Shown: in pieces, positions 1 to 64,000 of the stretch
Layout: each line of letters starts with the position of its first letter
Numbering within the stretch: the first letter of the stretch is position 1
Source: Cyclobacteriaceae bacterium
GTDB lineage: Bacteria; Bacteroidota; Bacteroidia; Cytophagales; Cyclobacteriaceae
Direction: 5' to 3'
Length of the DNA stretch: 64,000 bases
Assembly: GCA_013141055.1 (NCBI GenBank)
Contig: JABFRS010000002.1
Location: forward strand, 992,001 to 1,056,000
The notes under the pieces: generated by a model
What the model saw: the letters and a program-made list of their open reading frames with translations, nothing else
The model's database searches: none
What the model was told of the DNA's origin: nothing
Position numbers and translations under genes: made by a program

Positions 1-3
1 GTT

Positions 4-133
4 TGGAAAGCCGAGTTCCGAGGCTTTCCACTGTAGGCCTTGCAGGGTCTTCAGTACGAATGCGCTAGCATTCGTACATCTTGCCGAAACCAGAATGTGG
101 GTTTCTGACCTTTGGCAAGTCTGAGATTCAGAC
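4..133. repeat. cluster of tandem hairpins at left edge
   Basis: Successive perfect or near-perfect inverted repeats fill this stretch. Arms at 4-12/22-30 (9 bp, loop 9) are followed by 54-63/68-77 (10 bp, loop 4), then a two-part hairpin with arms 81-85/114-118 and 86-91/100-105, and a last hairpin 119-124/128-133 (6 bp, loop 3). A weaker dyad around AGGCCT lies near 32-46. No open reading frame explains them. They sit just downstream of the HTH gene that ends at 162. Dense hairpins of this kind occur at transfer origins, recombination sites and structured RNAs; the sequence alone does not decide which. Confidence 0.7.
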
Positions 134-161
134 CTCTTGGAAACTGCCTTGACCATGTTTT

Positions 162-461
162 TCAGGGGTTGATCTTTTTTCCTGCGAAATGTGGATTATG
201 CTTATGCGCCTCAATCATTTTTTGGAGGTCGTCATAGTCGTAAAAGATGACTCCGCCGATTTTGGTAAAGGGCAGGGTCCCGTTGACGCGGAGGTTCGCG
301 AGAGTGCCTGGAGAAAGACCCAGTAGCCTTCTTATATCACGAGATTTGAGCCACTTTCGTGCAGGCGTGGTTTGTCGTTGTGCGAGGAGATTTTGTATCT
401 CCGCCAGCAGTTCCTGCTTGAAATTTTGCAGGTTTTCGAGAGTGATGATTGTTGTTGCCAT
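162..461 (-). CDS. helix-turn-helix (excisionase/MerR-like) DNA-binding protein
   Basis: A 99-residue protein with an N-terminal helical part (about residues 8-30) and a winged HTH (about residues 36-85) containing LKSRDIRRLLGLSPGTLANL followed by the wing LPFTKIGGVIFYDYDDL. This layout is that of the HTH_17/excisionase-like proteins common in Bacteroidota integrative and mobilizable elements, where they act as recombination directionality factors or regulators. The assignment rests on that pattern; no partner integrase is visible. Tandem GTAACAGG repeats lie 50-75 bases upstream of its start and may be its operator. The first hairpin cluster of the window lies directly downstream. Confidence 0.8.
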   Translation of the reverse strand: MATTIITLENLQNFKQELLAEIQNLLAQRQTTPARKWLKSRDIRRLLGLSPGTLANLRVNGTLPFTKIGGVIFYDYDDLQKMIEAHKHNPHFAGKKINP

Positions 462-511
462 AACCGTTTTGATTATGGCTCAAAGGAAAGGCGGGAGTGT
501 TTTCTAAAACA

Positions 512-534
512 GTAACAGGGGTAACAGGTACCCC
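512..534. promoter_or_regulatory. tandem/inverted repeat upstream of the HTH gene
   Basis: The 8-base unit GTAACAGG occurs twice at a 9-base period (512-519 and 521-528). It overlaps a 6-bp inverted repeat, GGGGTA (518-523) and TACCCC (529-534). It lies 51-73 bases upstream of the minus-strand HTH gene. It is a plausible binding site for that HTH protein or for a recombinase; function is inferred from position only. Confidence 0.4.
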
Positions 535-603
535 GGTAAGTTGTTGAGGATCAATCACAAAAAATTGTTTTCGTGCCGTTTTTTAAGATGCAATTGGCAG
601 CAT

Positions 604-2031
604 CTAAACCTGTCGAAAGAAAGGTTCTTTAAATTTCTTTTCGTAGACCTCCATTTGAGTCATTGGGTAGTTTACAACCTTGTTGTCATATCCCACGGAC
701 TTCAAAATAAGTACCGCAAGTAACGTATAAAGCCTAAGAGCTATGTAATAGATCTCTGTACTTGCATTTTTGTTATCATTTGTAATACCTAAAGTCAATC
801 GTCCATGTAAAAAGTCGTTTCTATGTTCAATAGCCCGAAGATCTTCTTGTGAAAGCTTAAATTTTAAAAGCTCAAATGGCTTAGTCAGTTTTGCTTTATT
901 GGTTAATTGGTTAATATTCTCAATCCTTGTTTTCAGAATCTTGATACCCTCTGGTTGAAGGCTTTTGCTATTGTCGTCAATGACCTTATTTAATTCAGCC
1001 CTTACCTTCTTCGAAATCTTCTTGTCCTGAATTGGTGAAATGGTTTCTTTATTTGTCTCGATAATCAAGTTCGTCAAACCCTCCAAAGCAACCGACATCC
1101 CCGCAGGCATAATGACAAGGGAGGCTGCAGTCGCCTCAATGATAAGAAGCAACACGGAAGAGAATTCTAATGAATCATGCGCCCATTGACAGAGCTTAGA
1201 GAATTCCTCTCTTCGAAGAGGGCGAAGAGTTTTATTAACCTTGTCGGTGGCTTTGAACTCGCTTCGATCTCGCATTAAGCCAAAGGCGTTGGCATAAATA
1301 GGCGAGTACATTGATTTAATCGATGGCCGAAGGTCCGAATAATATACATCTTTGGGTTTTTGCCGGCCAGCATCGTCGTATGTAATAAAATATCCTTCAT
1401 CTTGTGGCATTGAGCCGGTGACGTATCCGAATGACACTATTGTTGAAAAGCAATAATCAATGAATTTCTCAAAGGAAAGCTTTTGAGAAACATCGAAAAT
1501 AACATAAGTCGAATTTGTTGCTTTGTCCGAGTACAAGTAGAGGTCCAAGTCCAAATTGGAATAATTTATCCTTATGCAATCTGAACTTCGATGCTTTTTT
1601 GTTTGGTATCCGAACAGCGCAATGTAGAAGTGGAAATCAGTCCGTTGCCTTAGCGGGACAAACAATCTATAAAAATTGTTTTCGGTCTTCTTGAACTGAC
1701 CAATGCTGAAATTTGAAACCGAACCAGATACATTTGAATCAGAGATATTATTAATGAAGACCTTTTCAACATTGAATTCAAAACTATTGGAAGTTAGCTT
1801 TACTTCTGCAACGTCTCCTAAATCATATCGATGCGCGTGTTCATCCTCGATGTTGAGCTTGAATCCTCTGTCCACTTTTTTTAAGTAAGCCAGTACTTTG
1901 TCGAGGCGACTATTTGACTTATTAATCGTTACGTAGTGATCTTCCTGTAGCTCATTTATCAAGTCCAACGACTCAAAAATATTTTTGTGATTGGGAGTGG
2001 CATTTGGATTAATAATTCGTGGCATATTCAT
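604..2031 (-). CDS. large protein with C-terminal HEPN-like domain (possible ApeA-type defence protein)
   Basis: A 475-residue soluble protein that I do not recognise by full-length family. The first about 210 residues look beta-rich with alternating hydrophobic strands. The C-terminal half is helical and carries R404-N-D-F-L-H409, a match to the R-x4-6-H motif of HEPN ribonucleases, just before a long hydrophobic helix. A beta-rich N-domain plus a C-terminal HEPN is the layout of ApeA-like abortive-infection proteins, so an anti-phage RNase is a reasonable guess, but the motif is short. It is in an accessory region beside an excisionase-like gene, which fits defence cargo. Start ATG 2031 is followed by a second Met at residue 3. 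Confidence 0.6.
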   Translation of the reverse strand: MNMPRIINPNATPNHKNIFESLDLINELQEDHYVTINKSNSRLDKVLAYLKKVDRGFKLNIEDEHAHRYDLGDVAEVKLTSNSFEFNVEKVFINNISDSNVSGSVSNFSIGQFKKTENNFYRLFVPLRQRTDFHFYIALFGYQTKKHRSSDCIRINYSNLDLDLYLYSDKATNSTYVIFDVSQKLSFEKFIDYCFSTIVSFGYVTGSMPQDEGYFITYDDAGRQKPKDVYYSDLRPSIKSMYSPIYANAFGLMRDRSEFKATDKVNKTLRPLRREEFSKLCQWAHDSLEFSSVLLLIIEATAASLVIMPAGMSVALEGLTNLIIETNKETISPIQDKKISKKVRAELNKVIDDNSKSLQPEGIKILKTRIENINQLTNKAKLTKPFELLKFKLSQEDLRAIEHRNDFLHGRLTLGITNDNKNASTEIYYIALRLYTLLAVLILKSVGYDNKVVNYPMTQMEVYEKKFKEPFFRQV

Positions 2032-2090
2032 GAGATTAGGGTTCTCAAGGATCGAGAATCAATTTACTAAATCTCACGGTTACCTACCTG

Positions 2091-2534
2091 TCAATCTGCT
2101 GAAACCTTCTTGAATGAAATTGAATGATTATTTCCTGGATACAAAAAGTGGGTAGTTATATCTAGAGATAGGGTGTTTGCAGCAATGAATTGATCGTTAG
2201 TGAAGGTAGCGGTTTTCGCATCGAAAGTCATTAGAGCTGTTGGGTTGGGGCGATCCTCGTCGTGATCCATGTTTTTCCAGCCATCTTTATCATAGTCATT
2301 CAGTTTCCATTTGCGATTTGAGACCTCGAACTTTTGATCGATAGGCTGAATGAAAATTGTGTCACGGATTGTTCGCATCCCAATTTCGGCCCCGGTTTCG
2401 GGATTAGTTACTCTCATTGAATATTCCCTTGCATACGTGCCCGAGATATTGTCGGTACCAGTATCACTATTCTTCTTTCCACATGACATCAAACAAATGC
2501 CAACTGAAACGATAATACAAATTTCTGTTTTCAT
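2091..2534 (-). CDS. small predicted lipoprotein
   Basis: A 147-residue protein with a lipoprotein signal peptide ending in the lipobox LMSC (Cys at residue 18), so it is probably anchored in the inner or outer membrane. The mature part is polar and Asp-rich (NDYDKDGWKN and MDHDEDRP) with a lipocalin-like series of short strands; the first half has TGTDNISGTYAREYS, a start typical of small lipocalin-like lipoproteins in this phylum. No catalytic motif is visible. It starts 12 bases after the stop of the 386-residue gene, so the two are probably cotranscribed. Confidence 0.6.
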   Translation of the reverse strand: MKTEICIIVSVGICLMSCGKKNSDTGTDNISGTYAREYSMRVTNPETGAEIGMRTIRDTIFIQPIDQKFEVSNRKWKLNDYDKDGWKNMDHDEDRPNPTALMTFDAKTATFTNDQFIAANTLSLDITTHFLYPGNNHSISFKKVSAD

Positions 2535-2545
2535 AACCCGAATAT

Positions 2546-3706
2546 TTAATTGCTATTTATGTATCCAATCGCCGTGTGAAGGAGGTTTTTAACGGCGTCC
2601 TTCGTACTGCTCTCCACATCGTAATATTTTATCCGAAGGCTTTCCGGTGAAATGGTACCCGATCTCTTCGTTTTAACAAATTTTGATAGGAACCGTATAA
2701 GTTCGGATACGTTTTTGTTCTGTATGACACCAGATTCGACAAACGCCTTTGTGAAAAGAGCGAATTGCGAAACGGACATATCTAGTTCGACCTTGAAATC
2801 ATCTTTTTCGGCAGTTGGTTCCTCAATTTGCCGGGCCCGGGCAGGAAGCTTGTTTTGAATAAAGAGAATTTCCTCCCGTAGCCAGTTTGATAAATCCTCT
2901 CTGATCGATGGTGAATTGATGTCGTAAGCAACTCCTGGCTGTTGTCTGCTTTGATTTACCTGCTTGAAATAGAATGCTAATGTTGCAGCCGCGTCAGGTT
3001 CAAAGTCTGTCTGGATGTGGGCTGTGTAGTATCTAAAGTATTCAGGAGAATTGAAATTCAGGCTTAGTAGGATCGCTTGTATTGCGGCATTCGGTTCTTT
3101 GAATGTGGCATCCTCTTTTAGGTTCAACACTTGAGCAACCAGATCCTCGACATAAGACATCAATCGATAGGTAATTCTCATTGCACTCAGAAAGGCACGC
3201 GAAGTACTTGTAAGGATGCCAGCCAGGACCGGGTTTATTTGGTTGACAAGTACAAATTCCTCTAACCTGCTTGCTTCCCTGGAAAATCGTTTTACAAACA
3301 CTGACCTTTTTAATTCTGGCACCTTCGCCTCGACATTAAAAAATGATTTGAATTCCACCTGAATGAAATCAAGAATCCCCTCCACCTGGTCACAAAAAAA
3401 GAATGCCTCTGACCTTAACGCGACATTCAACACATTTTTTTTAGGAGCCTCTTGCGTTGCCAAAAGGTATAATTCATCAATGAAGGTGATCAGGCAACTC
3501 TGGTGGTAGTGGACGTAGCGCGTTACCTGATCCTTGTCTTGGAAAGCTACCACTTGCATTGCAAATGAATTCCGGACCCTTGCCTTCTCTTCCGCAACGG
3601 CTTTCCGAGTATTTGCAAATTGCTCCCCAAGAGAACTCTTGGATTTTATTGTTGAGCTGACTGCATTTCGGATCAAGGATTCGATATTTCTAAATTCATA
3701 GTCCAA
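2546..3706 (-). CDS. protein with RteC-like C-terminal domain
   Basis: A 386-residue, mostly helical protein without signal peptide. The last about 85 residues (DMSVSQFALFTKAFVESGVI, then KNVSELIRFLSKFVKTKR and SPESLRIKYYDVE) match the pattern I know from RteC-type and related proteins of Bacteroidota, in which such a segment forms a helix-turn-helix-like DNA-binding end. RteC activates excision genes of Bacteroides conjugative transposons. The N-terminal 300 residues are not recognised. Its position, two genes from an excisionase-like HTH gene, fits a regulator of an integrative element. Function is inferred from the C-terminal pattern only. Confidence 0.55.
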   Translation of the reverse strand: MDYEFRNIESLIRNAVSSTIKSKSSLGEQFANTRKAVAEEKARVRNSFAMQVVAFQDKDQVTRYVHYHQSCLITFIDELYLLATQEAPKKNVLNVALRSEAFFFCDQVEGILDFIQVEFKSFFNVEAKVPELKRSVFVKRFSREASRLEEFVLVNQINPVLAGILTSTSRAFLSAMRITYRLMSYVEDLVAQVLNLKEDATFKEPNAAIQAILLSLNFNSPEYFRYYTAHIQTDFEPDAAATLAFYFKQVNQSRQQPGVAYDINSPSIREDLSNWLREEILFIQNKLPARARQIEEPTAEKDDFKVELDMSVSQFALFTKAFVESGVIQNKNVSELIRFLSKFVKTKRSGTISPESLRIKYYDVESSTKDAVKNLLHTAIGYINSN

Positions 3707-3867
3707 TCGCCCTGCATTTTTCCTTCCCCTGATTTATTGACAACCAACTTGACGATGCAAAATTTCAAGGTTTGACACCGTCATGCAATAGGGAAAATGG
3801 CGTAATCGGGTACATACTTCTATGTAGTTTCCCGGATTGGGATAGCAAATTGGGGGATAATTAAGGG

Positions 3868-4809
3868 TTAATGGACTTGTACATCCCGTTGCTCAAGTTT
3901 ATTGATCAGTTCAACTTTGTTAGTGGCCGAAACCTTGGAAAAAATATTGGAGACATGGCGGGCTACCGTTTTCTCGGAGATTCCAAGGTCTGAAGCAACG
4001 ATTTTATAAGGGTGCCCCTTCATGATCAGTCTTGCTATTTCAGTCTCCCTGGACGTCAAATTGTATTTCCCGCAATTCACTTCAATAAGCTTTTCCAGGC
4101 TATGCACCCGATCTAGAAGTAGGTCATATTCCCTTCTAGCCTGATGTATCGATGACCGGATATACACTAAGGTCATCACCATGAACCCGGAATTAGTCAC
4201 AGAATGTTCCAAAACCTGAAAATCTCCGAAAAAGACTATCAACGGTAATGCTACCCAGCATAACAAGGCTATGTAGGCAGATATCACCAATTGGAATTTT
4301 ATCCTGTCGGAGTATTCCCTCTCCCGGAATTTGTAAATGAACGCACGAGTTGTCGCGCCGATAAAGGCAATACCATAAAGAAACGGGATGACTACGCCCA
4401 ACTTCCTACTTTGAGCAAGATCACCTGTTATATAGTACGGCACTACAAACAAGAAAAGGAAGGGCACAAAAAGGAATATCAAAGAACCAAAGGTGACAAA
4501 GAATTTGAGGCGTCTGAGATTAAATGCTTTATAGTAGTAGTAAACGAAGTACATCGACGTTCCAAATGCAAAGAGGTAAGCCAAAATGGTTTGCAGCATT
4601 ACCGGGATGGGAATGTTTTGATCGGGAAATAATCCGCTGGTGATGTTGTAAAGGATTACCGAGACAAGGAGGATAAGGTAAAGAAGTCGCTTTCTATCAC
4701 TCGTTCTTTCCAGAAAATAGATAACCTGGAAGAATAGCATTGCCATCTCGAATACGGTTATCACGAAGGTAACCATGTGCATCTGCGTGCCCATGAAGTT
4801 CATAACCAA
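3868..4809 (-). CDS. membrane-anchored LuxR-family transcriptional regulator
   Basis: A 313-residue protein with about seven hydrophobic segments in residues 8-225 and a LuxR/GerE helix-turn-helix at about 245-310 (LTSRETEIARLIMKGHPYK followed by ISEKTVARHVSNIFSKV). A membrane sensor fused directly to a DNA-binding domain implies that the regulator acts from the membrane without a kinase. The hydrophobic part has no recognisable ligand domain. Several Met codons (residues 1, 3, 6, 10, 12) make the exact start uncertain. The neighbouring GNAT gene upstream is on the same strand, 60 bases away. The LuxR domain is certain; the signal is unknown. Confidence 0.8.
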   Translation of the reverse strand: MVMNFMGTQMHMVTFVITVFEMAMLFFQVIYFLERTSDRKRLLYLILLVSVILYNITSGLFPDQNIPIPVMLQTILAYLFAFGTSMYFVYYYYKAFNLRRLKFFVTFGSLIFLFVPFLFLFVVPYYITGDLAQSRKLGVVIPFLYGIAFIGATTRAFIYKFREREYSDRIKFQLVISAYIALLCWVALPLIVFFGDFQVLEHSVTNSGFMVMTLVYIRSSIHQARREYDLLLDRVHSLEKLIEVNCGKYNLTSRETEIARLIMKGHPYKIVASDLGISEKTVARHVSNIFSKVSATNKVELINKLEQRDVQVH

Positions 4810-4869
4810 TGCAGTCTATTCTACCTACTAACAAATTCAAGCCTCATAAACCAAACAAAGTCTTCTTAA

Positions 4870-5445
4870 TCACAAAGAGCCTTTTACTCTGCGCATCATG
4901 TAAAGGGTATAGGTAAAGTCTAATGTGTTGAAGATCTCAAACCCATGTTTTTTGTACCAAGAAAGATTCTTCTCGACGGACGTTTCAAGGTAAATAGGCC
5001 TGCTGTCTTGTCCCTTAATGACCTCATTCAGCAACTGGCTGCCTTTTCCTCTGCCTTGGACCTCCGGTCTGACTCCAACAAACCACAGGTAGCTGAAAGG
5101 TTCCTTCGGATGGAACGCTTTGATCTTCGATTCACGGCTCAAGACTTGACCTACCCGGCTTAAACCAATAACGGATGTGGCGAGTTTCACATCCCTTAAA
5201 ATCGCATCGAGATTTGTCCTTTTACAATCAGGTAGTAGGATCAGCGCGCACGCCTGCTCATCATCTGAAACCCATACCTCACCAAAAGCATTGCAAACAT
5301 TATATGAATATTCCATTAAGCCCCGGACGCGTTCCTTTCTTCTAGCGTCCTGCTTGACAACATAATTGACACTCTTATTGTCATCAAATGATGCCGCGAG
5401 AATATCCACCACTACAGACTTCTTCTCTCCTCCAGTTCTTACCAT
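4870..5445 (-). CDS. GNAT family N-acetyltransferase
   Basis: A 191-residue protein of the acetyl-CoA-dependent N-acetyltransferase fold. The acetyl-CoA binding loop is seen as VQGRGKGSQLL (about residue 130), preceded by the strand FSYLWFVGVRPE and followed by YLETSVEKNLSWYKKHGFEI, the usual GNAT C-terminal part. The substrate is not deducible. Two copies of an ACCATATG-centred repeat lie directly upstream of the start (5457-5497), which may be an operator. It lies in the accessory region between a LuxR regulator and a DUF4238 gene. Confidence 0.8.
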   Translation of the reverse strand: MVRTGGEKKSVVVDILAASFDDNKSVNYVVKQDARRKERVRGLMEYSYNVCNAFGEVWVSDDEQACALILLPDCKRTNLDAILRDVKLATSVIGLSRVGQVLSRESKIKAFHPKEPFSYLWFVGVRPEVQGRGKGSQLLNEVIKGQDSRPIYLETSVEKNLSWYKKHGFEIFNTLDFTYTLYMMRRVKGSL

Positions 5446-5456
5446 TTGTTAATTCC

Positions 5457-5497
5457 TTAGTTACCATATGATAAGAAATTAGTTACCATATGTTAAG
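5457..5497. promoter_or_regulatory. paired palindromic direct repeat upstream of GNAT gene
   Basis: The 19-base unit TTAGTTACCATATGNTAAG occurs at 5457-5475 and 5479-5497, 22 bases apart centre to centre, about two helical turns, with one difference. The core TTACCATATGTTAA is itself nearly palindromic. This is the geometry of a dimeric repressor or activator operator. It ends 11 bases before the start of the minus-strand acetyltransferase gene. Confidence 0.45.
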
Positions 5498-5719
5498 TGA
5501 ACAAAACGTGAAGGCCAACATTTTGCCTAAGTAAATTTAATTTCAACTTGAAAAATAGATTACACCTTATAAGGAGAGTCGCGCCTTTTGGACGATTACT
5601 AATGTCATTTACCGACTAGAATACAAAACTTGAGGTTCATGCGGTCGAATAACCATGCTGAGAACACAGATCAACCAATTCATTGAGTTGGGGAGTGCCT
5701 TGCCAAATTTTCTTTACCC

Positions 5720-6736
5720 TCATTTTAGTGACATGACTAGCGAAATCCTGATTGATCCCAACTGGACAAGCCTCAGTATTTCCTTCATATCTTTTTCCAT
5801 TTCAAGTCGGTCTATTAGCATTTCGTAGTTTTCGGGCGTGTGGGCACCATACTTGCGCTGATCCAAAACATGCGCCCGAACTGAATTTGGCTTTCCCAAC
5901 AGCCAATCTGTCGAGTGTTGCTCGGTGTTGTAGTTTATTTTGAGCGCAAAAAGTTTATCCCATGACCCTCTGCCGATTGACTCACCAGTACCAACGTTTT
6001 CGGAATTTGGATAAATGGTAAGATAATGCTTGTTATCTAGGGGAAGTTCGATCATGTTTTCCGGATCGAATATACTTTGAAATCTCCCTTTCATGCGTCG
6101 AATAACGACCGGATTGTCTGAGGTTATAAGTTCCCCATCATCATAAATCCTACTTACCGCAACATTTGCATTGATCTTGATTCTTGTAAAGTCATGCCAT
6201 GCCTCCAGGTGACTGTGCAGGAACTTCTTTTTATTTTCTATATGGTAGTCTTGGCGAACGTTCTCTTCTTCTCCGTTTTGAACGTCATAAGCCTTTCCAT
6301 CAAATGTGAATTTTATTCTGCCATTTCCATCCATTTCGTGTTGTGCCCGTTCAAGAGCCGTGTCAAACCTCTCCTCGTGAAACTTTAGAAAACGCGGAGT
6401 CCTAAAAAACATGCTCATTACCGTCATTAACATTTTCACCTTCTGCAAAGCCGTCATTATTTTGAAGGTGGGGTCGATCAGCCAATTATAAATTTCGGGA
6501 TAAACACTATCGACATGCTGCGCGTAGAAGTCCTCGAGGGCGTACTTTTTTGCGCTGTCAGTTTTGGGGATTGTATACAAGTTTTTATTAACACAGATAT
6601 CTGCTATACTAATAAGTCTTTCTTTCGGCTGCTCGTCAGAACGATACTTAGCCTCAACCATGAACTTATCTTTCTCTGTTTCGAGGGCAAAATTCTTTAG
6701 GTAGGATCGCGGAATAAAATGTTGGTGTTTTTTCAT
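5720..6736 (-). CDS. DUF4238 domain protein, C-terminus possibly frameshifted
   Basis: A 338-residue protein opening with KKHQHFIPRSYLKNF, the hallmark start of DUF4238, and carrying the second family motif LITSDNPVVI near residue 210. The biochemical role of DUF4238 is not established to my knowledge; such genes are common in accessory regions. The last 18 or so residues may be the product of a frameshift: another frame stays open from about 5803 to a stop at 5637-5639 and encodes protein-like sequence including MRVKKIWQGTPQLNELVDL. A run of five T at 5792-5796 is a candidate slip point. In either case the N-terminal 310 residues are solid. Confidence 0.75.
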   Translation of the reverse strand: MKKHQHFIPRSYLKNFALETEKDKFMVEAKYRSDEQPKERLISIADICVNKNLYTIPKTDSAKKYALEDFYAQHVDSVYPEIYNWLIDPTFKIMTALQKVKMLMTVMSMFFRTPRFLKFHEERFDTALERAQHEMDGNGRIKFTFDGKAYDVQNGEEENVRQDYHIENKKKFLHSHLEAWHDFTRIKINANVAVSRIYDDGELITSDNPVVIRRMKGRFQSIFDPENMIELPLDNKHYLTIYPNSENVGTGESIGRGSWDKLFALKINYNTEQHSTDWLLGKPNSVRAHVLDQRKYGAHTPENYEMLIDRLEMEKDMKEILRLVQLGSIRISLVMSLK

Positions 6737-6744
6737 ATCAAGTG

Positions 6745-6773
6745 CGTCGTAAAATTTGAAATAAATTTCGACG
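6745..6773. repeat. inverted repeat upstream of DUF4238 gene
   Basis: Arms CGTCG + AAATTT (6745-6749, 6752-6757) pair with AAATTT + CGACG (6763-6773) around a short loop, with a two-base bulge. It starts 9 bases upstream of the DUF4238 start codon on the minus strand, so it would fall in the promoter or 5' leader. It may be an operator or a leader hairpin. Confidence 0.35.
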
Positions 6774-6856
6774 ATCTGAACTCTTCATCGCGCTCTTCTC
6801 ATCATTTCACGATGATGCCTTAGGATTCAGTCACTAGATTACTTTATAGAGGTAAC

Positions 6857-6878
6857 TGCCCCGAAAATGCCCCGAGAA
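6857..6878. repeat. 11-bp-period direct repeat next to tRNA-Cys (possible integrase arm site)
   Basis: TGCCCCGA occurs at 6857-6864 and 6868-6875, each followed by an A/G-rich triplet, giving an exact 11-base period. It lies just beyond the tRNA-Cys terminator, on the island side. Tandem short repeats near a tRNA 3' end are what tyrosine-recombinase arm-type sites look like. That reading is inference; no integrase gene is in the window. Confidence 0.35.
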
Positions 6879-6880
6879 AT

Positions 6881-6912
6881 AAAAAAAGACCCAGCGCTTA
6901 TGCGACTGGGCC
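6881..6912 (-). terminator. terminator of tRNA-Cys
   Basis: Arms 6888-6897 and 6902-6912 form a GC-rich hairpin (GCCCAG...CTGGGT on the minus strand) followed on that strand by seven T (6881-6887). It starts 4 bases after the encoded CCA of the tRNA. Confidence 0.8.
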
Positions 6913-6916
6913 TTCT

Positions 6917-6990
6917 TGGAGGTCTCGAGCGGATTCGAACCGCTGTAGGAGCTTTTGCAGAGCTCAGCCTAGCCACTCGGCCACGAGACC
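6917..6990 (-). tRNA. tRNA-Cys (GCA)
   Basis: On the minus strand the acceptor arms GGTCTCG and CGAGACC pair perfectly, followed by discriminator T and an encoded CCA (6919-6917). The anticodon stem GAGCT/AGCTC encloses the loop CTGCAAA, giving anticodon GCA for cysteine. The T arm shows GCGG-TTCGAAT-CCGC. U73 is the expected discriminator for tRNA-Cys. Its 3' end points toward the accessory region, as expected if an element has integrated at this tRNA. Confidence 0.95.
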
Positions 6991-7056
6991 TTTTATTTTA
7001 ATTACTCTTTAAGAAGAGCAGCAAGCATCAAAATTAACCTTTCCCGGTTATAAAGA

Positions 7057-7084
7057 AAAGGTGGTCAATAAATCGACCACCTTT
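7057..7084 (-). terminator. terminator of rpsA
   Basis: Perfect 10-bp arms AAAGGTGGTC (7057-7066) and GACCACCTTT (7075-7084) with an 8-base loop, 27 bases after the rpsA stop. On the minus strand the stem is followed by a T-rich TTCTTTAT. Confidence 0.8.
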
Positions 7085-7110
7085 AACTTTCGTTTACTGA
7101 TTACTAAAAC

Positions 7111-9159
7111 TTATTCTGCCTTGTCGTCAGCAGAAGCTGACTTTCCAGCGGACATCTTCTCTTTCAACGCACTCAACGCTTCCAGATCTCCCAACGTAGA
7201 TTTTTCACTCTGCTGGTTGATGTTAGCGATCGTCTTGCCCTTTGGCTCAGCTTTCTTAGTCTGCTTCGCTGCCGCTGCCGGCGCTGCTGCTTTCTCTTCT
7301 TCTGCTGACCACATCGCGCGATGACTCAATGTAATGCGTCTGTCTTCCTTGCTGAATTCCAATACCTTGAAATCAAGGGTCTCTCCGATCTCAACCTTGC
7401 CATTGTCTTCCTTGCCAAGATTCTTCGTAGAACAGAATCCTTCGATTCCATATTGCAACTCAACTACCATTCCCTTGTCGTTCTTGTTGACGATCGTTCC
7501 CTTGTGAACAGTGCCCACAGCAAAGATCGACTCAAATGTATCCCAAGGATTCTCTTCCAAATGCTTGTGGCTCAATGCCAGTCTGCGGTTGGTTCCATCC
7601 AATTCCAATACCTTCACTTCAAGGCTGTCTCCTACCTTCACAAACTCTGAAGGGTGTTTCACCTTCTTCGTCCAGCTTAGATCTGATACGTGTACCAATC
7701 CGTCGATACCTTCTTCCAACTCAAGGAATAATCCGAAGTTGGTAAGGTTGCGAACGATTCCCTTATGTGTAGTACCTACTGCATACTTAGTAAGCACATC
7801 CTGTCTTGTCCAAGGATCTTCTGTCAATTGCTTGATGCCTAATGACATCTTGCGCTCTGCACGGTCGATCGTTAATACAACTGCTTCGATAGCATCTCCA
7901 ACCTTGATGAAATCCTGAGGATTTCTCAAGTGCTGTGACCAGCTCATTTCACTTACGTGAATCAAGCCTTCAACGCCAGGCTGCAATTCGAGGAACGCAC
8001 CGTAATCGGCAACATTCACGATCTTGCCCTTCACCTTTGAGCCAACCTGAATGTCGGCTGGAAGTGACTCCCAAGGATGAGGCGTAAGCTGCTTCATACC
8101 TAAAGAGATACGTTTCTTCTCATGATCGAAATCAAGCACAACCACCTTAACGGTCTGGTCAAGCTTAAGCATCTCTTCCGGATGCGCAATACGTCCCCAT
8201 GAAATGTCAGTGATGTGGAGCAATCCGTCAACACCTCCAAGATCGATGAATACACCGAAGTTGGTCATGTTCTTGATCACACCTTCCAACACCTGACCCT
8301 TGTCAAGGTTTGTAAGGATCGCTGCCTTCTGTTGCTCAAGATCCTTCTCGATCAACACCTTGTGAGATACCACAACGTTATCGTTCGTGTAGTTGATCTT
8401 CACAACCTTCACTTCAATGTTCTTGTTAACATAGATATCGAAGTCACGGATAGGCTTCACATCGATCTGGGATCCTGGCAAGAATGCCTCGATTCCAAAT
8501 ACATCGACGATCAAACCACCCTTTGTTCTGCGTTTTACAAAACCTTCGATGATCTCATCCTTATCCAATGCTGTCTGTACATATTCCCAGCCCTTCACCA
8601 GCTTCGCTTTTCTGCGTGACAGAACTAATTGTCCCATCGCGTTTTCACGCTCTTCGATGAATAAGTCTACCTGGTCGCCGATCTTAAGATTCGACATGTC
8701 TTTAAACTCAGCCAATGGCACAAGACCATCTGACTTGAATCCGATATTCAAAATCACGTCGCGGTTGTTGATACCTACGACAGTTCCTTTTACTACTTCG
8801 CTGTTGTTTACAGTGGCAACGGTGCCAGAGTAAAGCTTCAACATGCTGTCGCGGTCTTTAGTGTTGTAACCTTCACCAAAACCTCTGCGCTCAAAAGTAT
8901 CCCAGTCGAAACCTTCCAATGATACTGTGTTTGCAGATGCACTCTTGCGAGCGGTAACATCGCGTACTACGCGGCTGATACCCTCTTCTTCTTCAGCACG
9001 TTTTGCTGCTTTGAAAGCGGCAAGCTCATCGTTCTCGAGCTCAACTTCCGCTGTTTTCACGTCCATGTCTGCCTCAGCGCCTTTTACTGCAAGAGGTTTC
9101 TTTGGAGCGTCTGTCTTGGTAGCTTTCTGATCGCCACCTTTCTTTTCACCTTTAGCCAT
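7111..9159 (-). CDS. rpsA: 30S ribosomal protein S1
   Basis: A 682-residue protein with six consecutive S1 (OB-fold RNA-binding) repeats between about residues 115 and 615, visible from repeats such as GVIKNMTNFGVFIDLGGVDG and GKIVNVADYGAFLELQPGVEG. It has a charged N-terminal extension of about 110 residues and an Ala/Lys-rich low-complexity tail, both usual in Bacteroidota S1. S1 holds mRNA on the 30S subunit during initiation. In this phylum, where Shine-Dalgarno sites are rare, S1-type mRNA capture is thought to matter more. It is transcribed alone, between its own promoter and a strong hairpin terminator. Confidence 0.97.
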   Translation of the reverse strand: MAKGEKKGGDQKATKTDAPKKPLAVKGAEADMDVKTAEVELENDELAAFKAAKRAEEEEGISRVVRDVTARKSASANTVSLEGFDWDTFERRGFGEGYNTKDRDSMLKLYSGTVATVNNSEVVKGTVVGINNRDVILNIGFKSDGLVPLAEFKDMSNLKIGDQVDLFIEERENAMGQLVLSRRKAKLVKGWEYVQTALDKDEIIEGFVKRRTKGGLIVDVFGIEAFLPGSQIDVKPIRDFDIYVNKNIEVKVVKINYTNDNVVVSHKVLIEKDLEQQKAAILTNLDKGQVLEGVIKNMTNFGVFIDLGGVDGLLHITDISWGRIAHPEEMLKLDQTVKVVVLDFDHEKKRISLGMKQLTPHPWESLPADIQVGSKVKGKIVNVADYGAFLELQPGVEGLIHVSEMSWSQHLRNPQDFIKVGDAIEAVVLTIDRAERKMSLGIKQLTEDPWTRQDVLTKYAVGTTHKGIVRNLTNFGLFLELEEGIDGLVHVSDLSWTKKVKHPSEFVKVGDSLEVKVLELDGTNRRLALSHKHLEENPWDTFESIFAVGTVHKGTIVNKNDKGMVVELQYGIEGFCSTKNLGKEDNGKVEIGETLDFKVLEFSKEDRRITLSHRAMWSAEEEKAAAPAAAAKQTKKAEPKGKTIANINQQSEKSTLGDLEALSALKEKMSAGKSASADDKAE

Positions 9160-9205
9160 ACAATTTGCCCTGATTTTACATGCAGACGGTCGGGCCGAAA
9201 CGCTG

Positions 9206-9278
9206 CAAATTTGTGAGTAATACCGCCCTGAAACCTATCAGGATGGCCCTTTTCGATTGAACAGGGCTGCAAATTTAG
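9206..9278 (-). promoter_or_regulatory. rpsA promoter region with duplicated AAATTTGCAGC
   Basis: On the minus strand TAAATTTG (9278-9271) fits the Bacteroidota -7 box TAnnTTTG, about 110 bases before rpsA. The same AAATTTGCAGC sequence recurs 65 bases further down as CAAATTTGCAGC (9213-9203). They may be tandem promoters, or the second may be a decayed copy or a control site. A clear TTTG -33 box was not found for either. Confidence 0.45.
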
Positions 9279-9317
9279 TGAAAAGTTTGGAAATAGAGGG
9301 TGGAAAATGCACTAAAT

Positions 9318-9340
9318 AGGTTGGTGATTAATACCAACCT
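9318..9340. repeat. small hairpin in rpsA-TolC gap
   Basis: Perfect 8-bp arms AGGTTGGT (9318-9325) and ACCAACCT (9333-9340) with a 7-base loop. The 9160-9740 gap otherwise contains the rpsA promoter and a long inverted repeat. I see no convincing gene in it. Confidence 0.4.
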
Positions 9341-9494
9341 GAGACAAGAAAAAATACAGGAACACGGACACACACGGATAAGAAATAGCTTTTGCTTCAG
9401 ATAATGGATTAACAAGGATGCAGTTAAAGTTGAGTTCGAAGATCAGCAAAGCTGATATTTGGTAGTGCGGTTTATTTGAAGGCATGGACCATAT

Positions 9495-9691
9495 TGTTGC
9501 GTACCTACGGCACGCTGGCCCAACTAAATCATACGATTTTCTACAAAGATTGAGTCCCGCTGCGACCAGCACCTATGTACATCTCTTATTGTGTTATCTA
9601 TTTGTGCCTATAGGTTAACGGTCCCGGAGGACTAAATCTTTGTAGTCAACGAAGTCCAGAATTTGCACCGGCGTGCCGTAGGTACGCAACA
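9495..9691. repeat. about 200-bp imperfect inverted repeat (MITE- or REP-pair-like)
   Basis: A 21-bp perfect arm (9495-9515, core GTACCTACGGCACGC) pairs with 9671-9691. A second arm, 9541-9557 (CTACAAAGATTGAGTCC), pairs with 9629-9645 with one mismatch. The spacers between outer and inner arms are the same length, 25 bases, on both sides, so the arms belong to one long fold-back element, and weaker similarity continues inward. Each outer arm is also a small hairpin by itself (GCGTGCC-GTA-GGTACGC with one G-T pair), as in REP sequences. No transposase lies nearby, so it would be mobilised in trans. It sits in the non-coding gap between rpsA and a tolC-like gene. Confidence 0.65.
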
Positions 9692-9740
9692 TTCTTTGCA
9701 GAGAAATTGCCTATAGCCATGCAGCACTAAGACTACATGA

Positions 9741-11204
9741 CTATTCCAGATCTTCCGGCTTAAGCGTTCCGATCGCGTATTCAATCGCGATTCTCTGAAA
9801 CACCAATTTGTATTCTGCCTGCGCTTTGTCAGTCAGCGCCTGCACATATACTCTGTTGGCATTCGTGAATTCAACAAAGCTCGTCACTCCAAGATTATAA
9901 CGCTCGGTTTCAAGCTCCAACGCAAGTGCCGCCGCTTTCTCCTGATCCACGCTGATGAGATATGCTTTGCGCGATCCATCATAGTTGCGGACGGTGCGGA
10001 TCACATCATTCTTGATCTGATACTCCAGATTCTTGCGGGTCAGCTGGGCATTTTCATAAAGCACTTTCTGCTGTTTTACATTGGCTCTGTTCTGCAGACC
10101 ATTGAACAATGGTATTGTCAACTGCAAACCGTATTGCTTGTAGGCATTGTTGGTGCGGAACTGCTCATCAAAGGAACGTGGTCTCTGCTGATTCGCTTCT
10201 CTCCTGTTCTCGCTGATCTCAGCAATTGAATAACCTGAAGGTGTTGCAGGATTTGCAATCACCACCGGTGAATAATATGTGTTGGTAACAGAATCAGAAA
10301 CTCCGTGCTGATAGTTGTAAGAAGATCCATAGCTGCCAAAGGCAATCAATGACGGCGCCAGATATCCTCTTGCTGCCGCAGTACCATAACGTGCTGCTGC
10401 TTCACTCTTCACAGCGCGGAGATAATCCCCGCGATTGATCTTTGCCTCTTCAGCAAGTCTTTCAATGTCAAGGGTGTCATATCCAAGCTGATTGAGATCC
10501 CAGTTTGGTTTCTCAACGTCATACAATTCCATCGGATCAATCAGAAGTGTCTGCGTCAATAAGGTCTTGTCATTGTTAAGATTGATCTCTGCCTGCACCA
10601 TTCTCAACTCCGCAGCTTTGGTAAGAGCATCCTGATTGTATTCATCCACCGGAGAGCGGGCACCCAATGCAACCTGTTCTTTCACCTGTTGCAACTGCTT
10701 TTCCAATGCAATGTGATTCTCTTTGGCAATCTTCAAAAGCTCTACATCCAGCATCACATTCAAGTATTGTGTTGCTACGGTATTGATAACATCCTGTGCA
10801 GTACGTTTTACAAAATAGGATTGTGCATCCAGGGCATTGTGAAACTGTCTTACCTGGTTGATGCGGTTGAATCCACTGAACAAATTAATGTTCGCGCTGA
10901 TGGATCCGCTGACGTTGTCACGAATACCATTGACAACCGTACCGGTATTCTGATTGAACGAGTTACCATTGTATTGGGAGGCAGAACCGTTCAGGTTTAC
11001 GTTCGGTCCGATACCCGCAATACTTTGTACTTTTTGAAACTGACTCAGCTCAAGGTTGTTCTTTTGCTGATTGAGCAATACACTGTTCTGGCTTGCAATT
11101 TTTACAGCATCCTGAAAAGTGAGCACCTTGACCTGCGCTTCAGATCTTTCAACATTCAATGTGATCGTGCCTATGATGGCCAGGAAAAGTAACGTCCGCT
11201 TCAT
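9741..11204 (-). CDS. TolC-family outer membrane efflux protein
   Basis: A 487-residue protein with a signal peptide (about residues 1-23) and two repeated helical-hairpin/strand halves typical of the outer membrane efflux family; QLTIPLFNGLQNRANVKQQK and RYNLGVTSFVEFTNANRVY are characteristic of its C-terminal half. It forms the trimeric outer-membrane exit duct of tripartite exporters. It follows an ABC ATPase gene by 31 bases, so the pair is an operon, but no permease or HlyD adaptor lies beside it. Those are found in a second cluster at 46648-50799. Confidence 0.9.
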   Translation of the reverse strand: MKRTLLFLAIIGTITLNVERSEAQVKVLTFQDAVKIASQNSVLLNQQKNNLELSQFQKVQSIAGIGPNVNLNGSASQYNGNSFNQNTGTVVNGIRDNVSGSISANINLFSGFNRINQVRQFHNALDAQSYFVKRTAQDVINTVATQYLNVMLDVELLKIAKENHIALEKQLQQVKEQVALGARSPVDEYNQDALTKAAELRMVQAEINLNNDKTLLTQTLLIDPMELYDVEKPNWDLNQLGYDTLDIERLAEEAKINRGDYLRAVKSEAAARYGTAAARGYLAPSLIAFGSYGSSYNYQHGVSDSVTNTYYSPVVIANPATPSGYSIAEISENRREANQQRPRSFDEQFRTNNAYKQYGLQLTIPLFNGLQNRANVKQQKVLYENAQLTRKNLEYQIKNDVIRTVRNYDGSRKAYLISVDQEKAAALALELETERYNLGVTSFVEFTNANRVYVQALTDKAQAEYKLVFQRIAIEYAIGTLKPEDLE

Positions 11205-11235
11205 ATCTTTTTCAAATTGTCTTTTACTGTCTTTC

Positions 11236-11910
11236 TTAGTTTAATATGTCTGACTCAATCGTTCCGTCAACCACCTTCACAATGCGCTTGCCGCGCTTTG
11301 CATTTTCTTCAGAGTGTGTTACCTGAATAATGGTGATACCTTCTTCATTCAGCTTTTGAAAAATGTCCATGATGTGCTTACCCTGATCGGAATGAAGATT
11401 TCCGGTAGGCTCATCCGCCAGCAATAGTTTTGGCTCACCAACAATAGCACGGGCAATGCCCACCAATTGCTGTTGACCTCCACTGAGCTGTTCAGGGAAA
11501 AGATCTTTCTTGGCAACCATGTTAAACCGGTCGAGCAATTCCGCTACCATGCTCTTACGCTGGCTTGCGCCAACGCCTTTATATAGAAGCGGAGTTTCAA
11601 TGTTTTCATATACGGTAAGCTCATCGATCAGGTGATATGCCTGGAAGATGAATCCGATATAGTTCTTATGCATTTCGCTCTTCTGGCGTTCCTTCATTTT
11701 ATGGACAGGCTCATCGAAGAAGTAATACTCTCCGGCAGAAGGTTCATCGAGCATCCCGATGATATTCATGAGCGAGGATTTTCCGGCCCCGCTGGGACCC
11801 ATGAGGGTTACGAATTCACCTTGCTTAACCTCGAGGTCGATACTCTTGAGAATGAACGTACGCTGGAAGCGTGAATCAATGTACTTGTCAACATTTTGAA
11901 GCTTGATCAT
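11236..11910 (-). CDS. ABC transporter ATP-binding protein (MacB/LolD type)
   Basis: A 224-residue ATPase with Walker A GPSGAGKSS (about residues 39-47), signature LSGGQQQ, and Walker B LLLADEPTGNLHS. Length and sequence fit the LolD/MacB group that pairs with FtsX-like permeases and extracts or exports substrates at the outer face of the inner membrane. There is no permease gene next to it; the only FtsX-type permease in the window (48101-49468) has no ATPase of its own. The downstream tolC-like gene is cotranscribed. Confidence 0.92.
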   Translation of the reverse strand: MIKLQNVDKYIDSRFQRTFILKSIDLEVKQGEFVTLMGPSGAGKSSLMNIIGMLDEPSAGEYYFFDEPVHKMKERQKSEMHKNYIGFIFQAYHLIDELTVYENIETPLLYKGVGASQRKSMVAELLDRFNMVAKKDLFPEQLSGGQQQLVGIARAIVGEPKLLLADEPTGNLHSDQGKHIMDIFQKLNEEGITIIQVTHSEENAKRGKRIVKVVDGTIESDILN

Positions 11911-12099
11911 CTTATATTTTTTGGGTTTTTGCGCCCTGCCTACCTTCAGGCCCGGGTCCTAATGCCAATAATGGTGCCATCTGCACTACCACCTTTAGAC
12001 GGCTGAATTATAAGAATAGTTTCGCTAAATACGTCCGGAGGTGAAAAAAGGTGTTCGATTCCGGGCGAGGCCGGAGTCAAAAATTGAATGGAAATTACC

Positions 12100-12555
12100 T
12101 CAGAAGACGACAGGATGCAGGATCACATCCACCCTGCGGTTCATGATCAACCCCTTGTAGGTCGTGTTTTCATAGACCGGATTCTCAAATCCCCAGTCCT
12201 TGATGTGAATCACCTTTTCAGGAATATCTTTTTGGATCAGCAATTCGAATACGGCTTCGCTTCGCATGCGGGAAAGGATCTGGTTAGAGCGACGGCTCCC
12301 GATGTTGTCGGTGTGACTGATCAACTGTATCTCATACTTGTCCAATAAGTTGGGAATGGAGTCCAGCCAGTGAGCAAGATCTGCCGCCTGGAACTCATCG
12401 ATGTAAGCACTGCCTCCATCAAAGAAAATGCTTTTTCGTATCTGCTTGTCCTGTGCGAAGGAGGTTATGGAGACAATGAGAGTAATGGCAATGAATAGTT
12501 TCGCACTACGTGTGATGAGAGAGGAAACATGAAAGGTAAAAGCCTGAGCACTCAT
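12100..12555 (-). CDS. OmpA-like C-terminal domain protein
   Basis: A 151-residue protein with a hydrophobic N-terminal export segment (about residues 15-34, ending SFAQ) and a single OmpA/MotB-type peptidoglycan-binding domain (about 40-150), seen in the order FFDGGSAYID, the LISHTDNIGSRRSNQILSRM segment and the final NRRVDVIL. It would be a periplasmic protein that anchors to cell-wall peptide stems. It has no beta-barrel part. It is a stand-alone gene; about 190 bases upstream of the ABC ATPase start are non-coding. Confidence 0.8.
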   Translation of the reverse strand: MSAQAFTFHVSSLITRSAKLFIAITLIVSITSFAQDKQIRKSIFFDGGSAYIDEFQAADLAHWLDSIPNLLDKYEIQLISHTDNIGSRRSNQILSRMRSEAVFELLIQKDIPEKVIHIKDWGFENPVYENTTYKGLIMNRRVDVILHPVVF

Positions 12556-12601
12556 GCCTGCACATTAAATTTTCATTTCGGGCGGGCCCGATGATTAATC
12601 T

Positions 12602-13093
12602 CTAATAACTCATCCACACCACCTTTACATCCTTGCCCTTTTCAACGAATGTAACGATGATGATGTTTCCATAATCAGCATCGTCGAAGTTGGGATACTC
12701 ACCTTTGTTTCCGGTAAGGTAATTGACGAAAGAAGGTGTAGTGTTGGAATGTCCTGCTACTACAACAGTCCCGCCTTTATTTTTCTGAATCAAAGCATCC
12801 AGCTCTTCCGGCTTTGGATTGTAGGTTTCGATGGTCAGATTTTTTGCGGTTGCCAGTGGCGCTACCGTATTCTTTGTGCGCTTATAAGGTGTTGAATAGA
12901 TCGCAGTCACCTTTGTCTTGCTCAATGTCTTCGCGAGAAGTTCAGCGCGTTGCTTGCCTGCATCTGAAAGCTCAGGATCATTGCCGCCTTCACTTGCTTT
13001 CTCTGCATGACGCACGAGAATGATCGTGGTAGGAGATTGTGCAAAGCTGCCAATGCTGACGAGCATCAACAGAACAAATATTAATTTTTTCAT
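12602..13093 (-). CDS. secreted histidine phosphatase family protein
   Basis: A 163-residue protein with a signal peptide (residues 1-19) and the phosphoglycerate-mutase-like fold of SixA-type histidine phosphatases. The catalytic LVRHAEK motif is at residues 26-32 (Arg28, His29) and the second His lies in VVAGHSNTTPSF. It probably hydrolyses a phosphomonoester in the periplasm; the substrate is unknown. The start overlaps the stop of the upstream NTF2-like gene by four bases, so the two are translationally coupled. Confidence 0.85.
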   Translation of the reverse strand: MKKLIFVLLMLVSIGSFAQSPTTIILVRHAEKASEGGNDPELSDAGKQRAELLAKTLSKTKVTAIYSTPYKRTKNTVAPLATAKNLTIETYNPKPEELDALIQKNKGGTVVVAGHSNTTPSFVNYLTGNKGEYPNFDDADYGNIIIVTFVEKGKDVKVVWMSY

Positions 13094-13566
13094 TTCAGTT
13101 TATCGGTAAGTTCTTTTGGCACTGAGCAAGCTTCTTTCTGACGGGTGTCGGCAAGGTGAAATATTTTCCATTGTCCGGTACCATCTTTAAACAAATTAAA
13201 AACATCCACACCGCAATGGCTGAAGGTTGCATTCACATAAAAGCCATAGGGCACCCAGACCTGTGCAAGGTTTCCATCGATCTCCACTTTCGGTGACCAG
13301 ATCAATTCATTCCAGACATCCTTATGTGGTGTTCCGATTGCTTTTAAGAAATCACCCAGAGCATTTGCCTTCATAGCAGGTTGGCCTGTCTTGTCAACAA
13401 AGACGGTATAGAAAGAAGGATTTGGACGAAAGGCAGAATGAGCGAGAGCGCTGTCACCTTTTTTCATCCCTTCAAAGAGGCGGTTGATAGGTTCCATGAC
13501 TTTCTTGTCCTCCTGTGCGAAGAGAAAGACGGGTGATAAAAGAATGACGAAGAGTAATTTCAGCAT
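13090..13566 (-). CDS. secreted NTF2-like (SnoaL/DUF4440-type) protein
   Basis: A 158-residue protein with a signal peptide ending FLFAQ. The mature part follows the NTF2-like cone fold: helices with MEPINRLFEGMKKGDSALA, then strands including VEIDGNLAQVWVPYGFYVN and GQWKIFHLADTRQ. These folds bind small hydrophobic ligands or act as enzymes, and no catalytic set is evident. It overlaps the following histidine phosphatase gene by four bases. Confidence 0.75.
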   Translation of the reverse strand: MLKLLFVILLSPVFLFAQEDKKVMEPINRLFEGMKKGDSALAHSAFRPNPSFYTVFVDKTGQPAMKANALGDFLKAIGTPHKDVWNELIWSPKVEIDGNLAQVWVPYGFYVNATFSHCGVDVFNLFKDGTGQWKIFHLADTRQKEACSVPKELTDKLK

Positions 13567-13638
13567 ATGGAGATTGTTTGTTTAAAGATAAATTTAAAAA
13601 CGCATTTTAGCCACGACCATTCCGTGAGCGGCGGCGCC

Positions 13639-13668
13639 TTTGTGGTTGCTGCATTTGTCTTAAATTAG
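13639..13668 (+). promoter_or_regulatory. promoter of TPR gene
   Basis: TTTG (13639-13642) and TAAATTAG (13661-13668) are separated by 18 bases, close to the Bacteroidota TTTG-N19-TAnnTTTG pattern with one mismatch in the -7 box. The TPR gene starts 18 bases downstream. Confidence 0.5.
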
Positions 13669-13686
13669 CCTTCCTAAACATCCCAA

Positions 13687-14841
13687 ATGAATAAACGCAC
13701 CTCTCTTATCATTATAGTATTGGCTCTTTTCGGGTCCTCTGTCATGGGCTCTCCTACCGACAGCCTTGAAAATGCACTTAAAACTGCACAGGGTGATAAA
13801 AAGGTGAAGGTGATGAATGAGCTCTTCCGGGCGTATATCTATTCCGATCCCGTCAAGGCCATCGGCTATAGTCATGAGGCCCTTACGCTGGCAACAGAGA
13901 TCAATGATCAGAAAGGGATGGCAGCATCTCTCAACAACATTGGAATATCCTACAAGAACCAGGGTGCGCTGGATTATGCTTTGGAGAATTACATCAAAGC
14001 TTCCAATATCTATGTGGAGATCAACAACGGAGAAGGTATCGCTACCACGAAGAACAACATTGCTAACATCTACCTCCTGAAGAAAGATTACAGTCAGGCA
14101 TTGAAATACTTTCAGGAGTCACACAATGGATTTATTGCCATGGGTGAAGCCGACAGGATCGTTGGATCGATGAATAATCTTGGAAACCTCCACAGCGAAC
14201 TGCAGCTCTATGATCAGGCGATGACCTATTACAATGAAGCCTGGAAGCTGAGTGAGAAGTCGGGATTGAAGTTTGCAGATCCGCTGAGCAACATCGGAAA
14301 TCTTTATTATCGTCAGAATAACTTTCAGCGTGCTGTTGAATTTTATGAACGCGCATTGAAGATCGTTATCGCACAGAATGATAAAGTGAGTGAGCTGGCA
14401 TTGCTTGCCAACATCGGTGAAGTCTATACAAAAGGTAATCAGCCTGCACAGGCGCAGAAGTACCTGGATCAGGCCGAGGCACTGGCAGCAGAGATGAATG
14501 CCTCATTCTACCTGCCCCAGATCTGGAAGAGCAAGGCTTCCAATTATTCGAAACAGGGAAAGATGAGAGAAGCTTTTGATGCGATGGTAAAGTATGATGA
14601 AGCCCGTGAGAAAGTTTACGGTGAAGAAAGCAGTCGCCGCATTGCACAAATGGATGTAGCCCTGGAATTACAGGAGCGTGAAAAGGAAGTAGATGCCCTT
14701 GAAGCTGACAGCAGGATCAAAACACTTAAACTTCGCAATACACAGATTGTGATCACCACCGTGGTGATTGCGGCAGTAGCGTTGCTGCTGGTAGTGAATG
14801 TGGTCTATATGAGGAAGAGAATGAGGGCACCGCGCCGATAA
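13687..14841 (+). CDS. TPR protein with C-terminal membrane helix and no output domain
   Basis: A 384-residue protein with a signal peptide (residues 1-21), six or so tetratricopeptide repeats (about 50-300; for example NNIGISYKNQGALDYALENY), a coiled-coil stretch (about 305-345) and one transmembrane helix (about 352-374) followed only by RKRMRAPRR. This is the sensor half of the TPR histidine kinases and TPR-LuxR proteins of Bacteroidota, with the cytoplasmic output part missing. The stop is clean and no kinase remnant follows before the next gene, so it may be a sensor that works through a partner. Confidence 0.85.
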   Translation: MNKRTSLIIIVLALFGSSVMGSPTDSLENALKTAQGDKKVKVMNELFRAYIYSDPVKAIGYSHEALTLATEINDQKGMAASLNNIGISYKNQGALDYALENYIKASNIYVEINNGEGIATTKNNIANIYLLKKDYSQALKYFQESHNGFIAMGEADRIVGSMNNLGNLHSELQLYDQAMTYYNEAWKLSEKSGLKFADPLSNIGNLYYRQNNFQRAVEFYERALKIVIAQNDKVSELALLANIGEVYTKGNQPAQAQKYLDQAEALAAEMNASFYLPQIWKSKASNYSKQGKMREAFDAMVKYDEAREKVYGEESSRRIAQMDVALELQEREKEVDALEADSRIKTLKLRNTQIVITTVVIAAVALLLVVNVVYMRKRMRAPRR

Positions 14842-14886
14842 AATTCTCTTATTTTTCAGCCTTCATTTCTAATTGTAATTCTCTCT

Positions 14887-15429
14887 ATGATCTCACATTC
14901 CGAAGCCCGTACCATTCTTGAATCCATGACTCAAAATGTGAGCCTGTTGCGTCACATGAGAACGATTGAACTCGTAATGGAAGCTTATGCTGAAAAGCTG
15001 GGAGAGAATAAGGAAGAATGGGCATTGGCGGGATTGCTGCATGACGCCGATTATGAGCCATTTCCGGAAGAGCATCCAAAGGTTATTGTTGAAAAGCTAA
15101 GGAGCATGGGTGAAGAAAAGATCGCTCATGCTATTTCAGCACATTACACAAAATGGGGCGTGTCATATGATACCATACTTGACAAGGGACTGCTGGCATG
15201 TGATGAGCTGACCGGATTTGTGGTGGCATGTGCACAAGTGAGACCGGAAGGAATTTCAACGCTGGAACCCAAGTCGGTGATCAAGAAACTGAAAGACAAG
15301 AACTTTGCGGCGAAGGTGGACCGGGAAGAGGTCTACAAGGGCGTTGAACTGTTTGGGGTGGATCTGACGGAGCATATCGCTTTCATCATTGACGTATTAA
15401 AGAAGAATAAAGAGGAATTAGGCATATAA
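14887..15429 (+). CDS. HD domain phosphohydrolase
   Basis: A 180-residue protein with the metal-binding HD dyad at His52-Asp53 (GLLHDADYE), an earlier His23 (LRHMRT), and His63. This is the small HDIG-type subfamily, roughly 180-190 residues. Such proteins hydrolyse phosphate esters or nucleotides, and the substrate cannot be told. It is followed by a small membrane peptide gene with its own promoter. Confidence 0.85.
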   Translation: MISHSEARTILESMTQNVSLLRHMRTIELVMEAYAEKLGENKEEWALAGLLHDADYEPFPEEHPKVIVEKLRSMGEEKIAHAISAHYTKWGVSYDTILDKGLLACDELTGFVVACAQVRPEGISTLEPKSVIKKLKDKNFAAKVDREEVYKGVELFGVDLTEHIAFIIDVLKKNKEELGI

Positions 15430-15455
15430 AAGCTAAAAATTAGTCGTTTATGGCT

Positions 15456-15485
15456 TTTGGGAATTGCCCTGAACGATTACCTTTG
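15456..15485 (+). promoter_or_regulatory. promoter of small membrane protein gene
   Basis: TTTG (15456-15459) and TACCTTTG (15478-15485) at 18-base spacing give a full match to the Bacteroidota promoter pattern. The predicted start of transcription, near 15490, is upstream of ATG 15508 and downstream of the TTG at 15457. This rules out the longer reading of the next gene. Confidence 0.7.
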
Positions 15486-15507
15486 GAAATCTAAAAACAA
15501 CAAGACT

Positions 15508-15648
15508 ATGTTCGAGCAGGTAGCAGGCGACGGAGCCAACTTATTCATCCTCATCATCGCATTATTATTCGGATTTGTAAATGCGCTTGCCTATGTAGAT
15601 TCCCGCAAGACTGCCAAGGAGCAGGAAGAGAAGGGACAGGGAAATTAA
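15508..15648 (+). CDS. small single-span membrane protein
   Basis: A 46-residue peptide starting at ATG 15508 with one transmembrane helix (about residues 9-28, LFILIIALLFGFVNALAYVD) and a charged C-terminal tail (RKTAKEQEEKGQ). A longer frame from TTG 15457 exists but would begin before the promoter. It has its own promoter and a strong terminator, so it is an independent transcription unit. Function unknown. Its size and topology resemble small accessory subunits of membrane complexes. Confidence 0.7.
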   Translation: MFEQVAGDGANLFILIIALLFGFVNALAYVDSRKTAKEQEEKGQGN

Positions 15649-15694
15649 TTATTGGTCAATGCTTTATAAGCTCACGCAGGTGAGATAAAAATAT

Positions 15695-15718
15695 AAACCC
15701 TCTTTCGAGGGTTTTTTT
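15695..15718 (+). terminator. rho-independent terminator
   Basis: Arms AAACCCTC (15695-15702) and GAGGGTTT (15707-15714) with a TTTC loop and a run of T to 15718. It ends the small membrane protein unit and may also stop the convergent thioredoxin-like gene. Confidence 0.9.
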
Positions 15719-15738
15719 ATGAGATTGTATTCTGTTGT

Positions 15739-16314
15739 TTAGTGTCCTGATCCATTACCTGCAGGAGGTTGCTGGTAAGGAGACTTGTACATCGCTGGCC
15801 AGTCGGCCCACTTCACTGTCTTGTAATGATCTTCACCAATAAAGGTGATGATCTTATGAAAGTCTTCTGCCTTCTGATAGCCGGGAAGCGGCTGGATCAT
15901 TTTGAATTCTTCATCCAGGAACACAACTGTTGGATATGACAATTGATTGTTGAGCAATGCCATCGCCAGCTGGTGAGTGCCGCGATTTCCTTCACCTATA
16001 AATTTGAAAGTGGTTCCGTTGAAAACGATGTCAGCAGTTTGTTCAGCATTGAACTTCACCGGGTAGAACTCTTCGTTGAGGACTTTGGCAACCTGCGCTT
16101 CACTAAAGGTATTCTTGTCCATCACCTTGCACCAGCCACACCAGTCGGTGTATACATCGATAAAAATCTTGCGTTTTTCAGTCTTTGATTTCTCTACAGC
16201 CTGCTCAAAGGTCATCCATTTTACGGGACTGGAATGCGTTTCCTGTGCAAAACTGACGGAAGAAATAGCCGTCAGGGCTATGAGCAAGTACTTTCTCATT
16301 GTGTTCGATTTCAT
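15739..16314 (-). CDS. periplasmic thioredoxin-like protein
   Basis: A 191-residue protein with a signal peptide (about residues 1-24) and a thioredoxin fold whose redox-active motif is Cys59-Gly-Trp-Cys62 in DVYTDWCGWCKVMD. The cis-Pro is in LSYPTVVF. This matches the DUF255/thioredoxin_7 group related to the C-terminal domain of DsbD. It probably handles thiol-disulfide exchange in the periplasm. The C-terminus ends in a short Pro/Gly/Gln tail. Confidence 0.9.
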   Translation of the reverse strand: MKSNTMRKYLLIALTAISSVSFAQETHSSPVKWMTFEQAVEKSKTEKRKIFIDVYTDWCGWCKVMDKNTFSEAQVAKVLNEEFYPVKFNAEQTADIVFNGTTFKFIGEGNRGTHQLAMALLNNQLSYPTVVFLDEEFKMIQPLPGYQKAEDFHKIITFIGEDHYKTVKWADWPAMYKSPYQQPPAGNGSGH

Positions 16315-16385
16315 GGACTGTTAACAAATATAATCAGAAAAGCGTTTCACCGGAAGGTTTATAAGTCTCGGGAAGTGGGGGTAAC

Positions 16386-16955
16386 CTACCGGTAAGCGTA
16401 ATAGTGCATTACCGTTTCGATGGCCTTTAGGATGGCCTGATTGATGGGATAAAAGTCTTTTGTGAGCAGATAGTCGATGCTGTGGAGCTGCATGTAGTAT
16501 TCACTCATGACAGGAACCTCCCCTCCGTCTTCGATGATCTTTTCAGCCTCGTTGTAGGCAACGGCCTGTTCGGTCTTGATGATGGAGCACGTTACCAGTT
16601 CATGCATTCCATACTTATTGGTACGGGCCGAATAGCCGAACAGTCTGCAGATCATTCCGCGATAGACATACTCGGAACAAAGACCAGTGCCACCCTGTGT
16701 AGGATTTAAGATCAGGCAGATGGGTGCATCATTGGATTTAAGTTTTTCATACCACTCTTCTGAAGTTCCCTGCTGATGCAGATAAAATGCAAAGGGAAGA
16801 AATTCGAGAATGGTCGCTTCTATATCAGGTTTGAAGCAACACTTACCACAACCGAACTTGCAATGAAGACTTGACCCTGACTGGAATTTAGAGATCGCAG
16901 CATCGAGGTCTTTGAATACATTTTCGACTGCCTGAACTTTTTCGGGTAATTCCAC
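16386..16955 (-). CDS. YkgJ-type CxxxCC cysteine-cluster protein
   Basis: A 189-residue protein with clustered cysteines near residues 31-42 (CKFGCGKCCF) and further Cys in APICLILNPTQGGTGLC and GMICRLFGY, the usual pattern of the Fe-S/zinc-chelating CxxxCC family. The family is thought to bind a metal; its role is not defined. It lies 76 bases downstream of the SRPBCC gene on the same strand. Confidence 0.8.
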   Translation of the reverse strand: MELPEKVQAVENVFKDLDAAISKFQSGSSLHCKFGCGKCCFKPDIEATILEFLPFAFYLHQQGTSEEWYEKLKSNDAPICLILNPTQGGTGLCSEYVYRGMICRLFGYSARTNKYGMHELVTCSIIKTEQAVAYNEAEKIIEDGGEVPVMSEYYMQLHSIDYLLTKDFYPINQAILKAIETVMHYYAYR

Positions 16956-17031
16956 AATGCAAAGAAAGAGATTAAAGAGGAAAGATTAAAGGAACCTTGT
17001 TCAGCGTCCCTTTAATCCCTGATCACAATCC

Positions 17032-17463
17032 TTAATCTTTCTTTTCGAGCATCTCTTTAACAGCACCGAGCAGCATTCCCCAGTTCGACTCAGACTGAGC
17101 TTTGGCTTCTTCTGTTTTCAATCCTGTCTGAGTGACAGCAAATACCGTTTTACCGTTTTTGAATTCCATCTCATAAGTGATGTCAGCATAATTCTCAGGG
17201 GTGTCTTCTGTTCCGGAGAGGTTGCTCCAGTAGTTATACTTGAGAAGCTTCTCTTTCTCTATGGCGAGAATGATGCCTTTATCTTCATACGGCTTCCCAT
17301 CCCATTCTCCACTGAAGACAATCGGCTCTCCTACTTTCCAGGTGGATTTTGTGTCGGTGCCGAACATATACTTTTTGATCTGCACGGGATTGGTGACAGC
17401 ATCCCATACTTCAGAAACTGGAGCGTTGATGGTAACAGATGTGTTGATACTGAAATTTGACAT
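17032..17463 (-). CDS. SRPBCC (AHSA1-like) family protein
   Basis: A 143-residue protein with the START/Bet v1-like fold: SINTSVTINAPVSEVWDAVT at the N-terminus, VFSGEWDGKPYEDKGII in the middle and an amphipathic C-terminal helix (NWGMLLGAVKEMLEKK). Such proteins have a hydrophobic ligand cavity. No catalytic residues can be named. It is part of a minus-strand run with PfpI and GyrI-like genes that are often grouped near WYL regulators. Confidence 0.88.
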   Translation of the reverse strand: MSNFSINTSVTINAPVSEVWDAVTNPVQIKKYMFGTDTKSTWKVGEPIVFSGEWDGKPYEDKGIILAIEKEKLLKYNYWSNLSGTEDTPENYADITYEMEFKNGKTVFAVTQTGLKTEEAKAQSESNWGMLLGAVKEMLEKKD

Positions 17464-17502
17464 ATGGATGATTTATTTAATGTGAGATTTAGTGTGAGAG
17501 AG

Positions 17503-18096
17503 TTATTGAACAACCGCTTTTTCGAAATACTGAAACCATTCTTTGACCGATTCTTCGTTGTTGATTCCCAGGACACCGAAGATATCTTTAGCGAACTCAA
17601 CAGGCGCAGTGCCGTTGGCGGTGATGAGGTTTCCATTTCTGACAGAAAGTTTTTCGAGATAGAAGTCGTGACCACGATAAGATGAAGACATCGCATGAAG
17701 ATATCCCAGGTCGTTGCTGGTATGTGCACGATCGTTCAGCCAATGGTGGTCGGCCAGGAAAACTGTTGCCCCACAAATAGCAGCAACCGGAATTCCGTTC
17801 TCAAGACAGTGCCTTACCAACGGTTCAATTTCCTTATTGGATCCTTTTTCCCAGGCAGTGCCACCCGGAAGTATAACGATGCCGGTGTTAAATGAGTTTA
17901 TATCTTTTAAGTCTACTTCAGGAATGAAATCATAATCAGGAAGGACAGACATTCCACCCAGAGACTTCACCATTGTTTTCTGAATGGCAATTGTTTTTAC
18001 TTCATAGCGATCGCTCAGGGATATCCCAACGGTGGCGTACGATGCTTCCCAATCGGAGAAGCCGGGGAAGATGAAGAGGTAGCAGGTCTTTTTCAT
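17503..18096 (-). CDS. DJ-1/PfpI family glutamine amidotransferase-like protein
   Basis: A 197-residue DJ-1/PfpI fold protein. The nucleophile elbow is AAICGATVFLAD with Cys108, and an acidic residue is present near Glu17 (DWEASY). The preceding LPGGTAWEKG loop is typical. Members act as deglycases, proteases, chaperones or isonitrile hydratases, and this one cannot be placed more precisely. It lies between SRPBCC and GyrI-like genes. Confidence 0.88.
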   Translation of the reverse strand: MKKTCYLFIFPGFSDWEASYATVGISLSDRYEVKTIAIQKTMVKSLGGMSVLPDYDFIPEVDLKDINSFNTGIVILPGGTAWEKGSNKEIEPLVRHCLENGIPVAAICGATVFLADHHWLNDRAHTSNDLGYLHAMSSSYRGHDFYLEKLSVRNGNLITANGTAPVEFAKDIFGVLGINNEESVKEWFQYFEKAVVQ

Positions 18097-18175
18097 AGTT
18101 CAGAGTTCAGGTGTTCGCATGAATGACAGTTCAGCATTTGATTTTGTGACATGTCGTTAAGTATTTATTCTTTGT

Positions 18176-18625
18176 TTACAGAATTCCGAATTGTACTTCT
18201 GTTGTGTTTGCCTCAGGATGGGTGAAGTCGACGTTGATATACAATTCGCGATGAACACCGGAAGGCTGCAGTTTATTCTCACCCAGAAAAGCGAAGATCT
18301 TTCCATAGGTATCGGGAAGCTTATCCCAGCTGCCTTCATGGATCACTGCCACGCATTTGAAAGAATCCGTTCTCTTGAAATGAAACAGGCCATCATATTC
18401 TTTTGGAATCCCGGCAACAGGAACACAAACCTCCAGCGTGAACGGTTTCTCCATATCGGTCAAACCGGTATAATGCCAGTGCACGGGTCCGGTGATCGGA
18501 ATGAAACGAAGTACTGCCTCACGGAATATTTCCTGAGAGACAGGCAGGAACTTGGCAAGCTCACTAACCCTTGTTTCGGTACGGAAGAACAGGAAATTGA
18601 CGGGTTTGATGTCTTTGATCTGCAT
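18176..18625 (-). CDS. GyrI-like small-molecule-binding protein
   Basis: A 149-residue stand-alone GyrI/AraC effector-binding domain: two repeats of a strand-helix-strand unit, with VHWHYTGLTDMEKPFTLEV and CVAVIHEGSWDKLPDTYGKI as the recognisable parts. Such domains bind drugs or small hydrophobic ligands, or inhibit gyrase. It has no DNA-binding domain. The gene belongs to the same minus-strand run as the WYL regulator at 20021-20986, which could control it. Confidence 0.85.
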   Translation of the reverse strand: MQIKDIKPVNFLFFRTETRVSELAKFLPVSQEIFREAVLRFIPITGPVHWHYTGLTDMEKPFTLEVCVPVAGIPKEYDGLFHFKRTDSFKCVAVIHEGSWDKLPDTYGKIFAFLGENKLQPSGVHRELYINVDFTHPEANTTEVQFGIL

Positions 18626-18722
18626 AAATTTTAAAGTTTATGCTAATCAACGAACAGTGGGTGACAGCCCTATGTCAGTAGAAAACCGTGGATGAAAAAT
18701 ATTTCACAAAAAGAATGCCTTA

Positions 18723-20008
18723 TCAGACCGCCAGAGCAGCCAGCGCCTCCACAACCTTGTCGACGTCAGCAAGGGTGTTATAAATGTGCGGTGACATACG
18801 GATTCCACCGGCAGGAGCAGCAGCAATGCCATAGGTGTCGTAAAGCTTTTGATTGATGTCAGCGGGAGTTTTTCCCGGCAGACCAACAATGGTAATTCCG
18901 GCAGAGGCCCCTTCCCAAAGTGGCGAAGCAAAGGTGGCCTGGGGAATGCGGGATTGAATGCGTTCCTTAAGATAACCATTGACCTTCCTTACTCTTGCCT
19001 CAATGACTTTCCTGCCGATGGTAAGATGCATGTCGATCGTTTCGGGAATAGCAAAGGCCGAAGTCTCATTGCGCTGACCCAGCACACAGAGTTTCTCATC
19101 TACTGTTGTGGTGGTGTCCTTCCAGCCTGCACTGAGAACATTTGGCCAGAGTCGCGCGATGTTTTCCTTTTTCACAAAGAAAATTCCATTTTCAAGCGGG
19201 CCCATGAGCCATTTGTGAGTGCTTGCGGTGTAGAAATCACAGCCGATCTCGGTGAGATTCAAATCCATCATTCCCAATGATTGCGCACCATCGATAACAG
19301 ACAATATATTCTTAGCTTTTGCCAGTTGACAAATCTCTTTTGCCGGCAATGCTATTCCACTGACATTGGATATGTGCGAGAAAGCAATGACTCTTGTTTT
19401 TGCTGTGACGCTTTCGCGAATGGAGTTATCAACTCATCCACAGATTTTGGTTGCACCGGAATGGATATCTTCTTTATCACCAATCCAAAACGTCTGGCCT
19501 GTTGTTCCCATGCCATTCCGTTGGAGGCGTGGTTCTGATCCCAGATGATGATCTCATCCCCTGACTTAAGATCGAGACCCTGAACGATGATCGTGTTAGC
19601 TTCTGAAGCATTGCGCACAATTCCCACTTCCTCTTTTGACACCCCCAGGAATTGCGACATCTTCTCCAATGACTTTGCACGCTTTGCAGCGAACTGACTT
19701 CTGTATTGAAAGGAGACATCTTTCTCCAGGCCTTTCATAGCGGTATCTACAATATCATTGATATAATAAGGGCTTGGACAAAGATTCGCCGCATTGAACA
19801 TGATGAGGTTCGACGGAACCATAAATTGCTTCTTGATCATTTCCCAGTAACGTTCATCAGAAGGATCTTCTGGTGATGATAGTGATTCCGCGGAAGCGAA
19901 GGAAAGATCATTCGCGAAAGCAGGAAGCGCAAGGGTTGCCATTGACCCGGTCAGCAGTTGTGTGAGAAATTTTCTTCTTTGATTGAGATTCGAAGACTGC
20001 TGATCCAT
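18723..20008 (-). pseudogene. frameshifted class V aminotransferase (isopenicillin N epimerase-like)
   Basis: Two adjacent frames together make one PLP-dependent class V enzyme. The upstream part (19352-20008) starts with a Tat-like leader containing QRRKFLTQLL. The downstream part (ending 18723) holds the PLP-lysine region STHKWLMGPLENG. Reading across, the family segment SIRESVTAKTRVIAFSHISN is restored if one base is added in TGGAGT near 19421-19426. The upstream frame instead ends after SLLSRTYPMSVE. The downstream frame has only a TTG (19349) as a late start. Either a real recent one-base deletion or an assembly error would explain this. Residues either side are otherwise intact, so decay is recent if real. 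Confidence 0.85.
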
Positions 20009-20020
20009 GGTACTCTTAGT

Positions 20021-20986
20021 TTATTTATAATGACTTACACCGGAAGAAACATAATGCTCCTGTAGTTCTTCCACATATTCGATAATGATCTCTTTCAATT
20101 TTTCCGGATGCTCCACTTCAACATTGCTGCCATAGGACATCAGCCAGCGTGCCAGCAGATCAAAACGGTCCACCAGAAATGTTAATCGCAGGCTGCTTCC
20201 AAGATCTTCTTCAGAAATACAACCATAGACATATCTTCTCTGGCTGAGAACAGACTTATTGATTACCACTACTGCTTTTTCAAGTCCCTTGTAAGATTCC
20301 ATCAATGAATGCAGATACTCCTGAAGGCTGACGAGATTGCGTCCGTCAAATTTCTTGTCGCAATTATTCAGTGACCTGATGCGGTCTGCTCTGAAATCGC
20401 GATAGCCACCACGAAGACGGCACCATCCTATCAGATGCCAGTGATCACTATAATACTGTATGCCGATGGGTTCGATCTCTCTTGTGGTGAGCTCCTCCTG
20501 GTTCGATTGATATTCTATTGCCAGCACCTCCTTCTGAACCAGTGCCCGTTGAATATTGGTAAGGAAGTTATTGGGGAATTCGGCGGTGTCTGGAGTTTGC
20601 GCCCGTGCCACCATCACTGATGACTGAAGCACTTCGAGATGATCTTTATCCACATCATTCATGACCGATTTGATCTTGAACAATGCTGATTCATATGCCG
20701 CGCGGATAGAGCGATCAGACATCTTTTCCACCAGCTTGTTGGCGAGCAGCATGGCGCTGGCTTCTTCCTGACTGAACATCACTGGGGGAAGATGATAGCC
20801 ATCTACAATAAAATAACCGGTGCCGGCTTCAGAGCCGATGGGTACACCAGCTTCCATCAATGACTTCACATCGCGGTAGACAGTGCGGAGGCTTATTTCA
20901 AACCTGTCCGCAATCTCCTCTGCCTTCACAATCTTTTTTGATTGAAGCTGAACAAGAATTGCAGTAAGGCGATCAAGTCTGTTCAT
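20021..20986 (-). CDS. YafY-type transcriptional regulator (HTH-WYL)
   Basis: A 321-residue regulator with an N-terminal HTH_11 winged helix (about 1-60, IADRFEISLRTVYRDVKSL shifted to AEEIADRFEISL), a WYL ligand-sensing domain (about 135-215, including HWHLIGWCRLRGGYRDFRAD) and a C-terminal extension (about 235-310). WYL proteins respond to nucleic acid or small ligands. It heads the minus-strand run of aminotransferase, GyrI-like, PfpI and SRPBCC genes and is 12 bases from the first, so it may regulate them. Confidence 0.92.
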   Translation of the reverse strand: MNRLDRLTAILVQLQSKKIVKAEEIADRFEISLRTVYRDVKSLMEAGVPIGSEAGTGYFIVDGYHLPPVMFSQEEASAMLLANKLVEKMSDRSIRAAYESALFKIKSVMNDVDKDHLEVLQSSVMVARAQTPDTAEFPNNFLTNIQRALVQKEVLAIEYQSNQEELTTREIEPIGIQYYSDHWHLIGWCRLRGGYRDFRADRIRSLNNCDKKFDGRNLVSLQEYLHSLMESYKGLEKAVVVINKSVLSQRRYVYGCISEEDLGSSLRLTFLVDRFDLLARWLMSYGSNVEVEHPEKLKEIIIEYVEELQEHYVSSGVSHYK

Positions 20987-21043
20987 CTGTGAGTGGAAAA
21001 TGCTGGTTGCTCACGCTAAACATAAGCAACCAGCTATTTATTC

Positions 21044-22729
21044 TTACCAGTAAATCGTATACAATGCTGCAATCAGTCCGATGATCAGCAATGCTATTGC
21101 AGTGAATGCCGGTGATGGCTTGAACATGCTGGCGTCAATTTCCAGTCCGTTGGTCTTAACCCCTCTCCTGTTCTCGATGTTGGTGATGATGCTCATACCG
21201 AGGATACACAGCGCGAAGACAAATCCCATGCGATCCAGGAATGGGATCTCATAGATACCGTCTGCGTTTGGAACTGCGAAGCCTATCGGTGCAAGGAATG
21301 ACAGGTCAACAAACTGAGGCATTACTTTGAATATCAGAGAGAATAAGAATCCTCCGATGGTAGCAAACAATGCGGCGTTGGACGTAGTGCGTTTCCAGAA
21401 GAAGCCGAGGATGAACATGGCGAAGATACCCGGTGATACGAAGCCGGTATATTCCTGGATATACTGGAATCCCTGTTTTCCTTCACCCATTAATTTCTCA
21501 CCGATCAATAATGAAAGGATCACGGCAAGGAACATCGATACGATGACGGCGATACGACCGAGGCTTACAAGCTTTGATTCAGAAGCCTCAGGGTTGATTG
21601 CTTTTTTATAGATGTCGAGCGTGAAGATAGTGGCAATACTATTCGCTTTACCTGCCAGTGACGCAACGATGGCCGCGGTCAATGCAGCGAAAGCGAGACC
21701 TTTCATTCCGTTCGGAAGAAGATTCAATAGTGATGGATATGCCTTGTTCACATCAATAATACCTTTTGAATCCAGCATCTCGGTAGCGAAGTATCCTTTT
21801 GAGTGAAGCATGTACGCTGCGATACCTGGTAACACGACGATGATCGGCATGAGCAATTTCAAGCCAGCGGCAAAGAGAAGTCCACTGCGTGCCGTTTTAA
21901 GATCTGCACCGAGGGCACGTTGTGTTATGTACTGATTACATCCCCAGTAATTTAGATTCGTGATCCACATACCACCGATTAAGACGGTGAGGCCGGGCAG
22001 ATCCATATAGTTGGAATTGTCCCGTTTGAAGATCATGTGAAAGTGGTCGTTGGCTTCTGTTGTAAGAATGCTGAAGCCATTGAGAATTCCTTCCTGGCCT
22101 GCCTGTTGGGAGACGAGGTTCAATGCGATATAGGTTGCTACCAGTCCGCCGAGCACCAGGAAGAATACCTGGATAACATCGGTATAGCCGATCACTTTCA
22201 TACCTCCCAGCGTAATGACAATCGAGAAGACTGCCAGGAGCATAATACATAAGTAGATATCAAAGCCTGTGATGCCGCTGATTGCAAGGGCACCCAGGTA
22301 TAAAATGGACATAAGGTTTACAACGATGTACAGCATAAGCCAGAACACCGCCATGATCATAGCAACCGTTCCATTGTACCGCTGATGTAGGAATTGCGGC
22401 ATGGTGTAGATCTTGTTCTTGAGATAAACCGGGATGAAGAATACAGCGACGATGATAAGCGTAACGGCCGCCATCCATTCATAGGTAGAGATCGCAAGAC
22501 CCATTTTAAATCCTGAGCCAGACATACCGATCATTTGCTCGGCAGAGATATTGGATGCGATCAGAGAGGCACCGATTGCCCACCATGTCAGGGAACCTTC
22601 GGCAAGGAAGAAATCCTTTGAGTCGGCCAACGCTTTCTTTTTCCGGTTGTAGATCCAGTAGCCGTAGGATGTAACAATCACAAAATAGATAAGGAAGACA
22701 ATGTAATCGAATGTAGCTAGTTGTTGCAT
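21044..22729 (-). CDS. sodium/solute symporter (SSS family, probable sodium/galactose)
   Basis: A 561-residue membrane protein with about 14 transmembrane segments of the SSS/SGLT family. Typical features are the NISAEQMIGMSGSGFKMGLA segment near residue 60, GLTVLIGGMWITNLNYWGCNQYITQRAL, and LAFAALTAAIVASLAGKANS. These resemble the SGLT branch of sugar carriers. The next gene downstream is galactokinase on its upstream side (22774-23946), 44 bases away, so galactose or a related sugar is the likely substrate; that is inference from context. Confidence 0.92.
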   Translation of the reverse strand: MQQLATFDYIVFLIYFVIVTSYGYWIYNRKKKALADSKDFFLAEGSLTWWAIGASLIASNISAEQMIGMSGSGFKMGLAISTYEWMAAVTLIIVAVFFIPVYLKNKIYTMPQFLHQRYNGTVAMIMAVFWLMLYIVVNLMSILYLGALAISGITGFDIYLCIMLLAVFSIVITLGGMKVIGYTDVIQVFFLVLGGLVATYIALNLVSQQAGQEGILNGFSILTTEANDHFHMIFKRDNSNYMDLPGLTVLIGGMWITNLNYWGCNQYITQRALGADLKTARSGLLFAAGLKLLMPIIVVLPGIAAYMLHSKGYFATEMLDSKGIIDVNKAYPSLLNLLPNGMKGLAFAALTAAIVASLAGKANSIATIFTLDIYKKAINPEASESKLVSLGRIAVIVSMFLAVILSLLIGEKLMGEGKQGFQYIQEYTGFVSPGIFAMFILGFFWKRTTSNAALFATIGGFLFSLIFKVMPQFVDLSFLAPIGFAVPNADGIYEIPFLDRMGFVFALCILGMSIITNIENRRGVKTNGLEIDASMFKPSPAFTAIALLIIGLIAALYTIYW

Positions 22730-22773
22730 AGGTTTTTTAGCTGAGCGCCGTAAGCATGAAGCTTAAAGTAGGG

Positions 22774-23946
22774 TTAGTCATTGTTGAGTTTATGTACTCC
22801 TTCCGAAAGGCGAACGGAGTAGAATTCAGGTTCATGATTAAAAGTAGTAAAATATTTTTTGCGAACCGTTTCTTTAAAAGATTCCTGCGCCTCGTTTCTG
22901 ATAAGATTGATGGTACAACCTCCAAAACCGCCGCCCATCATGCGGGAACCTATGACATCAGCTTTGTTTTGCTCTCCCAGCATAACAAGAAAGTCGAGTT
23001 CCTGGCAACTCACATTGTATGATTTGCTCAAACCCCAGTGAGCTTTGTACATGAGATCACCCAGTCCGCTAAAATCTTTTTGCTTCACCAGCTCCCCTCC
23101 TTTTCTGGCGCGTTCAATTTCTTCCACGATGAAAAGACATTTAGTAAAAATGTCTTCACCCAGTTTTTCCTGATGTTCAAGCAACATCGCGCGAGTGACA
23201 TCACGCAGGGAGTGAACTTCTTTGTACTTTTTTTGAACTGCCCACACTCCTGCTTCACAAGCTTCTCTTCTGTCATTGTATGCTGAAGAGCTTAGCGTAT
23301 GCTTAACTTTAGTATCGATCAGTAGAAGTGAGTGATCCGGGAAATAGAAATTTAATGTTTCGTGGGTGAGACTTCTGCAATCCAGCAGCAAGGCACACTT
23401 ATCTTCACCGAAGAGGCATGCATACTGATCCATGATGCCGCAATTCACTCCTGCAAATTCATGTTCCGCATACTGAGCCATCTGTGCGATGGTCAGCTTA
23501 TCCAGTCCGAGGTGATAGAGATCATTCAGTGCAGCTCCAAATCCACAACACAATGCAGCAGACGATGACATACCGGCGCCGGCAGGAATATCTCCACCGA
23601 ATACACAGTCCACGCCGCCGGTGAGAAGACCTTTGCGTTGAAACGCATCCAGCATTCCCATGATATAATTGAGCCAGGTTTCACCCGGATTCAGATCATG
23701 AATGGAGAATGAGACGCCTTCCTTAAAATCGTCGGCATAAATATTACACTTCTCATTGCCGCTGGAGGTGATGGCAAATACAAAAGCTTTGTCGATAGCG
23801 GCAGGCATAACAAACCCGTCATTGTAGTCGACATGTTCACCGATGATGTTGATCCTGGCAGGCGCTACGAAAAGTGAAGGCTTTTTATGAAAGCGAGCAA
23901 CAAAGTCTTTCTCAATTTTTGATTTCAGTGCTGCGTTCATATTCAT
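22774..23946 (-). CDS. galK: galactokinase
   Basis: A 390-residue GHMP kinase that makes galactose-1-phosphate from galactose and ATP, the first step of the Leloir pathway. The galactokinase signature ARINIIGEHVDYNDG lies near residue 30, the ATP-loop PAGAGMSSSAALCCGFG near 120, and the C-terminal GSRMMGGGFGGCTINLI motif near 340. It precedes the SSS symporter gene in one transcription unit, while no galT or galM is in the window. Confidence 0.96.
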   Translation of the reverse strand: MNMNAALKSKIEKDFVARFHKKPSLFVAPARINIIGEHVDYNDGFVMPAAIDKAFVFAITSSGNEKCNIYADDFKEGVSFSIHDLNPGETWLNYIMGMLDAFQRKGLLTGGVDCVFGGDIPAGAGMSSSAALCCGFGAALNDLYHLGLDKLTIAQMAQYAEHEFAGVNCGIMDQYACLFGEDKCALLLDCRSLTHETLNFYFPDHSLLLIDTKVKHTLSSSAYNDRREACEAGVWAVQKKYKEVHSLRDVTRAMLLEHQEKLGEDIFTKCLFIVEEIERARKGGELVKQKDFSGLGDLMYKAHWGLSKSYNVSCQELDFLVMLGEQNKADVIGSRMMGGGFGGCTINLIRNEAQESFKETVRKKYFTTFNHEPEFYSVRLSEGVHKLNND

Positions 23947-23959
23947 TCAATTCCTGAAT

Positions 23960-26389
23960 CTATTGCTTTCGAAGACTGTATCCTAGACTTCCCAATAAAA
24001 CAAGCAACAATATCCAGCCAAAGATCATGGTGATCTTGTTGCCCACGGTATAAGGCCTTGGCTCGAATACAAATTCAATGGTATGCGTACCCTTCGGAAG
24101 TTCCAATGCCCGCAAGACGTAATTGGCCCGCATGATGGGAGCTTCGACGTTGTCGATTTTTGCATGCCATCCCCATGGATAGTATATCTCTGAAAAGACA
24201 GCAAGACCCGCCTGTGAAGTTTGAGATTCATACTTCAGCCAGAATGGTTTTTTCTCTATCAGTTTGATACTGGCGAGTGAATCCGATGTGAGAAGATGGT
24301 TTGTTTTGAACTTTGATACATCGATAACAGCAACTTCTTTTGTATTGACACTTTGTGTTTTTATCAGTTCCTCGTTAGGGGAATTAACTTCCTCCACATT
24401 TTTCACAAACCAGGCAACACCATTGGCGGCGGGATTCGGAATTACGTTGGAGACATCCGGTCCATAAACAAAGTACTTTGTGTTGAGCATATTCAGCACA
24501 CCAAACCTTTTGAATTCAGGAGCACCTTTCTGAAGAGTTTCGATCAGCTGTTCGGTCTGAACGCTGATAGCTGAATCATACAATTCCTGATACCTTTTTA
24601 ATCTAACTCCATTGTAGCCACCCAGAGAATTGTGGAATTGAGAAGTTGCAGCGCTATAGAAATCCGCAATGTTCAACACACGATGATAGCTCTTGTCCTG
24701 AAGCATGGCCTCGTCCGCAGCAGTCGCAGTGAATTTTGTCATGTTGGTCTTACGCTGATAGTTTGCTTCTGTAAAGTATCTCTTATCCACTACTACCACA
24801 TCGATGGTAGACATGATGATCAGGAAGGCAACAAAGCCGATGAAAGTTCTCTTTGGAACGTCAAAGTAGAGGAGAATAAAGATTGAGGTGATGAAAGCAA
24901 GAGATCTGAAAGCATCTGATCTCAGTAACGATTCACGATCTGAATGAAGGGCATTCAGGAACCAGGCAGGAAGATTTGCTTCATTGGGACGAGCATAGGA
25001 GAATGCTGATGCACCGACAAAAAATAACAAACACACTCCGCCGGTCAGACCAAATGCGATGATAAGTTTTCTCTTTACTTCTTTGGTTACACCTGTTTGC
25101 AGAATACTTTCCAATCCCATCATTCCAAGCAATGGAAGAGAAAAGAATACAATGACCATCACAAATGTTACGGATCTGAATTTGTTGTATCCCGGGAGGT
25201 AATCGAATATAAAATAGTTGAATGACTGAAAACTGTCACCCCAGCTCATGGCAATCGCAATACCGCTGACAGTCACAAGCCATATCCAATACTTCTTCTC
25301 TACAATAAAACATCCCAGCACAAAAAGAAACACGACGATAGCACCTTCATAGTATGGAGCCGACAGCGGCTGATCACCCCAGTAAGATGAAGAACGTTGC
25401 GCAAGCTGGTTGGCCATATTCTGATCTCCTGAGTTTACAAGTGCCTGATAGGTCTTGCTCTTCTCATCATTCACAAGAGCACTGAAGCTGCTTCCACCAT
25501 AAAAATTTGGCACCAGTGCAGTAAGAGGTTCAAAGATTCCATTGCTATACGCAAAGGCATAGCTCTTCGGCAGGCCGGAGCCATAGGTATTCGTAGACGT
25601 TGTTTTCAGTTCAGATTGTCCACGCGTTGAGTATTTGCTGAATTCAGTGATCGCCCACAGCGGTCCAATAAATGTGCACACGGCAATGGCAGCGGCACCG
25701 ACGAGGATGCCTATTGTTTTGAAAAATTCAACAAGCTTCTTTTCACGGATCGCTTCTACCAATTGAATAATCCCATACACGATCACGATGATCATGAGGT
25801 AATAGGTGATCTGGAGGTGATTTTCACGAAGCTGAAGTGAAAGTCCGGCAGCCGTAACTCCCAATCCAAGGATTCTGCGATTGGTAAACGCAAGATGAAT
25901 GCCTGCCATCACCAGCGGCATAAAAGCAATGGCTCCGATACGTGCATTATGACCAGCACTAAGGCCGATGATCATGTAGGAAGACAATCCGAATACCAAT
26001 GCCCCCGCGATGGCGAGATAGGGTCTTACCCGGAAGGCAAGAAGCATTATATAATAGGAGATGAAGGCAAGGAATATGTTACAGATCGGATGAGGCAGGA
26101 AAAGAGATAATGTTTTCTTGATGGCTACCACCACGTCGTCACTCCAATCAAGATTGACGAGGTATGCTGGCATTCCACTGAACATCGTCCCGGCCCAAAG
26201 ACCTTCGTCTCCAGTTTCTGCGCGATAATCCCTGAGTTCCTGACTTCCCCAGATAAACTGGGTAATGTCATTCTGGTTCAGGGTCTTGTTTTCAAAAAAA
26301 AATGGGTTGAAAAAAGAGATGGTGACAATCAAAAACACCACTATGGCCAGCACGTGCGGCAAAATATCACTAAAGCTTATCTTCTTCAT
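23960..26389 (-). CDS. YfhO-type multispan membrane protein
   Basis: An 809-residue protein with 12 or so transmembrane helices and a large extracytoplasmic C-terminal region (about 545-780), ending in one more helix and RKQ. The N-terminal parts (NPFFFENKTLNQNDITQF, GDEGLWAGTMFSGMPAYLVN) match the YfhO family, which is related to GT-C glycosyltransferases acting on lipid-linked sugars. The acceptor is not known. It lies upstream of galK with a 13-base gap, so it may share transcription with the galactose genes. Confidence 0.88.
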   Translation of the reverse strand: MKKISFSDILPHVLAIVVFLIVTISFFNPFFFENKTLNQNDITQFIWGSQELRDYRAETGDEGLWAGTMFSGMPAYLVNLDWSDDVVVAIKKTLSLFLPHPICNIFLAFISYYIMLLAFRVRPYLAIAGALVFGLSSYMIIGLSAGHNARIGAIAFMPLVMAGIHLAFTNRRILGLGVTAAGLSLQLRENHLQITYYLMIIVIVYGIIQLVEAIREKKLVEFFKTIGILVGAAAIAVCTFIGPLWAITEFSKYSTRGQSELKTTSTNTYGSGLPKSYAFAYSNGIFEPLTALVPNFYGGSSFSALVNDEKSKTYQALVNSGDQNMANQLAQRSSSYWGDQPLSAPYYEGAIVVFLFVLGCFIVEKKYWIWLVTVSGIAIAMSWGDSFQSFNYFIFDYLPGYNKFRSVTFVMVIVFFSLPLLGMMGLESILQTGVTKEVKRKLIIAFGLTGGVCLLFFVGASAFSYARPNEANLPAWFLNALHSDRESLLRSDAFRSLAFITSIFILLYFDVPKRTFIGFVAFLIIMSTIDVVVVDKRYFTEANYQRKTNMTKFTATAADEAMLQDKSYHRVLNIADFYSAATSQFHNSLGGYNGVRLKRYQELYDSAISVQTEQLIETLQKGAPEFKRFGVLNMLNTKYFVYGPDVSNVIPNPAANGVAWFVKNVEEVNSPNEELIKTQSVNTKEVAVIDVSKFKTNHLLTSDSLASIKLIEKKPFWLKYESQTSQAGLAVFSEIYYPWGWHAKIDNVEAPIMRANYVLRALELPKGTHTIEFVFEPRPYTVGNKITMIFGWILLLVLLGSLGYSLRKQ

Positions 26390-26439
26390 GCGTTTAAAAG
26401 ATGCAAAATATTAACTTTAATTGGCTTAAACCTCCACTC

Positions 26440-26901
26440 ATGAAATCAAAATTCAGTCTGTTGCTGATCTTTTGCATCCTTACCGCTGCTTGCGACTATT
26501 TAAAGAGACCCACCTTCGACGTAAAAGCAGACGAGGCTGCTATCCGGGCGATCCTGGATGCAGAACAAATTGCCTGGAACAACGGCGACCTGGAAGCTTT
26601 TATGGAAGGCTACTGGAAATCCGATGCACTTCAGTTCATGAGTCAGCGGGGTATCAATCACGGATGGCAGGATGTGCTTGAGCAATACAAAAAGGCCTAT
26701 CCTGACCGTGCGTCGATGGGTACCCTCGGTTATGAAATCCTGAAGATCACTCCCCTTTCACCAACCACTTTTGTAGTGAGCGCCAGCTTTCACCTCACAC
26801 GTGAGGTCGGTCCGATGGATGGAATGATCACACTGATCTTTCAGAAAATTGATGGGAAGTGGCTGGCGGTATATGATCATACCTCCTCGTTGATCAAGTA
26901 A
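26440..26901 (+). CDS. DUF4440/NTF2-like lipoprotein
   Basis: A 153-residue lipoprotein if started at ATG 26440: MKSKFSLLLIFCILTAAC gives a clear lipobox Cys. A longer frame from 26401 would add 13 residues in front of the signal peptide and is unlikely. The mature part is an NTF2-like DUF4440 domain (EAAIRAILDAEQIAWNNGDL, FMEGYWKSDALQFMS, IDGKWLAVYDHTS). The role is unknown. It is divergent from the YfhO gene with a 50-base gap that must hold both promoters. Confidence 0.8.
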   Translation: MKSKFSLLLIFCILTAACDYLKRPTFDVKADEAAIRAILDAEQIAWNNGDLEAFMEGYWKSDALQFMSQRGINHGWQDVLEQYKKAYPDRASMGTLGYEILKITPLSPTTFVVSASFHLTREVGPMDGMITLIFQKIDGKWLAVYDHTSSLIK

Positions 26902-26953
26902 TTCAGTGGTGATGATGAGCTTCATCCATCTCATCATCACCACCAGTATATTC

Positions 26954-28672
26954 TCAAATGCCCGTTTCTTTTTTGACGAAACTCATCAGCTCCTTAATAT
27001 AAGGTTTGCTGAAGTCGAACTTGATTCCTGCTGCCTTGTAGATTTCAGGAATAGTCTTAAGATTTCCAAGCTTTAATGCATTGAGGTATCCATCCAATCC
27101 CTGCTTCCTGTCTTTCTTATAATTTCTCCAGATAGCGATGGCACCGAGTTGAGCCATGCCGTACTCAATATAATAGAATGGCACTTCGTATAAGTGAAGC
27201 TGCTTCTGCCACAGGTAGTCCTTTGCTTCTTCAAGTCCCTGCCAATCGGTTACTGTATCTGCAAACTCATGAAATATAATATTCCAGCGTCTCTTTCTTT
27301 GCTCGGTAGTATGCTCCGGGTTTTCATAGATCCAATGCTGGAATTTATCAATGGTCGCTACCCATGGAAGCGTCTCAATAGTATCTTCCAGTTGTTCCAT
27401 GCGTGCGCGACTCAGGTCTTCAGGATTCTTAAAGAAGATATCCCATTGATCCATGGAAATTAATTCCATCGACATTGATGCAAGCTCGGCAACTTCCATT
27501 GGCGGGCTCTTGAAGTCTCCAAGGGCAAGATCTTTCGTAAGGAAATTGTGAACAGCGTGTCCGCCCTCATGCATGATTGTAGTCATGTCACGCATAGTGG
27601 ATGTCGCATTCATAAATATAAACGGCACTCCGATCTCTGATAAAGGATAATTGTAACCCCCCGGCGCTTTGCCTTTGCGGGATTCAAGATCAAGGTGACC
27701 CATTGCATTCATGATCTGCAAACACTCCCCAAGGAATGGATCAATTCGCTTAAAGCACTCAATGGATTTATCGGTTAGATCCTTGCCGCCTTCAAATGCT
27801 TTCAAAGCAGGGCGACCTTGCGTATCCACCGCTTTATCCCAGGGACGAAGAGTGTCAACCCCCAACGATTCTTTTCTTGCTTCTACCAGTTCTTCGATGA
27901 CCGGAACTACTTCTGACGAAATAGAATCATGGAAATCAAAACAATCTTTTGGTGTGTAGTCGAATCTTCCATATGACTTAAACATATAGTCACGGAAATT
28001 GGAGAACCCGGCATTCACCGCTACCTGGTGGCGCAGCTTTATAAGTTTGGTGAACAGCTCATCCAGCACATCTTTATCTTTCAATCTACGCGCTGTGATC
28101 TTGTGATACATTTCCTCACGAACAGCACGATCTGTTTCCAGCAGAACAACGGATGCCTGTTGTAATGTCAGCTCCTGCCCCTTCCATTCAATGGTCATGG
28201 CCCCTGACAGTTGTGCGTACTTCTGTGTTTCGGTATTGATCTCAGTGTAAAGAGGGACATTCTCTTCACGGAAGAGCTCAATATCCTTCTTAAGGTTGCG
28301 GATAAGGATATTAAATCCTGGTTCTTTGGAAAGCTCCTGAAGAAAAGGTGAAGCGGCAGCCTTTTTATTCAGCTGATCTGAAACAGGTGCGATCTGTGGT
28401 TGAATGTTCTGAACAAAATCCTGGTACTTATCGCTGTTCTCTTTGTTATCTGTGTAGCATGTCATGCGAATATATCGCCACCCAAGATCCTCACTGATGG
28501 CGGACTCCAGTTCGCTGCGATCGCGGAACCAATCCCTGAGGTCGGAAGAAGAGCTGATGTTCTTGTTTAGGAGAGCATCGAAATAGGGCTTTAATTCCTC
28601 CCAGTTAGTCACTGTGAAATCTTCCTTTAGAAAGAGGCGCTTAGGGCGAGTGGGAATAACGAGTTCAGACAT
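26954..28672 (-). CDS. M3 family oligoendopeptidase (PepF-like)
   Basis: A 572-residue zinc metallopeptidase with the HExxH site HEGGH at His368-His372 (IMHEGGHAVHNFL) and the third ligand region MEVAELASMSMELIS downstream. Length and sequence fit the PepF/M3B oligopeptidases that cut peptides of about 7-17 residues in the cytoplasm. It has no signal peptide. A single-gene unit divergent from the AraC regulator. Confidence 0.93.
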   Translation of the reverse strand: MSELVIPTRPKRLFLKEDFTVTNWEELKPYFDALLNKNISSSSDLRDWFRDRSELESAISEDLGWRYIRMTCYTDNKENSDKYQDFVQNIQPQIAPVSDQLNKKAAASPFLQELSKEPGFNILIRNLKKDIELFREENVPLYTEINTETQKYAQLSGAMTIEWKGQELTLQQASVVLLETDRAVREEMYHKITARRLKDKDVLDELFTKLIKLRHQVAVNAGFSNFRDYMFKSYGRFDYTPKDCFDFHDSISSEVVPVIEELVEARKESLGVDTLRPWDKAVDTQGRPALKAFEGGKDLTDKSIECFKRIDPFLGECLQIMNAMGHLDLESRKGKAPGGYNYPLSEIGVPFIFMNATSTMRDMTTIMHEGGHAVHNFLTKDLALGDFKSPPMEVAELASMSMELISMDQWDIFFKNPEDLSRARMEQLEDTIETLPWVATIDKFQHWIYENPEHTTEQRKRRWNIIFHEFADTVTDWQGLEEAKDYLWQKQLHLYEVPFYYIEYGMAQLGAIAIWRNYKKDRKQGLDGYLNALKLGNLKTIPEIYKAAGIKFDFSKPYIKELMSFVKKETGI

Positions 28673-28820
28673 TTAGCTTAAGTATTTGATGATGTAAGTT
28701 TAAAGTAACAACTATCTTTAAATCAACGGCGAACCAATCACCAAAATTTCAAATTACCAAATCACTTTTTCATAAATTCACGGGGGAGAACTTTACAGAA
28801 TAGAAATCGTTGAAGGGACC

Positions 28821-29753
28821 ATGATTTTAAAGCAGTTTCCTAACCTGGCATGGCTGAAATCACAAGTGGCGGATCAATTCGCCAATCGCAAGGGGGCGAA
28901 TGGCCATGTGCTGGAAAATCAGGGATGGCCAACGGCGATCTTAAATGTCACTGCGAGTAACATCGTTCGGGATAATATTTCCGGACCGCTCTCCATTTTC
29001 AGTAATCTTTCCGGCAAAAGTCATGTGACGGTCGACCGCAAAAGAGTAGCGCTGACACCGGGAATGTTTTTCATCTCCAATACCAAACAAGTCTATACGC
29101 TTGAGGTAGAGAATCAGAAGCCTGCTGAAACCTTTAACATTCACTTCGGAGAAGCATTTTCTAAAAAAGCTTTTCAGAGCATCTTCTCTTCACCGGATCA
29201 ATTGATTGAAAACAGACTTGATGCCAGAAATGAAAACTTCGGTTTTTATAACCGATTGATCCCATCTTCAAAAGAGTTTCATCAGACTATTTCTGATATC
29301 AGGAGCGGCGACAATGACAAACTTCTTGTAGAGGAAAAATTATTCCAGCTCGTCACCATCCTGTTGAATGAAGAAAAGAAAGTGCTAAAGATCTCATCCA
29401 ATTTAACTGTTGTAAAACAATCCACACGGGAAGAGATACTGAAAAGACTGCTTCACGCAACGGACTATATTTATTCATCCTATCATCACAATCCGGATCT
29501 TGATGAACTGTCGCGCATCAGTTGCTTATCCAAGTTTCATTTTCTAAGACTCTTCAAGCTTGCTTACAATCAAACACCACATCAGCTCATTACAGCTTTA
29601 AAGATTCAGAAGGCTAAAGAACTATTGAAAGGTAAATCTGAAATTGGTGGGATTGCAAGAGAACTCGGCTTTGATACGGTGAGCAGCTTTAGCAGATTGT
29701 TTAAGAATGAGAGCGGAGTGTATCCGACAAGATTCAGGGAGATCGTCAGTTAA
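28821..29753 (+). CDS. AraC family transcriptional regulator
   Basis: A 310-residue regulator with an N-terminal cupin-like sensory domain (about 25-150) and a C-terminal double HTH AraC domain (about 210-308): LDELSRISCLSKFHFLRLFK and the signature EIGGIARELGFDTVSSFSRL followed by PTRFRE. It is divergent from the M3 peptidase gene. Its target and ligand are unknown. Confidence 0.92.
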   Translation: MILKQFPNLAWLKSQVADQFANRKGANGHVLENQGWPTAILNVTASNIVRDNISGPLSIFSNLSGKSHVTVDRKRVALTPGMFFISNTKQVYTLEVENQKPAETFNIHFGEAFSKKAFQSIFSSPDQLIENRLDARNENFGFYNRLIPSSKEFHQTISDIRSGDNDKLLVEEKLFQLVTILLNEEKKVLKISSNLTVVKQSTREEILKRLLHATDYIYSSYHHNPDLDELSRISCLSKFHFLRLFKLAYNQTPHQLITALKIQKAKELLKGKSEIGGIARELGFDTVSSFSRLFKNESGVYPTRFREIVS

Positions 29754-29757
29754 AGAA

Positions 29758-30741
29758 TCAATTAACTCGGGCGAGACCTTCCTTCGCCTCTTTCATTCCC
29801 GGGAAGATCGCAAGTGTTGATTCATAATATTTTTTAGCCATCCTGTTATCTCCCTTTTTTTCATAGATCAAAGCAAGATTAAGATTGGCATCAGAATGTC
29901 CTGGCTCATTTGGACGAGGTGTATAAGCGAGATACTGATTCAGACAGGCAATTCCTCTGTCGGCCTGTAATCCGGAAGTAGCGCTCACTGCACCGAGATG
30001 ATAGGATGCAACCATGTTCCGTGGATTTTTATTGAGCACATCTTCATATAGGCGAACTGCCTTATCGAAAAGTTTTTGATCGTTATAGAATTGTGCTAAA
30101 GCAAAAACATGTTCACATGTGGTTGGCTCCAATCGAATTGCTTCGAGATACTCTTTTTCCGCTAACGCAGTTTTATTCTGACCTGCATGTACTAATGCAT
30201 ATGCACGTATGCCCTGTGCTTTGTTATGGCGTGTGATTGTAGCAGCGCATGCCAATGCTTTTTCCCAACTGCCGCCTAAAAATCCGGGAGCTTTTGTATA
30301 ATAGGTAATGAGCCCCCATTGAGTTGGAAGATTGTCCGGATCAATGGATGCTGCTTTTTCAAATTCGTTTTTGATTTTGGGTGCGAGGTAAGCCTGCTTC
30401 AATGGACTGGAATTCATGGCCACTACTCCATACATAACTCCAAGCCAGTTGTGATACTCAACGTTTTCAGGATTGATCTCTATGGCTTCTTCAAATTTCT
30501 CAATTGACAGATCATACTTTCTCTCTTCAACTGCAATTCTTCCCTGATAGTATAGTGCTTCTGCATAGTCGGAATGAGTTGACTGAACATTGCTTAGAAT
30601 AGCTTTGGCTTTTTCGAAGCTTCGTTCCTCAAAAAGTTTCTTTGAATTGAGGATTACCTGAGATTGCCCAAAGGCTATGAATGAGGATATCATCCAGAAG
30701 AGGAAAGGAACGAGGGTCCGGATGAGCTTCGATGGTGCCAT
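29758..30741 (-). CDS. secreted TPR protein
   Basis: A 327-residue protein with a signal peptide (about residues 1-25, ending IAFGQ) and several tetratricopeptide repeats (about 30-320; for example YQGRIAVEERKYDLSIEKFE and HLGAVSATSGLQADRGIACL). TPRs form protein-binding scaffolds. Its partner cannot be named. It is convergent with the AraC gene (4 bases apart). Confidence 0.85.
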   Translation of the reverse strand: MAPSKLIRTLVPFLFWMISSFIAFGQSQVILNSKKLFEERSFEKAKAILSNVQSTHSDYAEALYYQGRIAVEERKYDLSIEKFEEAIEINPENVEYHNWLGVMYGVVAMNSSPLKQAYLAPKIKNEFEKAASIDPDNLPTQWGLITYYTKAPGFLGGSWEKALACAATITRHNKAQGIRAYALVHAGQNKTALAEKEYLEAIRLEPTTCEHVFALAQFYNDQKLFDKAVRLYEDVLNKNPRNMVASYHLGAVSATSGLQADRGIACLNQYLAYTPRPNEPGHSDANLNLALIYEKKGDNRMAKKYYESTLAIFPGMKEAKEGLARVN

Positions 30742-30841
30742 TGCTCAATGTACGACCAGAATGGCGTTTCCGGATTTTTAGCAACTTTTGTCAACACTCT
30801 CTGTCACAGCGGCCCGTATTATTGAAAAAAATACAAATCAC

Positions 30842-31555
30842 ATGGAAAATACCCCCCTCATTCTCACTCAGACAGGCTTTATCGTACTCACCATTGTTAT
30901 GTACGCCCTTGCATTCAAGGAACTCAGAAAAGCAATCTTCCTGACTTCCTGGGATGAGAAGAAGAAATCAACAGTCTTCAACCGCGCAGTCATAGTTACC
31001 ATTGGCTGGACGCTGGTGATCAGTGTTCTAGGATTGATCGGCTTCTTCCAGGACTTCTCCACGTTTCCTCCCCGCTTCATGATCCTGCTGGTGTTTCCCC
31101 TGATCACACTTCTGTTCTCAACATTCTCCGGTAAGACGACCGAGATTTTAAAGCAAATACCAATGCTCAACATCGTGCGACTTCAGGTCTTCAGATTGTT
31201 TGTGGAAATACTTCTTTGGATGCTGTTCATTCAAAATGTACTTCCTGTGCAAATGACCTTTGAAGGAAGAAACATTGATGTCGTTGTGGGTGTCACAGCT
31301 CCTTTCGCAGCTTATTTCTTTTCGAAGAACAGAACAGTCATGATCCTTTGGAATGTCATTTCATTGGGGATTTTGATGAACATCATTATTGTTGCTATTC
31401 TCTCCCTGCCAACACCATTCAGAGTATTTATGAATGAACCCACGAATACAATTCTTACCCATTTCCCGTTTATTTGGTTACCGGGATTGCTGGTGCCGAT
31501 GGCGTATGGTTTACATTTTATGGCGATGAGGAAGCTGTACCAGGAAAGAAAGTAG
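30842..31555 (+). CDS. hypothetical multispan membrane protein
   Basis: A 237-residue protein when started at ATG 30842 (ENTPLILTQTGFIVLTIV follows). An upstream TTG (30788) gives 18 extra polar residues and is less likely. It has about seven hydrophobic segments and no recognised family motif; helices are linked by short basic loops (RKAIFLTSWDEKKK). It is convergent with the fatty-acid operon across a shared terminator. Confidence 0.65.
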   Translation: MENTPLILTQTGFIVLTIVMYALAFKELRKAIFLTSWDEKKKSTVFNRAVIVTIGWTLVISVLGLIGFFQDFSTFPPRFMILLVFPLITLLFSTFSGKTTEILKQIPMLNIVRLQVFRLFVEILLWMLFIQNVLPVQMTFEGRNIDVVVGVTAPFAAYFFSKNRTVMILWNVISLGILMNIIIVAILSLPTPFRVFMNEPTNTILTHFPFIWLPGLLVPMAYGLHFMAMRKLYQERK

Positions 31556-31577
31556 AATTAAAAGCGATAGTAAAAAT

Positions 31578-31612
31578 GAAAGGGCTCCCGATTTAAAGAT
31601 CGAAGCCCTTTC
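31578..31612. terminator. bidirectional terminator
   Basis: Perfect 9-bp arms GAAAGGGCT (31578-31586) and AGCCCTTTC (31604-31612), lying between the convergent membrane protein gene and the CFA-synthase gene. T-rich sequence follows on the plus strand and A/T-rich on the minus. Confidence 0.8.
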
Positions 31613-31632
31613 TTATTTGAGATCTTAAATGT

Positions 31633-32871
31633 TTAGATGCTTGTATTGTTGGGTCTGGTGTAGACCAACTGCATCACCGATACATGTCTGAGTCTGAACG
31701 CTGATTCACAATAGTGAAGATAGTAGTTCCACTTACGGATAAATTTATCATCCATTCCAAGCTTCTTCACTTCTTCCAGCTTTTGATTGAAAGAGTCAGA
31801 CCACAGCTTTAAAGTTTTTGCATAGTGCAGACCAATGTCTTTTGCATCAAACAGATTCAAATCAGAAACCTTGTTGATCGCATCCTGGATCGCGCTGATA
31901 GAAGGCGTTTGTGATCCCGGGAAAATATGCTTCTGAATAAAGTCGACATCCTTGCGGAATTCATTATAGCGTTTCTCCCCTGAGGTAATCACCTGAAGAG
32001 CAATACTTCCGTTGGACTTCAGTAGTTCATTAACCTTTGCGAAATACACCGGCAGAAACTCATGCCCTACTGCTTCCAGCATTTCAATGGAAACAATGTT
32101 ATCAAAAGTTCCTTCCAGTGTGCGGTAGTCCTGCAAACGAATTTCAACCTGATCTTGCAATCCCTCCTTTTCAAATCTTGCTTTCGCATATTTGAATTGC
32201 TCATCGGAGATCGTTACGGTTGTGACTTTACATCCATAGTTCTTTGCAGCATGCACAGCAAATCCTCCCCAGCCGCTGCCAATCTCAAGAATATGGTCCG
32301 TTGGCTTTAATGATATCTGGCGGCACAGACGATCATACTTTTCAGTTTGCGCATCTTCCAGGCTTTGATCAGCATGTTGAAAAATAGCACTTGAATATGT
32401 CATCGTCTTATCAAGGAACAACTTGTAAAAATCATTCCCCAGATCGTAGTGTTCACAAATATTCTTTTTCGATCCCGCGATGGTATTCTTTCTTGCCTTG
32501 TGGTATAAGTTATTAAACAACCTGGCAAAGTTGATTGCATACTTACGTACTCCCTTTCCTGTCAGGATCGGGTTATAATTCAGGTTGATGATAAACCATG
32601 AGATAACATCAGAAATATTGTCTGTGTACCAGTCGCCATCCATATAGGATTCAGCAAAGCCAATATCACCATACCATACCGACTTTGAAAAGAAGTCGTT
32701 GTTGATGACACGGATCCGCGCCTTCACTTCGTTTCCATTACCAAAATACAAGACATGGCCATCGGGAAGTTCAAGTTCAAGAGAGCCCAGCGGAAGCTGA
32801 TTGAAAACCTTGAATAGCAACGTCTCATACAATGAGTACTTTCTGGTTAGAACTAAGGAAGTAGATGGCAT
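31633..32871 (-). CDS. cyclopropane fatty acid synthase family methyltransferase
   Basis: A 412-residue protein of the CFA/mycolic acid methyltransferase family, which adds a methylene group from SAM to the double bond of unsaturated phospholipid acyl chains. The sequence shows KKNICEHYDLGNDFYKLFLD, TYSSAIFQHADQSL, the SAM loop ILEIGSGWGGFA and the HEFLPVYFAKV segment. Last gene of a six-gene operon. A second, more divergent methyltransferase lies three genes upstream (35005-36117). Confidence 0.92.
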   Translation of the reverse strand: MPSTSLVLTRKYSLYETLLFKVFNQLPLGSLELELPDGHVLYFGNGNEVKARIRVINNDFFSKSVWYGDIGFAESYMDGDWYTDNISDVISWFIINLNYNPILTGKGVRKYAINFARLFNNLYHKARKNTIAGSKKNICEHYDLGNDFYKLFLDKTMTYSSAIFQHADQSLEDAQTEKYDRLCRQISLKPTDHILEIGSGWGGFAVHAAKNYGCKVTTVTISDEQFKYAKARFEKEGLQDQVEIRLQDYRTLEGTFDNIVSIEMLEAVGHEFLPVYFAKVNELLKSNGSIALQVITSGEKRYNEFRKDVDFIQKHIFPGSQTPSISAIQDAINKVSDLNLFDAKDIGLHYAKTLKLWSDSFNQKLEEVKKLGMDDKFIRKWNYYLHYCESAFRLRHVSVMQLVYTRPNNTSI

Positions 32872-32876
32872 ATAGG

Positions 32877-33668
32877 TTATACTTTTTTGTATTGATACTT
32901 ATCCTGTTGTAAGTGAATGTTAAAATCTTTATCGCGAAATGGAATCTTTTTCAATTTCAGACGTAATGCCTGCCAATAGATAGAGAACATTATACCCATT
33001 GTGATGAACGGAAAGCGAATACCATAGAAAAGCAAATTCCAGTCATTCAACGGTTTCTTTTTTCCGGAAAGGGAAGTCAGCAGGAATCGCTTGCCTTCCT
33101 GATAGTCGTCAACACGCATCAGCGCTGTTTCACCGGGAACTTTAAATATAAAGTGGAAGGCAGCATCGAGGTCAGTGAAAGGTGAAACGTAAAAGTTCTT
33201 TGTTACAAGCTTACCAAACGCTGTTCCATCATAGCAATCTTTGTCCAACAGGTAGAGTTTCATCTCACCGTGAGTATTGCAAACTTCCGCTACTGAGCAC
33301 ACAGGATTGTTATCCGTATCAAAGCACAGGTAGAATGAAATAGGATTGAAAGAATAACCCAGCGTCGAAACATTTGTGAGCAGCATTACTCTGCCCTCTA
33401 CTGTGACACCCTGGCTTTTCAAATAATCTAAAACGTTCTGTTTTACTGATTTCTGATTGTGTCCTTTTCCAAGTGGAAACTGAAGATGATCCTGGTTTCT
33501 GAAGTTGAACCAGTTTGACCTGCCACAGCTTAAGAAGCGGAGCTTTTTATGAAGTTGCTCAACCTCATCGAGGTCGATGTAAAACATGAATACATTATAC
33601 CGGAATTTGTGCTCGCGCGGCACCAGACGATGGTGCATAACTTCGCAACGATACAGGCAAGAGTTCAT
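32877..33668 (-). CDS. DUF1365 family protein
   Basis: A 263-residue member of DUF1365, recognised from the start SCLYRCEVMHHRLVPREHKF and NVFMFYIDLDEV, and TNVSTLGYSFNPISFYLCFD in the middle. DUF1365 genes are found next to FAD-oxidoreductase and CFA-synthase genes in many bacteria and are taken to act in fatty-acid modification; the chemistry is not known. It lies between the FAD oxidoreductase (22-base gap) and the CFA synthase (5-base gap). Confidence 0.9.
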   Translation of the reverse strand: MNSCLYRCEVMHHRLVPREHKFRYNVFMFYIDLDEVEQLHKKLRFLSCGRSNWFNFRNQDHLQFPLGKGHNQKSVKQNVLDYLKSQGVTVEGRVMLLTNVSTLGYSFNPISFYLCFDTDNNPVCSVAEVCNTHGEMKLYLLDKDCYDGTAFGKLVTKNFYVSPFTDLDAAFHFIFKVPGETALMRVDDYQEGKRFLLTSLSGKKKPLNDWNLLFYGIRFPFITMGIMFSIYWQALRLKLKKIPFRDKDFNIHLQQDKYQYKKV

Positions 33669-33690
33669 TTTCCTAACGAATTTCCACTAT

Positions 33691-34983
33691 CTACGCAGTG
33701 ACCAGCATTTCCGGATTTTTGACCTTCGGAGCGGCCCAGGCGTCTCTTCCGAGCAGTTTTGTACAGAGATCAACCGCGCTGGTAAAGGCATCCTCATGGA
33801 AGCCAAAACGGAAATAGCTTCCGGCAAAATAACTGACACCGTTTTCATTCAATCTTGGGAGAAGGCGTTGCGCTTCGGCCGTTGCAGGTGTAAAAATTGG
33901 ATGATCATACTCTATCCTCTTTATCACCTTAGATTCATCAATCACACCAGGATCATTGATAGAAACAAAGTAATTTTTCTTTGCAGAAACCTTTTGCAAA
34001 ATGTTCATGTCATAAATGGTGCAGGTTGTCAGTTCACCCTTTACCTTTTCAACACGGTAATTCCACGCTGACCATGTCGATTTGATTTTCGGCATAACCG
34101 CTTCATCTGTATGAAGAGTGGCAATATTCTTTTGATAATCGAAGTTTTTCAGAAGTCTTCCTTCCAGTTCGGTAGGATCCTGCAGCAGGCGTAAAGTCTG
34201 ATCAGCATGACATGCAAAGATTACTTTATCATAAACTTTTTCAGAACCATCGGTTGATGTGATGATGGCTTTTCCGTTTTTACGGACCACTTTCTGAACC
34301 CCATTACGCAACTGTATCCTGTCTTTGAAAGGAGCAATCAATTTATCACGATACTGCCAGCTACCATTGTGAACAGTATACCACTGAAACTGTCCGGTGA
34401 TTCCAAGCAGGCCATGGTTCTTAAAGAACTGTACCAAAGCGCGGGCAGGATACTTTAAAGTAATATCCGTTGGCGTCGACCAGAGAGCTGAGCTCATTGG
34501 GACGATATAATCATATAGGAATCTGTCTCCATAGCCTCTCTCCTTTGCATAATCATGAATGGAATAGGAGATGAATCGATCATTCGTAAGAATTTCTTCA
34601 GCCTCTTTATAGAAGCGATTGATCTGGAGAAGCATCTTCCAAAAACCAGGACTGAAATAATTTTTCTTCTGTGCGAAAAGATTCAGGCTGCTGTATTCAA
34701 GACCACTGGGCAAATGTTGTACACCAAAAGACATATTGGTGGGCTTGACGCCGACATTCAACTCTCTGAATAGTTTTACCAGGTTAGGATATGTCGTCTC
34801 GTTAAAAACGATAAAGCCCGTATCGATGGGAATCTTTTTACCGTCCTCTTCAACATAGACGGTATTTGTATGACCACCTACGTATGAGTTCTGCTCGTAG
34901 AAAGTAAGATCGTATTCGCGATGAAGAAAGTGTCCACATCCCATTCCTGCGATGCCGGTTCCTATGATTGCTATTGATTCCAT
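33691..34983 (-). CDS. FAD-dependent oxidoreductase (amine oxidase-like)
   Basis: A 430-residue flavoprotein with an N-terminal Rossmann site IAIIGTGIAGMGCGHFL (about 3-20) followed by YEQNSYVGGHTNTVYVEEDG, typical of the NAD(P)-binding amine-oxidase family that pairs with DUF1365 and CFA synthase. It could oxidise or desaturate the acyl chain for later methylation. That substrate is inferred from the operon. Confidence 0.88.
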   Translation of the reverse strand: MESIAIIGTGIAGMGCGHFLHREYDLTFYEQNSYVGGHTNTVYVEEDGKKIPIDTGFIVFNETTYPNLVKLFRELNVGVKPTNMSFGVQHLPSGLEYSSLNLFAQKKNYFSPGFWKMLLQINRFYKEAEEILTNDRFISYSIHDYAKERGYGDRFLYDYIVPMSSALWSTPTDITLKYPARALVQFFKNHGLLGITGQFQWYTVHNGSWQYRDKLIAPFKDRIQLRNGVQKVVRKNGKAIITSTDGSEKVYDKVIFACHADQTLRLLQDPTELEGRLLKNFDYQKNIATLHTDEAVMPKIKSTWSAWNYRVEKVKGELTTCTIYDMNILQKVSAKKNYFVSINDPGVIDESKVIKRIEYDHPIFTPATAEAQRLLPRLNENGVSYFAGSYFRFGFHEDAFTSAVDLCTKLLGRDAWAAPKVKNPEMLVTA

Positions 34984-35004
34984 GATCTTTTGTTAGGTCG
35001 TTGA

Positions 35005-36117
35005 TTAATTATTACGGAAGGACTTTTCTGCAGAGAAATAATCATTGCGCTCTTCCATTGAAAGTGCCTGCGCCAGTGAATGATGCTGAGGCTGCTTTTC
35101 AAACAGATAATGACTGACCATCCACTCTGTACCATTTTTATATCCAAACAGTTCGGCACACGCCATGAAGAAGACACGCCAGTAGACCCACCACTTCACT
35201 GCCTGATTTTCCCCATAAGTTTTTTCAAACAAAGGCATGATCAATTCCTTATGTTCATCCATCTTCGTCAGCCATGCTTCAGAAGTCTTGCTGTAATGCA
35301 TTCCATTGACACGCCAGTGTTTTTCAATCTTGAAGTGATCAGCGAAGTAAAGCAACAGGTGATCACTCGGCATGATGCCTCCGGAGAAGAAATACTTCGC
35401 CATCCAATCAGTATCATTCTTCACTTCATACAAATAGCTCAAAGAATGGTGTGTGAAAATATGAATGAACATCTTGCCATCATCACGAAGGAAACCCGAA
35501 AGCTTTTCCAGCAATGATTTATAGTTACGCATGTGCTCAAACATCTCGACCGACACAATGCGATCGAATTTTTCTGAGGTTTGAAAAACATTCATATCAC
35601 ACGTGATAATCTGAAGATTGGTGATGCCACGTTTCTTTGCTTCAGAATCAATGTATAGTTTCTGGGTAGCAGAATTGGAAACACCTGTTACCTTGCTCTC
35701 CGGGAATTTTGTCGCCATGAAGAGCGACAACGATCCCCATCCACAACCACATTCCAGGATGTCCATCCCATTCTTCAATTCTGCACGCTCACAGGTAAGG
35801 CTGAGCATGTCATCTTCCGATTGATCGAATGAAGTAACGCCATCCTTCCAATAGCCTGAACTGTATTTAAGATTCTTGCCCAATACCCACTTGAAGAACT
35901 CTGTAGGAACTTCATAATGTTGTTCGTTGGCAGCTTTGGTCTCAACAGCAATCGGGCTTTGCTTAAGCAACGCAACGAAGTCCATGAACTTCTGCTGTTG
36001 GTGTTCAAAGTCAGCAACTGTCTCTTCTTTAATTCTTTCGGCACAAATTCTTTTGATTCCGGCACGAATAAGAAAATCAGGAACGAGGTTTTTTTCAAGA
36101 AGGCTGTTGTACCACAT
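35005..36117 (-). CDS. CFA-like/CNMT-like SAM-dependent methyltransferase
   Basis: A 370-residue methyltransferase of the CFA superfamily. The part ANEQHYEVPTEFFKWVLGKN and LKYSSGYWKDGV is like plant coclaurine N-methyltransferase-type enzymes, and the SAM loop is ILECGCGWGSLSLFMA. Compared with the CFA gene at 31633, it has a Cys in place of Ile-Gly and lacks the longer N-terminal domain of classical CFA synthases. In this operon it may add a methyl branch rather than a cyclopropane ring. It is 21 bases upstream of the FAD gene. Confidence 0.85.
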   Translation of the reverse strand: MWYNSLLEKNLVPDFLIRAGIKRICAERIKEETVADFEHQQQKFMDFVALLKQSPIAVETKAANEQHYEVPTEFFKWVLGKNLKYSSGYWKDGVTSFDQSEDDMLSLTCERAELKNGMDILECGCGWGSLSLFMATKFPESKVTGVSNSATQKLYIDSEAKKRGITNLQIITCDMNVFQTSEKFDRIVSVEMFEHMRNYKSLLEKLSGFLRDDGKMFIHIFTHHSLSYLYEVKNDTDWMAKYFFSGGIMPSDHLLLYFADHFKIEKHWRVNGMHYSKTSEAWLTKMDEHKELIMPLFEKTYGENQAVKWWVYWRVFFMACAELFGYKNGTEWMVSHYLFEKQPQHHSLAQALSMEERNDYFSAEKSFRNN

Positions 36118-36143
36118 ATTTTTACATTAAAATGAATGAACAA

Positions 36144-36929
36144 TTAAGGTTTGCGCTTTGGTAATGGAATAAAAGGTGATGTCGTTTTTTGATATTCGAT
36201 GAATTTCTGACCACGGGATTTAACCATTTGTTCTTCAGTGTATTTGATACCTGTCACTTTGGTAAGGAAAAACCACATCGCAATCGGACAGATGATACTG
36301 ATGTATCCAAAGGGAGAACTCAATGCCATCACAAAAAATCCTATCCAGATCATCCATTCAAAGAAATAATTAGGATGACGTGAGTAATACCATAGTCCGC
36401 GATCACAAACCTTTCCCTTATTGGACGGACTTTCCTTGAACTTCTTTAATTGATTGTCGGCGATAGTCTCCCCGATCAAAGCCACAAACCATATCACACC
36501 CCCAATGATCTCGAAATAATTTAATTCCTCTGCAGGGTTGACCATGATCAATGCAAAGGGTAATGAAAGCACCAATGCAAGGATGGCCTGGAAATAATAG
36601 AACCGAAGCATGAGAATGTTTTGCTTATCGCCCCACTCTTTGCGCAATGCTGTATACCGGACATCTTCTGGTTGACCTACTGTACGTTGGTATAGATGAA
36701 AAGCCAAGCGAAATCCCCAGCAGCAGACAGCGCCAAGAATCAATAGTTGACGCGGCATGTAACCATTCACAAAAATAAAATAAATGATCGCGAGCATGGG
36801 AAAGCTTGCAGACCAGATAGTATCAACGATGGCTGCATTCTTCGTCTGAAGCTGAATCAACCATGTGAATGTGAACAATAACAACAATGCTATTGCACCA
36901 TAGATGAACAGATCGGTTAGTGCGATCAT
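36144..36929 (-). CDS. DUF1295 membrane protein
   Basis: A 261-residue protein with six to seven transmembrane segments. The C-terminal region (LWYYSRHPNYFFEWMIWIGF and SRGQKFIEYQKTTSPFIP) is the signature of DUF1295, related to steroid 5-alpha reductase/ICMT-like reductases that act on lipids in the membrane. It probably reduces or modifies the acyl group handled by the operon. Its start overlaps the upstream DUF1475 stop by four bases. Confidence 0.9.
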   Translation of the reverse strand: MIALTDLFIYGAIALLLLFTFTWLIQLQTKNAAIVDTIWSASFPMLAIIYFIFVNGYMPRQLLILGAVCCWGFRLAFHLYQRTVGQPEDVRYTALRKEWGDKQNILMLRFYYFQAILALVLSLPFALIMVNPAEELNYFEIIGGVIWFVALIGETIADNQLKKFKESPSNKGKVCDRGLWYYSRHPNYFFEWMIWIGFFVMALSSPFGYISIICPIAMWFFLTKVTGIKYTEEQMVKSRGQKFIEYQKTTSPFIPLPKRKP

Positions 36930-37267
36930 GAATGTGCTGATTTTGGTTTCAGCAAAACATCTATCTTCTCTCCCTTTTTCAGGGAAAACAATTCAATTAA
37001 TATGTAACCTATGGTGCCAATGCTGCCAAGTGTAAAGAACAGGATAGCCCACATGAGCTTGATAGCAAGGTTTCTTTCACGGTACAGAACAAAGAGATAA
37101 ATAACGAGGACATTGGCGTAGAAATCCCACAGAGTTGCTCTCATCCAGGGGATTGATCCCAGAAAGTTCCACTCTTCGAATAGGCTGCTTTCCAGGCTTG
37201 TCGAAACGACCATATAGACCATAAAAAGCCATACTACACTCAGGAAAATCTTCAGAAAGGATACCAT
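36926..37267 (-). CDS. DUF1475 membrane protein
   Basis: A 113-residue protein with three to four transmembrane helices, starting at ATG 37267 (VSFLKIFLSVVWLFMVYMVV follows). A longer frame from 37399 would run into the divergent gene's upstream region and adds non-membrane residues, so I reject it. It matches DUF1475 (FLGSIPWMRATLWDFYANVL, then GSIGTIGYILIELFSLK). It is the first gene of the fatty-acid modification operon and its stop overlaps the next start. Confidence 0.8.
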   Translation of the reverse strand: MVSFLKIFLSVVWLFMVYMVVSTSLESSLFEEWNFLGSIPWMRATLWDFYANVLVIYLFVLYRERNLAIKLMWAILFFTLGSIGTIGYILIELFSLKKGEKIDVLLKPKSAHS

Positions 37268-37282
37268 GCCATGGAATTTTAT

Positions 37283-37318
37283 TAAACTTACGAACCAACA
37301 CAGAAAGCAGATTTCAAA
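37283..37318 (-). promoter_or_regulatory. possible promoter of fatty-acid modification operon
   Basis: On the minus strand TTTG (37318-37315) and TAAGTTTA (37290-37283), 24 bases apart, are close to the Bacteroidota pattern but with wide spacing and one mismatch. They lie in the 56-base gap between divergent genes. Confidence 0.35.
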
Positions 37319-37323
37319 CCCGC

Positions 37324-38331
37324 ATGAAAAGTCAACAGAGAATACTCGGAATAGTTTTAATAGCCCTGATTTACGGCTGTAAGCCCTCCATCGAGACAAA
37401 AACCATCGGAAGCATTGAACGCCTTGATTCAGCGATCAATAACATTATTACAAAAGATGCGAAAGTTGAGGTGATTGCCGAGGGATTTGAATGGACGGAA
37501 GGTCCACTGTGGATCGAGGACCAAAAAATGCTCCTCTTTTCAGATATCCCCAAAAATACTGTGTTTAAATGGACAGAAGAGAAAGGTATTGAAACCTATC
37601 TCCTTCCTTCAGGACATACTACCACCGAACCAATTGGAGGTGAGCCAGGCTCTAACGGACTTTTACTGGATGATAATGGAACACTCGTTCTCTGTCAGCA
37701 TGGCGACAGGAGACTTGCGCGGATGAACGCCACTGTGGATGTACAGAAAGCAGAGTACCAGACCATCGCTGATAAATATCAGGGCAAAAGATTTAATAGT
37801 CCTAACGACGCTGCCTTTTACAATGGTGATTTTTATCTAACGGATCCTCCCTATGGATTAGCTGCTGATTCTTTGAAAGAAATTTCTTTTCAGGGAGTTT
37901 ATCGTATTGCAAAGGATGGAACGGTAAATCTTCTAGTCGATTCACTCACAAGACCCAATGGCATCGCGTTCTCTCCCGATCATACAAAAATATATGTTGC
38001 CAATTCAGATTCTGATAAAGCACGTTGGTATAAATATAACATGATCACGGATGGAACGGGTAATGCCGCTATCTCAGGTGGATCAATATTTTATGATGCT
38101 ACCTCTCTGACCTCATCTGTAAAGGGACTTCCTGATGGATTAAAAGTGGATGACAATGGGACTATCTTCGCATCAGGACCGGGTGGTGTTTTTATCTTCA
38201 ATCCTGAAGGAAAACTTTTAGGAAAGATCAAGCTTGATGAAGCATGCTCCAATACTGCATTATCCCCTGACGGAAAAGTTTTATACATCACCAACGATAT
38301 GTATTTGTTGCGTGTAAAATTGAGAAAGTAA
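37324..38331 (+). CDS. SMP-30/gluconolactonase-like lipoprotein
   Basis: A 335-residue beta-propeller protein with lipobox LIYGC at the N-terminus, then SMP-30/LRE-like motifs: AEGFEWTEGPLWIEDQKMLL, EPGSNGLLLDDNGTLVLCQH, and LTRPNGIAFSPDHTKIYVAN, SNTALSPDGKVLYITND. It would hydrolyse sugar lactones in the periplasm, with a metal bound in the propeller centre. Substrate is not known. It is cotranscribed with the CBU_0592-like gene 4 bases downstream. Confidence 0.9.
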   Translation: MKSQQRILGIVLIALIYGCKPSIETKTIGSIERLDSAINNIITKDAKVEVIAEGFEWTEGPLWIEDQKMLLFSDIPKNTVFKWTEEKGIETYLLPSGHTTTEPIGGEPGSNGLLLDDNGTLVLCQHGDRRLARMNATVDVQKAEYQTIADKYQGKRFNSPNDAAFYNGDFYLTDPPYGLAADSLKEISFQGVYRIAKDGTVNLLVDSLTRPNGIAFSPDHTKIYVANSDSDKARWYKYNMITDGTGNAAISGGSIFYDATSLTSSVKGLPDGLKVDDNGTIFASGPGGVFIFNPEGKLLGKIKLDEACSNTALSPDGKVLYITNDMYLLRVKLRK

Positions 38332-38335
38332 GAAT

Positions 38336-38617
38336 ATGACAACTTTAGAAATTATTATCGAGACCATCGGATGGGCAGGATCAGCGGCTGTAATTGCGGC
38401 TTATGCTTTGAATAGCTATCAGAAAATAAAATCAGACTCCCTGGTGTTTCAACTTTTAAATTTAACGGGTGGAATTTTTCTGATCGTTTACACCAATTAC
38501 AAAGAAGCCTTTGCATCGACCGTCATTAATGTTGTATGGGTTGTAGTTGCTGTGTCTGCGCTTGCGCGGATGATCATCTCTCGCAAAGCTTCGTCTAACC
38601 CATCTGTAAAATCTTAG
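38336..38617 (+). CDS. small membrane protein (CBU_0592 family-like)
   Basis: A 93-residue protein with three transmembrane helices: IETIGWAGSAAVIAAYALNS, FQLLNLTGGIFLIVYTNY and a third helix with VINVVWVVVAVSALARMI. This matches the CBU_0592/SemiSWEET-like small proteins of unknown function. It follows the SMP-30 gene by 4 bases and precedes the serine hydrolase gene by 26. Confidence 0.8.
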   Translation: MTTLEIIIETIGWAGSAAVIAAYALNSYQKIKSDSLVFQLLNLTGGIFLIVYTNYKEAFASTVINVVWVVVAVSALARMIISRKASSNPSVKS

Positions 38618-38643
38618 TCATACGTGTAACCTAATCCCAAACC

Positions 38644-40140
38644 ATGAAACTTGTCCTTCCCTTTTTATTCATTTGCTCCATCGCATTTGCACAGAAGACT
38701 TCTACGCTGGATCAAAAGATCAAGGAGTTTGATCAATATGTTGAAGCTGGTCGCAAGCAGTGGGAAATTCCAGGACTTGCCGTAACCGTGGTGAAAGATG
38801 GAAAGGTGATTCTGAAAAAAGGATACGGAGTGCGGGAAATAGGAAAACCTGGTGTCGTAAATACAGAAACACTTTTTGCGTGCGCTTCTACCACAAAGGC
38901 AATGACGGCAGTGTGCATGGGTATTCTGGTAGACGAAGGAAAAGTAAAATGGGATGATCCGGTTAGCAAATACCTTCCTGAATATCAATTATACGATCCT
39001 TATGTGACTCGTGAATTGCGTGTGCGGGATCTGTTTCTACATAATAGCGGTGTCGGCAATGCAGATTTTGTATGGGGACTGATGGACATACCTGTTGAAG
39101 AGGTGCTTAGGAAGATGCGCGATGTGAAGCCGAGCTATTCTTTCCGCGCAGGATTTATTTATCAGAACGTGTTTTATATCGCGGCAGGAGAAGTGATTAA
39201 AAAGATCAGTGGTAAACCATGGGAAGTTTACATCCAGGAAAAAATCTTCACTCCACTTGGAATGACACGCACAGCGCCTATGAGGAAGTACATTAAAGAT
39301 GACAATCAGACAAAACCACATTTCAAGATTGAGAATGTGATCACACCTATTACCTATACTAAAGATGATGCAGTGGGCCCGGCAGGCTCTGTATGGTCTT
39401 CCATTGATGATATGAGCAAGTGGGTTGTGTGCATGCTTGACAGCAGTAAATACAGCGGAGGAAGATTGCTGAAAAAGGAAACGTGGAAAGAAATGTTCAA
39501 GCCACAAACCATTGTTACAGATGCAGAATTTTATCCAACGCAGACGTTAACCAAGCCACACTGGAAAACATATGGCTTTGGATGGTTCCAGCACGATTAT
39601 AAAGGAAAGATGCTGAATTTTCATACAGGAAGTCTTTCAGGATTAACGGCTATCAATGCTCAAATTCAGGAAGAAAATATCGGCTTCTACATTTTTGAGA
39701 ATTATGATCATGCTGAATTACGCCATGCGCTGATGTATAAGGCAATGGATCTATTTGCTCTTGGCGGAGATCGCGACTGGAGCAGGGAAATGCTAAAGCT
39801 CTATTCGACTCTTCGCGAGAATCAGCAAAAAGCCGAAAAGACTTTTGAAGAGAAGAGAGTATTAAATACCAAGCCTTCTCTGGTCATCACAGAATACGCA
39901 GGAAAATATACTTCACCACAATACGGTGAGCTGGATATTAAAGTCGCCGATAACAAACTGGCGATCAATATGAATAATTTTATCAAAGCAACGGTTGACC
40001 ATTGGAACTATGATACTTTCCGTGGCTGGTTTGATGAAAAAGAAAATGGAAAGATCAATGCGCTGTTCAGCCTTGGAATTGACGGAAAAGTAAGCAAGGT
40101 TAATATTGATGGCTTTGAGTTCAACAAAGCGAAGAACTGA
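38644..40140 (+). CDS. secreted serine hydrolase (class C beta-lactamase-like)
   Basis: A 498-residue protein with a signal peptide (residues 1-16) and a beta-lactamase/DD-peptidase domain (about 20-370). The catalytic Ser-x-x-Lys is Ser82-Thr-Thr-Lys85 in CASTTKAM; YQNVFYIAAGE supplies the Tyr motif and HTGSLSGL the KTG-like motif as HTG. The C-terminal about 100 residues resemble the DUF3471 lipocalin-like domain found after such hydrolases. The substrate, such as a peptide or ester, cannot be told from sequence. Confidence 0.9.
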   Translation: MKLVLPFLFICSIAFAQKTSTLDQKIKEFDQYVEAGRKQWEIPGLAVTVVKDGKVILKKGYGVREIGKPGVVNTETLFACASTTKAMTAVCMGILVDEGKVKWDDPVSKYLPEYQLYDPYVTRELRVRDLFLHNSGVGNADFVWGLMDIPVEEVLRKMRDVKPSYSFRAGFIYQNVFYIAAGEVIKKISGKPWEVYIQEKIFTPLGMTRTAPMRKYIKDDNQTKPHFKIENVITPITYTKDDAVGPAGSVWSSIDDMSKWVVCMLDSSKYSGGRLLKKETWKEMFKPQTIVTDAEFYPTQTLTKPHWKTYGFGWFQHDYKGKMLNFHTGSLSGLTAINAQIQEENIGFYIFENYDHAELRHALMYKAMDLFALGGDRDWSREMLKLYSTLRENQQKAEKTFEEKRVLNTKPSLVITEYAGKYTSPQYGELDIKVADNKLAINMNNFIKATVDHWNYDTFRGWFDEKENGKINALFSLGIDGKVSKVNIDGFEFNKAKN

Positions 40141-40148
40141 CAAAGATT

Positions 40149-40182
40149 AGTGAGAGAGTGATTTCACAATCATTCTCTCACT
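40149..40182. terminator. hairpin between convergent genes
   Basis: Arms AGTGAGAGA (40149-40157) and TCTCTCACT (40174-40182) with partial extension of the stem inward. It lies between the serine hydrolase and the convergent cyclase gene. T-runs on either side are weak, so termination strength is uncertain. Confidence 0.6.
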
Positions 40183-40197
40183 TATAACATTGACTTA

Positions 40198-41481
40198 TTA
40201 CGCCAGTTTGTAGACCTCCACCTTCTCACTCCACCCCTTCACCATCACGCTTCCCAGGTTTTCAGATTTGTATTGACTTTGATCGATCTCTTCCATCACC
40301 TGAGATGAAACAAGTATTTGCGATTGATATTCTTTGTTGAGCTGTTCGAGACGAGCCGCCAGGATCACAGGAGTTCCTGTAATGGAATATTGTTGACGGA
40401 CTGATGTTCCGATATTTCCGGTTACTACTTCACCCACGTGAATACCCATTCCAACGCCTATTAAAGGAATCTCACCATTCTTATGCTTTTGAGAAAGCTG
40501 CTCCAGTATTTCCAACGAAGCTATCACCGCACTCTTTCCGGGATTGGACACAGCCATTGGCGCACCAAAAGTTACCATGCATCCGTCACCCAGAAACTGA
40601 TTGATGATTCCATGGTGTTTCGTTACAACATCTACCACCACTGAAAAAAACATATTCTGATAAGCAACAATTTCTGAAGGTGTCTTACCAACAACATAGG
40701 AAGTGAAATTCCGGATATCAATAAACATGATGCACACTCTCATCTTCTTGCTTGGAATGCTTCCTTTTTCTTCCAGCATCTGATCAACGATCTCTCTCGA
40801 TATCTGCTGACCAAACATATTAACGACCTCGCTTCCTTTTTGTGCAAATGCAAGAGATCGGTCAATCTCCTTTCTGATTTCCCTTGACACAAATGCCGCA
40901 CCCATTCCGCACATAAATGTTGCAAGGGACTTGCCAAGAATGGAAACGAATGAATTCTGTAACTGATCAATTGCTCCGGGTGAATGATACCCGATAAGAT
41001 AGAGACTGAGCAAGAGGTATTCAATGGAAGCGATGAGAGTAATAAAAACTGAAAGCCTGAAATCCAGGCGAAGTGTTGACAGGATAATGAAAACGAAATA
41101 AAAATAAACTATCGGTGATTGCAGAACGATGGCGGGAGTGGAAACATTAGCCGCAACAATCAACATGATTAAGGTCGGCGAAGAAATTTCAATGAACGCA
41201 TTGATATAAGAATAAGCCACCGGAATCTTTCCTGAACCTTTACTGATCTCACGATTGATCAGATAAAAAGTAGCACACTCAAAGATCGTCATGCATAGGA
41301 GAAATAGCATCGCGGATCTCATAACATTTCTCAGCTCGGACGATGCCTCACCACTGAGAATGAAAAAGTTGATGATTGCATATAGACTTCCTATGCTAAA
41401 CGAGATCAGCAGGATCCTTGTACGAAGTCTTTCGCTATTTAAAAATTGCTCTTCAAAACGCTGGTGAAAGAAAGATTTCAT
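40198..41481 (-). CDS. membrane class III nucleotidyl cyclase with altered active site
   Basis: A 427-residue protein with six transmembrane helices (about residues 25-200) and a class III adenylate/guanylate cyclase domain (about 245-427). The two metal-binding Asp are Asp255 (FIDIRNFT) and Asp299 (FLGDGCM), and the Arg377 (LAARLE) is kept. But the substrate-specifying Lys position is Gln295 (INQFLGD), the Asp/Thr site is Thr370, and the usual transition-state Asn is Ile373 in GTPVILAARLE. Thr at that site is known in class IIIb; the Asn to Ile change may reduce or alter catalysis. Signal input is unknown. Confidence 0.9.
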   Translation of the reverse strand: MKSFFHQRFEEQFLNSERLRTRILLISFSIGSLYAIINFFILSGEASSELRNVMRSAMLFLLCMTIFECATFYLINREISKGSGKIPVAYSYINAFIEISSPTLIMLIVAANVSTPAIVLQSPIVYFYFVFIILSTLRLDFRLSVFITLIASIEYLLLSLYLIGYHSPGAIDQLQNSFVSILGKSLATFMCGMGAAFVSREIRKEIDRSLAFAQKGSEVVNMFGQQISREIVDQMLEEKGSIPSKKMRVCIMFIDIRNFTSYVVGKTPSEIVAYQNMFFSVVVDVVTKHHGIINQFLGDGCMVTFGAPMAVSNPGKSAVIASLEILEQLSQKHKNGEIPLIGVGMGIHVGEVVTGNIGTSVRQQYSITGTPVILAARLEQLNKEYQSQILVSSQVMEEIDQSQYKSENLGSVMVKGWSEKVEVYKLA

Positions 41482-41526
41482 TCAGGCAAGTTATGTGTCA
41501 GGGAAATCAGAACGTAAACTAAAGAA

Positions 41527-41550
41527 AAATGTGACCGGGAAGTCACATTT
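41527..41550 (-). terminator. terminator of the reductase gene
   Basis: Arms AAATGTGAC (41527-41535) and GTCACATTT (41542-41550) with a 6-base loop, 26 bases after the reductase stop. On the minus strand the stem is followed by TTCTTTAG, a fair T-rich tail. Confidence 0.75.
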
Positions 41551-41575
41551 CTTACTCTTTATTGTTCACTTTAAT

Positions 41576-42691
41576 TTATCCAATCTCAATTACCACATCA
41601 TCTGTCAGCGGGTGCCCAACACAAGTCAACACATAACCCTCTGCCCTCTCCGACTGAGATAATCCTTCTTCCTCATCGAGCTTAACTTTTCCGGATAAAG
41701 CTTTTCCACGGCAAGCTGTGCATAAACCGCTCTGACATGAGTAAGGTAAATCAATACCTGCGTCTAATGCTGTTTCAAGAATCGCGCGATTTGGCTGCAC
41801 CAATACTTTATATTCCTGACCATCATAACGAATCGTCACTTCACGAGCTTTGTTTTCTGTCGCAGCGGGTTCTTTCTTTTCATCCTTCGCAATCGTACCC
41901 GCGACAAAACTCTCTTTAAAAACTCTTTCCTTTGGAATCTTATGTTCCTGAAGAATCGCCTCTACGTTCTTCATCATTCCTTCAGGTCCGCACATTAAAT
42001 ATGTAGACTTGTCGATACCCCAGCTTGGAATGCGTTCAAACAGTTTCACAAGCATATCATGATTCAGCAACCCTGAGTATCCCTGCCAGTTCATTGGAGC
42101 CTCATCAAGGACATGAACAGTCTGTAATCTTCCTTCATACTTTGTTTCCAATTTTGTCAATTCATCTTTAAAGATGATGCTGTCAACATTGCGATTACAA
42201 TAAATAAGAGAAACAATACTATCGGGTTCTTGCGTTAGCAAACTCTTGATGATCGACATCATGGGAGTAATACCACTTCCACCTGCAAATAAGATCAGGT
42301 GGCGTTTTTTTTCTTTGGAATACTCTGTGGTGAACTGGCCCATCGGTTCCATGACCTTCACGATAGAACCCGATTTTATATTATCAGGTAGCCAATTGGA
42401 CATTAAACCATTATCAACACGTTTGACGGAAACAGCGAGATGATCATCGCTAAAAGGAGATGAACAGAGTGAATAAGCACGTCGAACTTCCTTTCCCTGG
42501 ACATTTACAATGAGGGTAAGAAACTGTCCTGATTTATATGCGATTTTTCCGGATGCAGGATGCTCAAAAACAATTGAAATAGCATCTTTCGTTTCCTGAA
42601 TGATATTTCTAACGGTAAGGTCGTAATAACGAGGACCGCTGTGAGACTCTTCTTTCTTCTTATCGGACTTTTTAAACAGGCCAAATGCCAT
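41576..42691 (-). CDS. PaaE/FNR-like flavin and 2Fe-2S oxidoreductase
   Basis: A 371-residue electron-transfer protein with three parts: an FAD-binding barrel (about 20-120, RAYSLCSSPFS), a NAD(P)H domain (about 130-250, LFAGGSGITPMMSI and YLMCGPEGMM), and a C-terminal plant-type 2Fe-2S ferredoxin (about 280-371, CQSGLCTACRGKALSG and a fourth Cys in LTCVGHP). This is the layout of PaaE-type reductases that feed electrons to oxygenases. No oxygenase is next to it, so the partner is unknown. A full-match promoter precedes it. Confidence 0.93.
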   Translation of the reverse strand: MAFGLFKKSDKKKEESHSGPRYYDLTVRNIIQETKDAISIVFEHPASGKIAYKSGQFLTLIVNVQGKEVRRAYSLCSSPFSDDHLAVSVKRVDNGLMSNWLPDNIKSGSIVKVMEPMGQFTTEYSKEKKRHLILFAGGSGITPMMSIIKSLLTQEPDSIVSLIYCNRNVDSIIFKDELTKLETKYEGRLQTVHVLDEAPMNWQGYSGLLNHDMLVKLFERIPSWGIDKSTYLMCGPEGMMKNVEAILQEHKIPKERVFKESFVAGTIAKDEKKEPAATENKAREVTIRYDGQEYKVLVQPNRAILETALDAGIDLPYSCQSGLCTACRGKALSGKVKLDEEEGLSQSERAEGYVLTCVGHPLTDDVVIEIG

Positions 42692-42741
42692 CGTACACTA
42701 TTTAAGTAAAACCTAACGCTTGTCTGCTCAATAGACAGCAG

Positions 42742-42773
42742 CAAAGCTACGAGCCAAAGTCTATTCTCTCAAA
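42742..42773 (-). promoter_or_regulatory. promoter of the PaaE-like reductase gene
   Basis: On the minus strand TTTG (42773-42770) and TAGCTTTG (42749-42742) are 20 bases apart, a full match to the Bacteroidota TTTG-N19-TAnnTTTG pattern. It gives a leader of about 45 bases before the start at 42691. Confidence 0.7.
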
Positions 42774-42780
42774 CTTTACT

Positions 42781-45075
42781 TCAAATATTGAGCCAGTAGG
42801 TTAATTTGAAGACTAATGACCTGCTTTTGCTTACCAGGCTTTCAGGCAGATAATTCTCGGTGTAGACAACAAAGAAATCACTTGCGGGTTTATACCTCCA
42901 CTGAAAACGTGCATTTAAGTTTACGTTATCAGCCAGAGTATTGTACTGGACAAAAGTTGTGAGGAAAATATTCTTCGTAAACGTCAGGTCAAACCTGGGA
43001 CTAACCACAAATAATTTTTCCGTTCCGTAGTTTCCTGGAAGCTTTAAATCATTGTAATCAAATCTTACTGAAACGCTTCCATACGGTTGATAGCGATAGC
43101 TGATTTCTCCATTGAAATTCAGATTCTCACCATTATAGAATCCACCCTTCGTACTACCTAAAGTGTATTTAAAGAGCTTTCGCTGATCCGACTGATATAT
43201 TAATGAATATCGATTCCAGCTATAGCGCTCTCCGATTAAGAAGTTGGTAAATTTTTCCGCATCGATCGGACTGAAGTCATTAGTCATCTGCTGGAAAGTG
43301 TGAACATATCCCAGTGTCAGCATGGATGTATTCAAAAAATTGAAACTATACCCTAAGGCAGCTGATTTGTCTGTTACATCACCTCCTGGAATTACTGACG
43401 CTGACAGATCAAGCATCGGCCTCATCGTTACCAGGATACTATTTTTTGGATAGATCGTTCCATAGACGCTGAGGAAAAGATTGGTCACTCCCGGATAAAC
43501 TCCACGACTTGGAACATATCCAGCTTCCGCTACATAATTCTTTTCAACGAATGTTGATCCTGTAAAGATCTGATAGTGACGTTTGGTTTGCTGGAGAAAA
43601 CCTCCTCCGGAAGCCTGCTTCTCAGTATTAAATGAGTCAAATGATTTAGTATAATAACCACTGAAGTACCATGTGTTGTCTATACTCCTGCTTTCAATGT
43701 CCAGACTTAGCACACGATTAAAATCATTTAGAACACGCTGCGTTACATTATTTGAAACACGATCCTTCCACAGATCTTTGTTATAAAATTTCACGGAATC
43801 ACCGGATCCAACTCCAAGCGATTGCTTGTTCACCAATGAAAGCTGCACGCTGGATTGTTTCCAGAAATTACGCTGGAGAGCAGCAACGGTAAAGTTCTGG
43901 GAAGGCAACCCCAATTCAAGTGCTTCCTTCGTCTGCATGTTCATTACATTCAATCTCCACTTCTTGGAAAGTGATCCACTCAATCGGGCACCGTAAAGAA
44001 TTGGTACACGTTTCAGGTTTCCTGAAGAATCTCTTGCAAGTCCTACTCTTCGTGAGAAGAATGGGCGCGCATCAGGGAAACCCATGCGATCAAATAAGTC
44101 GCTATTCTCCAGAAAGAATTGTCGTCGCTCAGGAAACTGGAATTCAAATCGTGTAAGATTGATCACCTGACGATCCACTTCCACCTGGGAAAAATCCGGA
44201 TTGACTGTCAGGTCAAGATTGAGGGATGGCGTCACTCCGATCTTTGCATCAAAACCTACCTGTAGTTCGTCTGACTTTGTTACAGGAACTGTGGTATTAT
44301 CTGCCGATGTACCACCTGCGATGTAAGGGATCAGTGAGATATTGGTTGTGTGATGTGGCGGAAGATCTACCCACTTCAGTTTTCCCGAAAACGCAAAGGA
44401 AGCTGGTATAAATTGTATCGGAGTAGCAATCCAGCTTGATGTATGGTTCCGCTTTAGATCAGATCGCAGGAAGGTTACATTCCATTCTGATAATTCACCT
44501 TTGAAGCGAAAGCTCTTGAATGGGATCATCATCTCTACTACCCATCGGTCATCCGATTTTATAACATGTGAATACCATTTATTATCCCAGGTACTGCTAT
44601 AGGCTCCATCTTCTGCACCGGCTCCTGAAATTGTTCCTTCTGACTGCACACCGTAAGGAGTTGTGCGAAAATAAAATCCATTGATCGCATCGTTATAGGG
44701 TCCGAAATAGATTCCGACGTTATCATTTGCTCCGTATTCAAAATCCCGTCGAAGGGATTGAACAATGTGAGGCGTATTGTCATCATAACAAACAAACGAA
44801 ACATACATTGCATGATCATCGAATGTCATGCGGGCTTCTGTTTGAAAAGGTGCTGCTGCGGTATCTACCGGATAATTAAGGAAGAAGTTGGTGGCGACAG
44901 TTGCATCCTTCCAGTCCTGCTCGTCAAGCTTACCATCAAGAACCATGGCGCTCTTTGCTTTCCGGATCGGTAATTCCATTCCCGGAGAATTCTTCGGTTG
45001 CTTTTGAGCAAAGAGGAATGAGTTACTGCAAACCAATAAAATAATACCTGTAATCCGGTAAAGTTGTCTCATCAA
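42781..45075 (-). CDS. DUF5916 protein with CBM9-like domain and outer-membrane barrel
   Basis: A 764-residue protein with a signal peptide (about residues 1-23), an N-terminal carbohydrate-binding family 9-like domain (about 35-215, ELPIRKAKSAMVLDGKLDEQ and EARMTFDDHAMYVSFVCYDD) and a long beta-strand-rich C-terminal region typical of DUF5916. It ends with strands of alternating polar/aromatic type (LVFKLTYWLNI), as in outer membrane barrels. Role unknown; it may be a surface or outer-membrane protein. Confidence 0.88.
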   Translation of the reverse strand: MMRQLYRITGIILLVCSNSFLFAQKQPKNSPGMELPIRKAKSAMVLDGKLDEQDWKDATVATNFFLNYPVDTAAAPFQTEARMTFDDHAMYVSFVCYDDNTPHIVQSLRRDFEYGANDNVGIYFGPYNDAINGFYFRTTPYGVQSEGTISGAGAEDGAYSSTWDNKWYSHVIKSDDRWVVEMMIPFKSFRFKGELSEWNVTFLRSDLKRNHTSSWIATPIQFIPASFAFSGKLKWVDLPPHHTTNISLIPYIAGGTSADNTTVPVTKSDELQVGFDAKIGVTPSLNLDLTVNPDFSQVEVDRQVINLTRFEFQFPERRQFFLENSDLFDRMGFPDARPFFSRRVGLARDSSGNLKRVPILYGARLSGSLSKKWRLNVMNMQTKEALELGLPSQNFTVAALQRNFWKQSSVQLSLVNKQSLGVGSGDSVKFYNKDLWKDRVSNNVTQRVLNDFNRVLSLDIESRSIDNTWYFSGYYTKSFDSFNTEKQASGGGFLQQTKRHYQIFTGSTFVEKNYVAEAGYVPSRGVYPGVTNLFLSVYGTIYPKNSILVTMRPMLDLSASVIPGGDVTDKSAALGYSFNFLNTSMLTLGYVHTFQQMTNDFSPIDAEKFTNFLIGERYSWNRYSLIYQSDQRKLFKYTLGSTKGGFYNGENLNFNGEISYRYQPYGSVSVRFDYNDLKLPGNYGTEKLFVVSPRFDLTFTKNIFLTTFVQYNTLADNVNLNARFQWRYKPASDFFVVYTENYLPESLVSKSRSLVFKLTYWLNI

Positions 45076-45107
45076 TAATCTATAGGTAGGTCTTATAAAA
45101 AACCCAT

Positions 45108-45137
45108 CAAATCTAATGGATTGATTTTACAATCCCG
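45108..45137 (-). promoter_or_regulatory. probable promoter of DUF5916 gene
   Basis: TAGATTTG (minus strand, 45115-45108) is a full match to the -7 box TAnnTTTG. A near-TTTG (TTTA) lies about 22 bases upstream. It is 33 bases before the start at 45075. Confidence 0.5.
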
Positions 45138-45197
45138 TAAACGGAAAAGTTAATGATTGGTTAAAATGATTTATTTTAGCGGCTTAATCAGCATCCC

Positions 45198-46541
45198 GTG
45201 CAGCTCAATTCCCTTACGGCTATTTCCCCTATTGATGGTCGTTATTTTCAAACAACATCATCTTTAGCGTCCTATTTCTCGGAATATGCCCTGATGCGCT
45301 ATCGCATTCGCACGGAGGTTGAATATTTCATCGCCTTATGTGAATGGTCACTCCCTGAATTGCAGGCTTTTCCAAAAGATAAGTTTACACTTCTTCGTTC
45401 CTTTTATGAGCAATTTGATGAGGTGGCTGCAGGTAAGATCAAGGCAGTTGAAAAAATTACCAATCACGACGTAAAGGCGGTTGAATATTTCCTCAAAGAA
45501 AAGTTTGATGAGAACGGACTGTCCGGTTTTAAAGAGTTCATTCACTTCGGACTTACCTCCCAGGATATTAACAATACAGCAACTCCATTATTACTGAAAG
45601 AATTTCTGGAAAAGGAATTTCTTCCGAAACTTGCCGGGGTTACAAATCTTATCGACCAGCAATCGACTCGTTGGAAAGACATCTCCATGCTGGCAAGAAC
45701 TCACGGTCAGCCAGCATCTCCTACACGATTAGGAAAGGAGTTGAGTGTATTTTCTGTTAGAATCAAAAAGCAACTGGAGCTTCTCACTCAGATTCCACAT
45801 TCCGCAAAGTTTGGCGGCGCGACAGGCAATTTCAATGCGCATCATATTGCTTATCCTGAAATTGACTGGCTGGTATTTGGCGATCAGTTTGTCTCAAAAT
45901 ATCTAGGACTGAAAAGAAGTCATCCCACTACTCAGATAGAGCATTATGATAACATGGCCGCTTTGTTTGATGGGATCAAGAGAATTGACACCATCCTTCT
46001 GGACTATTGTCGTGACGTATGGCAATACATTGCAATGAACTATTTCAAGCAGACGATCAAAGCGGGTGAAGTAGGGTCTTCTGCCATGCCGCATAAAGTA
46101 AATCCTATTGATTTTGAAAATGCTGAGGGAAATCTCGGATTGGCAAACGCATTGTTTGAACATCTGTCTGCAAAACTTCCCATTTCAAGATTGCAAAGAG
46201 ATCTTACTGATTCAACTGTATTGAGAAATATCGGTGTACCTATGGCGCATGCTTTCCTGGCATTGCATTCACTCGAGCGTGGCATCAACAAGCTGGAGCT
46301 GAACAAGGATGCCATTGATAAAGATCTTGAAGACAATTGGGCAGTGGTTGCTGAGGCCATTCAAACCATCTTGAGAAAAGAAGGATATCCCAATCCGTAT
46401 GAAGCATTAAAGGAGCTTACAAGAAAAAATGAAAAGATCACTAAAGAAAGCTTTTCAAAATTCATTGATGGAATAAATGTCACCGACGCAGTCAAGAAAA
46501 GATTGAAAGAAATAACCCCTTTTACCTACACTGGCATTTAA
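45198..46541 (+). CDS. purB: adenylosuccinate lyase
   Basis: A 447-residue fumarase/aspartase superfamily enzyme that cleaves SAICAR and adenylosuccinate in purine synthesis. The signature GSSAMPHKVNPIDFENAEGN lies near residue 295, and QLNSLTAISPIDGRYF at the start fits the E. coli-type PurB group. The start codon is GTG at 45198, which matches the conserved N-terminus of the family. It is a single-gene unit convergent with the TolC gene. Confidence 0.97.
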   Translation: MQLNSLTAISPIDGRYFQTTSSLASYFSEYALMRYRIRTEVEYFIALCEWSLPELQAFPKDKFTLLRSFYEQFDEVAAGKIKAVEKITNHDVKAVEYFLKEKFDENGLSGFKEFIHFGLTSQDINNTATPLLLKEFLEKEFLPKLAGVTNLIDQQSTRWKDISMLARTHGQPASPTRLGKELSVFSVRIKKQLELLTQIPHSAKFGGATGNFNAHHIAYPEIDWLVFGDQFVSKYLGLKRSHPTTQIEHYDNMAALFDGIKRIDTILLDYCRDVWQYIAMNYFKQTIKAGEVGSSAMPHKVNPIDFENAEGNLGLANALFEHLSAKLPISRLQRDLTDSTVLRNIGVPMAHAFLALHSLERGINKLELNKDAIDKDLEDNWAVVAEAIQTILRKEGYPNPYEALKELTRKNEKITKESFSKFIDGINVTDAVKKRLKEITPFTYTGI

Positions 46542-46545
46542 CAGG

Positions 46546-46605
46546 TTTGGTTGATCAAAAAAACCGCAGAGCCTAATACCCAAGACCCTGCGATTTCTAA
46601 CCAAC
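46546..46605. terminator. possible nested hairpin between purB and tolC
   Basis: TTGGTT near 46548 pairs with AACCAA near 46599, and inside this AACCGCAG pairs with CTGCGATT with one mismatch. It lies between convergent genes. It lacks a clean T-run, so it is a weaker terminator call. Confidence 0.35.
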
Positions 46606-46647
46606 TTCACCATTCAACATATCTTTGAACGTATGCCCATGCACGCT

Positions 46648-48108
46648 CTATCCTTCTTCATTAGGATTATATAAAAACTTACTCTCAGAAAAATCATACA
46701 AGGTCAATCTTCTCAAATCATAATAGGCAGTCCAGAAACTTCGCAATGCTGTTATGTATCCCCGCTTGGCATTATCCTTTTCTGTCAATGCAATATTCAG
46801 ATTCGTAATATCAATTTTACCTATCAGATAACGATTCTGAGCGACATTGTATCTCTTAAGTGCAACCTCATCTGATTTCTTCGTGATCTCCACCTGCAGA
46901 TAAAGCATCTCAAACTGACGCACCTGCGTGAGGATCTCCTGATCAAACGTCACTTCGTCCTGTGCAATGATGTAGTCATTGAGCTTCTTGATGGCATAAG
47001 CCGTTTGCATCTGCGCCTTTCTTCTCCCCCAATCTACAATCGGTACACTGAAGGTCACATTTGCAATCTGCTGCTGCGACGGATTCTGATATAGATCCGA
47101 AATACTTTGCGCTGTGTTATTCAATCCAAAGGCTGCAGTTACTCCTACCTGATATAACTGACCCCTTACCTGCGCTACTGCAGATTGCGCCTCCATCTTT
47201 CTTCGTTCAAATGCGACGTAGGCAGATCGCGTTCGTTTCGCATGCTCCAGCGCTTCTTCCTCCGACACCGTGAATATTGGAATCTCTTCCGGAAGGATCA
47301 GATCAAAGCTCTCACCATTTCTCAATCCGATATAATTTCGCAACGCAAGACTGGCTGTTTGCAAAGCAAGATTTGCCTGTCCTACATCCTGCCTTGATCT
47401 CAATAATTGCAACTCAACCTGCAACAGCTTATCCTCTGACGTTGTACCGATATTATAACGTCCCTTTTCAATTTTATAGATCGTGTCATTGTTTGCAAGA
47501 TTGTATTTGGCGATCTGAAGATTCACCTGAGCATCCATGACGCCAAAGAAGAAATTAACTGCATCACGACTGATCTGTTCCATTGCCTCTGCATAATCAC
47601 GCTTTGACTCTTCATAACGGATCGGTTGAATTTTCTTGTCCCATTTGTAAGGATTGTAGGAAAGTAATGGCTGATTCAACTGAACATACATCGGCGCTCC
47701 GTTCCACTGGCTACTCTGAGAAGTGATATCCTTAAAATAATTATAGCTCGAGTTAACAGAGATAGTACCATTCGTCCATTGGATAGGCTGCTGTAATGAA
47801 AAATTTACACCCGGGTTAAACTGATTCACAGGACGATAGATAATGGAACCATCCGGCTGACGAATCGGAGTAATGCTGTTGGTATAAAGAGCACCCTGAT
47901 TACTATTCATCCTTATTTGAGGATTGTAGTTTGTGCGATAAAATCTGTACTGCCAGTAGCTGTTTTGCAAACGTGTTTCAGTTTGCTTAAAGGCTGGCGA
48001 CTGGGATTGTGCTTTTCCAATAACATCGGTGATTGAAAAGACATTCTGCGAAAAGCTATTCACAACAATCAAGTAAAAGAAAACAACAACTACACACTTT
48101 CTATTCAT
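46648..48108 (-). CDS. TolC-family outer membrane efflux protein
   Basis: A 486-residue outer membrane efflux protein with a signal peptide (about residues 1-21) and the duplicated helical/barrel structure of the family (for example ISRDAVNFFFGVMDAQVNLQ and NRYLIGKIDITNLNIALTEK). It is the third gene of a HlyD-permease-TolC operon. Its start overlaps the stop of the permease gene by eight bases. Confidence 0.9.
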   Translation of the reverse strand: MNRKCVVVVFFYLIVVNSFSQNVFSITDVIGKAQSQSPAFKQTETRLQNSYWQYRFYRTNYNPQIRMNSNQGALYTNSITPIRQPDGSIIYRPVNQFNPGVNFSLQQPIQWTNGTISVNSSYNYFKDITSQSSQWNGAPMYVQLNQPLLSYNPYKWDKKIQPIRYEESKRDYAEAMEQISRDAVNFFFGVMDAQVNLQIAKYNLANNDTIYKIEKGRYNIGTTSEDKLLQVELQLLRSRQDVGQANLALQTASLALRNYIGLRNGESFDLILPEEIPIFTVSEEEALEHAKRTRSAYVAFERRKMEAQSAVAQVRGQLYQVGVTAAFGLNNTAQSISDLYQNPSQQQIANVTFSVPIVDWGRRKAQMQTAYAIKKLNDYIIAQDEVTFDQEILTQVRQFEMLYLQVEITKKSDEVALKRYNVAQNRYLIGKIDITNLNIALTEKDNAKRGYITALRSFWTAYYDLRRLTLYDFSESKFLYNPNEEG

Positions 48109-49468
48109 ATCGCAGTGAGGCTATGGGGTCTTGTTGAGCAGCCCGACGCGCGGGAGCAATTCCAAAAATCAATCCAACCGTTGCTGCCACACCAAAGGAC
48201 AGAACGATGGAAGCAAAACTGATGATCGTGGGAATATTTGCGAAAGCTGATACCACGTAAGCCATAACGATTCCCAGAATCACACCTATGATGCCACCAG
48301 AAACACTGATCATCATCGCTTCAAATAAAAATTGCTGGATCACATCATTTTTCTGAGCTCCGATCGACAGACGTAAACCAATTTCCTTAATACGCTCCAG
48401 TACAGAAGCAAGCATGATATTCATAATACCAATACCGCCCACCAAAAGCGATATTCCGGCAATGGCACCCAACACATAATTAAAGATATCGTTTGTGCGC
48501 TGCTGCTGTTTTAGCAATAGTTCAGGAATTTCAATTTCAAAATCCACGACTTCATAGTGCTTGCGCGAAAGCATGCGTGAAATAATCTCCGCAATGGGCT
48601 GCATCTTCGCAGTTTCTTCAACCTGAATCACTAATCGATCCAGCTGATGATAATTTTTTCTTTCCTCTGCCTGCTCTACATCGGTGGATGAAATATTTCC
48701 AGCGCTGCGCATAGCAGACTTTCTGATCTCTTCTGCCGTGATCAGATCACGATTGACATACCGGATCAAAACACTCTGCAACGGCGTATAAACATCCATA
48801 TTAAAATCACGAATGCCGAGCTTGCTGATACTTGACTTTGAAACCAGTCGCTCGTCCATCACACCGACTACGGTCAGCCAATGCTGCCCGACCTTAATAC
48901 TTTTTCCCATGGCATCTTCCGTAGGAAAAAATCTGCTCTTGACGGCAGAACCAATAATGCATACCGGCGCTCCTAATCGAAGTTGCTCTGGTGTAAACAT
49001 CTGCCCCAGTGCTATGCGGAAATCATAAATTTCAAAATAGGATGGCTCTACTCCCACCAGCTTGGCAGATCTCCGAACTCCATCTCTGATCACGTATGAA
49101 TTGAGAATGATCTCAGGACTGCTTCTGGTAATACCAGGAATGGTCGTCTTGATACTATTAAGATCACGGATCGTAAGACCGGGGGAGAATTTCTTCTTTT
49201 CTTTTTTTCCAGGATGCTCATCGATCTTTTCTTCTTTTTGCTCAATGATAGGCTTGATCACAATATTGTTGACCCCCACCAGCTTGATCTGATTCAGGAT
49301 TTCTTCCTGAGCTCCGTTACCAATGGCCAGCATCGCAATTACGGCAGCCACACCAAAGATGATACCCAGTGCGGTAAGCAAGGACCTTACCTTATTGGTG
49401 ACCACTGCATTTGCAGCAATCTCCAGATTCGCGAGGATGCGAGGTGGAATCTTTATATTAAAAGCCAC
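48101..49468 (-). CDS. MacB-type ABC transporter permease (FtsX family)
   Basis: A 455-residue permease with one N-terminal transmembrane helix (about 28-50, ALGIIFGVAAVIAMLAIGNG), a large periplasmic MacB-like core (about 55-320), and three C-terminal helices of the FtsX fold (about 330-450), with the final part RRAAQQDPIASLRYE typical of the family. It has no ATPase domain, and none of its neighbours encodes one. The ATPase at 11236-11910 is of the matching type. Confidence 0.92.
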   Translation of the reverse strand: MAFNIKIPPRILANLEIAANAVVTNKVRSLLTALGIIFGVAAVIAMLAIGNGAQEEILNQIKLVGVNNIVIKPIIEQKEEKIDEHPGKKEKKKFSPGLTIRDLNSIKTTIPGITRSSPEIILNSYVIRDGVRRSAKLVGVEPSYFEIYDFRIALGQMFTPEQLRLGAPVCIIGSAVKSRFFPTEDAMGKSIKVGQHWLTVVGVMDERLVSKSSISKLGIRDFNMDVYTPLQSVLIRYVNRDLITAEEIRKSAMRSAGNISSTDVEQAEERKNYHQLDRLVIQVEETAKMQPIAEIISRMLSRKHYEVVDFEIEIPELLLKQQQRTNDIFNYVLGAIAGISLLVGGIGIMNIMLASVLERIKEIGLRLSIGAQKNDVIQQFLFEAMMISVSGGIIGVILGIVMAYVVSAFANIPTIISFASIVLSFGVAATVGLIFGIAPARRAAQQDPIASLRYE

Positions 49469-49470
49469 AG

Positions 49471-50799
49471 CTATTTGCTTACGGATTGAGAAACCATTTT
49501 TGGCTTTTGCTCAGTCGCATCGCCTTCTTTTTTCTTTCTCTTGCCATTTAATTCCTTAAGCAACTGAACTTCCTGATCAGCAACTCCTTCAGGAACAGAA
49601 AGGAAAATCTTGTCGTCCAATGTTAGTCCGCTTTTGATTACAGCGTCATTGGAATTGGTTTCTCCAACGATCACTTCCTTTTTAATGGCATTGAGACCGT
49701 TTTTTACATACACGTACGTGATGGAATCAAATTGATTGTGCAAACATTCGAGTGGAATAAACAAAGCGCTGTCAATCGAACTTGTAATGATTCTATTACT
49801 TGTTGTCATGGAAGGTCGAAGTGCAGGATCGGTTCCATTGATCTCTACCGCAACTTCAAAAACCTTTGCATCACTATTAGGGCGTTGCTCACCTACGTTT
49901 GCCACGCGGATCACTACACCCGTCAATTTTTTATCAGGATAAGCGTCCAGTCCGACATTCACGATCTGACCCGCCTTCACTTTACGCACATCTACTTCAT
50001 TAACATAGGTCTTCGATTGCATCTTCGTAAGATCAGGCAAACTTGCCACCTTGGGATCCCACATCTGTATTTGTGAGCCAGCCTTTACAGCCTTTCCATC
50101 CCAGCCTTTTACATAGATCACCATTCCATCTTCCGGTGCCTTCACGTTAAACGACTCAAGCACTTTCGTCATCGCTTCATTTTCATTCTGGACTTTGCGC
50201 AATTCACCAGACACTTCACGCATCTTCTCAACATTCTGGCGCTTCTTTATCTTATAATTCTCAACCGCCTGCTGATATGCACGCTTGGCTTTGTCCATGT
50301 TGATCTCAGCCTGCTTGATCGTTGCAGGTGGTTCAAATTTTGACTGTTGAAGAACAATATCTGTTTCCTCCACAGCATACTTCAGATTCACCAGCTCATC
50401 CCGTGACGTGCGCATGAGCAGCATGGTATCCAGTTGAACCTGGTTGAATTTTGAGCTGGCTTTGTCAAGCTCAATTTGCTTGGTGGTGAACTTAGTTTGA
50501 AATTCAGAACGATCCAGGGTCGCTACCCAATCTCCTTTCTTCACTACAGTGCCTTCGTCAACAATATTCTGAATCACGACCTGCCAGATCTGGAAATTCC
50601 TAAGCGTCTGTGGTCCTAAAATTCCGACGGAGTTTTTGGCTTCCAGTTCACCTGTAGTTTCAATTTCTACTTTGAACTTTCCGTGCTTCACAGCCGTGAG
50701 GATCTCCATTCCTTCCTGAGTCTTTCTGCTTCGGATAACATAGAATCCAATCAGAAAGGTTACCAACACGCCAGCGGCGATGATGAGATTTCTTTTCAT
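49471..50799 (-). CDS. HlyD-family periplasmic adaptor
   Basis: A 442-residue adaptor with a single N-terminal membrane anchor (about 5-23), a biotinyl-lipoyl-like part (EAKNSVGILGPQ and EGTVVKKGDWVATLD), a long coiled coil (about 100-215) and beta-barrel domains, including GMVIYVKGWDGKAVKAGSQI. It bridges the inner membrane permease and the TolC channel. First gene of the three-gene operon. A 206-base gap precedes it and holds a terminator of the next upstream gene. Confidence 0.9.
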   Translation of the reverse strand: MKRNLIIAAGVLVTFLIGFYVIRSRKTQEGMEILTAVKHGKFKVEIETTGELEAKNSVGILGPQTLRNFQIWQVVIQNIVDEGTVVKKGDWVATLDRSEFQTKFTTKQIELDKASSKFNQVQLDTMLLMRTSRDELVNLKYAVEETDIVLQQSKFEPPATIKQAEINMDKAKRAYQQAVENYKIKKRQNVEKMREVSGELRKVQNENEAMTKVLESFNVKAPEDGMVIYVKGWDGKAVKAGSQIQMWDPKVASLPDLTKMQSKTYVNEVDVRKVKAGQIVNVGLDAYPDKKLTGVVIRVANVGEQRPNSDAKVFEVAVEINGTDPALRPSMTTSNRIITSSIDSALFIPLECLHNQFDSITYVYVKNGLNAIKKEVIVGETNSNDAVIKSGLTLDDKIFLSVPEGVADQEVQLLKELNGKRKKKEGDATEQKPKMVSQSVSK

Positions 50800-50960
50800 C
50801 TAATTAAGTTATTATTTGAACTGATTAACAAAGCACGCTTGACGAGATCATTTACCCTGTGACGCTATATCTTTCTAAAAATCAGGAATGCCTGATACGA
50901 GCGGTAAACTTCTATTCTCCCTGTATGAATACTCAGAACGGAGTATTTAGTTACAAATTG

Positions 50961-50998
50961 CACCGGACAATTTCATTTTAAATTAAAATTGTCCGGTG
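50961..50998 (-). terminator. strong hairpin after the 51006 gene
   Basis: Perfect 13-bp arms CACCGGACAATTT (50961-50973) and AAATTGTCCGGTG (50986-50998) with a 12-base loop, 8 bases after the stop of the minus-strand gene. The following T-run is weak (CAATTTG), so it may be a 3'-stabilising hairpin as well as a terminator. Confidence 0.7.
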
Positions 50999-51005
50999 AA
51001 CCAAT

Positions 51006-52208
51006 CTATTGATTGCCTGTTTTCTTAACAATCACTTTCGATAATGCCGCGTCTTTAGTGATTTTTCCAGAGCTATAGTCTTTCAGTACAGAATTCTTTA
51101 CTGAAAGTTCAATCGAAGAAGGAATAGCGCATTGAACACATTTCGTCAGTCTTACCTTAAACATTACTTGTTCATCATCCTTAAGACTTCTTAATGTACG
51201 TCCGTATTCGATCATATTCTCTTTTAGTTCAGATTCGAACTTAGGGTACAACTCCTTTACTTTCTTATCACGATCTGCCTGGGAAACGTCCGTCATCGAA
51301 AGCGTTGGCATTCTGAACATTTCTCCATCTTCAACACTGGAGTAAACTCTCATGTAGTAGATCACACCAAAGTCTTTCAGACGCTCATATGATACATCTC
51401 CCTGACTGTAATAGGTCTTGGAAAGATCTTCACGATACAGGCGACTGAACATGCTGGAAAGAACTTCCAGATCGGGATCCAACTTATCGGATGTCTCAGT
51501 GTTGACAACCTTTAGCTTGCTCAAAAACTGATCGCGAGAAATTTTCCCCTGCTTCAGTTGAATAATATCCTCCCGTCTTGCTTCCGCTGACATCATACTT
51601 TGACGTGCGCCCATTTCGGTAGATAATCTGAATCCGAAATTTCCTCCAAAGTCATCTCCGCGATTGGTAATTATTATTTTTTCATCAGGGCCAAGCTGAC
51701 TGATCACATCTCCATAATCAGCGAGGAAATTTTTAGCGACCTCCAGGAATTTCTTGTCAATTGATTCTGACACACTGTCGGCATCGTTAGCCTTGGCCTT
51801 TGGAGCCTTACTTTTCAAAGCTGTAGTGGTTCTGCTATTACTACCTCGTGCAATTTCCGCAGCTTCACGCTGTTCATCCAATGCTTGCCCTGAAATAGTA
51901 TAGGTGTATCCATTAGCACCCTGATTGTAAACTATATTGGGTGATTCTGCAGATCGCATGTACCAGCCAAAGGTAGAACCTTGTGGCAGTCGAAGCGTTA
52001 CTCCGTAACCAGACATATAACTTCCCTCCACTTCCATCGGGAAGAAGTTTCTTCTTCCGAATTGCTGGCGAACCAGAGTGCTGAGAATATTCTCTGCTAT
52101 CTCGATATCCTGCTCCATGCGCATGTCATCCACTTTGCTTTGGCCGAAGGATATGAAACTAATCACCATCATCACCAAACCCATCATCACTTTCATTACT
52201 GGCTTCAT
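51006..52208 (-). CDS. secreted protein of an ECF sigma operon
   Basis: A 400-residue protein with a signal peptide (about residues 1-22, ending SFGQ). It has two parts with a charged linker near residues 115-150 (SNSRTTTALKSKAPKAKAND). The rest is mixed helix/strand and not recognised. It is the last gene of a sigma/anti-sigma operon, so it may be the target of the response or a part of the sensing pathway, such as an envelope stress protein. Cys occurs as CVQC near residue 360. Confidence 0.7.
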   Translation of the reverse strand: MKPVMKVMMGLVMMVISFISFGQSKVDDMRMEQDIEIAENILSTLVRQQFGRRNFFPMEVEGSYMSGYGVTLRLPQGSTFGWYMRSAESPNIVYNQGANGYTYTISGQALDEQREAAEIARGSNSRTTTALKSKAPKAKANDADSVSESIDKKFLEVAKNFLADYGDVISQLGPDEKIIITNRGDDFGGNFGFRLSTEMGARQSMMSAEARREDIIQLKQGKISRDQFLSKLKVVNTETSDKLDPDLEVLSSMFSRLYREDLSKTYYSQGDVSYERLKDFGVIYYMRVYSSVEDGEMFRMPTLSMTDVSQADRDKKVKELYPKFESELKENMIEYGRTLRSLKDDEQVMFKVRLTKCVQCAIPSSIELSVKNSVLKDYSSGKITKDAALSKVIVKKTGNQ

Positions 52209-52220
52209 AAATTTTAAGTT

Positions 52221-53054
52221 TTAATTTCTTTTTTGAATTGGATTTCCTGTAGATATCAAGCTTGTCAATATCTGTTCTGTTTCTTGTTTAAATAGGTCTG
52301 TATTCTGTTCCACTTTATTAACCCTTGCGGAGAAGAGCTGAATATCCTGCTTCCGTTGTTCCTGCAGATACTTTGAAAAATCCACGAGCAGACTTTCAAT
52401 GTATTCCTTCTGACCTGTGGCAGAAAGCTGCATATAATCTTTCATCAGCTTGAGGTTATCGTTCTGAAGTTGTCCAACAAAACGGGTAACCTGTTCCTGG
52501 TTGGCTGCTGAAGCAGTTTTCATCAACTGATCGATCTTCGTTGAATTTGAATTCAGGTTTTTCTGAATTGCTTTTTCAAGAAGATTACGATCTGCTGTCC
52601 ATGAAGCTTTGATCGACTCGTTGTTGCTCGCTACTGAACTGTTGATCATTTCAGCAATTTGATCTTCTGTCAGCGCAGGCACTTCTTTGATGACTTCGAC
52701 CTTTTCACCGAATCCGATTTTTATTTCGCCCGGAGCATAAGTTAATGATAGCCCGATCAGCTTTGCTGCAACCAGAAATGTCATCAACGAAGCAGCGATC
52801 CCCAACGGCATTCTGAAATAATTTTCCTTCCAGAATGGCTTTTCAGCACGTTCATCGTTCAATATGATAGAAGGAGCGATCACTTCTTTATCGTGAAGAT
52901 GGGCAAATGCAGTCTGCGCAAACGACATTCCATCCAACCTCTTCTTCTCCTCAGGATTATTCTGAAGATATTCAGCGACCTTCATTTGTTCATCACTGTC
53001 CAGCTCTCCGTAGAGATAAGAGATCAGCGTGGCTTCATCCGGTTTATAATTCAT
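52221..53054 (-). CDS. membrane anti-sigma factor
   Basis: A 277-residue protein with a cytoplasmic N-terminal part (DEATLISYLYGELDSDEQMK, about 5-60), one transmembrane helix (about 80-105), and a long helical periplasmic part with repeated coiled-coil stretches. No zinc-binding HxxxCxxC motif is visible, so this is not the ZAS type. Its start overlaps the sigma-factor stop by 11 bases, which strongly suggests that the two products act together. Confidence 0.82.
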   Translation of the reverse strand: MNYKPDEATLISYLYGELDSDEQMKVAEYLQNNPEEKKRLDGMSFAQTAFAHLHDKEVIAPSIILNDERAEKPFWKENYFRMPLGIAASLMTFLVAAKLIGLSLTYAPGEIKIGFGEKVEVIKEVPALTEDQIAEMINSSVASNNESIKASWTADRNLLEKAIQKNLNSNSTKIDQLMKTASAANQEQVTRFVGQLQNDNLKLMKDYMQLSATGQKEYIESLLVDFSKYLQEQRKQDIQLFSARVNKVEQNTDLFKQETEQILTSLISTGNPIQKRN

Positions 53055-53673
53055 ACCCTATTGTTTCTTGCGTAATATTTCTTTTTTCCAAAATTTTCTT
53101 CAATGCTTCCAGCCCATAGTACATTCTCGACTTCACTGTATTCTCGGAGACATTCAACGCTTCAGCTATCTCTCTGAATTTCATTCCCTCGTACTCTTTC
53201 ATAATCACCACCTCACGCTGCTCATCACTCAATAGTATTAAGCATCCCTGGAGCAAATCTGAAAGTTCACTTTGTCTAAGCACACGTTCAGGATTTTCTC
53301 TGCGACTTCCTGACTTCTCCCAACTGTAGCTATCCTCATGTTCTCCGGGATTCAAATCATGAAGCGACACCGACCGACTGCTTTTCTTCTTTCTCAATTC
53401 TTCCCTGCAGCAATTCACCGCGATCGTATACAACCATGAGCGGAACCTTCCTGTATCCTGCAGGTACGCGATGTTCCGATGCATCGAAATGAATGTCTTC
53501 TGAGAAACCTCCATCGCCATGTCATGGTCGTAAAAGAACTTATAGCTGAAATTATAGATCCTCTTGTACCACACTTCTACCAGTTTCCCCTGCGCATGCT
53601 TGTCTCCCTCGCGGGCCCGCACGATGAGGACATCCGAATGCATCATAGGAACGTCTGGTAAGGTTTTAATCAC
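53044..53673 (-). CDS. ECF-family RNA polymerase sigma factor
   Basis: A 209-residue sigma-70 family ECF factor with region 2 (about 30-95, FYDHDMAMEVSQKTFISMHR, YLQDTGRFRSWLYTIAVNCC) and region 4 (about 140-195, LSDEQREVVIMKEYEGMKFR, EALNVSENTVKSRMYYGLEA). The linker is charged and rich in Ser/Arg. It heads a three-gene operon with an anti-sigma and a secreted protein and probably controls its own expression. I find no clear -7 box in front of it, as expected if it uses its own promoter type. Confidence 0.93.
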   Translation of the reverse strand: MIKTLPDVPMMHSDVLIVRAREGDKHAQGKLVEVWYKRIYNFSYKFFYDHDMAMEVSQKTFISMHRNIAYLQDTGRFRSWLYTIAVNCCREELRKKKSSRSVSLHDLNPGEHEDSYSWEKSGSRRENPERVLRQSELSDLLQGCLILLSDEQREVVIMKEYEGMKFREIAEALNVSENTVKSRMYYGLEALKKILEKRNITQETIGYEL

Positions 53674-53797
53674 GGAAAAGGTCAGTTTTGTGCCGTATTA
53701 TCGTAAAGATGGTGCAATCCCTGAAATAGTTTTAAACGAAGATAAAATCTTGGCGGCTCTTACACCCCTCAAAATCTCCCGATCTTGTGTCCGTTAT

Positions 53798-53805
53798 TAT
53801 ATTTG
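53798..53805 (+). promoter_or_regulatory. -7 box of methyltransferase gene
   Basis: TATATTTG fits TAnnTTTG and ends only 5 bases before ATG 53811. Transcription would start at or next to the start codon. The upstream in-frame start at 53787 would precede the box and is therefore rejected. No TTTG -33 box is clear. Confidence 0.5.
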
Positions 53806-53810
53806 CGCCA

Positions 53811-54581
53811 ATGAAGAAAATTATCTCAACATTAATCCGATACGTTCCCCGGAAATATCTCCAGTTATTCAGTGGAGTCGGACTAAAAGTAGTCGGAGCG
53901 TTCTACACCGGGAAAGCAGTTCAATGTCCAATCTGTGAACATCAATACAGAAGTTTTTTACCGTACGGACGAATCAATCCCAGACCTAATGCTCTCTGCC
54001 CTTCTTGTCTTTCATTGGAAAGACATCGGCTGATCTGGCTGTTCCTGAAGCAGAAGACAAATTTTTTCACTCAGAAATTAAGAGTGCTTCACATCGCCCC
54101 GGAACATTGCTTCATGAAGAGATTTGAAAAGCAACACGGAGATGGCTATATCACTGCAGATATTGAATCACCTCTTGCAAAAATAAAGATGGATATTCAT
54201 CAGATTCCTTTCGATGATAATGAATTTGATGTCGTGCTGTGCAATCATGTACTGGAGCATGTTGATAATGATATTCAGGCAATGTCCGAGATCAATCGCG
54301 TACTTCGTTCCGGAGGCTGGTCCGTTTTACAAATACCTTTCTTCTCTCCTGTACCCGATGTGACATTTGAAGATCCTTCTGTCACCGATGCGCGTGAGCG
54401 CGAAAAGATCTTTGGGCAGAATGACCATGTGAGAAAGTTTGGAAAAGACTACCCACAAAGAATTGAACACAGTGGAATGATAGCAGAAGCTAACGAGTTT
54501 GCCAAAAGTCTGTCAGACGAAGATTGTTTTCGATATGGCATTTCTAAAAATGAGATTCTGTACCGCGGAATCAAACGATAA
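53811..54581 (+). CDS. SAM-dependent methyltransferase with N-terminal zinc ribbon
   Basis: A 256-residue protein from ATG 53811. It has two CxxC pairs in its N-terminal third (CPICEHQY and CPSCLSLERHR), which would bind zinc, and a class I methyltransferase domain (about 90-230) with VLHIAPEHCFMKRFEKQHG, VVLCNHVLEHVDNDIQA and INRVLRSGGWSVLQIPF. Proteins of this layout are thought to act on sugars or small molecules, perhaps in surface polysaccharides. The next gene begins six bases downstream. Confidence 0.85.
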   Translation: MKKIISTLIRYVPRKYLQLFSGVGLKVVGAFYTGKAVQCPICEHQYRSFLPYGRINPRPNALCPSCLSLERHRLIWLFLKQKTNFFTQKLRVLHIAPEHCFMKRFEKQHGDGYITADIESPLAKIKMDIHQIPFDDNEFDVVLCNHVLEHVDNDIQAMSEINRVLRSGGWSVLQIPFFSPVPDVTFEDPSVTDAREREKIFGQNDHVRKFGKDYPQRIEHSGMIAEANEFAKSLSDEDCFRYGISKNEILYRGIKR

Positions 54582-54587
54582 GATCAA

Positions 54588-55538
54588 TTGAAACAGATTT
54601 CAACAGCCGATATTCAGAAAAAGATTTCCATGCGTCAGGCAATTGATCTGATGAAGGAAGCCTTTTCTCAATTAAGCCTTGGAAATGCTGTCGCTCCGGT
54701 ACGCACCGTAATGAACTCATCAGATGACTCAGGCCGTGTTCTCTTCATGCCCTCCTACTCATCAGCATTCGGACTCTTTGGATTGAAAATGGTTTCTGTT
54801 TTTGATCATAACACATCCAAAAAGCTTCCTGTCATTCAGGGTCATATGATGATCATGGATGGAAACGACGGTACTCCTTTGGCCTCCATTGAAGCGGAAT
54901 ATCTTACCGAACTAAGAACCGGCGCCGCATCCGGACTGGCCACTGATCTTTTAGCAAGAAAGCATGTTGAAGTGCTGGCAATCTTTGGTACAGGTACTCA
55001 GGCAGAAACTCAACTTGAAGGAGTGCTTATGGTAAGATCTGTTCAGGAAGTGATTGTCTTTGGAACACATGCCGATAAGGTCTTTTCCTTTTGCCGTCGC
55101 ATGAAAGATCGATTTGATATTAATATTGTTCCTTCTGAATCTTTTGACGAATTGAGAGAAGCAGATATTATTTGTACTGCAACCACTTGCTCTCAACCCC
55201 TGTTTCAGGAGCATCAGCTCAAAAGAGGAGTTCACATCAATGGGATTGGATCATACAAACCCTCCATGCAGGAAATTCCTTCTGATGTTATAAAAAGATC
55301 GCTGCTGGTCGTCGATCATCGTGAAGCAGCTCTTACCGAACCAGGCGATATCGTTATTCCAGTTCGTGAAGGCATCATCACGAAAGATCACATACATGCA
55401 GAAATTGGAGAGATTGTCAACGGCTCAAAGCGTGGAAGAACTTCCGAAGATGAGATTACAGTTTTTAAATCCGTTGGGAACGCGATTCAGGATCTTGCGA
55501 TTGCAGGCTTCATGATCGACCGGGATATTAAACGTTAA
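54588..55538 (+). CDS. ornithine cyclodeaminase/mu-crystallin family protein
   Basis: A 316-residue NAD(P)-dependent enzyme of the ornithine cyclodeaminase family. The Rossmann loop IFGTGTQAETQLEGVLMV lies near residue 130. It also has MRQAIDLMKEAFSQLSLGNA near the start and LTELRTGAASGLATDLLARK, typical of the family. The substrate could be ornithine, lysine, or an imino acid; the members differ. The start is a TTG at 54588, seven bases after the methyltransferase stop. Confidence 0.85.
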   Translation: MKQISTADIQKKISMRQAIDLMKEAFSQLSLGNAVAPVRTVMNSSDDSGRVLFMPSYSSAFGLFGLKMVSVFDHNTSKKLPVIQGHMMIMDGNDGTPLASIEAEYLTELRTGAASGLATDLLARKHVEVLAIFGTGTQAETQLEGVLMVRSVQEVIVFGTHADKVFSFCRRMKDRFDINIVPSESFDELREADIICTATTCSQPLFQEHQLKRGVHINGIGSYKPSMQEIPSDVIKRSLLVVDHREAALTEPGDIVIPVREGIITKDHIHAEIGEIVNGSKRGRTSEDEITVFKSVGNAIQDLAIAGFMIDRDIKR

Positions 55539-55573
55539 TCGGAAGTTTCAATCCCGATTAACGTTCTAAATTT

Positions 55574-56506
55574 CTATTTGCCGATTTTCTCCAGCACTTC
55601 CATTACTTCTGTCACGTGCTTGCGACTTGTTTCAAGCAAGGCTTTCTCGTCGCTATTGAGATCAAGTTCTATCACACGCTCAACTCCGTTCTTACCCAAC
55701 ACAGCTGGAACGCCGAGGTAGCAATTCTTGATTCCGTATTCACCATCAAGTTGCATACAGACCGGAAGAATTCTTCTTTGATCTTTTACAATGGCCTCAA
55801 CCATTTGAGCGGCAGCTGAACCCGGTGCATACCAGGCAGAAGTACCCATCAGTTTCACTAACTCACCTCCACCAACTTTTGTACGCTCAATGATCATGTT
55901 GAGCTTTTCCTTATCAATCAATTCAGTTACAGGAATACCCGCAACGGTAGTATAACGTGGAAGTGGCACCATGGTGTCACCATGACCACCCAACAACATT
56001 GCCTGAATATCTTTCGGAGAGATGTTTAATGCTTCTGCTAAAAATGCACGGTAGCGTGCTGTATCCAGAATACCTGCCATACCAATGACGCGTGTTCTTG
56101 GGAAATTGGAAGTCAGATGTGCCTGATAGGTCATTACATCCAAAGGATTGGAAACGACAATAATGATAGCATTAGGAGAATGCTTGATTACATTTTCTGT
56201 TACAGTCTTAACGATTCCCGCGTTGGTCCCGATTAAATCGTCGCGGCTCATTCCCGGTTTGCGGGGAAGTCCGGAAGTGATGACTACAACATCTGATTTT
56301 GCTGACTTTGAATAATCATTGGTAGAACCAATGGTCCGGCTGTCATAAAGATCAATGGGGGCTTTTTGCCAGATGTCGAGTGCCTTACCTTCCGCAAGAC
56401 CTTCTTTGATATCGACCAACACAATTTCATTCGCAACTTCACGATAAGCGAGCACATCGGCACAGGTAGCACCCACGTTTCCAGCGCCGACAACAGTAAT
56501 TTTCAT
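55574..56506 (-). CDS. mdh: malate dehydrogenase
   Basis: A 310-residue LDH-like malate dehydrogenase that interconverts malate and oxaloacetate with NAD in the TCA cycle. Visible are the NAD loop VVGAGNVGATCADVLA at the N-terminus, the substrate-binding Arg region LPRKPGMSRDDLIGTNAGIV, and the catalytic His in GGHGDTMVPLPRY. The two Arg in the substrate loop and the lack of Gln at the lactate-specific site argue for malate rather than lactate. Confidence 0.96.
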   Translation of the reverse strand: MKITVVGAGNVGATCADVLAYREVANEIVLVDIKEGLAEGKALDIWQKAPIDLYDSRTIGSTNDYSKSAKSDVVVITSGLPRKPGMSRDDLIGTNAGIVKTVTENVIKHSPNAIIIVVSNPLDVMTYQAHLTSNFPRTRVIGMAGILDTARYRAFLAEALNISPKDIQAMLLGGHGDTMVPLPRYTTVAGIPVTELIDKEKLNMIIERTKVGGGELVKLMGTSAWYAPGSAAAQMVEAIVKDQRRILPVCMQLDGEYGIKNCYLGVPAVLGKNGVERVIELDLNSDEKALLETSRKHVTEVMEVLEKIGK

Positions 56507-56537
56507 ATGGTAAGGATTAGGCTTTTTTAATGAGGCC

Positions 56538-56570
56538 GCAAGTTATCACTACGGAAAGGAAAAATGCAAA
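56538..56570 (-). promoter_or_regulatory. possible promoter of mdh
   Basis: On the minus strand TTTG (56570-56567) and TAACTTGC (56545-56538), 21 bases apart, approximate the Bacteroidota promoter with a mismatch in the -7 box. The box is 32 bases before the mdh start. Confidence 0.35.
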
Positions 56571-56578
56571 GGAGCTTA

Positions 56579-57895
56579 TTAAATCTGTGTCAGTTTAATT
56601 TCCAAAATGGATTTTGTTTGAGCGGTCACTTTAAACCGGTCATCGACACGCAACCCAACGACCCAGACGATCTCCCCGCCTGATTCTATAACGGTTGCAT
56701 CATTCTTTTCCAGCATGCTGATCTTCTCATCAATAAGAAAATCACTTACTTTCTTTTTGTGACCCAGACCCAAGGGGAAAAAACTATCCCCTGTTCTCCA
56801 TTTCCTCCACACCACCGGAAACTTGATGCTGCCAAGGTCAAATGTCCCGTGGGTTTTTTTTGTCTCTATCTTGCTTCCCTTGTGAGCTTTGATCGCCAGC
56901 ATCCATGGACCCAATGCCGCCTTGTCCTGACCTTCCTCAATAAGAATTTCTGTTAATCGCTCCTTCTGGGGCGATACAATTATAAACTCCCGGTCAACCA
57001 CCGCCTGATGCGTAGAGGAAAAAAATTGCTTGCCTGACTGGGTTGCTTCCACCAGTTGCACACAACGATCCCATTCAAATCCATAAGGCCGAAGCCACTC
57101 ATAGATGACAAACGCCGGATGCTGAAGAAGCATCAGCAGGTTTTTATCGATGTAAAGCTTGTCACCCTCCATTCGGGTCATGCTGTCTTTTAGCTGACCC
57201 AATCCTCTTTGCATGATTTCATGAGCCCCTTTGATTTTGTCAAGTGAACTACTGAAGGTTTCTTCCAGCGACGGATTAATCTCTTTCAGTTTATCGATTA
57301 CCTGATGACGAATAAAATTCCTTTGATAATCATCGCTTTCGTTGCTGATATCTTCACGCCATTGGATCTTTTCTTTTTTAGCATATGCGAGAATGTCTTC
57401 TCGTTTAGCAAAAAGCAGCGGACGGATCACTTTCTCATTTTTAACAGGAATGCCTGTGAGCTGATCCAGGTTAGAACCCTTCACCCATCTCATTAAAACC
57501 GTTTCGATATTGTCATTGAGATGATGGGCCGTTGCCAGCCAATGAAATTTTTCCTGGTCCATAACATTGTCAAACCACTGATAGCGCAGATCGCGGGCGG
57601 CCATTTGAATTGACAATCCTTTTTCTTCGGCATAGTTCTTGGTCTCAAAGCGCTGAGTAAAAAAGCTGATACCTGAACTACTGCAAAAATGACTGACGAA
57701 AGTCTGATCCTCATCCGAAGCCTTACCTCTCAGTCCGAAATTGCAGTGAGCAACGGCGATTTTGAATCCAGCCTTGCGAAAGAGGTCAAGCATCACCATC
57801 GAATCCAATCCTCCGCTTACTGCCAGCAGAATACGGTCACCTGTATCGACGAGGTTATGAAGAGAAATAAATTCCTTAAAGGGCTTGAGCATCAT
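56579..57895 (-). CDS. tilS: tRNA(Ile)-lysidine synthase
   Basis: A 438-residue enzyme that adds lysine to C34 of tRNA-Ile2 (CAU) so that it reads AUA codons. The ATP PP-loop SGGLDS is at residues 27-32 of the N-terminal domain, followed by VAHCNFGLRGKASDEDQTFV, HHLNDNIETVLMRWVKGSNL and the C-terminal domain about residues 310-438 (KFPVVWRKWRTGDSFFPLGL and KKVSDFLIDEKI). It is divergent from the OstA-like gene with 56 bases between. Confidence 0.95.
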   Translation of the reverse strand: MMLKPFKEFISLHNLVDTGDRILLAVSGGLDSMVMLDLFRKAGFKIAVAHCNFGLRGKASDEDQTFVSHFCSSSGISFFTQRFETKNYAEEKGLSIQMAARDLRYQWFDNVMDQEKFHWLATAHHLNDNIETVLMRWVKGSNLDQLTGIPVKNEKVIRPLLFAKREDILAYAKKEKIQWREDISNESDDYQRNFIRHQVIDKLKEINPSLEETFSSSLDKIKGAHEIMQRGLGQLKDSMTRMEGDKLYIDKNLLMLLQHPAFVIYEWLRPYGFEWDRCVQLVEATQSGKQFFSSTHQAVVDREFIIVSPQKERLTEILIEEGQDKAALGPWMLAIKAHKGSKIETKKTHGTFDLGSIKFPVVWRKWRTGDSFFPLGLGHKKKVSDFLIDEKISMLEKNDATVIESGGEIVWVVGLRVDDRFKVTAQTKSILEIKLTQI

Positions 57896-57951
57896 TCAAA
57901 TTTATCAAAAGTCGCAAGGTCTGCCCGTCTTTTCTACCTTTACGAATCAAA

Positions 57952-59490
57952 ATGAGAAGGTCCGCTATTGTTTTTATGGTTATTCTCTGCTCAATCCATG
58001 CTTTTGGGCAGCGTAAGGTGAAACTGGAGAAAGCCAACAGTCTCAGGGGCTCAGTGGAGAATGGCGTCCGCATGGACTGGGTAATTGGTGACGTGGTCTT
58101 TGTTCAAAATGAAACGACCATCTACTGTGACTCCGCCATTTTCAATAAGGCCGATAACAGCGTAAAAGCCTATGGAAGGATCCGCATTACAGAAGGTGAC
58201 TCTGTAACCGTAACATCCAACGGACTTACCTATGATGGAAATAAGAAGATCGCTTACCTCCGCAAGAATGTGGTTTTTACAAAGCTGCAGACCGCTACCC
58301 TCTATACTGACTTTCTGGATTATGATCGCCCAAAAAATGAAGCCCGTTATTTCAACCGGGGTAAGCTGGTGGATTCCACCAACACGTTGACAAGTGATAA
58401 AGGATATTATGATCTGAGAAGCAATCTCGCTTCATTCAAAAAAAATGTTGTGGGCGTGAACAAAGATTACACCATGACTTCCGACACGCTTCAATACAGC
58501 TCCAAAACAAAATTCATTTACTTCCGTGCCGTAACACGGCTTGAAGATCGTGAAGGTGGTGTTGCCTTTTATGAAAATGGATTTTACGATACAAAGCAGA
58601 AGAAATCAGATCTTGTCCAGGGAGTTTTTGAAACGCCTTCCTATAAACTACAGGGTACAAGACTTTTCCTGGATAACATCAAGAAGCTTTACAGAGCCCA
58701 GGGGAAAGTAATCATGACCTCCAAAGCCGAGAACATGAACATTCATGGAGATGAAGGCTACTATGATCGCAAGACCGGCATTTCGAAAGTTTATGGACAT
58801 GCATATGTTGAGCGGATTACCGATGATAATGACACACTCTTCATCTCTGCTGATACATTGGTCTCCATCGAAAATGCAGATCCGAAAAAGAAAAGACTAC
58901 TTGCCTATTACAATGTAAGGATTTTCAAGACGGACCTTCAGGGCAAAGCCGATTCACTGGTTTATGTTGCCAGCGATTCCATTCTTTACTTTTTCAGAAA
59001 CCCTGTTCTTTGGACAGAGGAAAATCAAATGACGGCAGACTCTATCCGCATCCTGCTGGAAAAGAAAAAGATCAGCCGTATATATATGGTTTCAAATTCC
59101 TTTGTGGTTTCAGAGGATTCACTGACCAATTTCAATCAGATCAAGGGAAGGAATATGACTGCCTTTTTTGAAGGAAAGAACATTCATCATGTAATCGTCA
59201 AGGGAAATGGAGAGAGTCTTTACTTCGCCTTACAGGAAAAAGAGCAGGAGAAAGAGGGAAAAAAGGAAAAGTACACCATCACTTCGGGGATGAACAAAAT
59301 CATTTGCAGTAATATGAGGATCAACTTCAAAGCAGGCAAAGTGAACAACATCAGTTTCTACATAAATCCCGACGCCTCATTCATACCACCGCACGAACTC
59401 AAGGCAGATCAGATCAAACTGAAGGGATTCAACTGGCGGGGGTTCGACCGTCCTACCAGACAACAAGTTGTGCAACAAAGACCCCAGTAA
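57952..59490 (+). CDS. OstA-like (LptA/LptD N-terminal type) protein
   Basis: A 512-residue periplasmic protein with a signal peptide (about residues 1-20). It has a long beta-jellyroll of the OstA/LptA type, with repeated strand units such as VRMDWVIGDVVFVQNETTIY and GDEGYYDRKTGISKVYGHAY, as in the Bacteroidota OstA-like protein that is thought to move LPS across the periplasm. No C-terminal barrel is present. A near -7 box TACCTTTA lies at 57935-57942, 9 bases before the start. Confidence 0.85.
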   Translation: MRRSAIVFMVILCSIHAFGQRKVKLEKANSLRGSVENGVRMDWVIGDVVFVQNETTIYCDSAIFNKADNSVKAYGRIRITEGDSVTVTSNGLTYDGNKKIAYLRKNVVFTKLQTATLYTDFLDYDRPKNEARYFNRGKLVDSTNTLTSDKGYYDLRSNLASFKKNVVGVNKDYTMTSDTLQYSSKTKFIYFRAVTRLEDREGGVAFYENGFYDTKQKKSDLVQGVFETPSYKLQGTRLFLDNIKKLYRAQGKVIMTSKAENMNIHGDEGYYDRKTGISKVYGHAYVERITDDNDTLFISADTLVSIENADPKKKRLLAYYNVRIFKTDLQGKADSLVYVASDSILYFFRNPVLWTEENQMTADSIRILLEKKKISRIYMVSNSFVVSEDSLTNFNQIKGRNMTAFFEGKNIHHVIVKGNGESLYFALQEKEQEKEGKKEKYTITSGMNKIICSNMRINFKAGKVNNISFYINPDASFIPPHELKADQIKLKGFNWRGFDRPTRQQVVQQRPQ

Positions 59491-59542
59491 CGGGAGGCCG
59501 ATTTCTTTATTGCTTTACCATCTTATTTTTTTTTGAATTCCC

Positions 59543-59574
59543 TTTGAGTTGATGCGCCTTTGCGTTACCTTTTG
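59543..59574 (+). promoter_or_regulatory. promoter of T9SS cargo gene
   Basis: TTTG (59543-59546) and TACCTTTTG (59566-59574) are 19 bases apart, close to the Bacteroidota pattern with one extra T in the -7 box. It supports the start at ATG 59596, not the earlier in-frame ATG at 59560, which lies inside the promoter. Confidence 0.55.
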
Positions 59575-59595
59575 GATGGACTTGGTGATGCTGAT

Positions 59596-60300
59596 ATGAA
59601 ATGGATTCTGTTTCTTCTTGTCTTCTCAGCCTCCGGATTTTCTGCCGGCGCTCAAACACTTGAGTGGATAGACCGCCAGGAACATTTTCAAGCAACCACA
59701 GGACAGACCGTTCGCATTCCCATCAAAATAAAAAATACAACAGACAAGGTTCAGTTCTTTATTGTCAAAAAAGCCAGTGGAGATATTGGCTCCAATCAAA
59801 AAGGATACTTCTGTCTCGGAGATGATTGCCTCGATCCGGGGGTAGATCAGTTCTCGAAAAAGCTGGAGCCCGGCGAAACCATTACCAATCTTTACTTTAC
59901 CGTGGAACCCGGAATGGTCACCACCTCCAACTCATTCAGGTTCGAAGTTTATTCCCGGAATAATCCGACCATCGGAATCGAGCATTCTGTATCCCTTTCG
60001 GTTGATGAAAAAACCGCCAAATCACTCGTTTTCCAGTCAAGGGATATTACTGTACACGATATTTATCCCAATCCGATCAACGATCAGGCTTTTATAGATT
60101 ACAAGCTGCACAATGAATTAATTAAGGCCAAAGTGGTCATTCACAATATTTTAGGTAGCCCTGTGGGTCATTACGACCTTTCTGTTTTTGAATCCCGCGC
60201 CAAGATCCAGGCAGACGAGCTTACGTCTGGTGTCTACTTTTACACCGTTTACATTGATAATATCGGTGTTCTCACCCGCAAGCTCATTGTCAGGAAATAA
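59596..60300 (+). CDS. type IX secretion system cargo protein
   Basis: A 234-residue protein from ATG 59596 with a signal peptide (about residues 1-19). The last about 80 residues form a T9SS C-terminal sorting domain: VHDIYPNPINDQAFIDYKLH, TSGVYFYTVYIDNIGVLTRK, LIVRK at the end. The signal directs cargo through the T9SS to the cell surface. The N-terminal part (QEHFQATTGQTVRIPIKIK) is an immunoglobulin-like domain with no enzyme motif, and CLGDDC is near the middle. So it is a small surface or matrix protein of unknown task. Confidence 0.85.
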   Translation: MKWILFLLVFSASGFSAGAQTLEWIDRQEHFQATTGQTVRIPIKIKNTTDKVQFFIVKKASGDIGSNQKGYFCLGDDCLDPGVDQFSKKLEPGETITNLYFTVEPGMVTTSNSFRFEVYSRNNPTIGIEHSVSLSVDEKTAKSLVFQSRDITVHDIYPNPINDQAFIDYKLHNELIKAKVVIHNILGSPVGHYDLSVFESRAKIQADELTSGVYFYTVYIDNIGVLTRKLIVRK

Positions 60301-60329
60301 TCCTTCTCCCAGATCGTTTTTATTTAAAT

Positions 60330-60360
60330 TTTAGATATGCGAGCCTCGGGTGTATATTTG
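60330..60360 (+). promoter_or_regulatory. promoter of bamD
   Basis: TTTA (60330-60333) and TATATTTG (60353-60360) at 19-base spacing fit the pattern well. The start of transcription would be only 5 to 8 bases before ATG 60373. Confidence 0.6.
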
Positions 60361-60372
60361 CGGCCTCTTTTT

Positions 60373-61215
60373 ATGATCCGGAAACTGTCTATTAACGTCC
60401 TTCTTCTTGTATGCAGCCTGATAATGGTGGCTTCAGCGTGTAGTCGCGGCTTCCGCAGAATACAGAGAAGTGAAGACTGGCGGATCAAGTATGAGGCAGG
60501 GCTGAATTACTACAGCAAGAAAGATTATTACCACACCGCTATCCTTTTTGAAGAAATTACTCCTGTTGTGAGAGGTTTACCGGAAGGTGAAAAAGTGGAG
60601 TTCTATCTCGCTTATTGCCAGTATTATGAGAAGACTTATTTGCTTGCCTCGAACCAGTTCAAGGTCTTTTTTGAGACGTACGGACGGAGTTCTCTGGCGC
60701 AGGAGGCCTTCTTCATGTACGCTTATTCGCTCTATGTAGCATCCCCTGATTCGGATCACGACCAGAAGAGTTCGGTGGAAGCAATGGATGCCATGCAGAC
60801 TTTCCTCAATCAATATCCTGAAAGCAAGTTCCGCGATCAGGCAGTGGAAGTGATTGCCATATCGCAGACCAAGCTTGAGACCAAGGGTGCTGACAATGCG
60901 AAGCAGTATTTGAAAATGAAACAGTATAAGGCAGCTGTTATTGCCTTTGATAATTTTAAGAAGAGCTTTCCAGATTCAAAGTTCCTGGAAGAACTGGCAT
61001 ATCTGAAAGTAGTATCACAATACAAGCTTGCGACACAAAGCTTTATGTCTCTGCAGATCGAACGTTACACAGCTGTGATTACTTTCTATCAGGAGCTGGT
61101 GGATAATTTTCCAAACAGCACGTACCTGAAAGATGCAGAGCTGATGTATTCTACCAGTCAGGTAGAACTCAATAAATTAAAAGAGTTAAAATCTAAATTA
61201 CTTAAAAATTCATAA
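60373..61215 (+). CDS. bamD: outer membrane protein assembly factor BamD
   Basis: A 280-residue lipoprotein from ATG 60373, with lipobox ASAC at about residue 23 and five TPR-like repeats (YEAGLNYYSKKDYYHTAILF, YLLASNQFKVFFETYGRSSL and similar), as in BamD of the BAM complex that inserts beta-barrel proteins in the outer membrane. The earlier in-frame ATG at 60337 lies upstream of the -7 box. It is followed by rpoZ 4 bases later. Confidence 0.9.
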   Translation: MIRKLSINVLLLVCSLIMVASACSRGFRRIQRSEDWRIKYEAGLNYYSKKDYYHTAILFEEITPVVRGLPEGEKVEFYLAYCQYYEKTYLLASNQFKVFFETYGRSSLAQEAFFMYAYSLYVASPDSDHDQKSSVEAMDAMQTFLNQYPESKFRDQAVEVIAISQTKLETKGADNAKQYLKMKQYKAAVIAFDNFKKSFPDSKFLEELAYLKVVSQYKLATQSFMSLQIERYTAVITFYQELVDNFPNSTYLKDAELMYSTSQVELNKLKELKSKLLKNS

Positions 61216-61219
61216 TACC

Positions 61220-61537
61220 ATGGCTAATCAACCTTCAATCATCACACGCGACGTAGATAAGATAGCAGCGCATACAGGAAATGTGTATGAGTCTGTAGTT
61301 GTTATTTCAAAACGCGCACGTCAGATCGCAATCAATATCAAGGAAGAATTGAATAATAAGCTTGCTGAGTTCGCAACAACTGTTGACAATCTTGAAGAAG
61401 TATTTGAGAACCGTGAGCAAATTGAGATCTCAAGATTTTACGAGCGCCTGCCAAAGCCTACAACTTCTGCATTGGATGAATTCCTGGAAGGCAAGGTGAA
61501 CTATCGCCGCCGTTCAGAAGAAATCAAGCCAGAGTAA
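61220..61537 (+). CDS. rpoZ: DNA-directed RNA polymerase omega subunit
   Basis: A 105-residue protein of the RNA polymerase omega (Rpb6) family, which helps fold and hold the beta-prime subunit. The start PSIITRDVDKIAAHTGNVYE, the core VISKRARQIAINIKEELNNK and the tail LDEFLEGKVNYRR are as in Bacteroidota members. It begins 4 bases after bamD and precedes coaBC, an order seen in many Bacteroidota. Confidence 0.9.
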   Translation: MANQPSIITRDVDKIAAHTGNVYESVVVISKRARQIAINIKEELNNKLAEFATTVDNLEEVFENREQIEISRFYERLPKPTTSALDEFLEGKVNYRRRSEEIKPE

Positions 61538-61629
61538 TCTGTTTCAGTTAATAGTTGCACGTTAACCCGTGAACAACTCGTGATGATTCAAATGATTTGC
61601 TATCGACGATTTACGAACAACTATTAACT

Positions 61630-62832
61630 ATGCTAAAGGGCAGGAAGATCTTGTTGGGAGTTACGGGAGGCATTGCTGCATACAAGGCCGCTCTTCTTAT
61701 CCGTCTCCTTATAAAACAAGAAGCTGAAGTAAAAGTGGTGATGACTTCGTCCGCCCTTGACTTCATTACACCACTGACCCTTTCAACCCTCTCCAAAAAT
61801 CCTGTCCTTTCTCAGTTTCAGAAGAGTGAAACCGGCGAATGGAATAATCACGTCGAACTCGGGCTATGGGCTGATGCAATGATCATTGCTCCGGCCAGCG
61901 CCAATACGATCGCGAAAATGGCGAACGGACTTTGCGACAATCTTTTACTGGCAACCTATCTTTCTTCCCGCTGTCCTGTATTCTTTGCTCCTGCCATGGA
62001 CCTGGACATGCTTCAGCATCCCTCCACTCAAAGAAATATTTCATCGCTCATCTCCTTTGGAAATCAATTGATCCAGCCAGGCTTTGGTGAGCTTGCTTCG
62101 GGATTGATTGGAAACGGGCGCATGGCTGAACCGGAAGAGATTGTCGCATATCTTGAAAAAGCTTTGTCGGCAAACAAACCTCTCCTTGGCAAAAAGGCAC
62201 TTGTCACGGCAGGACCCACATACGAAGCGATCGATCCGGTTCGTTTTATCGGAAATCACTCCAGTGGGAAAATGGGATTCGCGATTGCAGAAGTATTGGC
62301 AGCAAGAGGCGCAGAGGTAGATCTCGTTGTGGGGCCAACCCTTCAACACACCCATCAGAATGGAATCACTGTTCACTCCGTGACTTCTGCTGAAGAGATG
62401 TTCAACCAATGCCAGCAACTTTTTCCAACATCAGATATTACAGTTCTTTCTGCTGCTGTTGCAGATTACAAACCTGTAAAAGCTGCGGATCAAAAGATCA
62501 AGAAGACGGAATCAACTCTGACACTTGAACTGACAAAGACACACGACATTGCCGCAAACCTTGGCAAGCAAAAAAAGAACGGACAGATCATTGTAGGCTT
62601 TGCCCTCGAAACAGAAAACGAGAAGAGCAATGCTGAGAAAAAGCTTGTTACCAAGAACTTCGATCTCATCGTATTGAATTCATTGAATACCAATGGTGCC
62701 GGCTTCGGCCATGACACCAATCAGGTTCAGATCATCAGCCGGAAGAATGGCTCCAAAGAATACGGATTAAAGAATAAAAAAGAAGTAGCGAACGATATTG
62801 TTGATGCCATCCTTTCCTACCAGCATGAATAA
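61630..62832 (+). CDS. coaBC: bifunctional phosphopantothenoylcysteine decarboxylase/synthetase
   Basis: A 400-residue enzyme from ATG 61630 that makes 4'-phosphopantetheine in CoA synthesis. The CoaC flavoprotein half has KILLGVTGGIAAYKAALLI, PASANTIAKMANGLCDNLLL and APAMDLDMLQHPSTQRN. The CoaB half begins near residue 185 with VTAGPTYEAIDPVRFIGNHS and has AAVADYKPVKAADQKIKK. An ATG at 61597 would add 11 residues not seen in the family. Its stop overlaps the following start by 8 bases. Confidence 0.95.
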   Translation: MLKGRKILLGVTGGIAAYKAALLIRLLIKQEAEVKVVMTSSALDFITPLTLSTLSKNPVLSQFQKSETGEWNNHVELGLWADAMIIAPASANTIAKMANGLCDNLLLATYLSSRCPVFFAPAMDLDMLQHPSTQRNISSLISFGNQLIQPGFGELASGLIGNGRMAEPEEIVAYLEKALSANKPLLGKKALVTAGPTYEAIDPVRFIGNHSSGKMGFAIAEVLAARGAEVDLVVGPTLQHTHQNGITVHSVTSAEEMFNQCQQLFPTSDITVLSAAVADYKPVKAADQKIKKTESTLTLELTKTHDIAANLGKQKKNGQIIVGFALETENEKSNAEKKLVTKNFDLIVLNSLNTNGAGFGHDTNQVQIISRKNGSKEYGLKNKKEVANDIVDAILSYQHE

Positions 62833-63724
62833 AATCCTGATCACCATACTTCTCACTTTTATACTGGCAGAAACCTTTTGCCAGGAGCTGAACTGTAAAG
62901 TGACTGTGAATGCGGATCAGATACAAACTTCGGATCGTGCGGTATTCAAAGACATGGAGCGCGCGATCGCCAACTTCATGAACACACGCAAGTGGAGCAA
63001 TGACGCCTACAAGAACTATGAGAAGATAAACTGTTCCATATTTTTAAATTTCAGCAAAGGAACACCTTCAATCGGATCATACTCAGCCAGTGCACAGATC
63101 ACAGTGGCAAGACCGGTATTCAATACAAACTATGAAAGTGTTTTGTTCAACTTCGCCGATCGCGAATGGGAGTTCGAATACATAGAATCCCAACCACTGG
63201 AATACAACGACAACTCCTACATCAACAACCTGACTTCCATGCTGGCTTATTATGCCTATATCATCATTGGAATGGATTCGGATTCATTCAGTGAAAAGGG
63301 CGGCGATACTTATTTTCAAAAGGCATTAATGGTGGTGAACAATGCCCAGTCTTCCAACCGCCCGGGCTGGCAGTCCATCGGAAGCAATCGCAATCGCTAT
63401 AATCTGATTGAGAACATCAATAATCCGCAGATGATGGAGATCCGCAAGAACACCTACAAGTATCACCGACTGGCGCTGGACACCTTTGACAAAACTCCTG
63501 ATGACAGCCGGCAGATTGTCCTGAATACATTGAAAAATCTTAAAACTGTGTGGCAGATCTATCCCAATTCAATCTATGTCATCACTTTCTTCGACTCCAA
63601 GTCCACGGAACTGGTCAATATCTTTTCTGAAGGCTCCCTCAGTATCCGCAAAGAAGCCTATGATATTCTGACAACGCTGGATCCGAAGCGGAACATCTAT
63701 CAAAAGATTATCTCGACAAATTAA
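62825..63724 (+). CDS. DUF4835/PorD-like secretion-associated protein
   Basis: A 299-residue protein from ATG 62825 with a signal peptide (about residues 1-18, ending AETFCQ). It starts ELNCKVTVNADQIQTSDRAV and continues with FKDMERAIANFMNTRKWSND, the profile of the DUF4835 family, which is conserved in Bacteroidota and linked to the type IX secretion system as PorD. The catalytic or structural role is not defined. It overlaps coaBC by 8 bases and precedes recN. Confidence 0.88.
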   Translation: MNKILITILLTFILAETFCQELNCKVTVNADQIQTSDRAVFKDMERAIANFMNTRKWSNDAYKNYEKINCSIFLNFSKGTPSIGSYSASAQITVARPVFNTNYESVLFNFADREWEFEYIESQPLEYNDNSYINNLTSMLAYYAYIIIGMDSDSFSEKGGDTYFQKALMVVNNAQSSNRPGWQSIGSNRNRYNLIENINNPQMMEIRKNTYKYHRLALDTFDKTPDDSRQIVLNTLKNLKTVWQIYPNSIYVITFFDSKSTELVNIFSEGSLSIRKEAYDILTTLDPKRNIYQKIISTN

Positions 63725-63734
63725 AATCCATTGT

Positions 63735-63742
63735 TAATTTTG
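63735..63742 (+). promoter_or_regulatory. -7 box of recN
   Basis: TAATTTTG fits TAnnTTTG and ends 7 bases before the recN start at 63750. Transcription would begin within about 3 bases of the ATG. No -33 TTTG was found at the right distance. Confidence 0.45.
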
Positions 63743-63749
63743 GTCAGAT

Positions 63750-64000
63750 ATGCTTACGCAACTGACCATTAAGAATTACGCCCTGATCCATCATCTGGAG
63801 ATGCATCCGTCTGAGCAATTGACGGTCATCACCGGAGAGACAGGTGCTGGTAAATCTATCATGCTGGGAGCTATTGGCTTGCTGTTGGGAAACAGAGCAG
63901 ACACCAAAGTGCTCTGGGATGAAACAGAAAAGTGTATAACTGAGGGCACATTTGACATCAAACCTTACAAGCTTAAACGCCTTTTCGAGGAACAGGATCT
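63750..64000 (+). CDS. recN: DNA repair protein RecN, cut by window end
   Basis: The first about 83 residues of RecN, an SMC-like ATPase that joins and repairs double-strand breaks. The start LTQLTIKNYALIHHLEMHPS and the Walker A motif ITGETGAGKSIMLGAIGLLL are clear, and NRADTKVLWDETEKC follows. The frame is open to the last base. Full-length RecN is about 550 residues. Confidence 0.93.
   Translation, partial: MLTQLTIKNYALIHHLEMHPSEQLTVITGETGAGKSIMLGAIGLLLGNRADTKVLWDETEKCITEGTFDIKPYKLKRLFEEQD

Follow-up and report, generated by a model that had tools for sequence, protein, structure and literature searches.

The HEPN gene and the element that carries it

The window, the whole 64,000-nucleotide stretch of a Cyclobacteriaceae genome that was analysed, begins inside an integrative conjugative element, whose right-hand end takes up positions 1–6936. 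Within this part lies a gene whose product was originally predicted to be 475 residues long. The minus-strand reading frame at 604–2031 does start with ATG and encode 475 amino acids, the plus strand of the same interval is interrupted by stop codons throughout, and the frame is a real gene. The positions of the gene, of the parts of its product and of the surrounding landmarks are collected in Table 1.

Table 1. Features of the HEPN gene and of the right end of the element, in window coordinates.
Feature	Position	Strand	Basis
Gene for 475-aa ApeA-like HEPN protein	604..2031	minus	ORF call, ATG start, homologues, AlphaFold2 model (pLDDT 85.2)
N-terminal strand-rich region, ~residues 14–236, presumed sensor/regulatory part	1324..1992	minus	Predicted secondary structure
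C-terminal HEPN domain, residues 266–475	607..1236	minus	Pfam HEPN_Apea, profile match to canonical ApeA, domain model, structural comparison
E317 codon, invariant acid in HEPN helix 307–326	1081..1083	minus	16/16 aligned family members
R404-N-D-F-L-H409 HEPN motif, predicted catalytic	805..822	minus	R404, N405 and H409 invariant, 16/16
Small HTH_17 DNA-binding protein, excisionase-like, mobile-element gene	162..461	minus	Pfam HTH_17, E = 5.3e-08
attR, 18-bp direct repeat of attL, right end of element	6919..6936		Exact repeat
tRNA-Cys (gca), integration target	6917..6990	minus	ARAGORN

The mobile element that had been guessed at from the neighbouring genes is indeed present: an integrative conjugative element at tRNA-Cys, 59.6 kb long between a pair of 18-bp direct repeats. 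These repeats are attL at G000:C2:939371-939388 and attR, which starts at C2:998919 (window 6919) and lies within the 3′ end of the tRNA-Cys gene. The element's integrase is of the tyrosine type by its match to Phage_int_SAM_5 (E = 3.9e-10); with the model of the catalytic domain, no match reached E = 0.001. Conjugation and mobilisation genes encode RadC, a TraG P-loop protein, TraJ and TraM of Bacteroides conjugative transposons, RteC, a YWFCY/T4SS coupling protein, a relaxase and MobC. Defence-like genes encode type III methyltransferase and restriction subunits, a DrmD-like SNF2 helicase, an LmuB-like ATPase and a DUF4917/PDC-S21 protein. The HEPN gene is cargo of a conjugative element rich in restriction and defence genes.

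Several cargo genes are described here in their own right. The genes for DUF4917/PDC-S21, the DrmD-like helicase, the LmuB-like ATPase and the type III Mod and Res subunits form a same-strand cluster (L009:870-13598, minus strand), which also holds a 312-aa protein with no Pfam or PADLOC match and is possibly one composite defence system. Elsewhere on the element, a second HEPN gene (L019:1084-2271, minus strand; G000:C2:957084-958271) encodes 395 aa with a C-terminal Pfam HEPN match (E = 4.7e-15); its N-terminal part resembles, by eye, sigma-70 region 2 and then a nucleotidyltransferase-like segment. Ahead of attR, the final cargo gene encodes a DUF4238 protein (window 5720–6736, minus strand; E = 2e-29).

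The tRNA-Cys gene and rpsA lie within one 6-kb stretch in all eight related genomes examined, and none of these eight contains DNA similar to window positions 1–6916. The PadR-like gene to the left of attL has 14 matches in the genome, so it could not be used as a marker of the empty site. The G+C content of the HEPN gene is 38.2% (41.8% at third codon positions), compared with 50–53% at the third positions of three host genes; the low value is in keeping with a recent arrival. At the tRNA gene of another genome (G732, L066:1140-1407), the 3′ end of tRNA-Cys is repeated three more times in a row as 33-bp copies, which resemble scars of earlier integrations.

Motif, fold and kinship of the C-terminal domain

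Arg404 and His409 form the sole R-x4-H motif of the protein, with exactly the numbering and in the helical C-terminal domain given by the original prediction, as both the sequence and the structural model bear out. The bare motif proves nothing, because at least one R-x4-H is present in 36% of composition shuffles of the 475-aa protein; the narrower pattern R-[NDH]-x3-H is found in 6.7% of such shuffles. Since the motif is this common by chance, the case rests on its conservation among homologues.

Conservation was assessed in an alignment of 16 members, the window protein and 15 relatives, which leaves out two of the 17 loci found in genome and viral contigs, L042 (a short ORF) and L045 (whose match values equal those of L039). 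Pairwise identity among the 16 is nowhere above ~64%. Twenty-one columns are invariant, including E317, R404, N405, H409 and G410, each 16/16; D406 is replaced by glutamate in one member and L408 by phenylalanine in one. HEPN domains are marked by R-x4-6-H with a polar residue after the arginine, which appears here as R404-N405-x3-H409 in every member, and by an acid in helix 2, typically as E-x3-[KR], which appears here as E317. The residue at +4 from E317 is lysine in 9 of the 16 members and asparagine in the window protein.

The AlphaFold2 model of the whole protein, built on the homologue alignment, has a mean pLDDT of 85.2 and a pTM of 0.82. It reproduces the layout of a beta-rich N-terminal half and a helical C-terminal half, with a strand-rich stretch at residues 32–233 and helices from residue 249 onward. 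The modelled helices comprise residues 274–286, 288–301, 307–326, 337–353, 360–371, 378–388, 395–402 with 404–408, and 420–445. R404–H409 forms the end of helix 395–408, ahead of the long last helix 420–445, and E317 lies within helix 307–326; according to PMC3710099, the motif and the conserved acid of HEPN proteins occupy corresponding helix positions. The model fits a HEPN bundle in which the motif ends helix 3, with comparison Z-scores of only 5–8 and no significant Foldseek match. As far as tested, it predicts a HEPN-like placement of the motif, in a bundle where the arginine and histidine are not set apart.

Foldseek, run with the whole-chain model against the PDB and BFVD, gave no match at E ≤ 0.001 and returned pore-receptor and unrelated rows. 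With the C-terminal domain modelled alone (pLDDT 86.5), nothing was significant and the best E-value was 1.9. A structural comparison of the domain over 749 chains placed Csm6 5fsh at the top (Z 7.6, 126 residues aligned, 5.2 Å), to be read with the other rows since Z-scores of 5–8 may be background for helical folds, are singly indecisive and count through their agreement. The ten best matches also contain the Csm6 entries 8jh1 (Z 7.1) and 6tug (Z 5.2), the HEPN-titled entries 2hsb (Z 7.0), 7ae6 (a HEPN toxin, Z 6.5), 8yuf (Z 6.3) and 4nqf (Z 6.2), the entries 2q00 (Z 6.3) and 7bxo (Z 5.6), which we take to be HEPN-type, and one designed protein, 8ka6 (Z 5.4).

HEPN_Apea is the only Pfam match below E = 1 (E = 0.003, residues 314–450), at 18.4 bits against a curated cut-off of 24.4, and it is found at E ≤ 1 in only 2 of the 16 family members. 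Canonical ApeA was represented by a profile of 11 proteins from the same phylum that carry ApeA_NTD1, 10 of which also match HEPN_Apea at E ≤ 0.01; among 15 genomes with ApeA_NTD1, the loci L056, L058, L059 and L060 were excluded as short, cut or below the cut-off. The family profile aligns with the canonical profile over residues 172–455 with a score of 56.2 (E = 2.6e-06 for one pair), against 21.2 for the reversed control and 21.3 for the best of 100 column shuffles. Restricted to the HEPN halves, the comparison gives 42.1, against 19.0 for the reversed control and a maximum of 22.4 among 100 shuffles. E317, R404 and H409 align with E331, R412 and H417, each of which is invariant in 11/11 canonical ApeA proteins. 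The predicted link to the ApeA and HEPN families is thus favoured by the profile searches, through a HEPN_Apea match below the cut-off and an ApeA profile match above its shuffles.

Searches of PDB sequences with the family and canonical ApeA profiles returned nothing, or chance matches such as coiled coils, so that the PDB copy searched yielded no ApeA structure by sequence. Pfam, the profile match and the structural comparison are three independent lines of support for a HEPN fold of ApeA kin in the C-terminal domain.

The N-terminal half, the family and its surroundings

The N-terminal half has no family match in the libraries searched. PF18862 (ApeA_NTD1) gave no match in the gene's own genome at E ≤ 10 and is present in 0/16 family members. 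When the N-terminal halves alone were compared, profile to profile, their score of 18.2 equalled the best of 100 shuffles (18.2; reversed, 17.4). The original description of the protein as ApeA-type is therefore apt for layout and effector domain and does not extend to the whole protein, because the N-terminal half is not ApeA_NTD1 as judged by sequence. PADLOC models matched none of the 16 family members, whereas 10 of the 11 canonical ApeA proteins used as a control were matched (PDC-S58 and Cas13-ApeA models). With neither ApeA_NTD1 nor a PADLOC match, the protein is assigned to an ApeA-like sister family and is not filed as ApeA; the members of this family seen here are all from Bacteroidota. 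No paper on it was found in a literature search that covered few subscription papers. The effector is of a known kind; neither the family nor its sensor half is represented in the libraries searched. The gene is a sound, slightly under-catalogued defence candidate.

Structural comparison of the whole chain also gave PilZ-type (c-di-GMP) and protease-like rows for the N-terminal half; their Z-scores of up to 5.9 are at background level, and nothing was concluded from them.

The gene is single-copy in its own genome by the search used. Among 395 genomes of the phylum, eight matched at E ≤ 0.001, its own included, and seven stand once a false homologue has been removed from them and from the alignment (the match in G164, a BNR-repeat protein); in one of the seven, G154, the homologue has an in-frame stop. 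An eight-member profile found 7 of 395 genomes of the class at E ≤ 1e-5, again including its own, with one match being a 46-residue fragment. Closer to home, 39 near relatives yielded matches only in the own genome and in one of the same order, and no homologue was found in the 24 further genomes from the genus, several of which are incomplete drafts. Of 72,556 plasmid records, two matched, one from Chryseobacterium and one from Hymenobacter, and the phage record collection gave no match. Scanning genome contigs with the single protein sequence found no relative; scanning them with the profile found 16 loci, presumably all from Bacteroidota, as judged by the names in their record titles. One locus, L045, came from viral contigs, with match values equal to those of the Spirosoma locus L039. 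The family may be more widely spread, since the search patterns were built from Bacteroidota sequences.

Individual homologues have features of their own. The viral-contig homologue (L045:4665-6128, plus strand; compare L039) adjoins tail tape measure-like ORFs. Another (L025:997-2964, plus strand), 655 aa long, carries an N-terminal extension that is gamma-glutamylcyclotransferase-like by eye, and adjoins the end of an HsdR-like gene. At a third locus, a 306-aa ORF (L031:5097-6017, plus strand) overlaps the start of the homologue and contains RNDIAHG, so that two HEPN-type proteins may stand in tandem there.

None of the six window neighbours recurs in the 26 homologue loci, some of which have short flanks; the HEPN protein itself matches in 26/26. 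Ten neighbours of homologues were chosen by eye, with no random control, so the count of seven that match PADLOC models and three that do not is an illustration and not a statistic. The matched ones are type IIG, type I and type II methylation or restriction proteins, IetS, PDC-S73, an AriA-like ATPase and, weakly, a TIR protein.

Proposed working, alternatives and known systems

It is proposed that the gene is probably a single-gene abortive-infection system: it would encode a phage-activated HEPN ribonuclease that belongs to the ApeA-like sister family, and is defence cargo of the integrative conjugative element. Support comes from homology, the predicted HEPN fold, the invariant predicted catalytic residues, the mobile and defence-rich setting and the lack of a conserved partner gene; the dimer, the ribonuclease activity, its substrate, its trigger and the anti-phage effect are what we infer. 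HEPN ribonucleases are described, in PMC3710099, as dimers with a composite site of R-x4-6-H, an acid and a polar residue, which act without metal and leave 2′,3′-cyclic ends; HEPN homodimers are likewise described in PMC13405049. The window protein would dimerise via its C-terminal HEPN domains, with E317, R404, N405 and H409 of both copies brought together in one composite RNase site that works without metal. The N-terminal half, rich in strands, may keep the RNase off until it meets an infection product, which could be a ligand, a phage protein or a nucleic acid. Once released, the enzyme would cut cellular RNA, either tRNA or mRNA, translation would stop, and the infected cell would then fail to yield phage. 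ApeA is reportedly activated by deoxydinucleotides, according to the title of a preprint. The trigger may differ here, because the sequence of the N-terminal half is unlike that of ApeA.

The protein might instead be a diverged ApeA, with an N-terminal half that is ApeA_NTD1 beyond sequence recognition and with the same trigger, the deoxydinucleotides of the preprint title. Its length and domain order equal those of canonical Bacteroidota ApeA, from residue 172 the full profile alignment covers the last part of the N-terminal half, and these halves, compared by themselves, take a nearly equal register (columns 170–215 versus 184–229). Nevertheless, the score of those halves does not exceed that of their best shuffle (18.2 in both cases; reversed, 17.4), PF18862 is missing from all 16 members, and the G/T-L/W positions conserved in canonical ApeA are not seen in the 16-member alignment, which makes this reading rather unlikely. 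It would be very hard to sustain that the likeness to HEPN is a chance product of motif and helical fold in a protein of other function: Foldseek gave no significant match and the bare motif is frequent by chance, yet the profile match stands far above its shuffled and reversed controls and aligns three of the predicted catalytic residues.

Two other roles for a HEPN protein on such an element were weighed. The gene could encode a toxin that, paired with an antitoxin from a neighbouring gene, prevents loss of the element as a toxin–antitoxin or addiction module. HEPN toxins are found in such pairs, as in MNT-HEPN (PMC4621449), and genes at 2091–2534 and 2546–3706 lie immediately upstream on the same strand; both of these, however, lack a Pfam match, and with 0/6 neighbours recurring in the 26 homologue loci the proposal is improbable. 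Also quite improbable is a HEPN protein, catalytically active or inactive, that serves the element through transfer control or exclusion rather than phage defence. The gene does lie near the excisionase, mobilisation and coupling genes of the element, but the settings of its homologues differ (plasmids, restriction loci and a phage-like contig with an adjoining 1356-aa tape-measure-like ORF), and the predicted catalytic residues are retained in all aligned members.

The phage-activated HEPN ribonuclease proposed above may be a kind of bacterial defence against viruses that has not yet been listed. If so, defence catalogues would lack a whole Bacteroidota family of single-gene RNase defences, which would have spread via conjugative elements, plasmids and one prophage-like contig. 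With a common effector and differing sensor halves, comparison with ApeA could reveal what each half detects. It is tentatively suggested that the proteins form a distinct Bacteroidota abortive-infection RNase family, in which an ApeA-like HEPN effector is joined to an unrelated sensor for a different infection signal by a modular sensor swap. HEPN RNases that are kept off until triggered would be useful also as RNA tools.

By structural comparison, the HEPN arrangement predicted for the window protein resembles that of the solved Csm6, RnlA and MNT-HEPN toxin structures, at Z-scores that may be background (5fsh, Z 7.6; 7ae6, Z 6.5; RnlA 6y2r, whole-chain Z 4.3); the protein differs from them in having no Pfam CARF or nucleotidyltransferase match and no conserved partner gene. 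From ApeA (PF18862 + PF18739; PADLOC PDC-S58 / Cas13-ApeA) the window family differs in that no ApeA_NTD1 is recognisable, the HEPN_Apea match stays below its cut-off and 16/16 members have no PADLOC match. The two are alike in length, in the register of the E, R and H residues and in the order of strands then HEPN; the ApeA layout given in PMC3710099, ~300 aa of strands followed by HEPN, is the same as that of the window protein.
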